A program made the translations under genes and the position numbers. The notes under the pieces were generated by a model. It ran no database searches, was not told the DNA's origin, and was given only the letters and a program-made list of their open reading frames with translations. Below, in pieces: positions 1 through 25,272 of a DNA stretch of 25,272 nucleotides (position 1 is the stretch's first letter; every line of letters starts with the position of its first letter). The stretch covers positions 1-25,272 of the IMG/VR virus record IMGVR_UViG_3300025543_002977; one strand, written 5' to 3'. Source of the DNA: a virus.

Positions 1-2922
1 GGTGGTGACACTGACTGGATGACTAAGGTTAAGAACGGTGAAGAGATCACAGACGGTGATACCGACTTCTTCATCGACTTATTACTTGGACGTACAGCTG
101 AGACAAAGGTTACACCTGCTGGTAAAGCTGAGCAACCTAAGGTTCGTGTAAGCAACCCCGGTGGCGACTGGCTGGCTGGTAAGCAGAAGTATGCAGCTGA
201 GGCACGTGCTAAGTCTGAGCCCGGTACATACGAAGCTAACTTAGGTAATGGTGCTACAACTGGTACTATCTCCGCCACACCCCTTGACCCTAAAGCTCTT
301 GCCGATGTGGCTGGAGCTATGGGTGAGGAAGCCTTCCGTGAGACTGGTGAGAAACTCACTCGTCTTGAAGCTAGTATAGCTAAAGAAGGTTACAAGCCCG
401 ATGCAATCCTGATTCACGTACGTGAAGACGGCGTACCTTTCGTAGTAGAAGGCAACCACAGGTTAGCTGAAGCTATCAAGAGTGGCCGTAAGTCTATCGA
501 CGTTGAGATCCAGTACCGGAATGGTGCTGAGGAAGCCGATGGTCTGCTTAAACCGGGTAGCCTTCCGGTGGCTAAAGCTGATACACCAGCTGGGGAGTTG
601 GAAGTTCCAGCCCTCAAAGGCCTAGCACAGCTTCTGCAAGAAGGTGGTTACTTCTATACCAAGCGTAGTGAAGACGACAAGATGTCTAACTGGCTTGCTG
701 ACTTCATGAAGGAAGAATTAGACCAAGCCGATATTGATGGTATCATGTCAGCATTAGGTGATGCCCTGGGTGTCAAGGTTAAAGGTGGTGTAACACCCGA
801 AGCCTTCGGCGATGCTTTCGCTAACAAGATGAACGCAAGTGCTCGTAGCATGAACAGTGTTATGCAGGTTGCTAAGCAACTTGATGTGAACGTAGCCGAC
901 TTAGATATTGGTAAGTTCCTTGAGGAAGCTCTTGGCCTTAACCTTATTGATGACATCATCTTGAAGAAGGATCGTTTCAAAGGTAAAGGTGCCGTTGCTG
1001 CCAACATCTCCGAGACTCAGAACAAGTTTATCCGTACACTTGTGTCACACCCTTCAACCTCTGCACTCAACGTATTAGGTTACGGTACAGCTGCTGGTTT
1101 AGACATCGCTACTGACATAACAATGGCCCTGTTCAAAGGTACTCGTGGTACTCTCCAGTCCGTGCTTGGTTATGCAGATGATGGTGCCAAGAACATCTAT
1201 GTTGCTAAACAACTACTCCTAGCCTCTAAAGATCGTGTTAAGTTCGCACTGGACGCAGACATGACCTACGCGGCTTATCGTAGTGCATTGGAGCGTAACA
1301 CAGGTGCTCTCGACAAGCTGAACCGTACCCTCTCTGGTGGTGTTGAAATATCTAATACAGTTGAGCAAATGGCTAACCTAGGTGGCCGTGCTGGTCTAGT
1401 GCAGGACAAAGCGGATACAATCCTAAACCATGTTCAGACTGCAACCTTTGTACACGCTCAGGACGCTTACACTAAGTCTCAGGAGTACGTGGGTCAAATG
1501 AACAAGATGCTTCGTACTAAGTTTGGTAAGAGCTGGAATGAGTTCTATACAGACCCTGACGCTACTAAGATCATGGCGTCTCAGGAGTACAAGCAACTAG
1601 AGATGGACGCTGTTGCGGCCACTATGGTGAACACCTTCTCTAAATCCTATAAGGACGGGACTAAGTTAGGGGAGCTCGCAGGCTTTATTGAGGATGCACG
1701 TAACATCCCTGGTCTAGGTTTCATGGTACCCTTTGGTCGATTCTTTAACAACACCATCGACTTCGGTATCAAGAACACCCCACTGCTTAACTTTGCTGCT
1801 AAGGCTACTGGTAAGTACGCAGACAAATCCTACGAAGAGCTTCTTGCCCGTGGTACAGTTGTTACTGGCCTCGTGTGGTCTCTTGCACAGGATGAGGACG
1901 AGAATCGCCGTATGGGCTTAGGTTTATATGATGAAGTGATTGATGGTCAAGTTGTGTCACAGCAATACGACTATCCTATCTCCTTGTTTAAGGCAGCTGC
2001 TCGTGTTATCTCGTACCGTATGGCTGGTGAAGAGGTACCTGCTGAGATCATTACCCAGATCGGTAAGGACTTCGGTGGTGGCGGTCTTACACGTAACCTC
2101 AACAAGACTACAGCTGAGTTCGCTGACTTCGGTGCAGCCATCTTGGCTGGTGAACTTGAGGCAGCCGGTGCAGAAGCTGGTGTAATCATATCTGACATCT
2201 CCTCTCAAGCCTTGAGTGGCTTCTTACGTCCACTTGAACCTATCGACACAGGTATTGCTATCTTCGCTGGTATAGACCAGAGCCCTAAGGATGTAGCACA
2301 AGGTAATAAGTTCGTAGGGGACTCCCTGCGGTACATTGACACCACCACCAACTTCTTTCTAGGAAAAGGTGATGCACCTCTAAAACAAGGTAGTGCCACA
2401 GGTGAGATGGCTCAGCAGTCTACTAAGAACCTTGGTGTACGTACTGTTCAGATGACCAACACACAGCGTCTCATGAATATGCTGGGTCTCGATCAGTGGT
2501 CCATCAACTCCGGCCTGTCTAAGGACAAGAAGCTGATGATACCTGAGGCTGTCAATGAGTACCAACGTCAGGTGTACGCAGTTATTGAAGACTGGGCTAC
2601 CACAAAGATGGAGAACACTGCCTTCCGTAACTCCGATGGTAAGACACAGCGTATGCTGTGGGAGGATCAAGTCAAGAAGGTAACTCAGGAAGCTAAGTTC
2701 ATGCTTGTTGCTGACTATGATGGACCACAGAGCACGTTGCGTGACCAGTATGACATCATGTCTAAGTTCAAAACTACTGAAGTGAGTGATGGGCTTGAGG
2801 CGCTGGGATTCGATAAGACCATAGGTGAATTGACCTTGGCTGAGATATCGTTACTCCGCTCACAGCTTGAGTCCGTCGAGTACATAGACCGGATGAACAT
2901 CGACGAGAATGTGTATCAATAA
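1..2922 (+). CDS. Large virion protein with ParB-like domain, 5'-partial
   Basis: The frame is open from base 1, so the 973 visible residues are the C-terminal part of a longer protein. The first ATG (base 19) has no convincing ribosome site and is probably internal. Residues about 95-175 resemble the ParB/sulfiredoxin N-terminal fold: a helix, the strand AILIHV, then VVEGNHRLAEAI with a GNHR signature near residue 151. The remaining 800 residues are mixed helical and Ala/Gly-rich, with a hydrophobic patch around LNVLGYGTAAGLD, and no enzyme motif that I recognise. It is the only rightward gene and ends against the leftward gene block. Large internal or ejected virion proteins of podovirus-like phages look like this, but the role is inferred from size, orientation and style. 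Alternatives are a structural polyprotein or a DNA-ejection protein. Confidence 0.6.
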   Translation, partial: GGDTDWMTKVKNGEEITDGDTDFFIDLLLGRTAETKVTPAGKAEQPKVRVSNPGGDWLAGKQKYAAEARAKSEPGTYEANLGNGATTGTISATPLDPKALADVAGAMGEEAFRETGEKLTRLEASIAKEGYKPDAILIHVREDGVPFVVEGNHRLAEAIKSGRKSIDVEIQYRNGAEEADGLLKPGSLPVAKADTPAGELEVPALKGLAQLLQEGGYFYTKRSEDDKMSNWLADFMKEELDQADIDGIMSALGDALGVKVKGGVTPEAFGDAFANKMNASARSMNSVMQVAKQLDVNVADLDIGKFLEEALGLNLIDDIILKKDRFKGKGAVAANISETQNKFIRTLVSHPSTSALNVLGYGTAAGLDIATDITMALFKGTRGTLQSVLGYADDGAKNIYVAKQLLLASKDRVKFALDADMTYAAYRSALERNTGALDKLNRTLSGGVEISNTVEQMANLGGRAGLVQDKADTILNHVQTATFVHAQDAYTKSQEYVGQMNKMLRTKFGKSWNEFYTDPDATKIMASQEYKQLEMDAVAATMVNTFSKSYKDGTKLGELAGFIEDARNIPGLGFMVPFGRFFNNTIDFGIKNTPLLNFAAKATGKYADKSYEELLARGTVVTGLVWSLAQDEDENRRMGLGLYDEVIDGQVVSQQYDYPISLFKAAARVISYRMAGEEVPAEIITQIGKDFGGGGLTRNLNKTTAEFADFGAAILAGELEAAGAEAGVIISDISSQALSGFLRPLEPIDTGIAIFAGIDQSPKDVAQGNKFVGDSLRYIDTTTNFFLGKGDAPLKQGSATGEMAQQSTKNLGVRTVQMTNTQRLMNMLGLDQWSINSGLSKDKKLMIPEAVNEYQRQVYAVIEDWATTKMENTAFRNSDGKTQRMLWEDQVKKVTQEAKFMLVADYDGPQSTLRDQYDIMSKFKTTEVSDGLEALGFDKTIGELTLAEISLLRSQLESVEYIDRMNIDENVYQ

Positions 2923-2926
2923 ACAA

Positions 2927-2963
2927 AGAAAAACCCCCCAACGGCTGTTACACCGAAGGGGGG
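2927..2963 (-). terminator. Intrinsic terminator at convergent junction
   Basis: CCCCCC (2934-2939) pairs with GGGGGG (2958-2963), with an inner CGG/CCG helix. Read on the minus strand, the hairpin is followed by a T-rich tract (TTTTTCTTTG). It closes the leftward transcription unit and lies just after the stop of the rightward virion gene. It could also stop rightward transcripts, but it lacks a U-tract in that direction. Confidence 0.8.
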
Positions 2964-2982
2964 CTAGTAGAGTAAGGTGTGC

Positions 2983-3216
2983 TTACTTATTGTATTGAAG
3001 CAGTAGATCGACATACCTATATGCTTCTTCCACGAGTTCTTCTGCTCGTGTGTTACCACCTGCAGCGAGCAACCCAGCTAGAACTGAGGCTGCTAGTTGT
3101 TCCCTCGGAGGGGAGAGCTGCTCAGGAACAGCCACAGGTGTATCTTTCTTACCTTTTACAAAGGCTTGAGCCTCTTGTTCCAGTGATGGAGTGAGGGGCT
3201 TCTTCTTTTTAGTCAT
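2983..3216 (-). CDS. Hypothetical 77-aa protein
   Basis: No family recognised. The protein has a Lys-rich N-terminus (MTKKKK), a Pro-containing middle (about residues 24-38) and a C-terminal amphipathic helix (RAEELVEEAYRYVDLLL). The frame extends upstream to a GTG at 3246, but the ATG at 3216 is preferred: it lies four bases (AGGG) after the TAA of the preceding 29-aa gene, which suggests translational coupling. It is the last gene before the terminator. Confidence 0.6.
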   Translation of the reverse strand: MTKKKKPLTPSLEQEAQAFVKGKKDTPVAVPEQLSPPREQLAASVLAGLLAAGGNTRAEELVEEAYRYVDLLLQYNK

Positions 3217-3220
3217 CCCT

Positions 3221-3310
3221 TTAGATGATGCCAAAGAAACTAGCACCGATAAGTACTACAACCAAGCCGATTACGATGTATTTCATGTTACCTTTAAAGT
3301 CAAAGTTCAT
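3221..3310 (-). CDS. 29-aa single-pass membrane peptide
   Basis: The short frame encodes a cytoplasmic-looking start (MNFDFKGNMK) followed by one hydrophobic helix (YIVIGLVVVLIGASFFGII) that runs to the C-terminus. An AGGAG lies 8 bases upstream of the ATG, and promoter P1 is just upstream. The stop is four bases before the next gene. It is most likely a small inner-membrane peptide. A lysis or holin-accessory role is possible but nothing in the sequence proves it. No family recognised. Confidence 0.6.
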   Translation of the reverse strand: MNFDFKGNMKYIVIGLVVVLIGASFFGII

Positions 3311-3339
3311 AGTCGTTACTCCTGTATGTTAAGTTAATG

Positions 3340-3373
3340 AGGGGAGTATACCATAAGCACACTCCCCTGTCAA
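3340..3373 (-). promoter_or_regulatory. P1: sigma-70 promoter with overlapping hairpin
   Basis: Minus-strand TTGACA (3368-3373), a 17-base spacer and TATACT (3345-3350). An 8-bp inverted repeat, AGGGGAGT/ACTCCCCT (3340-3347 with 3361-3368), spans the spacer and -10. The predicted start is near 3338, so only RNA reading through from clpP could form the hairpin. The hairpin has no U-tract, so it may be an operator or a weak terminator. P1 would drive the 29-aa and 77-aa genes. Confidence 0.75.
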
Positions 3374-3380
3374 GTACTAT

Positions 3381-4025
3381 TTAATAAGTTTGAATGATGT
3401 CATCGATGATACCATGTTTCTTACATTCTTCAGGGGTCAACCATTCATCAGTTGGGTGGAGTAGATGCTTACGGATGTATGTCTCTGACTTCTTAGTACA
3501 CTTCTTGTAGTGTTCGATCATACGTGAACCTGCCATATCGAACTCCTTGAACATAGCTTGGAGTTCATGCTCTTTCCCACGGGAACCCCAAGAGAACTGG
3601 TGTGACATAACAGAGGTGTTGTGTGTCAGTAGACGACGATCACCTGCCATAATCGTCAGGACACCGCAGGAGGCTACGAGACCTTTACCGATAGTGACTA
3701 CTGGGATCTCCGACATCATCATAGCATCGATAAGGTGGAAGGCTGAGTGTACTGAACCACCTGGGCTGTTGATAATCAAGGTAAGTTGCTCGGGGCGTAC
3801 TTCCTCATCCATCAGGTTGTACTCGTATATGGCTGCAACGAGAGGCATGATCTTCTCTTGGTCGAACTTGTCAACCAACATCAGGATACCGTTCTCCCGT
3901 AACATAGCACCCGGTGCTGGCATGGGCTCAGGAGCCTTCACCTGACAGGGGCATACTGCTGGTGCCGCTACTTCCTCTTTCTTAGAGGGCTTCTTTGCGG
4001 ATGATGTGAGTAGTTGATTAAGCAT
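3381..4025 (-). CDS. clpP: ClpP-family serine protease
   Basis: This is a ClpP-fold peptidase of 214 aa. After a 40-residue Lys/Pro-rich N-terminal extension containing CPC (25-27), the ClpP core follows: IINSPGGSV (84-92), the nucleophile motif GLVASC with Ser119, MSHQ with His142, and an Asp (Asp193) before WLTPEECKKHGIID, which matches the FMSAEEA..GLID region of ClpP. The Ser-His-Asp triad is therefore intact. ClpP normally degrades substrates with ClpA/ClpX. No ATPase partner is in the window, so it could work with a host unfoldase, or act as a prohead-type protease as ClpP-fold proteins do in some phages. Start: GAGGAG lies before the ATG, which overlaps the dehydrogenase stop by 8 bases. 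The pairing with an amino-acid dehydrogenase suggests linked proteolysis and amino-acid use (inference). Confidence 0.85.
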   Translation of the reverse strand: MLNQLLTSSAKKPSKKEEVAAPAVCPCQVKAPEPMPAPGAMLRENGILMLVDKFDQEKIMPLVAAIYEYNLMDEEVRPEQLTLIINSPGGSVHSAFHLIDAMMMSEIPVVTIGKGLVASCGVLTIMAGDRRLLTHNTSVMSHQFSWGSRGKEHELQAMFKEFDMAGSRMIEHYKKCTKKSETYIRKHLLHPTDEWLTPEECKKHGIIDDIIQTY

Positions 4026-5043
4026 TTAGTCTCTCCTCTGCCATTTTGTTGGCAACTTCTTGAGGGGTGATTCCCTCGGAACGTGATGTAGTTAAGATGT
4101 CAAACGTCTTATGTCTGATGTTAACTAACTTACGGAATACATCAGGGTGTTTCCAGCTTAGATCCTCGTAGTCATCTGATACGATGATAACCCCACCGGC
4201 ATTAGCTAGGTAGTCTGGTACTGCGATGATACCCTTCTGCATGAAGGAACGCTCTAGTTCCACACTAGGTATCTGGTTGTTAGCCCCTCCGCAGACGATG
4301 TTACCAGAGGACAACTCGTTGAAGGCGAACACGTTAGCTGTACCGCCTAGAGCACAAGGTGCATAGACGTCAGCCATGCCTAGTCGTATGGCCGGGGATT
4401 CTACACTACATGCCTCGTAGTTCATACGTACTGCACCTTCTGTAGTCTCGTTGACATCTGATACAATCAGCAGACTAACGTCTCGGTGGATGTAGTTGGC
4501 TAGGCGTTTACCTACCTTACCTAAACCCTCTATGACTACAACAGCCTCTGAGGGGTTCCTGCCCTGGAAGTCGAGGGCCCCTAGCATCGCCATGTAGACG
4601 CCGTATGCTGTAGCGAACCCGCTGTCCTCAGCCATGTTCTGACCATTAACGAACTTAGTCAACTTAGCTAAGTGAGCTACCTCTTCCAAGCCTGTCCCAA
4701 CGTCCCCTGCTGTTATGTAGACCTCACCATCTTTGTTGATGTAGTCCATGACCTCAGCGAACTTAGAGAGTGTCGTTGCATCAGCTACCTTGGAGTCGAT
4801 GGTAGCTTTACCACCACCAAGGTTAAGCCCAGCTAAGGAGTTCTTATACGTCATACCCTTGGCTAGGTTCAAGGCATCCTGAAGTTGATGATCCTGTGAA
4901 GAATATGAAGTAACCCGACAACCACCTAAGGCAACGCCAAGGGTGATGTTGTGGATAGCAACAATAGCCCGGAAGCCATCGTTATCTGTAGCTTCAACTA
5001 CTCTGTGGTAGCCGTCTACTTGTATGTCCATATAGTTTAACAT
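4018..5043 (-). CDS. Leu/Val/Phe-type amino-acid dehydrogenase
   Basis: This is a Glu/Leu/Phe/Val dehydrogenase-family enzyme of 341 aa, slightly shorter than bacterial leucine dehydrogenase. Known members oxidatively deaminate a branched-chain or aromatic amino acid to the 2-oxo acid with NAD+. Visible motifs: GGCR (40-43), GMTYKNSLAGLNLGGGKA with the substrate and catalytic lysines Lys67 and Lys79, ITAGDVGTG with Asp114, a Rossmann GLGKVG (173-178), APCALGG, GANNQI and PDYLANAGGV. All are hallmark positions of the Leu/Val/Phe branch rather than GluDH. The key residues are intact, so it is probably active. Start: AGGAG lies six bases before the ATG. It is the first gene after promoter P2 and is coupled to clpP. 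This is an auxiliary metabolic gene; substrate specificity cannot be read from the sequence. Confidence 0.88.
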   Translation of the reverse strand: MLNYMDIQVDGYHRVVEATDNDGFRAIVAIHNITLGVALGGCRVTSYSSQDHQLQDALNLAKGMTYKNSLAGLNLGGGKATIDSKVADATTLSKFAEVMDYINKDGEVYITAGDVGTGLEEVAHLAKLTKFVNGQNMAEDSGFATAYGVYMAMLGALDFQGRNPSEAVVVIEGLGKVGKRLANYIHRDVSLLIVSDVNETTEGAVRMNYEACSVESPAIRLGMADVYAPCALGGTANVFAFNELSSGNIVCGGANNQIPSVELERSFMQKGIIAVPDYLANAGGVIIVSDDYEDLSWKHPDVFRKLVNIRHKTFDILTTSRSEGITPQEVANKMAEERLNA

Positions 5044-5054
5044 ATGTCTCTCCT

Positions 5055-5088
5055 AAAAGATATGCCCCAATGATAACACACTGGGGCA
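5055..5088 (-). terminator. Terminator-like hairpin overlapping P2
   Basis: Minus-strand TGCCCCA/TGGGGCA (5082-5088 with 5063-5069, 12-base loop) is followed by TATCTTTT. The loop contains the P2 -10 box. The predicted P2 start (about 5063) is at the downstream edge, so only read-through RNA from the SbmA-like gene can fold it. Confidence 0.6.
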
Positions 5089-5098
5089 CCTGGGTCAA
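5070..5098 (-). promoter_or_regulatory. P2: sigma-70 promoter
   Basis: Minus-strand TTGACC (5093-5098), a 17-base spacer and TATCAT (5070-5075), 12 bases after the stop of the SbmA-like gene. It would transcribe the dehydrogenase and clpP. It shares the CTTGAC core with the other promoters. Confidence 0.7.
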
Positions 5099-5109
5099 GT
5101 CTAAATAGG

Positions 5110-6084
5110 TTAACCTTTCGCTTTGATCTGTGCTTCAAACTCACGCAGACGTTTAGCTACTGAGATAAGCTCGATGATGGTGGGCCAGCTCTTAAGGATG
5201 AACTGCATGGAACCCTCTACCCGACCAAAGGCACGGATGATCTGTTGCATGACACCCAAAGTAATAATACCACCTACGATAGCAGGTGCTAGGAAGATGT
5301 AGGCTGTCAGTACATTAGCCTGTAGGTAAGCCATCCGCACTACGTTGAACTTCAAGTACTGGAAGTAACTACGGAAGTGAATGTTACGAACATCGTCGAA
5401 TAACTCTACCAGAGGTTTAGGAGTGAGTGTACCATCATCCTCCATCTTGACGAGGTGTTTCCGGTAGGCTGCTTCTTTAGCTTGGATATCGTACTCGACA
5501 CCCACAAGACGAAGGAAGTAGCCAGTAACAACAAGGGCAATAGTACCGCCGATAGACCAAATGAGAGCACCAGTGACCAAACCATATTCCCAATCTCCAA
5601 ACCACAGAACTGCAACACCAGTCCCAAGACCCAAGAGAATCGGGAAGAACTCGACTAGTACCATTACTGACTCAATCATTGAAACACCCAGACTCTCAAC
5701 GATACGTGAGAACTTGATGGTGTCTTCTTGTACACGCTGAGAAGCACCCTCAATGTTACGAGCCTTGTCGTACACACTGTGGTACCACTCAACCATTGAA
5801 GCCCTCCAACGGAAGAGGAAGTGGGAAGTGAAGAACGAACCAACCAAAGCTAGTGAGATCCACATAGCAGCTAACCACCCGAAGGAAGCTAACCCTGACC
5901 AGTACTCTCCCATCGTAACAGCACCGGGAGTAGCCAATGCTTTCTGGATCATGTCGTAGAACGACCCAAACCACTCGTTGATCTTGACGTCTATCTTAAC
6001 CTGAAACCATAACGTCGATAGGATGAAGAGTGAACCTAGGTAGGCCCACAGAGCATACTTCTTTTGTTTAAAGAATAACCACAT
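5110..6084 (-). CDS. SbmA/BacA-like inner-membrane peptide transporter
   Basis: The 324-aa multi-pass membrane protein matches the SbmA/BacA family: KINEWFGSFYDMIQ (34-47), FRWRASM, the family signature EGASQRVQEDT (112-122), an EAAYRK segment, GIITLGVMQQI, FGRVEGSMQF and SWPTIIELISVAKRLREFE near the C-terminus. E. coli SbmA (406 aa) imports peptide antibiotics using the proton gradient. The related BacA of rhizobia imports host peptides, and the mycobacterial relative Rv1819c has been linked to cobalamin uptake. Relative to SbmA the N-terminus lacks roughly the first 80 residues, including the first TM region. There is no nucleotide-binding domain. The start follows AAGGGA. It is last in the envelope operon. 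Which solute it moves is unknown. Confidence 0.85.
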   Translation of the reverse strand: MWLFFKQKKYALWAYLGSLFILSTLWFQVKIDVKINEWFGSFYDMIQKALATPGAVTMGEYWSGLASFGWLAAMWISLALVGSFFTSHFLFRWRASMVEWYHSVYDKARNIEGASQRVQEDTIKFSRIVESLGVSMIESVMVLVEFFPILLGLGTGVAVLWFGDWEYGLVTGALIWSIGGTIALVVTGYFLRLVGVEYDIQAKEAAYRKHLVKMEDDGTLTPKPLVELFDDVRNIHFRSYFQYLKFNVVRMAYLQANVLTAYIFLAPAIVGGIITLGVMQQIIRAFGRVEGSMQFILKSWPTIIELISVAKRLREFEAQIKAKG

Positions 6085-6088
6085 AATA

Positions 6089-6202
6089 CTATTCCCTTTC
6101 TGCTAGGTATGTCTTGAACGCTTGCTTAGCACTTACCCGGTTGAGGTTGGCGTTGGCGTTACGAAACTTAATGTATAGACGTCTTAGTTGCTTACGTGTC
6201 AT
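6089..6202 (-). CDS. 37-aa basic peptide
   Basis: This small frame (MTRKQLRRLYIKFRNANANL...) is strongly basic and predicted helical, with no membrane segment. It starts inside the 3' end of the two-TM gene (11-base overlap, AGGA upstream) and ends four bases before the SbmA-like gene. The tight fit between two genes of the same operon supports it. Function unknown; it may bind nucleic acid or an acidic partner. Confidence 0.55.
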   Translation of the reverse strand: MTRKQLRRLYIKFRNANANLNRVSAKQAFKTYLAERE

Positions 6203-6638
6203 TTGACTTAGTCCTTTCTGTTGATGGGCCTCTCCAGTCGTCTAAGACTAGACCTGGGTCACTCTTACTGTCACCTTGGGGTTCGAAGGAACCCTCCTGA
6301 GGTATGCCCTCTTCGCCCTTCTCCTTAGCCTCTTCCAGCTTCTGAGCTGTATCTTGGCTATATGGGAAGATATAGAGTCGATGTCCTTTCTCCTCTATCC
6401 AGACCCATAAGGTGATGGCGTCCCCTGCTGAGACGTGGTGGACGTATACAAACCCCCCAGGAGGGTACTCCTCGATGGGCTTACCTAGCTGGGAACTGTA
6501 ATGCTCTTGTGTAACAACCCCCAGCAGCACAGTGGCTGTGAGAGCTGTTGCCTTTATCAGTTTACTCAGTGACGAGTAGAAGATAAGGAAGACCACAAGA
6601 GCACTTAGTAGTAGGTAGACTGAATAGATCAGTATCAT
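6192..6638 (-). CDS. Hypothetical two-TM membrane protein of the envelope module
   Basis: The 148-aa protein has two N-terminal hydrophobic helices (about residues 2-20 and 29-43), then a small soluble domain (FVYVHHVSAGDAITLWVWI...) that looks beta-rich, and a charged, Glu/Gly/Pro-rich C-terminal tail. No family recognised. The ATG overlaps the stop of the MotB/ExbD-like gene as ATGA, so the two are probably translated together, and a structural partnership with the channel is plausible (inference). Confidence 0.7.
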   Translation of the reverse strand: MILIYSVYLLLSALVVFLIFYSSLSKLIKATALTATVLLGVVTQEHYSSQLGKPIEEYPPGGFVYVHHVSAGDAITLWVWIEEKGHRLYIFPYSQDTAQKLEEAKEKGEEGIPQEGSFEPQGDSKSDPGLVLDDWRGPSTERTKSNDT

Positions 6639-7231
6639 GGTGCTCTCCTCGGTTGTCTTAGTTTAACTTGGATGTCAGAGTGTTTATCGACTACCTTACC
6701 GTCTACGACCCTAAAGGCTAGGACTGTACTCTCTTGCCTATGGGCAACCCTTACCTCTGTCTCGTACTGGACACTGTAAGGTTGAAGGTCAGTGACACGA
6801 ATATTAACATCCTCATAATCGGGTGTCAGACCTGGCCTAGAGTAGAAGTGTATGTTGACTACATAGTCGCCATTGGGTAAAGCCGTCATAGTAGTGATTT
6901 CATAGTTACGTGTGATCTTTACAACTTCACCATTAACTATAAATGTATCTGACTGTGCTCCGATATCATCCCGCTTCAAGGTTATATACCCGTTACTCTT
7001 GTTGGAGTAGTATACGATCTTGTTGTCGGGGCCTCTAACGTAGAGGTCGATGTCGGTGAGACTGTTGTCATCCCAATCCATCTCGACCATGAGTCGGACA
7101 GGTGGGTCAACCACCCCGTTCTTTGCTATCGGGTTAATAAGTAGGAACGCGATAACGAACAAGCTGGTAAACCCTACAAGTAAGTTGAACAGTAGATCAA
7201 CGAATGCTAGGTTACTGCTGTACTTTCTCAT
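6635..7231 (-). CDS. MotB/TolR/ExbD-like proton-channel subunit with beta-sandwich domain
   Basis: The 198-aa protein has a short cytoplasmic start and one TM helix carrying an acidic residue: FVDLLFNLLVGF with Asp12, the position and context of the proton-carrying Asp in MotB, TolR and ExbD. The rest should be periplasmic. Residues about 45-180 form a predicted beta-sandwich whose WDDN..TDIDLYVRGP segment recalls DUF2135/YfaP-type domains. No OmpA-like peptidoglycan-binding motif is visible. It follows the MotA/ExbB-like gene by one base (SD GGAGAG), as is usual for such pairs. The role would be to convert proton flow into movement of a periplasmic partner. The channel assignment is fairly firm; the periplasmic domain function is unknown. 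Confidence 0.75.
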   Translation of the reverse strand: MRKYSSNLAFVDLLFNLLVGFTSLFVIAFLLINPIAKNGVVDPPVRLMVEMDWDDNSLTDIDLYVRGPDNKIVYYSNKSNGYITLKRDDIGAQSDTFIVNGEVVKITRNYEITTMTALPNGDYVVNIHFYSRPGLTPDYEDVNIRVTDLQPYSVQYETEVRVAHRQESTVLAFRVVDGKVVDKHSDIQVKLRQPRRAP

Positions 7232-7232
7232 A

Positions 7233-7652
7233 TTAGCTCTCCAATATAACTAACTGTAACTTCAACCAGAGTGAGGCTACGAGGCCCACAAGAGACGTTA
7301 CAAGGGCAGTAGACATACCTGAGGCCAACGTACTAATAGCCTGAGTCATACTCTCTACGGAGCTTGTATCGATGTCTCCGAGGCTCTGACCAAGTACCAA
7401 GAGGAACCCGAATAGTGTACCAACCATACCAATAGATAGTACTGCATCAGAGGCAAACCAGTGTACGTCTGTTTGTTTGAAGTACATAGTAGCTGTCGTC
7501 ACAAGACTGATGCCAATGATAAGAAATGTTAAGTATGTACTATCAGCATTTAAAAGTAATTGGCCTAGTCCAAACTTGAACTGACCTATAGCTAGTGCGA
7601 GTAGGCCTGTGTTGACCACAAACCACCAATGCCAGTGTTTCCTAGTGCTCAT
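7233..7652 (-). CDS. MotA/TolQ/ExbB-like proton-channel subunit
   Basis: The 139-aa protein has four predicted TM helices (about 8-24, 41-58, 70-90 and 112-132). The last two carry the family signature: GMVGTLFGFLLVL (75-87), then ISTLASGMSTALVTSLVGLVASL (106-128), equivalent to the TM2/TM3 core of TolQ/ExbB and TM3/TM4 of MotA that surrounds the partner's Asp helix. It is compact: the long cytoplasmic loops of MotA and the tail of Zorya ZorA are missing. Strong AGGAGG seven bases from the ATG. It is encoded immediately upstream of the MotB/ExbD-like gene, as expected for a proton-motive-force-driven stator complex. Confidence 0.8.
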   Translation of the reverse strand: MSTRKHWHWWFVVNTGLLALAIGQFKFGLGQLLLNADSTYLTFLIIGISLVTTATMYFKQTDVHWFASDAVLSIGMVGTLFGFLLVLGQSLGDIDTSSVESMTQAISTLASGMSTALVTSLVGLVASLWLKLQLVILES

Positions 7653-7653
7653 C

Positions 7654-8304
7654 TTAGTGTCCTCCTTGTAGCAGGTATAGGCGGAGGGGGTCTGCTACTC
7701 GCTCGTACATCCAGTGCTCTGGTAACTCTACGAAGTCGGTAAAGGCTCCGTCTGACATCTCTAGTAACTTAAGATCATCTGAGTTTAAGATCAAGAATGT
7801 CTCAGCGTCAGTAACCTGTGATACAATGTACTGCAGCTGGATAGAGTAACCCATGTTGAAGAGGTATGCTGCATTGATTGTACCGAAGAACTGACCATTC
7901 TTCATACCTTCACTGAAGGTACCCTCTTGAGTAGACCAAGCTACGTGAAAGCCAAGGTTACCAGATAGTACCTTAGAGGTGCCACCTATAAATGCTATAG
8001 CACAGGCACTCAAGCAGGTGCCTGCGTCACCAACAATGGTCAGTATACCGTTACGGTTAATCGTATAGCCAAGTGAGTAACCCTCTAAGGCGTTACCTCC
8101 GTTAGAGTTTAAATAGAGGGTGGTGATACCTGTTGAGGTTATCAGTGACTGCAGGATATTAGCGTCACCCCTCTCGATCTCACCCTCAAGACGTATAGCA
8201 TTGCCGTCGTGTGTGAAGTTAGCAGACTTAGCGGGGGCTGCCAATATTAGTAGGAACAGTAGACATGCTACAACTCCTAGCATTAACCATATATTCTTTA
8301 TCAT
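7654..8304 (-). CDS. Periplasmic ClpP/crotonase-fold protein
   Basis: The 216-aa protein has an N-terminal signal peptide or anchor (hydrophobic residues 5-22, likely cleavage after AKSA near 28). The ClpP-like fold follows: YLNSNGGNALEG (64-75), GTCLSACAIAFIGG with candidate nucleophile Ser99 flanked by Cys97 and Cys101, and GFHVAW with His120. The order and spacing match the exported ClpP-like proteins grouped as COG3904. A third catalytic residue is not certain. It would act in the periplasm as a protease or as a non-catalytic scaffold. It overlaps the DUF3310 gene as ATGA and sits directly before the proton-channel pair, so it may be the periplasmic effector or partner of that complex (inference). 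Confidence 0.75.
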   Translation of the reverse strand: MIKNIWLMLGVVACLLFLLILAAPAKSANFTHDGNAIRLEGEIERGDANILQSLITSTGITTLYLNSNGGNALEGYSLGYTINRNGILTIVGDAGTCLSACAIAFIGGTSKVLSGNLGFHVAWSTQEGTFSEGMKNGQFFGTINAAYLFNMGYSIQLQYIVSQVTDAETFLILNSDDLKLLEMSDGAFTDFVELPEHWMYERVADPLRLYLLQGGH

Positions 8305-8630
8305 AGTTTATCCTTTCCGTTTAACTGATTGATCCTCATCTCTGAGTATCTAATCACTTTCTGAAGGTCTATGATCTCAGATTCTACTAAGTCCTTACCT
8401 TCGTATGCCTTGAACCCTGCTCGACTGGCGTACTTGATTATGTTACCACGCCAGAAGTCGAAGCCATTCATCATGATGTAGGTGATAGGCTCAATAACCC
8501 AACGTGCGTAATGTTGGGGTTCGTCGACAATCTCTGTATTCTTCTTCTTTGCCATACGTTTCTCTCCCTTGCATAGTTTACATGTAAAACCTTCTAAGGT
8601 ACTATCGCCACACCAGTTGCATTGTATCAT
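8301..8630 (-). CDS. DUF3310 (T7 gp1.7-like) protein with zinc ribbon
   Basis: The 109-aa protein begins with a four-cysteine ribbon (Cys4, Cys7, Cys17, Cys20). The C-terminal half fits the DUF3310 pattern: HYARWVIEPITYIM, GNIIKYASRAGFK, then DLQKVIRYSEMRI. T7 gp1.7, the founding member, is a nucleotide kinase acting on dGMP and dTMP. The added zinc ribbon is not present in T7 gp1.7. It overlaps endonuclease VII upstream and the periplasmic gene downstream by ATGA. Enzyme activity is inferred from the family only. Confidence 0.75.
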   Translation of the reverse strand: MIQCNWCGDSTLEGFTCKLCKGEKRMAKKKNTEIVDEPQHYARWVIEPITYIMMNGFDFWRGNIIKYASRAGFKAYEGKDLVESEIIDLQKVIRYSEMRINQLNGKDKL

Positions 8631-8992
8631 ACCTTTTCCTCGTTTAGTAGATATTGCACAGCCGCTAGTAGTTTACCTACGTCATCTTGGAAGGCCCCTA
8701 GGCCTACATTACAAGACTGACAAAGCAACCCCCTTACGTGACCTCCATCGTGACAGTGATCTACTGAGAGCTCCTTTACTTTCCCGTAGACTACTTGGGT
8801 TTCCTGCTCACCGCAGATGTGACAGCGCGGGTCTGAGTAAAGGTTGTCGTACTCCTCGTCCGTGAGGTTGTAGATACGCATGACCTTCTGTCGGCGTAGG
8901 CAAGGCTTGCAGGAGCGCCGCAACTTCCCGCTATCTCTAACATAGAACTCGTCTTGCACCTTTTCTTGTTCGCACTTGTTACATTTTATCAT
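8627..8992 (-). CDS. Recombination endonuclease VII-like nuclease
   Basis: The 121-aa protein belongs to the T4 gp49-like endonuclease VII group of HNH/beta-beta-alpha-metal nucleases, which resolve branched DNA. The sequence shows CxxC pairs (Cys57/Cys60 and Cys91/Cys94), the catalytic VDHCH (77-81) and the RGLLCQSCN block (87-95). An additional N-terminal pair of cysteines (4/7 with 28/31) probably forms a second zinc site. The ATG at 8992 is chosen over an upstream start because GAGGAG lies before it and it overlaps the phoH stop as ATGA. With endonuclease I also encoded, the phage has two candidate junction resolvases. Confidence 0.85.
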   Translation of the reverse strand: MIKCNKCEQEKVQDEFYVRDSGKLRRSCKPCLRRQKVMRIYNLTDEEYDNLYSDPRCHICGEQETQVVYGKVKELSVDHCHDGGHVRGLLCQSCNVGLGAFQDDVGKLLAAVQYLLNEEKV

Positions 8993-9696
8993 ATCTTCTC
9001 CTCGTAGAATACTCTGGTCCACATGGCGCAGATGTCTGATCGTACAATATCATCTAATGTAAACTCGACAATAGGTACGGGCATCATATGCTTCTTAGCT
9101 AGATGTGTGATCTTAGTCAGACCATCACCTTCCTTTAAGTCTGTTTGCTGGATATCACCGTTAAGCACGATAGTTGAACCTTCGCCAACCCTCGTGAGTA
9201 GCATCTTAAGTTCATGAGTCGTGATGTTTTGAGCTTCATCGCATATGATGAAAGCGTCATCGAATGAACGTCCACGCATTAACGCGAGAGGAGCAGTCTC
9301 TATGTTGCCATTCTTAATACCTGTCTCAACCGCACCCTTTCCTAAGTGCTTAGTCAAGACATCCAATACTGGCAGTGCCCAAGGGGCTACCTTCTCCCCA
9401 AGATCACCAGGGAGGATACCAATGTCCTTGCCAACTGAGATCATTGGACGGGTGATGACTATCTTATCAATCTCCTTCAGGGTGTACAGGTCAGCAGCCA
9501 TGGTGGTGGTGACATACGTCTTACCAGTACCGGCTGGTCCAAATACGATAACCTGCGAAGACGATGATATAGCTTCAATCAGCTTCCCTTGACTATCTGT
9601 CTTGGGTACAATACCAGAAGTCTTCTTAGCAGCGGCACCCTTGTACGTTGTTTCACGTTTAGTTTTAGCTGGTCGTTTGGGTTTCTGCGGTGACAT
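8989..9696 (-). CDS. phoH: PhoH-like ATPase
   Basis: The 235-aa P-loop protein has Walker A GPAGTGKT (53-60), ITRPMISVG, Walker B AFIICDEAQN (148-157) and the NGDIQQTDL sensor segment, all typical of PhoH. PhoH is common in marine phages. Its role there is not settled; the domain is related to superfamily 1 helicases, and an RNA-linked function has been proposed. The N-terminal 30 residues are Lys-rich. Start: AGGAAAAGAC before the ATG. It is the first gene after promoter P3 and heads the operon with nucleases and the envelope module. Confidence 0.9.
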   Translation of the reverse strand: MSPQKPKRPAKTKRETTYKGAAAKKTSGIVPKTDSQGKLIEAISSSSQVIVFGPAGTGKTYVTTTMAADLYTLKEIDKIVITRPMISVGKDIGILPGDLGEKVAPWALPVLDVLTKHLGKGAVETGIKNGNIETAPLALMRGRSFDDAFIICDEAQNITTHELKMLLTRVGEGSTIVLNGDIQQTDLKEGDGLTKITHLAKKHMMPVPIVEFTLDDIVRSDICAMWTRVFYEEKI

Positions 9697-9716
9697 GTCT
9701 TTTCCTATTCTATATT

Positions 9717-9745
9717 AAAAAGGGAGGAACCTTTCGGAACCCCCC
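9717..9745 (-). terminator. Intrinsic terminator after nrdJ-grx, overlapping P3 start
   Basis: Minus-strand GGGGGG (9740-9745), TT, CC, GAAA tetraloop, GG, TT, CCTCCC, then TTTTT (9717-9721). The stem has a U-U internal loop and one G-U pair. P3 is predicted to start near 9740, inside the 5' arm, so P3 transcripts would lack that arm and escape termination, while RNA from the RNR operon would stop. Confidence 0.8.
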
Positions 9746-9746
9746 A

Positions 9747-9776
9747 ATAGTAGCACACTTAGTAGTGTTATGTCAA
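9747..9776 (-). promoter_or_regulatory. P3: sigma-70 promoter for phoH operon
   Basis: Minus-strand TTGACA (9771-9776) overlaps the last codons of the glutaredoxin gene, with an 18-base spacer and TACTAT (9747-9752). The spacer carries a short dyad, ACACT-ACTA-AGTGT, that could be an operator. Confidence 0.65.
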
Positions 9777-9992
9777 GCTCAAGTGTTCAATGAGCTCAGT
9801 ATATCCTCCGATATGTTTGCCATTACCGTCGAAGATCTGTGGTACTGTCTTAAGTCCAGCCTTTTTGACTAAGGTCAGTGCCCACTTTGTCTTAGTTAGC
9901 TCAACCTCTGTGAAGGCTAGGCCAGCTACACTTAGTGCTGACTTAGCTTTCTGACAGAAGGTGCAGTTGTTTGCTGTTATAACTGTGTACAT
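9768..9992 (-). CDS. Glutaredoxin
   Basis: A 74-aa glutaredoxin/NrdH-type thiol reductant. It has the redox site CTFC (Cys10-Cys13), the cis-proline motif TVPQIF (54-59) and GGYTEL near the C-terminus. It overlaps the RNR stop as TAATG and should recycle the C-terminal cysteines of that enzyme. The stop codon region also contains the -35 of P3. Confidence 0.9.
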   Translation of the reverse strand: MYTVITANNCTFCQKAKSALSVAGLAFTEVELTKTKWALTLVKKAGLKTVPQIFDGNGKHIGGYTELIEHLSLT

Positions 9993-11887
9993 TATACTAA
10001 GTCCACAATCTCACAGCTGTCTCCAGAACATGCAAGTGTCTGGCTACCGGCAGTGTTATCCTCACTCTCGTACTCAGATAACTTGGACCAGTCGATACTC
10101 TTAGGCATAACAGACTTCAGGGTGTTGTAGTCTGTCCTGGAGCACTCTTGGTACGGAGCTTGTTGGTAGGTGTGTTCGTTAAATGGTAGGAACGATACCC
10201 CTGACATCTCGTCGAAGTGCTTGTAGACGAAAGCACCAACCTCAAACCATTCATCTGACTTGACATTGATTGTGACAGAAGGTTTATGCTCACACCAGTG
10301 CCGTTGGTAAGCTAACCACATCTCCAACTGCTCGATAGCCGATACGTCTGAAGTAACTACAGCCCCTCGTGGTGCTTTCTGAGGGAAGCTGAATACAACA
10401 GTAGTATCGGGCTTCATGGCGCAAGGCTCGTTGGGTACACCTTGGTCGATCATGAACTGAGTCAGAGGGTCTTTACTATCGCCACGTACCGTACGGATAT
10501 AGTAAGGGCTGTGACGTGCGTGGATTCCTGACGCAGAGTCAACAAGCTGTGAGACGGTTCCACTTGGTTTAACGCAGCTGATAGCAGTAGCCTGTGGGAT
10601 ACCAAGTTTCTTAGCCCAGACGCGGTTGGTCTCAACAGCTATAGCCTTGAGATGCGCCAATGTCTGATCGAGACCCTTGTTCTTGATAGTCATCAACTTG
10701 TTGTCCATGATACCAGTAAGTGATACACCAAGTAGACGTTCCTCCTCTGTGTTACGCTGCCAAATCTTACGCAAGTATGGAAACTTGGTATAGGAAGACT
10801 GTAAGGTACCTAGGATAGTCGCTAGGCGTACCTTCTCAGAGAGGGTATCGATGGTGTCTGTCTCACGTACAACGCACTCGGTTAGGTTGCAGAACTGATT
10901 CGGGCGGAGGATGATTTCACTACACGGGTTGGTCCCGAAGTCGTAGTTAGGATCACGGCGACCGTTCTTAGCTGCTTGCTTCTTGGAAGCTTGACGATTG
11001 AAGATACCACGTTCACCGGAACCGGACTCAACCAAGGCTGTCCACTCCCGCATAAACGATACACTGTCTGGCTTCTCTGTGTACGATACAGAGTTGTTAG
11101 CCAAAGCACGTTGTGGGTCATTCTCCCACCAAGCACCTGACTTAGCGTGACGCATACGGTCATCACTTAAGTTGGACAGAGAGATCATAGCTGAACGGCG
11201 TACACCGCCAACTACAACAACTTCACCGATCTTACACATGATATCGTGGCACTCAATAGATGAGAGCTTACGATCCTGTGCATTCTTGAAGGTACGGATA
11301 GTGAAGTCGAACAACTCGATCAGAGGAAGCGGGCCAGATGCACGTCCACCGAAGGTCTTGAGAGGTGCACCAGCTGGGCGTACCCGTGAAGTGTCCCACG
11401 TTGGAATCTCACCGCTGTACAAGAGGGCAATGAGTTGACGGAGTGCCTTAGCCCAACCCTCTTTGCTGTCCTTAACAACGATGTTTGTCTCACTAGGGAA
11501 GAGCTGTGGTACGTCAGGTAGCTTAGTTACGAACTGGCGTTCAACTGAGAACCCAACTCCTGTTCCACAGAGGAGGATGAACATGGCCTCGTCAAAAGAC
11601 TTGATGTCATCAACAGGTAGGTACGAACAGTTGTACATACATGTGTTATCACGCTCTGCCGCTGGGCCAGCAGTCATAAGGGAGCGCATACTAGGCATAA
11701 CCTCTAGTCCAAGGATGGCTTGCTCTAGTTCGTACTTGGTCTTACTATCGACCTTGTCGCCAATGATGTTGTCTGTGAACCGTTCTACTGTCTTATCCCA
11801 AGACTCACGACCTTCTCCTTCGAAGTACTTAGCATAACGTGATTTATGGATAAAGGCTTGGTAGTCAGTCGGTAGTTGATTGCTCAT
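9992..11887 (-). CDS. nrdJ: Class II (B12-dependent) ribonucleotide reductase, monomeric type
   Basis: The 631-aa protein makes deoxyribonucleotides using adenosylcobalamin. Motifs: MPSMRSLMTAG (64-74); Cys87 or Cys83 as the first active-site cysteine; NPCSEI with thiyl-radical Cys322 and Glu324; FCNLTE with Cys333, exactly 11 residues on as in Lactobacillus RTPR (Cys408/Cys419); CVKPSGTVSQ; and the C-terminal reductant pair Cys620/Cys625 (CSGDSC), matching RTPR Cys731/Cys736. It is about 100 residues shorter than RTPR. It needs no NrdB or metal radical subunit but does need cobalamin, and glutaredoxin is encoded just downstream. The start follows GAGGACGCAAG and overlaps the DUF1127 stop as TAATG. 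Confidence 0.92.
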   Translation of the reverse strand: MSNQLPTDYQAFIHKSRYAKYFEGEGRESWDKTVERFTDNIIGDKVDSKTKYELEQAILGLEVMPSMRSLMTAGPAAERDNTCMYNCSYLPVDDIKSFDEAMFILLCGTGVGFSVERQFVTKLPDVPQLFPSETNIVVKDSKEGWAKALRQLIALLYSGEIPTWDTSRVRPAGAPLKTFGGRASGPLPLIELFDFTIRTFKNAQDRKLSSIECHDIMCKIGEVVVVGGVRRSAMISLSNLSDDRMRHAKSGAWWENDPQRALANNSVSYTEKPDSVSFMREWTALVESGSGERGIFNRQASKKQAAKNGRRDPNYDFGTNPCSEIILRPNQFCNLTECVVRETDTIDTLSEKVRLATILGTLQSSYTKFPYLRKIWQRNTEEERLLGVSLTGIMDNKLMTIKNKGLDQTLAHLKAIAVETNRVWAKKLGIPQATAISCVKPSGTVSQLVDSASGIHARHSPYYIRTVRGDSKDPLTQFMIDQGVPNEPCAMKPDTTVVFSFPQKAPRGAVVTSDVSAIEQLEMWLAYQRHWCEHKPSVTINVKSDEWFEVGAFVYKHFDEMSGVSFLPFNEHTYQQAPYQECSRTDYNTLKSVMPKSIDWSKLSEYESEDNTAGSQTLACSGDSCEIVDLV

Positions 11888-12081
11888 TACTTGCGTCCTC
11901 TCATTGTTTTATCTTCCTCTAGCCAAACCATTCGGTCAATGTCTTGTCGGCTAATCCCTATATCTTTCAACTCTCGATCAGATAACCTATTAAGAGTCTT
12001 AATTGCCTTACGGTGATCCGACCACATCGCAATGTAACGGAAGAACCGTACTATAATATTGTTTGTCCATCTATCTTTCAT
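11887..12081 (-). CDS. DUF1127 (YjiS-like) small protein
   Basis: The 64-aa basic protein carries the DUF1127 signature RLSDRELKDIGISRQDID (about 32-49). DUF1127 proteins are abundant in alphaproteobacteria and enterics. Some act as small RNA-binding regulators: CcaF1 in Rhodobacter binds RNA, and Agrobacterium members affect phosphate and carbon metabolism. Here it lies between MazG and NrdJ with ATGA and TAATG overlaps, so it is co-translated with nucleotide-metabolism genes. It may tune host RNA or this operon (inference). It was probably acquired from a proteobacterial host. Confidence 0.85.
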   Translation of the reverse strand: MKDRWTNNIIVRFFRYIAMWSDHRKAIKTLNRLSDRELKDIGISRQDIDRMVWLEEDKTMRGRK

Positions 12082-12434
12082 CTGTTGTCTCCACTTCCCC
12101 GCAGGGTGCCTCGTGCTTGTCTACTGTTTAGCTTATCCATATTAACTTCTAATACGTCAGCCAGTGAACCATCAAAGTAATTAGCTAGAGCTGTGAGGTA
12201 GAACGCCACGTCCCCTAGCTCTTTGATGATGTCGTCCCTGTCAACCTTAGTGTTGTCCCGTAGCAGCTTCTTAACCTTCTCTGCCACTTCCCCAGCCTCT
12301 CCTATGAGGCCCAGGGTATTCTCTATCAACCGTGTGTCACCTTTAGTGAGTATCTTATCTTCCACCCAATACGAGTACTCAATAGGGGTTACATTGACGA
12401 CGGAAAGACCAGTTATATCATACTCAGTAATCAT
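12078..12434 (-). CDS. mazG: MazG-like nucleotide pyrophosphohydrolase
   Basis: The 118-aa protein belongs to the all-alpha NTP pyrophosphatase superfamily. Metal-binding residues are present: GEAGEVAE with Glu46 and Glu49, then KELGDV with Glu72 and Asp75, giving the ExxE...ExxD pattern. Phage MazG proteins hydrolyse dNTPs or NTPs, with a proposed role in nucleotide pool control. The ATG at 12434 is preferred over an in-frame TTG two codons earlier. It overlaps the upstream 57-aa gene by 11 bases. Confidence 0.82.
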   Translation of the reverse strand: MITEYDITGLSVVNVTPIEYSYWVEDKILTKGDTRLIENTLGLIGEAGEVAEKVKKLLRDNTKVDRDDIIKELGDVAFYLTALANYFDGSLADVLEVNMDKLNSRQARGTLRGSGDNR

Positions 12435-12597
12435 TTGCAACCTCTTCTACGACTATAGTTTTACATTTAACGTCATCGCAGTCATACATGGCATTAAGTA
12501 TGATTTCTACGATGTGGTCTTCCCTGTCTTCTTGATCTGGGTTAAGTAGGAATAGACTTACATCGACCTTAACCCGCATAGTAACATCAAACTCCAT
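12424..12597 (-). CDS. Hypothetical 57-aa acidic protein
   Basis: The frame starts at an ATG after GAGGAGATAAGTA and overlaps mazG. The product begins MEFDVTMRVKVDVSLFLL and continues with acidic, helical sequence (PDQEDREDHIVEIILNAM) and two cysteines. The alternating beta-then-alpha pattern suggests a small folded domain. No family recognised. Confidence 0.65.
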   Translation of the reverse strand: MEFDVTMRVKVDVSLFLLNPDQEDREDHIVEIILNAMYDCDDVKCKTIVVEEVANDY

Positions 12598-12630
12598 TAC
12601 TTATCTCCTCTTAGTAGTGATTCAGTTTCC

Positions 12631-13407
12631 TCATCCATACTGCCTTCTAAGTGCCTCCAGCGATACCCACTGAGCATCGTATTGACCATCGGAAATATCT
12701 CTCTTGATGAGTATACCCTTCCACCATTCTTTATTAGCTTGCCCAGCCCATGCTTCCGCAGCGCCTTTGTAGCAGCCGACCACAGCCCCAATCGCACCGT
12801 TAGCGCCCACGTCATCTTTGAAATACATATCACGTTTATGACTGTGACCAACACTGCAAGAGCGATACCGCTTTTGGATGAGAGCATAAGCGTGGTGAAC
12901 ACCACTAATGGCACGGCCAAAGTTGCCAGCACCCACGAAGTGAGCATAGTCGATGCCATCGTAATTATGGATGGCGGGGGCTCCGTTTGTGTATTCGTGG
13001 TACTCGTCAAACCATTTCTTTGTGTTGAGGTGTTTGAATGAGATGCCATACTTCTCTCCTTCCAGTCGTGGATCGTACGAGATAGCTGTCTTGATACGGT
13101 GTTCATGGTTACCTTCGAAGCCGTACCACGCAGGACGCTTACGGCGATTCTTAGAGAACCGGTAGCGAAGCAACTCCTGGGACTCGTTATAGGACTCGAT
13201 GTCCCGTCCGTAGTTCTGTGATACTACTGCCTCAGGCTTACGTGTGTCGTAGGAGTTGAGGGACTTCATATCTGCCCCATCCCCTAGGTCTACAACGTAG
13301 TCTGGTTTGATGTCGTAGATGAGACCACCTAACCAGTCGAACCGCTCATTGCTGGTTTCTGGTGTAGCATGAGCACAACTGAAAACGATTGCTGTCTTAC
13401 CTGTCAT
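12631..13407 (-). CDS. Metallophosphoesterase
   Basis: The 258-aa calcineurin-like phosphoesterase shows DLGDGAD with Asp42, GNHEHR (98-103) and VGHSHKRD with His187 and His189. These are motifs II, III and V of the dimetal phosphoesterase fold. Motif I is unusual: where DxH is expected the sequence has SCAHATPE, so the first metal-binding Asp is Cys11, with His13 retained. It may use an altered metal site. The ATG overlaps the endonuclease I stop as ATGA, with AAGGAG upstream. Substrate unknown; phage relatives are proposed to act on DNA or nucleotides. Confidence 0.8.
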   Translation of the reverse strand: MTGKTAIVFSCAHATPETSNERFDWLGGLIYDIKPDYVVDLGDGADMKSLNSYDTRKPEAVVSQNYGRDIESYNESQELLRYRFSKNRRKRPAWYGFEGNHEHRIKTAISYDPRLEGEKYGISFKHLNTKKWFDEYHEYTNGAPAIHNYDGIDYAHFVGAGNFGRAISGVHHAYALIQKRYRSCSVGHSHKRDMYFKDDVGANGAIGAVVGCYKGAAEAWAGQANKEWWKGILIKRDISDGQYDAQWVSLEALRRQYG

Positions 13408-13808
13408 TTCTTATCTCCTTCTACAAGCCATTCCTCTGGAATAACCTTGTCTGAGTATAGGAAGCCATGTTTATCACACCAGTCTCCGTAGGTGCTCTTA
13501 GCCCCTTTGTAGAGCTTGGCTCGTGAGTTGCTGAATACGAAGCGTATGTCCTTGTCTGGATACTGCTTCTTGATCTCCTTGTGTTTACGACGGTCTGTGG
13601 ACACAAAGCGACCTTTAGTCTCGATGATGATGCCGTTGTCTAGTACGAAGTCAGGAGTATAGGTGCGCTCTTTACTGTCAAGCCACTTGATCTTCTCCTC
13701 CTCGTAGGTAAAGCTAACACCCCGTTCCTTGAGGTTGGCGGCCATGCCTTCTTCTAGACCTGATCGATACCCTGCTGAGATGCCGTGGAATCTACTCTTC
13801 TTAGCCAT
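13404..13808 (-). CDS. T7 endonuclease I-like Holliday-junction resolvase
   Basis: The 134-aa protein is colinear with T7 gp3. SGLEEGMAANL contains Glu20, YTPDF contains Asp53, and IIETKGRF contains Glu63 and Lys65, matching T7 Glu20, Asp55, Glu65 and Lys67. The C-terminal RFVFSNSRAKLYKGAKSTYG and KVIPEEWL segments also match. It debranches replicating DNA and degrades host DNA in T7. The ATG at 13808 gives the family N-terminus (MAKKSRFHG); the longer frame start at 13832 lacks support. It overlaps the Cas4-like gene by 8 bases. Confidence 0.93.
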   Translation of the reverse strand: MAKKSRFHGISAGYRSGLEEGMAANLKERGVSFTYEEEKIKWLDSKERTYTPDFVLDNGIIIETKGRFVSTDRRKHKEIKKQYPDKDIRFVFSNSRAKLYKGAKSTYGDWCDKHGFLYSDKVIPEEWLVEGDKK

Positions 13809-14670
13809 GCCAATCATCCACTTCAGGTACATTCAGTGGCTTCTTGATATCAGTCAAGTAGACTGGACCGTGGGAGTAAGCAAACATCTTAAGTCCGGGC
13901 CAACAAGCCTTCTTGAACTCACAGTATGAGCACTCCATCTTCAACTTACGGTTGGGTGATGTCTTACTCTGTGGCTCATCCTCGAAGGTCCGTGGTGGTG
14001 GGGTCTTCTGTTTTACCATCTCCTTGATAGCTTCGATCTCTGCTTCCTTAGTCTTCATCTCCTCGGTGAAGTCGTACATGTCTAAGCAGATATGTCCGTT
14101 AACCTTGTCAATAACCAAGAAGGCACCGTGTGTCTTGTTAGTAACTAGCGGGTCGTTCTTAGCTGCGTAGACGTAGGAGGAAAGCTGTGAGATATAACCA
14201 AAGGGATCTTGCTCACGTAGGTTACCTTCCTTAAACTTCTTAAAGGAGTAAGGTGAAGCTGACTTCACATCCACTGTCATGCCATCTATTACACAGTCGC
14301 GGCTACCCTTGATACCGTGGGCGTCCATCTTATCCTGTTGGCCTACAACTGTGTGTCCTGCTTGCTGTGCGATACCTAAAGCAAGTTCCTCAATCATGTC
14401 TCCGAAGTTAAACTTGAGCAGGCTGTTGGCACGAAGTGGTAATGCGTTGTCAGTTTGGTTGATCTTGTACCATAGTTTACGTTGGCACGGTGTACCTAGT
14501 GATGACATAGACAAGTAACCTCGTGGCTCCTGTGGTTTGCCGAACCTATCTGCGACAATGTCTGAGTAGTTCTTAGCCATCGTATCTCCGATTGACTTGT
14601 CCCATCCCATCTTGCCATAGATAACGTCCTCCATGTCTGCCACTAGAGTGTCTATTGTTTTCTCTGTCAT
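13801..14670 (-). CDS. Cas4-like PD-(D/E)XK exonuclease with Fe-S cysteines
   Basis: The 289-aa nuclease has the RecB/Cas4 core: DCVIDG with Asp125, VDVKSA with Asp134 and Lys136, and QLSSY (Gln162...Tyr166, the QxxxY motif). Four cysteines are arranged as in Cas4/AddB iron-sulfur proteins: Cys62 (GTPCQRKLWY) and a C-terminal CxxCx5C (Cys247, Cys250, Cys256). It probably has 5'-3' exonuclease activity in recombination or host-DNA breakdown, filling the place of T7 gp6 (inference). No cas1 or cas2 is nearby, so a CRISPR role is not supported. The ATG at 14670 is chosen because GGAG lies six bases upstream; the frame extends to 14772 through the terminator. Confidence 0.85.
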   Translation of the reverse strand: MTEKTIDTLVADMEDVIYGKMGWDKSIGDTMAKNYSDIVADRFGKPQEPRGYLSMSSLGTPCQRKLWYKINQTDNALPLRANSLLKFNFGDMIEELALGIAQQAGHTVVGQQDKMDAHGIKGSRDCVIDGMTVDVKSASPYSFKKFKEGNLREQDPFGYISQLSSYVYAAKNDPLVTNKTHGAFLVIDKVNGHICLDMYDFTEEMKTKEAEIEAIKEMVKQKTPPPRTFEDEPQSKTSPNRKLKMECSYCEFKKACWPGLKMFAYSHGPVYLTDIKKPLNVPEVDDWHG

Positions 14671-14691
14671 AGTAGTCTCCAATCTGGCATT

Positions 14692-14718
14692 AAAAAGGAG
14701 GGCTAACCGTGGCCCTCC
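14692..14718 (-). terminator. Intrinsic terminator after ssb
   Basis: Minus-strand GGAGGGC/GCCCTCC (14712-14718 with 14697-14703, 8-base loop) is followed by TTTTT (14692-14696). It lies between ssb and the Cas4-like gene in the same operon. No good promoter lies downstream, so partial termination may raise SSB output over the nucleases. Confidence 0.85.
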
Positions 14719-14755
14719 GCGAGGATATTTAACGCTCCCACCCGTAACTAAGTTC

Positions 14756-15301
14756 TTAGAAGGGTATGTCACCCGGTGGTGCCTTGGAGGTTACTGGCGC
14801 TGCCGCTGGTGCAGCTGCCGCTTGACCCTGTGTGTAGTCCTTAGGCTTCACAGAAGGGGCACCTCCGCCACCTCCGTCTGACTCAAAGACAACGTGGTCA
14901 ATAACCTGTACTCCGTTAAGTCGGCAACCCTTGCCCATCTTAGTGTCGTAGACGTCGAGGAAGACAACACCGATAGAACCATTACCGATCATACCGTCAC
15001 TATCGGACCATGCATCACCACTTGGTGTGAAAACCTTAGGTGGACCAGCTGCCCACTCACGGTCAAACTTGTCTTTCCAAGGACGCTTGAACTTAACCCG
15101 TGTGCCTCGGCCTTCTGGGTCAGGTTTACCTTGCTTACGGACACCAGCATCCTTCATAGCCTTGAAGGTCTCGTCGTCCATGATGAGGTCGACTGTGGTG
15201 GCACCGTCAGTTTCAACATCGTATTCACCGTTGTCACGGTTACCTTCAAAGAGCTTAGCCCACTCAAGGATGCCGTGTAGTTCGATTGTAGAAGTAGCCA
15301 T
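14756..15301 (-). CDS. Single-stranded DNA-binding protein, T7 gp2.5-like
   Basis: The 181-aa protein has an OB-fold-like body (ELHGILEWAKLFEG, TFKAMKDAGV, RVKFKRPW and DHVVFESDGG segments). After a Gly/Ala/Pro-rich linker it ends in PPGDIPF, a C-terminal tail with a terminal aromatic as in gp2.5 and other SSBs, which recruits polymerase and helicase. The acidic character of the tail is weaker than in T7. The ATG at 15301 follows AAGGAGATATAAT and is the first gene after P4; the longer frame to 15346 runs into the promoter. Confidence 0.8.
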   Translation of the reverse strand: MATSTIELHGILEWAKLFEGNRDNGEYDVETDGATTVDLIMDDETFKAMKDAGVRKQGKPDPEGRGTRVKFKRPWKDKFDREWAAGPPKVFTPSGDAWSDSDGMIGNGSIGVVFLDVYDTKMGKGCRLNGVQVIDHVVFESDGGGGGAPSVKPKDYTQGQAAAAPAAAPVTSKAPPGDIPF

Positions 15302-15336
15302 ATTATATCTCCTTACAGCTTCGTTATTGTGATGTA

Positions 15337-15365
15337 ATTCTAGCATAACTAGAATATAGTGTCAA
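15337..15365 (-). promoter_or_regulatory. P4: sigma-70 promoter with operator-like dyad
   Basis: Minus-strand TTGACA (15360-15365), a 17-base spacer and TAGAAT (15337-15342). A perfect 7-bp dyad, ATTCTAG-TTATG-CTAGAAT (15337-15355), contains the whole -10 box. It is AT-rich without a U-tract, so it looks more like a repressor site than a terminator. It would drive ssb and downstream recombination and nucleotide genes. Confidence 0.8.
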
Positions 15366-15372
15366 GAACTAA

Positions 15373-17331
15373 TCAGTGTGTTTCATACCAATTAGCTCCA
15401 ATGTCGTATGAACCAGGTGTTGGTATACGGAAGCCAAGTTGTTCACCTGTCTCAGCCATCGTGGTTGCGATTAGCTTGCCTAAGTGTTCAGCTTCCTCTC
15501 GCGTTCCTATAACCTCTACCTGGTACTCGTCATGGACAAAGGCCACGAGTTTGAAGTTGATACCTTCCGACCTTGCCTTAGCGTGGAAGTTCAGTAACGT
15601 GTGCTTCATCAAGACCGACTCACCAGACTGGAGGATACCAGCTAGTGTCTTGTGTTCGCTGGGTACCTTAACCTTACGGCCATCATACCCTGTAAAGTAC
15701 CCCTTATCGGCGATGTAGGGTACCATACGTCTCTTAAGAGGCGCCAAGCCATCAATGCTCTGCTCGAAGCGTTTCATAGCTGAGGCGGCTTCTCTGACGC
15801 CCACACCCATGATACTAGCTGTCTTAGCAACGCCAGCACCTAGTAGCCATCCGTAGATGAAAGTCTTAGCCATGTCCCGTGTAGCATGTGGGACACCTAG
15901 GGCTCTCTTGTTCATGTTGTGGATGTCTGTCTCGTTCTCCTTCTTACCCTCCATGATAGCTCTAGCGTACATATCAGCGTCGAAGTGACGCCACATATAG
16001 TCAGCTAGTACTCGTAGTTGGATACCGTCAGCATCGCAACCGACTAGGTAGCTACCCTCGGGTACATTCCAACACTTACGAAGATGATGATCGTACTTGG
16101 CTTTGATAACCTCCACTGCGTTCTTAGGTTCACCGTGGAAGGGTGATGCAATGTTGGCGGTGTTAGGGTTGTTGTGAGCACAACGCCCTGTCCAAGCCCC
16201 AATGTTATTGATGGTACCGTGTATGCGACTGTCATCACACACCTGGTTGATCCACTCAACTAATGAGCTTCTGCGTCCCTCTAGGGTTAGCCACTGAGCC
16301 AGAGCCTTAGCACCGCGTGGGGCAGTGTCAGGTAACGTCTCAAGGTTGTCTTCCGATACCGTGTAGCCATACCGCTCTAGGTCTGCTTTCTTCTCGTCGT
16401 AGAACTCCTGGGTCATCTTTGGTATCTTCTTACCATAAGGGTCACCAACAGCCAACCTGTTGAAGTTCATGTGGGTCTTGGTCTTCTCGAAGGGCTTCCA
16501 ACCAGCTTCCCATAGAACGTCTACACGATCACGGGATGCACCGGGGTTGAAGCTAACAAAGTCGTAACATACGAGATCATCACCTTCACGGTTGGTAGCT
16601 GCATACCTCTCCTTAGCCTGTGTGACGCTGGAGTAGGGAGTGCCGTCTTTCTTCTCACGGTACTTGATAGTGTTGACGGGCAGTAGCTTAGGTGGGAAGT
16701 CTTCTTGGAACAGGGCTTCGATCTCCTCCTTCTCCTTTAGGACACTTTCCAACAGGCTCTGCGCTAACTCCCTATCGAAGTGGAACCCATGATACTTTGT
16801 ACGAACTAACTCGATCTGTAGATCATGCTCAGTACGCATAGCAGTTGCCCACTCAGGGTCAAAGATGATATCTCTGAAGTGGTTGAACAGTGCCTCAGTA
16901 GTGTCAAGGTCACCGTACCAGTAGTCGATCATCTCCTGATTGAAGTTCTCAAAGTCTGTATAGTCACCTTTGTGAACACCTAAGCGTAACCCCCAGCTCT
17001 TGAGCGAGTGAGGCCCCTTACCGCCTGTTGGTGTGAGGATGTCATAGTCCACAGTCCTAGATACGATCAAGGTGTCGATGACCTTACGTGGGTCTAACGG
17101 TTTGTCTAACCACTTATTGAGCAGTGGTAAATCGTACTGGATGAAGTTATGTCCTACCAGTTTGTCTAGCGAGTGATGCCATTCCGTAGCTGCCTTACGG
17201 GCAACAGGGTCTTCATGGATATTGTGAAACTCGAACACCTCACCTGTGTCCATCATCTTACCACCAACCAACCAGCATTTGTCTGGGTGTTCAATAGCGT
17301 TAGTCTCGATGTCACAGAATGCGATTCTCAT
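15373..17331 (-). CDS. Family A DNA polymerase with 3'-5' exonuclease, T7-like
   Basis: The 652-aa replicative polymerase. The proofreading domain shows CDIET with Asp7 and Glu9, VGHNFIQYDLP (Exo II, 59-69) and YWYGDLD (Exo III, Asp143). The polymerase domain shows motif A CDADGIQLRVL, motif B RDMAKTFIYGWLLGAG and motif C VHDE (His600-Glu602). Its length is close to T7 gp5 (704 aa). The ATG at 17331 follows GAGGAGGGCTAAT and directly yields the exonuclease strand MRIAFCDIET. The frame extends upstream to 17370 without support. The gene sits next to primase-helicase, forming the replication core. Confidence 0.95.
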   Translation of the reverse strand: MRIAFCDIETNAIEHPDKCWLVGGKMMDTGEVFEFHNIHEDPVARKAATEWHHSLDKLVGHNFIQYDLPLLNKWLDKPLDPRKVIDTLIVSRTVDYDILTPTGGKGPHSLKSWGLRLGVHKGDYTDFENFNQEMIDYWYGDLDTTEALFNHFRDIIFDPEWATAMRTEHDLQIELVRTKYHGFHFDRELAQSLLESVLKEKEEIEALFQEDFPPKLLPVNTIKYREKKDGTPYSSVTQAKERYAATNREGDDLVCYDFVSFNPGASRDRVDVLWEAGWKPFEKTKTHMNFNRLAVGDPYGKKIPKMTQEFYDEKKADLERYGYTVSEDNLETLPDTAPRGAKALAQWLTLEGRRSSLVEWINQVCDDSRIHGTINNIGAWTGRCAHNNPNTANIASPFHGEPKNAVEVIKAKYDHHLRKCWNVPEGSYLVGCDADGIQLRVLADYMWRHFDADMYARAIMEGKKENETDIHNMNKRALGVPHATRDMAKTFIYGWLLGAGVAKTASIMGVGVREAASAMKRFEQSIDGLAPLKRRMVPYIADKGYFTGYDGRKVKVPSEHKTLAGILQSGESVLMKHTLLNFHAKARSEGINFKLVAFVHDEYQVEVIGTREEAEHLGKLIATTMAETGEQLGFRIPTPGSYDIGANWYETH

Positions 17332-17332
17332 A

Positions 17333-17608
17333 TTAGCCCTCCTCTTTGTCGATGTACCGTCGATAGTCAATCATAAGTATTTCAAGTTCGTCCTCTAGTC
17401 TCTCAAGCTCACCAGACGTAGCGCCTTCCCAACTAGCTAAGGTGATACGCTCCTCAGCTATGCGCACCTGATACTCAAGCTCCTCAAAGATGTTCTCGTT
17501 GCTATCCGCGTATTGATCTAACTCGTCAGAGGATAGACTATAGTCGAACTCGTCGGTTATGTTCTCACCCTTAGGTGGGAAGTCGTAGTCGTCGTCATCA
17601 TACCCCAT
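17333..17608 (-). CDS. Hypothetical acidic 91-aa protein
   Basis: A very acidic protein: MGYDDDDYDF at the start, then Ser/Asp-rich sequence, then a long helix (about 40-85, Glu/Leu/Ile heptad-like) that suggests a coiled coil. It overlaps the primase-helicase end by 11 bases and stops one base before polymerase, so it belongs to the replication operon. Start: AGGAG before the ATG. It could be a protein-protein or DNA-mimic factor; no family recognised. Confidence 0.7.
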   Translation of the reverse strand: MGYDDDDYDFPPKGENITDEFDYSLSSDELDQYADSNENIFEELEYQVRIAEERITLASWEGATSGELERLEDELEILMIDYRRYIDKEEG

Positions 17609-19175
17609 CGAATGTCTCCTCTGATAAGATGGTTGTCTGTGGGTCGTAGTAGATAGACCCGGCTTTACCTAGTCGGCTGAATGGGCGGTTCTTGTCCACA
17701 ACGAAGTTAGTAGTGTTGCGAACATCCTCGTCCTCAGACTCAGTGTCACGCTCCAACTTCAAGCAGATGATTGCCTCTTCCTCAAGAGACCCGGCGTACT
17801 TGGTACGTCCGTCATCATTCACCTGTGAGATGAAGATAACACCGATGTCCAACTCCTTGGCTAACTGAGCCATACGAGAACCGATAGCGGTGAGTAGTGA
17901 AGTGGCACCATCGGCACCGCCTTGCGACAGATATGCTAGGCGCTGTACGTGGTCAATGAAGACATAGTCCACACCGTACACTGTAGCAGCCATCCTAACG
18001 TAGTCTAGGAGCTTCATTGGATCATCGTGTGATCTAAGCTCAAACACTACGGTACGCTCATCAGCCATCTTCTGAGCGGCTCTGATAACATCTTCTTCAG
18101 CCAACCCGTTGGAAGCTGCGTCCTCCTTGGTGCGCACGTTAGTACCCAACTCGTAAGTAGCCATCGCACGGTAGGTGGTGGAGCGCATCTCCTCCATGTG
18201 CATCAACCCAATCTTAACGTCAGGGTCATTAGCTAGTAGGCCACACTCAAAGAACCGTACCATCTCTGTCTTACCGCCGCCTCGTGGAGCTTTAACGAAA
18301 GTCAGGCCACCTTTAACTAGGCCCCTGATCTTATCATCTAGCCCACTGTGCCCGGTTGGGACGTAGCTGTATGGGTTCTCCTTCTTGATTGTCTCCTCGA
18401 TGTCAACGTCACCGATGTAGAAGTTGTCAGGGCTGAACCGCTGTGGCTTCTTAGCTGACCACATCAGATCGTTACCATCCCCTGCCATCAAGAACTCGTT
18501 AGCGTCCTTGTGCTTAGACATTGGGACGAAGAAGAACTTCTCAGGGAACAGTTCGTACAGCTTCTCAGCTGCTGCCTTACCTGCTGTATCTTGCTCACCG
18601 GCGTAGATGACTTCCTTAAAGGAGTTCATGTACTCAAAGTTCTTCTTAATGAACCGCTCGGTGATCGTGGCGCTTGGCAATGACTTGACTGGGAATGACT
18701 TACCAAGTACCTCGAACAGTGAGGCAGCGTCGAACTCACCCTCTGTGATGTAGAGGCGGTTAGAACTACCGGAGTTGAAGTCAGGTCCGAACAGATCGTC
18801 AAGTGATGCACGTTCTTTGAGCCAGAACTTCTTCTCTTCGTAGCCACGGTACTTGACGTTGTTAGGCCACTTAAATGCGTACCGGACAGGATTGCCCGAT
18901 GCGTCTAGTTGTAATTGGATGCCGTATAGCTGGCACACCTCGGATGATATACCTCGGATACCTTCGAAGGTACCGGAGGCGATCTCTATTTGTGTCACGT
19001 TCTTTCTCTCCTTTAATGGGTAGTCTTCCTTAGCCCAATCGAATGTCTTTTCCCGGCTAGGGTAACCTCTATTACACGAATGGCATTTGCCGACCTGCTC
19101 AACTTCATTCCAGCTAAACGCGTCTGATGAACCGCAAGCCTCGAACGGGCAGGGAACGTGAGACCTATTGGACAT
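17598..19175 (-). CDS. T7 gp4-like primase-helicase
   Basis: The 525-aa replication protein unwinds DNA and primes lagging strands. In order: a zinc-binding domain (Cys9, Cys14, Cys31, Cys34), a TOPRIM primase domain with YITEGEFDA (Glu145), and a RecA-like DnaB-type helicase with Walker A APRGGGKT (296-303), Walker B VFIDHVQ (Asp408) and ISQVNDDGRT. The second TOPRIM motif reads GEQDTAG where DxD is usual, so the first Asp is Glu194. The SD is GGAG before the ATG at 19175. It is 15 bases downstream of the AUC-start gene. Confidence 0.93.
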   Translation of the reverse strand: MSNRSHVPCPFEACGSSDAFSWNEVEQVGKCHSCNRGYPSREKTFDWAKEDYPLKERKNVTQIEIASGTFEGIRGISSEVCQLYGIQLQLDASGNPVRYAFKWPNNVKYRGYEEKKFWLKERASLDDLFGPDFNSGSSNRLYITEGEFDAASLFEVLGKSFPVKSLPSATITERFIKKNFEYMNSFKEVIYAGEQDTAGKAAAEKLYELFPEKFFFVPMSKHKDANEFLMAGDGNDLMWSAKKPQRFSPDNFYIGDVDIEETIKKENPYSYVPTGHSGLDDKIRGLVKGGLTFVKAPRGGGKTEMVRFFECGLLANDPDVKIGLMHMEEMRSTTYRAMATYELGTNVRTKEDAASNGLAEEDVIRAAQKMADERTVVFELRSHDDPMKLLDYVRMAATVYGVDYVFIDHVQRLAYLSQGGADGATSLLTAIGSRMAQLAKELDIGVIFISQVNDDGRTKYAGSLEEEAIICLKLERDTESEDEDVRNTTNFVVDKNRPFSRLGKAGSIYYDPQTTILSEETFDGV

Positions 19176-19190
19176 AACCTAACTCCTTAC

Positions 19191-19427
19191 TCATAGTAGT
19201 GACTTCCCTTCTGTTCGATAAGCTCCCTCTGGTAAGTCCATAGCAGCTAGTATATCTCTAAGTTGTTGGTGGCTAAGCTCTAAGACTTGACGTCTATCTG
19301 ATCCGACTATCTCCTGTGCAATGAAGACACAGGTGTCATCGAGGATAACTTCAACATCTTCGTAGTACCCACCGTCATCCAGTGTGACAATAGCAGTACA
19401 GTCGTGCTCGTTTTCTATGGTAAAGAT
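19191..19427 (-). CDS. Hypothetical 78-aa protein with apparent AUC start
   Basis: An open frame between P5 and primase-helicase has no upstream ATG, GTG or TTG after its in-frame stop (TAG about 15 bases before). A strong AGGAGGG sits seven bases before an ATC codon at 19425-19427, and the frame then runs 78 residues: FTIENEHDCTAIVTLDDG, then VEVILDDTCVFIAQEI, then LELSHQQLRDILAAMDL. This reads as a folded beta-then-alpha domain, acidic and non-random, in the right place for a gene. Either translation begins at AUC, or the true base is G (ATG) and the sequence has a miscall. No family recognised. Confidence 0.6.
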   Translation of the reverse strand: MFTIENEHDCTAIVTLDDGGYYEDVEVILDDTCVFIAQEIVGSDRRQVLELSHQQLRDILAAMDLPEGAYRTEGKSLL

Positions 19428-19487
19428 TGTAGTACCCTCCTATCTGCCGTGGTTGGCGTGGAATCCGTGTGTTTCATTAATAATGTA

Positions 19488-19516
19488 AGTATACAAGAAG
19501 AAAGGGCCCCGGTCAA
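19488..19516 (-). promoter_or_regulatory. P5: sigma-70 promoter for replication operon
   Basis: Minus-strand TTGACC (19511-19516), a 17-base spacer and TATACT (19488-19493). The -35 box lies in the loop of the overlapping terminator hairpin. The predicted start near 19481 gives a leader of about 54 bases before the AUC-start gene. Confidence 0.8.
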
Positions 19517-19523
19517 GGGCCCT
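19495..19523 (-). terminator. Terminator hairpin with P5 -35 in its loop
   Basis: Minus-strand AGGGCCC/GGGCCCT (19517-19523 with 19503-19509) is followed by TTCTTCTT. The 7-base loop is TTGACCG, which is the -35 hexamer plus one base. It lies four bases after the stop of the 31-aa gene and would end the thyX transcript. Confidence 0.75.
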
Positions 19524-19526
19524 CTG

Positions 19527-19622
19527 TTAGAAGATTAGGTATAAGAGAATGGAGGCGGAGGCTACACCTAGTACGAAACCTATCGCAGCTCCGATGAGCC
19601 CAGCTAGATCAATCTCCGTCAT
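19527..19622 (-). CDS. 31-aa single-pass membrane peptide
   Basis: A short frame starts at an ATG inside the 3' end of thyX (14-base overlap), preceded by GGGAGG nine bases upstream. It encodes MTEIDLAGLIG followed by a Gly/Ala-rich hydrophobic helix (AAIGFVLGVASASILLYLIF) to the C-terminus. It is a likely inner-membrane peptide of unknown role, similar in design to the 29-aa peptide at 3221-3310 but without clear sequence identity. Confidence 0.6.
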   Translation of the reverse strand: MTEIDLAGLIGAAIGFVLGVASASILLYLIF

Positions 19623-20343
19623 CTAACAAGGCCTCCCATGATGTAGGGAATAGCTTAACCATCTCACCGTAGACCATGTCGGCTACGATACGTGTCTCTC
19701 CTTGGGTATCTCTGGCGCAGCGTAGCTTACACATATCAGCAAAGGCATCTAGGCTACCTGACCAGTAATACTCAGTCATTGTAGACTGTGGCAGCACCAT
19801 ACGGGCTTGCTCAGGTGCTACTCCATGTTCTAAAAGCTGTGAGTAGAATCGCATCTGGGCTTCCATAAAGTTCATAGTGCAAGTTGTAACAGACTCGTAA
19901 GGCACGGACAGCTCGCCCCACTCGTCTGTGTGCAATGCACCTGTTACTACTTCGAGATCCCATACCCCATCGACAACACCATCACTACCCTGCTTCTTGT
20001 CAGCACTACGCCCCCGCCATACATCAGGCACATAGAACTCTGGTTCATCATCGACATATCGACGACTTACTTCGTTCCAACGCAGGAACTTATGCTTCAC
20101 AAGTTGCCGTGCTACAAAGATCGGAGCCTTGACCCTAAAGGTAGCGAAGCAATGCCCGAAGGGTGATAGGTGTTTATGCTTGGCTAGGAACCGTATCAGC
20201 TTAGCATCTTTCTCCTTCAAGGAAGGTGGGCCCCAGAGGCTGTCCTCCATCTCGCTTTCCTTAGCGAAGGATACCCTCGCCGCGTTGGCTACACTTAGGT
20301 CAGACCCCATTGAGTCTATTAGCCTTACTTCGATATCACTCAC
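19609..20343 (-). CDS. thyX: Flavin-dependent thymidylate synthase ThyX
   Basis: The 244-aa enzyme makes dTMP from dUMP using FAD and methylene-tetrahydrofolate. It has HLSPFGH (58-64), the ThyX motif region, GVAPEQARMVLP and a C-terminal RDTQGETR that corresponds to the AQxEIR segment. The signature RHRx7S is altered: the sequence is KHKx7S (Lys83-His84-Lys85...Ser93, followed by RRY), so both arginines are lysine. The GTG at 20343 is chosen as the start because AGGAGA lies six bases upstream, and it overlaps the preceding gene by 8 bases. An ATG at 20358 overlaps that Shine-Dalgarno sequence. Confidence 0.9.
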   Translation of the reverse strand: MSDIEVRLIDSMGSDLSVANAARVSFAKESEMEDSLWGPPSLKEKDAKLIRFLAKHKHLSPFGHCFATFRVKAPIFVARQLVKHKFLRWNEVSRRYVDDEPEFYVPDVWRGRSADKKQGSDGVVDGVWDLEVVTGALHTDEWGELSVPYESVTTCTMNFMEAQMRFYSQLLEHGVAPEQARMVLPQSTMTEYYWSGSLDAFADMCKLRCARDTQGETRIVADMVYGEMVKLFPTSWEALLDDGD

Positions 20344-20521
20344 CTTTGTTCTCCTCATATACCGATGCATCGCCCAGCATTTCGATCATAGTCGTGACGA
20401 AGGCGTTGTGGCTGTCGATGACCTCGTCTAGGTCACGATGTATTTCTCGCAGGTTCCACTGCTGCCACGCTATAACCACTGCCATAACAACAACGATCTC
20501 GATGATTGGATCAAATAACAT
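20336..20521 (-). CDS. 61-aa membrane-anchored protein
   Basis: One N-terminal TM helix (about residues 5-20, IIEIVVVMAVVIAW) is followed by a charged, helical 40-residue domain (REIHRDLDEVIDSHNAFVTTM). The layout is like small phage inner-membrane or spanin-type proteins, but no Rz/Rz1 pair or lysis gene is nearby. The ATG follows AGGAGAAAGCTG; the stop overlaps the thyX GTG start. Confidence 0.65.
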   Translation of the reverse strand: MLFDPIIEIVVVMAVVIAWQQWNLREIHRDLDEVIDSHNAFVTTMIEMLGDASVYEENKGE

Positions 20522-20546
20522 CAGCTTTCTCCTAGATTAATTGTTA

Positions 20547-20568
20547 AGACAGGCCCGAAGGCCTGCCT
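20547..20568 (-). terminator. TTCG hairpin after collagen-like gene
   Basis: Minus-strand AGGCAGGCC-TTCG-GGCCTGTCT (20547-20568) is a stable 9-bp stem with one G-U pair and a UUCG tetraloop. It is followed by TAACAATTAA rather than a U-run, so it may be a weak terminator or an mRNA-stabilising hairpin at the 3' end of the collagen-like message. Confidence 0.5.
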
Positions 20569-20592
20569 GATTCTCGTTAGTTGGTGGTGTGA

Positions 20593-21222
20593 TTAGCAGA
20601 ACCAACCGGAACACTGACCTGCTGGACCTTGTGGACCCCGTGGACCACGTGGGCCTCGTGGGCCTGTAGCACCGTCTTGACCATCTACACCGTCTACGCC
20701 ATCGATACCGTCAGTACCATTGGTACCATCAACACCATCAGCTCCATCCTGACCGTCAACACCATCGATACCATCGATACCATCTTGACCATCTACACCA
20801 TCACGGCCATCTACACCATCTTGACCAGCAGCGCCCGTGTCACCTTTGGAACCGGTGTGACCACGCTTACCACGCTCACCGTCCTTGCCGTTCTTGCCTC
20901 TATTGCCATCATCACCATCGCGGCCATCTTCGCCGTCCTTGCCGTCTTTCCCATCCTTACCGGCAGGGCCAGCAGGGCCAGCAGGGCCAGTGTTATCTAC
21001 GACTGGGTCATTACCGTCATCTGTTGAAACAAAGATCTCTACCTTCTCACCTGTCTCACAATACCATCGTTGATGGATGACACCGCCTTCAACAGTCCAA
21101 GAGTCGAAGACATAACCCTTGGAACCACAAGCCCACGCAGGAGGGGCGTCATGGGCGAAGGCTGCTGTAGCTGCTGCCATAGTAAGAGCTGTTGTAAGTA
21201 GAGTTGTTTTAATAGTAGTCAT
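20593..21222 (-). CDS. Secreted collagen-like repeat protein
   Basis: The 209-aa protein has a cleavable signal peptide (residues 1-23, ending AFA before His24) and a 55-residue N-terminal domain with Cys32 and Cys54. An uninterrupted run of 41 Gly-X-Y triplets (79-201) follows, then a short tail GQCSGWFC with two cysteines. The triplets shift from Lys/Asp/Glu-rich (GKD, GED, GRD) through GVD/GQD/GID to GPR/GPQ/GPA, which favours a trimeric collagen helix; the terminal cysteines could lock the trimer. Phage collagen repeats are usually in tail fibres, but here the signal peptide and the early-type operon (next to thyX) suggest a protein exported by the infected cell. Function unknown. Start: AAAGGG and the ATG at 21222. 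Confidence 0.85.
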   Translation of the reverse strand: MTTIKTTLLTTALTMAAATAAFAHDAPPAWACGSKGYVFDSWTVEGGVIHQRWYCETGEKVEIFVSTDDGNDPVVDNTGPAGPAGPAGKDGKDGKDGEDGRDGDDGNRGKNGKDGERGKRGHTGSKGDTGAAGQDGVDGRDGVDGQDGIDGIDGVDGQDGADGVDGTNGTDGIDGVDGVDGQDGATGPRGPRGPRGPQGPAGQCSGWFC

Positions 21223-21223
21223 G

Positions 21224-21553
21224 TTATTTTATCCCTTTCTGAGGATTGGTTGGTAGTTGTGTAGTTAGTTGTAACGCGTCGTCCACTTTCATTAAGTATC
21301 TGTACACGACGTGTTGTAGTTCCTCCAAGGTAGCCTCGTTAGCGACATCAAAGAGTGTTTGCGACAAAGACTTGCTAACCTTAGCAGGTTTACTTGTCGG
21401 TGTTGGATCAGGGGCAGCCGTTTGTTGCTGTCCATTGAGGAAGGCTAGTAAGCCTGGCTTATCAGTGGGCACCTCGGTAACCTTAGCACCTATCTTCTTA
21501 GCCTCGGCCTGTGTACCAGCCCACTGCCCTTTTGTGTTGACGTATAGCTTCAT
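21224..21553 (-). CDS. Hypothetical 109-aa two-domain protein
   Basis: The N-terminal 40 residues (MKLYVNTKGQWAGTQAEAKK...) look like a small beta-alpha fold. A Gln/Pro/Thr-rich linker (about 42-60) leads to a C-terminal helical segment (LFDVANEATLEELQHVVYRYLMKVDDAL). Start: GGGGAG eight bases upstream. It ends one base before the collagen-like gene. No family recognised. Confidence 0.7.
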   Translation of the reverse strand: MKLYVNTKGQWAGTQAEAKKIGAKVTEVPTDKPGLLAFLNGQQQTAAPDPTPTSKPAKVSKSLSQTLFDVANEATLEELQHVVYRYLMKVDDALQLTTQLPTNPQKGIK

Positions 21554-21567
21554 AGTAGTAACTCCCC

Positions 21568-21720
21568 TTAATGAAGTGTACGAGGTGAAGTAGTTTCGAC
21601 ATAGGCCTCAAAGTCAGCTTGGTCGAACCCTTCACTCTTCAGGAACTCTTGCATCTGATGCAGTGTGACGAGTAGATGCATAATAAGATGTTCATCATCA
21701 TCCCAATCTTCATCTTCCAT
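21568..21720 (-). CDS. Hypothetical 50-aa acidic protein
   Basis: The frame starts at an ATG with AAGGAG six bases upstream. The product begins MEDEDWDDDEH, then a helix (LIMHLLVTLHQMQEFLKSEG) and a short tail. It is the first gene after P6 and its roughly 100-base leader. Small acidic early proteins of phages often bind host factors, but no family is recognised here. Confidence 0.65.
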   Translation of the reverse strand: MEDEDWDDDEHLIMHLLVTLHQMQEFLKSEGFDQADFEAYVETTSPRTLH

Positions 21721-21751
21721 GTGTGTCTCCTTATGTATACATAGTGTATAT

Positions 21752-21827
21752 ACTTAAAGTATTACTCTTCAACACTTCTCATATACATTTCAAAACTTAT
21801 AGTTAACTTAAAGTAACAACAAGTTGT
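21752..21827 (-). promoter_or_regulatory. AT-rich leader with repeated ACTTAAAGT and a dyad at +1
   Basis: The noncoding stretch downstream of P6 is strongly AT-rich. The 9-base odd palindrome ACTTAAAGT occurs at 21752-21760 and 21806-21814. A dyad, ACAAC-AA-GTTGT (21816-21827), is centred on the predicted P6 start site. It may be an operator set or mRNA leader structure; no riboswitch is recognised. Confidence 0.35.
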
Positions 21828-21856
21828 ATTATAAAGATAGATGTTGCACCTGTCAA
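21828..21856 (-). promoter_or_regulatory. P6: perfect-consensus sigma-70 promoter
   Basis: Minus-strand TTGACA (21851-21856), a 17-base spacer and TATAAT (21828-21833), a full consensus match. It sits nine bases after the stop of the upstream gene and should be the strongest host-type promoter in the window. It drives the 50-aa, 109-aa, collagen-like and possibly thyX genes. Confidence 0.9.
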
Positions 21857-21864
21857 GTAAAATC

Positions 21865-22065
21865 TTAATCAACATACCAAGAAGTTACGTGATCGTGTTT
21901 GTCAACACCTCCATCGGCACCTTTGTAACCCTCAGAGATGACAACTAAGTCACCTACAATTGTACTCTTGTCGGCATATGTCACAGCACCACTTAGGTCA
22001 CTTTTAGTAGCAGTCTCCACAAGTGAACCTGCTTGTTTGATTTCAACGATGTATGTAAAGCTCAT
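21865..22065 (-). CDS. Hypothetical 66-aa protein
   Basis: The protein (MSFTYIVEIKQAGSLVETAT...) has a beta-alpha-beta pattern. The ATG at 22065 is preferred because GGAG lies upstream of it; an ATG at 22077 would place translation right at the preceding stop. The start resembles the 60-aa protein at 24761-24943 (Y-x-V-x-hydrophobic-x-x-AG), so the two may be paralogues. Function unknown. Confidence 0.65.
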   Translation of the reverse strand: MSFTYIVEIKQAGSLVETATKSDLSGAVTYADKSTIVGDLVVISEGYKGADGGVDKHDHVTSWYVD

Positions 22066-22077
22066 GATATTCTCCAT

Positions 22078-23022
22078 TTAATAAAGTTGGTATTGTTGTC
22101 TACCTGTGTAGTAATCCAAGTCTTGATAACTTAGATCAAGTTCTTCACCCAAACCCTGTACTGTAAAGCCGTACTCAAAGAGCAACCCAGCTAGTGTGCC
22201 AGGGCGGTCTATCAGCATCCTTTCAAGTGCATCAATCTCTTCCTGATCTCCGGGTTCTAAAGGAGAGCCCCGTACAGCGCCATAAGACATGTCAAGGTGG
22301 GTAGGGTCTCGGAAGAAGGCTAACGTGTCCCAGCGGGCCGCTATGAGCCTCTCAAGCAGTAGTGAGGCAAAAGCTAAGTCCTGTGACTCCATAGACGTGT
22401 GTTGATCGTAGTAGCCCACGCTTAGGTTGGTGCACTCAGGTACAACGTGTGCATACTCGAGAGAGTCGGTATAGGTGCCATAGGCATCAGCCTTCATAGG
22501 TAAGCCCAAGGCATCTATAAGCGATGTAGCGAATACATCACTAGCAGTACGGCGACCACCTTGATGAGTTATCACACTACCGGTGCCGAACCTATCGAAA
22601 GAGATAACAGCATCAATCTCGATCAACCACGCTGGCCTATCCTCGACCAACCTGCTACTCCCAATGCCTCCGATCTCCTCCGCAGCGTGTGCGACATAAA
22701 CACCTTCGACACCGGCTTCGATCATACCAGCCATGAGCCAAAGCCCCGTGGTACAGTCTGCGCCCAGGCAACTACCTGTCATAGTAGTTATAATATCTCC
22801 TTCGACTTTTAGTGTTTGGATACCCTCCACCTTGTGTACGGTGTCGGTGTGTGCAGTGAAGGCAATGTTAGGTCTCTTGCCTATCACTTTGATATAGTTC
22901 CCATGTTCATCCGGTTTACCGAATATGGGTTCTAGGTATCGTTCACAGAACAGACGCTCTGTCTGACTGTAAGCTGGCCTCATGTATTGGAGCCAGTTCA
23001 CAAGCGTATGTATTGTAGTCAT
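22078..23022 (-). CDS. Zinc aminopeptidase-like protein (M20/M28/M42 fold)
   Basis: The 314-aa protein shows the full set of co-catalytic metal ligands of clan MH peptidases: TAHTD (His58, Asp60), GADC (Asp89), HAAEE (Glu115 as base, Glu116), SFDRFG (Asp143) and DQHTS (His208). The fold region LGADCTTGLWLM is typical. The C-terminal 90 residues are not recognisable. There is no signal peptide, so it should act in the cytoplasm on peptides or amino-acid conjugates. Such peptidases are rare in phage genomes; a role in amino-acid salvage would fit the dehydrogenase and ClpP (inference). The ATG overlaps the upstream stop as TAATG. Confidence 0.8.
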   Translation of the reverse strand: MTTIHTLVNWLQYMRPAYSQTERLFCERYLEPIFGKPDEHGNYIKVIGKRPNIAFTAHTDTVHKVEGIQTLKVEGDIITTMTGSCLGADCTTGLWLMAGMIEAGVEGVYVAHAAEEIGGIGSSRLVEDRPAWLIEIDAVISFDRFGTGSVITHQGGRRTASDVFATSLIDALGLPMKADAYGTYTDSLEYAHVVPECTNLSVGYYDQHTSMESQDLAFASLLLERLIAARWDTLAFFRDPTHLDMSYGAVRGSPLEPGDQEEIDALERMLIDRPGTLAGLLFEYGFTVQGLGEELDLSYQDLDYYTGRQQYQLY

Positions 23023-24473
23023 TAAGCTGCCTCCTCCATGTCATCATCATCGTCATCTGTCCTCAGGTGGGACGGGAAGTACTCGCCTGTTCTGTCGATG
23101 TACTCACAGTCATCGATCAACCACACTTCATCGAGTGACTCGACGTAGACAGTATCTTCGACATGCACTGTAGTAGTGATGGTGCGGCCACTGTGTCGAA
23201 GGTAGCTATGAGCTGCAACAGCATCTTCCTGCAAGATTGTTTCACCATTGTCGAGTATAGCATATATCTCATGGAAGCACTGCTCACAGTAGCATGAGCC
23301 ATAGTCATCGTGATAGACCCTGTCCTCTTCAACACGATCTTCACAGCTCTCACACATAACACCTTGGGTTATAAACCCGTCCGTGTTGTCCAATGTGAAC
23401 TCACCATCATAATCAGGCACAATCTCGATAAAGCCACTATTGACAATACCACCATAGGATCCATCTATGTAAGGGGCCAGTGGCTCCCAGTCATCACCTA
23501 TGAGCTTGAGCTTCAGACCCACAAAACCGTAGTCATCGGCATATCTAGCGTTAATACCTGCGAGGTACTCATGCAGGCTATCTATGGATTGATCACAACT
23601 ACCATAGATAGGCCCATGGACATGAGAGGAAGAGTCCTCGTGATATCCAACAAGAACCCGACCTGCAATGCGGCCACCCTCGTCTTCCAGCCATACCATT
23701 TCGAAATCACCACTAGCGTAGCACTCTCCAACACTTCTCCACTCACCATGTATGCAACGTCCAACACCTTGCATACAAGATGTAGCAAGTGACTTATTGA
23801 TGAATGTAGTGCGTGGGTTGCGGTAAGAAGCACGATCATGGTCATACGCTCTCGCAAATGCCTTCGCATCCTTGCTTACATGCAACGTAAACTCACGCGG
23901 CGACACATGTTCGATGTACGCTTCAGTGATAGCTGCAAGGTCTGCGTCTGCTACCTTGGGGAACATATGACGGAAGGCACGACCTGGCTTCATAGTAGTA
24001 ACACGCTCACGCTTGGCATCAGCGCAGTTACGCACAAACGAGATGGAGGAACCCTCACCGGCGACAGGCTGGTGGAGTGTAATGATATGATGCATGATAC
24101 CACGGCTGAAGTGATGGCTAAGGTGTTTCATGAACATGCTATCTACAAAATTATAGATAGGCGAATTGCTGTAACGGTAGACGTCACGGCGTTCAGCTTT
24201 TGACAGGCTCTCCACTAGGTCATCAAATGAACCATACTTTGAGCCTTCGAACATATGATCGACATCAGATATATACACGATAGAGTCAGTATCAACGGGG
24301 ATGTCCCGTTCACGGCAGACATCACGCTCTATGGTACCACGGTCAGAGATGAAGCTGACGCCCCAGCCCTTGTTGGCATAGGCGTAGTGGGTGTAACCGT
24401 CATCGGTCTGATCGACACGTATGATCTCGCTGTAATGGCTATACCCACTTTGAATAAATACACGTTCTTCCAT
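23022..24473 (-). CDS. Large phage protein of unknown function with C-terminal zinc ribbon
   Basis: The 483-aa acidic protein has no known enzyme domain. A mid segment (ATSCMQ, then a Gly/Asp-rich strand region with GRIAGRVLVG and a GPIYG segment) and a C-terminal part with CESC and CEQC pairs, a likely zinc ribbon, followed by repeated DxVYVES/WLIDDCEYI strands, resemble a widespread uncharacterised phage protein type that I know only by pattern. It ends with a run of Asp (DDDDDD). The ATG at 24473 follows AAGGAAAGG with an 8-base spacing; an in-frame TTG at 24500 is less likely. The large size in an otherwise small-gene early region is notable. Confidence 0.75.
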   Translation of the reverse strand: MEERVFIQSGYSHYSEIIRVDQTDDGYTHYAYANKGWGVSFISDRGTIERDVCRERDIPVDTDSIVYISDVDHMFEGSKYGSFDDLVESLSKAERRDVYRYSNSPIYNFVDSMFMKHLSHHFSRGIMHHIITLHQPVAGEGSSISFVRNCADAKRERVTTMKPGRAFRHMFPKVADADLAAITEAYIEHVSPREFTLHVSKDAKAFARAYDHDRASYRNPRTTFINKSLATSCMQGVGRCIHGEWRSVGECYASGDFEMVWLEDEGGRIAGRVLVGYHEDSSSHVHGPIYGSCDQSIDSLHEYLAGINARYADDYGFVGLKLKLIGDDWEPLAPYIDGSYGGIVNSGFIEIVPDYDGEFTLDNTDGFITQGVMCESCEDRVEEDRVYHDDYGSCYCEQCFHEIYAILDNGETILQEDAVAAHSYLRHSGRTITTTVHVEDTVYVESLDEVWLIDDCEYIDRTGEYFPSHLRTDDDDDDMEEAA

Positions 24474-24507
24474 AACACAAACCTTTCCTTGTTGTATCAA
24501 GTTAAAC

Positions 24508-24768
24508 TTAGATAGCCAATCCCACAGGATCAGCCTTACCTACTAGGAACTCAAGTTCATCCCATAGGGCTTCCATTTGATCTTCCACGCTGGAACCGTC
24601 TGCAAACTCTCCATCAAGTTCCATATCAACACCGATACAATCCTCACCATACTTGCGGAAGAGACTGTCGGCTAGATCTTCCACATCTTTTACATTATCT
24701 AGATGAATTAGGTTAACACCATACTCACCTTCATACCACCCACTTATTGTATTGATAATACTATTCAT
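24508..24768 (-). CDS. Hypothetical acidic 86-aa protein
   Basis: A small acidic protein (MNSIINTISGWYEGEYGV..., then DVEDLADSLFRKYGEDCIGVDMELDG and a C-terminal helix). The ATG at 24768 has AGGGGG eight bases upstream; in-frame GTG codons at 24777 and 24774 are weaker. It overlaps the 60-aa gene by 8 bases. No family recognised. Confidence 0.65.
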   Translation of the reverse strand: MNSIINTISGWYEGEYGVNLIHLDNVKDVEDLADSLFRKYGEDCIGVDMELDGEFADGSSVEDQMEALWDELEFLVGKADPVGLAI

Positions 24769-24943
24769 CTTCACCACCCCCTACGATAGTTGTTTCAAGA
24801 CGATACACGATAGCTGTGTGACCCCTTAGTTTCCACCTGACCTGTGCCACGATGGCATCTACAATGTCATCAGTCACAAAGATGGCATCCTCGAAGCCAC
24901 CTGCTTTCTGCAAAGATACAGTATATTTCAAACCAACTTCCAT
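24761..24943 (-). CDS. Hypothetical 60-aa protein
   Basis: A small protein (MEVGLKYTVSLQKAGG...) with a beta-alpha-beta pattern and GGGEDE at the C-terminus. GGAGG lies seven bases before the ATG. It overlaps neighbours at both ends. It has a weak resemblance to the 66-aa protein at 21865-22065. Function unknown. Confidence 0.65.
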   Translation of the reverse strand: MEVGLKYTVSLQKAGGFEDAIFVTDDIVDAIVAQVRWKLRGHTAIVYRLETTIVGGGEDE

Positions 24944-25032
24944 AACACGTCCTCCAATTCTTCGTTAAGTATTTCATTGATCTCCAACACATCCTCAGAG
25001 ATAGTTTCAATTTCAATCATGTCGCTTAGCAT
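24928..25032 (-). CDS. Hypothetical 34-aa acidic peptide
   Basis: The short frame (MLSDMIEIETISEDVLEINEI...) fills the gap between two genes. It begins two bases after the preceding stop (TAG AT ATG) and overlaps the 60-aa gene by 16 bases. No clear Shine-Dalgarno is present, so translation would rely on coupling. It is very acidic and predicted helical. Confidence 0.45.
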   Translation of the reverse strand: MLSDMIEIETISEDVLEINEILNEELEDVLWKLV

Positions 25033-25034
25033 AT

Positions 25035-25259
25035 CTAACACGTGTAATACTTTCCTGTTGCGGGGATGAAGGTCCACCCATCAGCTTCCATAGCATCAGC
25101 TGGGGATATTTCAACCATTGGATTGATTGTCTCACGCATCCCACCGTTGTGCAGCAGGGTACATGGTTGGCGTGTGTCACCTGGGACTAACAAGACGCAG
25201 TACTGACCATCAACGTACCCACTAGGTTCAACGATGGCATAGTAGTCACGGGCATCCAT
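25035..25259 (-). CDS. Hypothetical 74-aa protein, start uncertain
   Basis: A small protein (MDARDYYAIVEPSGYVDGQY...) with several aromatic residues and a compact beta-rich look. No ribosome site is visible in the 13 bases before the ATG, and the frame stays open to the window edge, so the true start may lie outside. No family recognised. Confidence 0.6.
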   Translation of the reverse strand: MDARDYYAIVEPSGYVDGQYCVLLVPGDTRQPCTLLHNGGMRETINPMVEISPADAMEADGWTFIPATGKYYTC

Positions 25260-25272
25260 GATGTAGGATTGT

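Follow-up and report, generated by a model that had tools for sequence, protein, structure and literature searches.

The window, that is the whole 25,272-base virus record analysed here, is a viral fragment related to the Roseobacter phages CRP-9 and CRP-13, and the host of this marine phage is probably a Roseobacter-type bacterium. The window carries a block of extra genes, among them a predicted amino-acid dehydrogenase gene, inserted where CRP-13 passes from PhoH to the structural genes. The features of this region are:

19 to 2922, plus strand: large phage protein facing the cassette.
3381 to 4025, minus strand: ClpP-family serine protease of 214 amino acids, with a triad (S119, H142, D193) invariant in the phage family.
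4018 to 5043, minus strand: predicted Leu/Val-type amino-acid dehydrogenase of 341 amino acids, with catalytic K67, K79 and D114, NAD-type D196 and pocket L39/A112/V285/V288.
5062 to 5098, minus strand: promoter-like TTGACC-N17-TATCAT element, overlapping a GC-rich hairpin with a T-rich tail behind it, and kept ahead of the dehydrogenase gene of the sister phage L006.
5110 to 6084, minus strand: SbmA/BacA-family peptide importer of 324 amino acids, lacking an ATPase domain.
6192 to 6638, minus strand: small membrane protein hyp148, conserved beside the ExbD-like gene.
6635 to 7231, minus strand: ExbD/MotB-like protein, recognised by position and by an N-terminal helix with an invariant D12.
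7233 to 7652, minus strand: MotA/TolQ/ExbB-type proton-channel protein with a MotA_ExbB domain.
7654 to 8304, minus strand: secreted ClpP-fold protein with a signal-peptide-like N-terminus and invariant S99 and H120.
8989 to 11887, minus strand: nucleotide-metabolism block (PhoH, glutaredoxin, adenosylcobalamin-dependent ribonucleotide reductase) flanking the cassette.

The cassette runs from the secreted ClpP-fold protein through the ExbB-like, ExbD-like and small membrane proteins to SbmA/BacA, the dehydrogenase and ClpP. The large protein that faces it is also encoded in a 58-kb sister contig (L007), which marks the cassette as viral. Elsewhere in the window, a collagen-like triple-helix repeat protein with a signal-like N-terminus (20593-21222, minus strand; Pfam Collagen, 77.8 bits) lies amid the replication genes, and a possible M28-type peptidase (22078-23022, minus strand; E 8e-4, slightly under the curated cutoff) would be a further peptidase of the same phage.

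The original prediction was of an intact dehydrogenase retaining all the hallmark residues of its family, and both points were confirmed. The two ELFV domains of the 341-residue minus-strand frame exceed their Pfam gathering scores (ELFV_dehydrog_N, 66 bits for a cutoff of 25.3; ELFV_dehydrog, 53.1 for a cutoff of 23.4), and the closest solved structures are leucine dehydrogenases, aligned over residues 11-339 (E 4e-54). The 1LEH counterparts of K67, K79 and D114 are K68, K80 and D115, the NAD-binding loop GLGKVG occupies residues 173-178, the PDYLANAGGV motif is present, and Asp196 corresponds to the NAD-type acidic residue Asp203 of 1LEH. Lys67, Lys79, Asp114, Asn256 and the glycines at positions 40 and 41 are invariant among 110 bacterial homologues and 31 viral rows (where the site is covered), the catalytic K/K/D and N256 being kept in every aligned viral homologue, even at about 29% identity. 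The pocket residues Leu39, Ala112, Val285 and Val288 match L40, A113, V291 and V294 of 1LEH, and this LAVV combination is identical in 78 of the 110 bacterial enzymes, which argues for branched-chain aliphatic amino acids as the predicted substrates. The best NCBIfam match was ScyB, an identity that we rejected, the score being 198.2 bits for an equivalog cutoff of 600. The dN/dS values against the two nearest relatives (0.14 and 0.18, NG86 method) are rough because synonymous sites are near saturation, yet both are clearly below 1, and such codon comparisons show purifying selection on the gene. Judged from its sequence, the assignment as an NAD-dependent leucine/valine-type dehydrogenase with intact catalytic residues is thus well supported. 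A distant and divergent viral clade (L039-L051) has Phe, Gly, Val and Ser instead of LAVV, with the Gly at the Ala113 position as in phenylalanine dehydrogenase (PheDH); its catalytic residues are intact and its substrate is probably different.

Homologues of the dehydrogenase were found in at least 49 viral loci or contigs in a scan of IMG/VR, distributed over about 12 genomic contexts. A strong homologue also occurs in 99 of 337 sampled alphaproteobacterial genomes, and among the best 80 matches of a GTDB genome scan the top bacterial identity was about 38%, none exceeding 39%. In the tree, the window copy falls with those of L006, L007 and L009 in an all-viral clade (support 100/99), which L011 and L012 join to form a six-member viral clade (100/98), so that the phage copies do form a clade apart from bacteria, as the original prediction had proposed to verify. 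A single origin of all viral copies was recovered in 48% of bootstraps, and the L033 and L035 dehydrogenases are close to bacterial ones. As regards the criteria for an auxiliary metabolic gene, the dehydrogenase is flanked by phage genes and the 58-kb sister contig has a large terminase. The possibility of host contamination, or of a bacterial fragment present by chance, draws some credit from two unverified records, Pseudomonas phage Y12 (OQ572413) and MT835825, that do carry bacterial-type copies. Against it, the window gene has phage genes on both sides and falls within the all-viral clade, the L007 contig has its terminase, no bacterial copy above 70% identity was found outside prophages, and recent contamination in particular is rejected because the best bacterial identity is so low; we regard this explanation as extremely improbable. 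Evolution of the dehydrogenase within phages is the best explanation of these sequence relationships. The Y12 and MT835825 copies, which group with bacteria at 48-66% identity, were discarded as relatives and probably reflect contamination or misassembly.

Amino-acid dehydrogenases had also been presented as unusual among phage metabolic genes. This part of the prediction stands for cultured phages, INPHARED yielding no credible record with the dehydrogenase (the two unverified ones are bacterial-type and the remaining matches weak), but the 49 IMG/VR loci indicate that the gene is commoner in nature, and its apparent rarity is partly a matter of sampling.

Searches with the ExbD-like and ClpP proteins as probes yielded 59 loci that hold both SbmA and ClpP, reduced to 24 by dereplication. 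The order periClp-ExbB-ExbD-hyp148-SbmA-slot-ClpP recurs in many contigs, and in most of them no gene separates SbmA from ClpP. Where the slot is occupied, it holds the dehydrogenase (window and L007), an M42 aminopeptidase followed by the dehydrogenase (L006, whose contig ends inside the latter), an S8 subtilase whose N-terminus resembles that of a lipoprotein (L179) or, in L258, an HNH-like gene; peptidases and amino-acid enzymes thus make up most of the swappable genes. Of the dehydrogenase contigs, L006 alone has the M42 peptidase. In L011, L040, L043 and L196 the dehydrogenase comes after ClpP; it thus adjoins SbmA and/or ClpP in these four as well as in L007. Altogether it is present in seven of about 26 dereplicated SbmA-ClpP cassettes, the window and L006 being counted; since most lack it, the module does not need it, and by gene content the dehydrogenase is an optional accessory cargo of a recurring phage cassette. 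An independent gain beside the same cassette was considered for L040 and L043, where identity to the dehydrogenase is 34-36% against 63-75% for SbmA, but was not retained, a single clade not being rejected (p-AU 0.064). In another variant, L205 (3218-5249), a ring-hydroxylating-oxygenase-like protein (a weak Pfam match that still exceeds the cutoff) is encoded between the small membrane protein and SbmA.

Among the partner proteins, the importer has an SbmA_BacA domain of 425 bits over residues 7-321 of 324 (profile E 3e-104); it scores under the PRK11098 equivalog cutoff (355 vs 492) and passes that of the PRK12369 'putative transporter' (399 vs 385). A MotA/ExbB family match at E up to 0.01 was obtained for all 24 phage ExbB-like proteins, the window protein scoring exactly at the cutoff. 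For the ExbD-like partner, the predicted periplasmic beta domain (model pLDDT 89.7) found no counterpart among PDB structures (E up to 0.001), and an ExbD-type periplasmic fold was not retained. The secreted protein, modelled at pLDDT 92, had ClpP structures as the top Foldseek matches listed (E 7e-6) and is a probable periplasmic serine protease. The top PHROG match of the other ClpP (3381-4025) is 'head maturation protease', a role that we set aside provisionally because the gene sits in a cassette beside transport and metabolic genes; no ClpX or ClpA unfoldase was seen in the window, and its partner is assumed to be a host unfoldase. The ExbB/ExbD-like pair and the small membrane protein (window 6635-7652; L303, L304 and L305) recur in marine and Rhizobium phages, the pair often lying beside a secreted-type protease.

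The junctions on either side of the dehydrogenase bear on two further claims, that the gene is coupled to ClpP and that it has its own promoter. The first is borne out by an 8-nt overlap of the ClpP start codon with the dehydrogenase end, repeated in L007. The second holds in part. The TTGACC-17-TATCAT element lies in the 66-nt gap upstream of the dehydrogenase and, together with its hairpin, is conserved in the closest relative, L006, although the upstream gene is SbmA in one and the M42 peptidase in the other; the element thus appears to travel with the dehydrogenase gene. On the other hand, promoter-like matches across the region are about as numerous as chance predicts (11 against an expected 9.4), and in L007 the dehydrogenase is preceded by neither the gap nor the element. 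The -10 box of the element sits in the hairpin loop, the GC-rich stem is kept between the window and L006 despite base changes, and similar TTGAC-17-TA...T elements precede several other minus-strand genes.

The link between proteolysis and amino-acid catabolism, at first a guess from one neighbour, was strengthened by comparison across phages. In 28 of 49 viral loci the dehydrogenase has a ClpP-family gene nearby, as against one of 80 control loci fetched from the same collection with a thymidylate synthase (ThyX) probe, the control flanks being somewhat shorter and the loci not independent. Counted by lineage (about 12, grouped by eye from tree and context), the proportion is about 5/12 against 1/80 (Fisher p ~1e-4). 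The L014 and L032 groups are large contigs with a B-family polymerase, in which a ClpP of the same family is about 6 kb from the dehydrogenase, and the L039-L051 group has the order dehydrogenase, Toprim protein, ClpP, ThyX; in all three the pairing occurs with no ExbB/SbmA part nearby. With these, ClpP-family genes accompany the dehydrogenase in five lineages, and in a sixth (L020) a trypsin-like peptidase lies upstream of it and an M24 peptidase downstream. The SbmA importer and the swappable peptidases of the same cassette point in the same direction, and the genomic linkage of the dehydrogenase to peptidases is well supported by these gene neighbourhoods. Two other arrangements were observed: in the phage contig L052 (4036-10008) a PrkA kinase, a 459-aa gene and SpoVR directly precede the dehydrogenase, and an M17 leucyl aminopeptidase (L290, 1412-2761) is encoded on a large phage contig that also has ClpP and an ExbB/ExbD pair.

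These neighbourhoods also bear on the idea that the periplasmic protease works with ExbB/ExbD and SbmA as an envelope device (for phage exclusion, lysis timing or the handling of peptide antibiotics), the dehydrogenase being a hitchhiker in a permissive slot. Rhizobium phages do possess the protease-ExbB-ExbD-hyp148 unit without SbmA, ClpP or dehydrogenase, and the slot of L258 accepts an HNH-like gene; the pairing with ClpP away from the ExbB/SbmA part (the L014, L032 and L039-L051 groups) and the purifying selection on the dehydrogenase speak against a mere hitchhiker, and we consider this explanation, one of the two main rivals of the scheme proposed below, unlikely.

The dehydrogenase, apparently functional, neighbours genes for protein cleavage and peptide uptake, and with it the virus may be able to convert host protein to fuel and nitrogen during infection. 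We thus propose, with moderate confidence, that peptide import and proteolysis feed oxidative deamination by a phage-evolved leucine/valine-type dehydrogenase carried as accessory cargo of the cassette. The secreted ClpP-fold protease (joined in a relative by a secreted subtilase) would cut envelope or periplasmic protein during infection, and SbmA, driven by the proton gradient, would import the resulting peptides. Cytosolic ClpP, with an M42 aminopeptidase in another relative, would break these peptides and host proteins down to amino acids, from which the dehydrogenase would release 2-oxo acids, NADH and ammonium by deaminating the branched-chain ones; the products could serve energy, nitrogen supply and nucleotide synthesis. 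Secretion, the transported substrate, the direction of the reaction and the benefit to the phage are the parts of this scheme that we infer.

The direction matters, since leucine dehydrogenases are established to catalyse both reactions at one active site, and the residues are intact here; the phage enzyme could instead make Leu, Val and Ile for phage proteins from branched-chain 2-oxo acids, ammonium and NADH. Its neighbours (ClpP, M42, M24, trypsin-like peptidase, SbmA) would free amino acids, not make 2-oxo acids, and no branched-chain synthesis genes are found among the annotated flanking genes, which renders the reverse reaction quite improbable.

A different role for the importer has also to be weighed. 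In the window, L006, L007, L040 and L043, a few genes separate the cassette from an upstream gene for a class II (B12) ribonucleotide reductase, and this close neighbour makes a serious rival of the view that the BacA-like protein, energised by ExbB/ExbD, imports cobalamin for the phage reductase, the dehydrogenase being unrelated cargo. The BacA-related Rv1819c does carry B12 in mycobacteria, but it contains an ATPase domain of its own and groups separately from BacA/SbmA (PMC3603451). Unlike this sole B12 precedent found in the family, the phage protein is of the ATPase-free SbmA type; moreover, no such reductase was found in five cassette records (G002, G358-G361), which are possibly fragments, and the peptidases would be left unexplained. 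Despite the proximity of the reductase, we hold cobalamin import to be rather doubtful.

Returning to oxidative deamination, a broader version can be put forward only tentatively: several kinds of marine phage might encode every step that leads from protein to fuel (a secreted protease, a proton-driven unit in the envelope, importer, cytosolic peptidases, branched-chain deamination), by which the virus would feed on host or neighbour protein while replicating, and the dehydrogenase would have become associated with ClpP-type proteolysis on more than one occasion. Most known phage metabolic genes concern photosynthesis, carbon, phosphate, sulphur or the supply of nucleotides. In the PHROGs library the dehydrogenase has no match, the main text of a survey of viral metabolic genes across the global ocean makes no mention of leucine or branched-chain dehydrogenases, and papers on the nearest cultured groups, the HMO-2011-type and CRP-9/13 phages, mention neither leucine dehydrogenase nor SbmA; a search of open-licence literature returned no relevant paper on the dehydrogenase or SbmA in phages. 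We conclude that the dehydrogenase is a phage metabolic gene, whose module we did not find described in the open-licence papers searched. If such a conversion of protein into ammonium, NADH and 2-oxo acids is real, some phages use host protein besides host DNA and RNA, and nitrogen release in the sea would also be affected. The cassette is compact and can be tested gene by gene.

Compared with known systems, the phage enzyme shares with leucine dehydrogenase (EC 1.4.1.9; 1LEH, PDB 8hpe) a full-length alignment, the catalytic K/K/D, the NAD-type Asp and the LAVV pocket, but is distant in sequence (about 38% to the best bacterial homologue) and differs near the active site, where E114 is replaced by G113 and T134 by N133. 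ScyB tryptophan dehydrogenase and PheDH belong to the same superfamily. The PheDH pocket has Gly in place of Ala113 and Leu in place of Val294, residues that are absent from the window dehydrogenase. The importer belongs to the same SbmA_BacA family as the E. coli SbmA peptide antibiotic transporter (7p34) and is shorter (324 vs 406 aa). CRP-9 and CRP-13 are the closest cultured kin by DNA polymerase (61-63%); CRP-13 shares the RNR-glutaredoxin-PhoH order, but after PhoH and one small gene it continues into structural genes, with neither cassette nor dehydrogenase. In Rhizobium phage 16-3 (p036-p042), where SbmA, ClpP and dehydrogenase are not annotated nearby, a secreted-type protease and ExbB-like, ExbD-like and hyp148-like genes stand in a row as in the cassette, the protease being trypsin-like and unrelated to the ClpP-fold protein of the window, which indicates that a protease beside the ExbB/ExbD/hyp148 unit is a recurrent arrangement.
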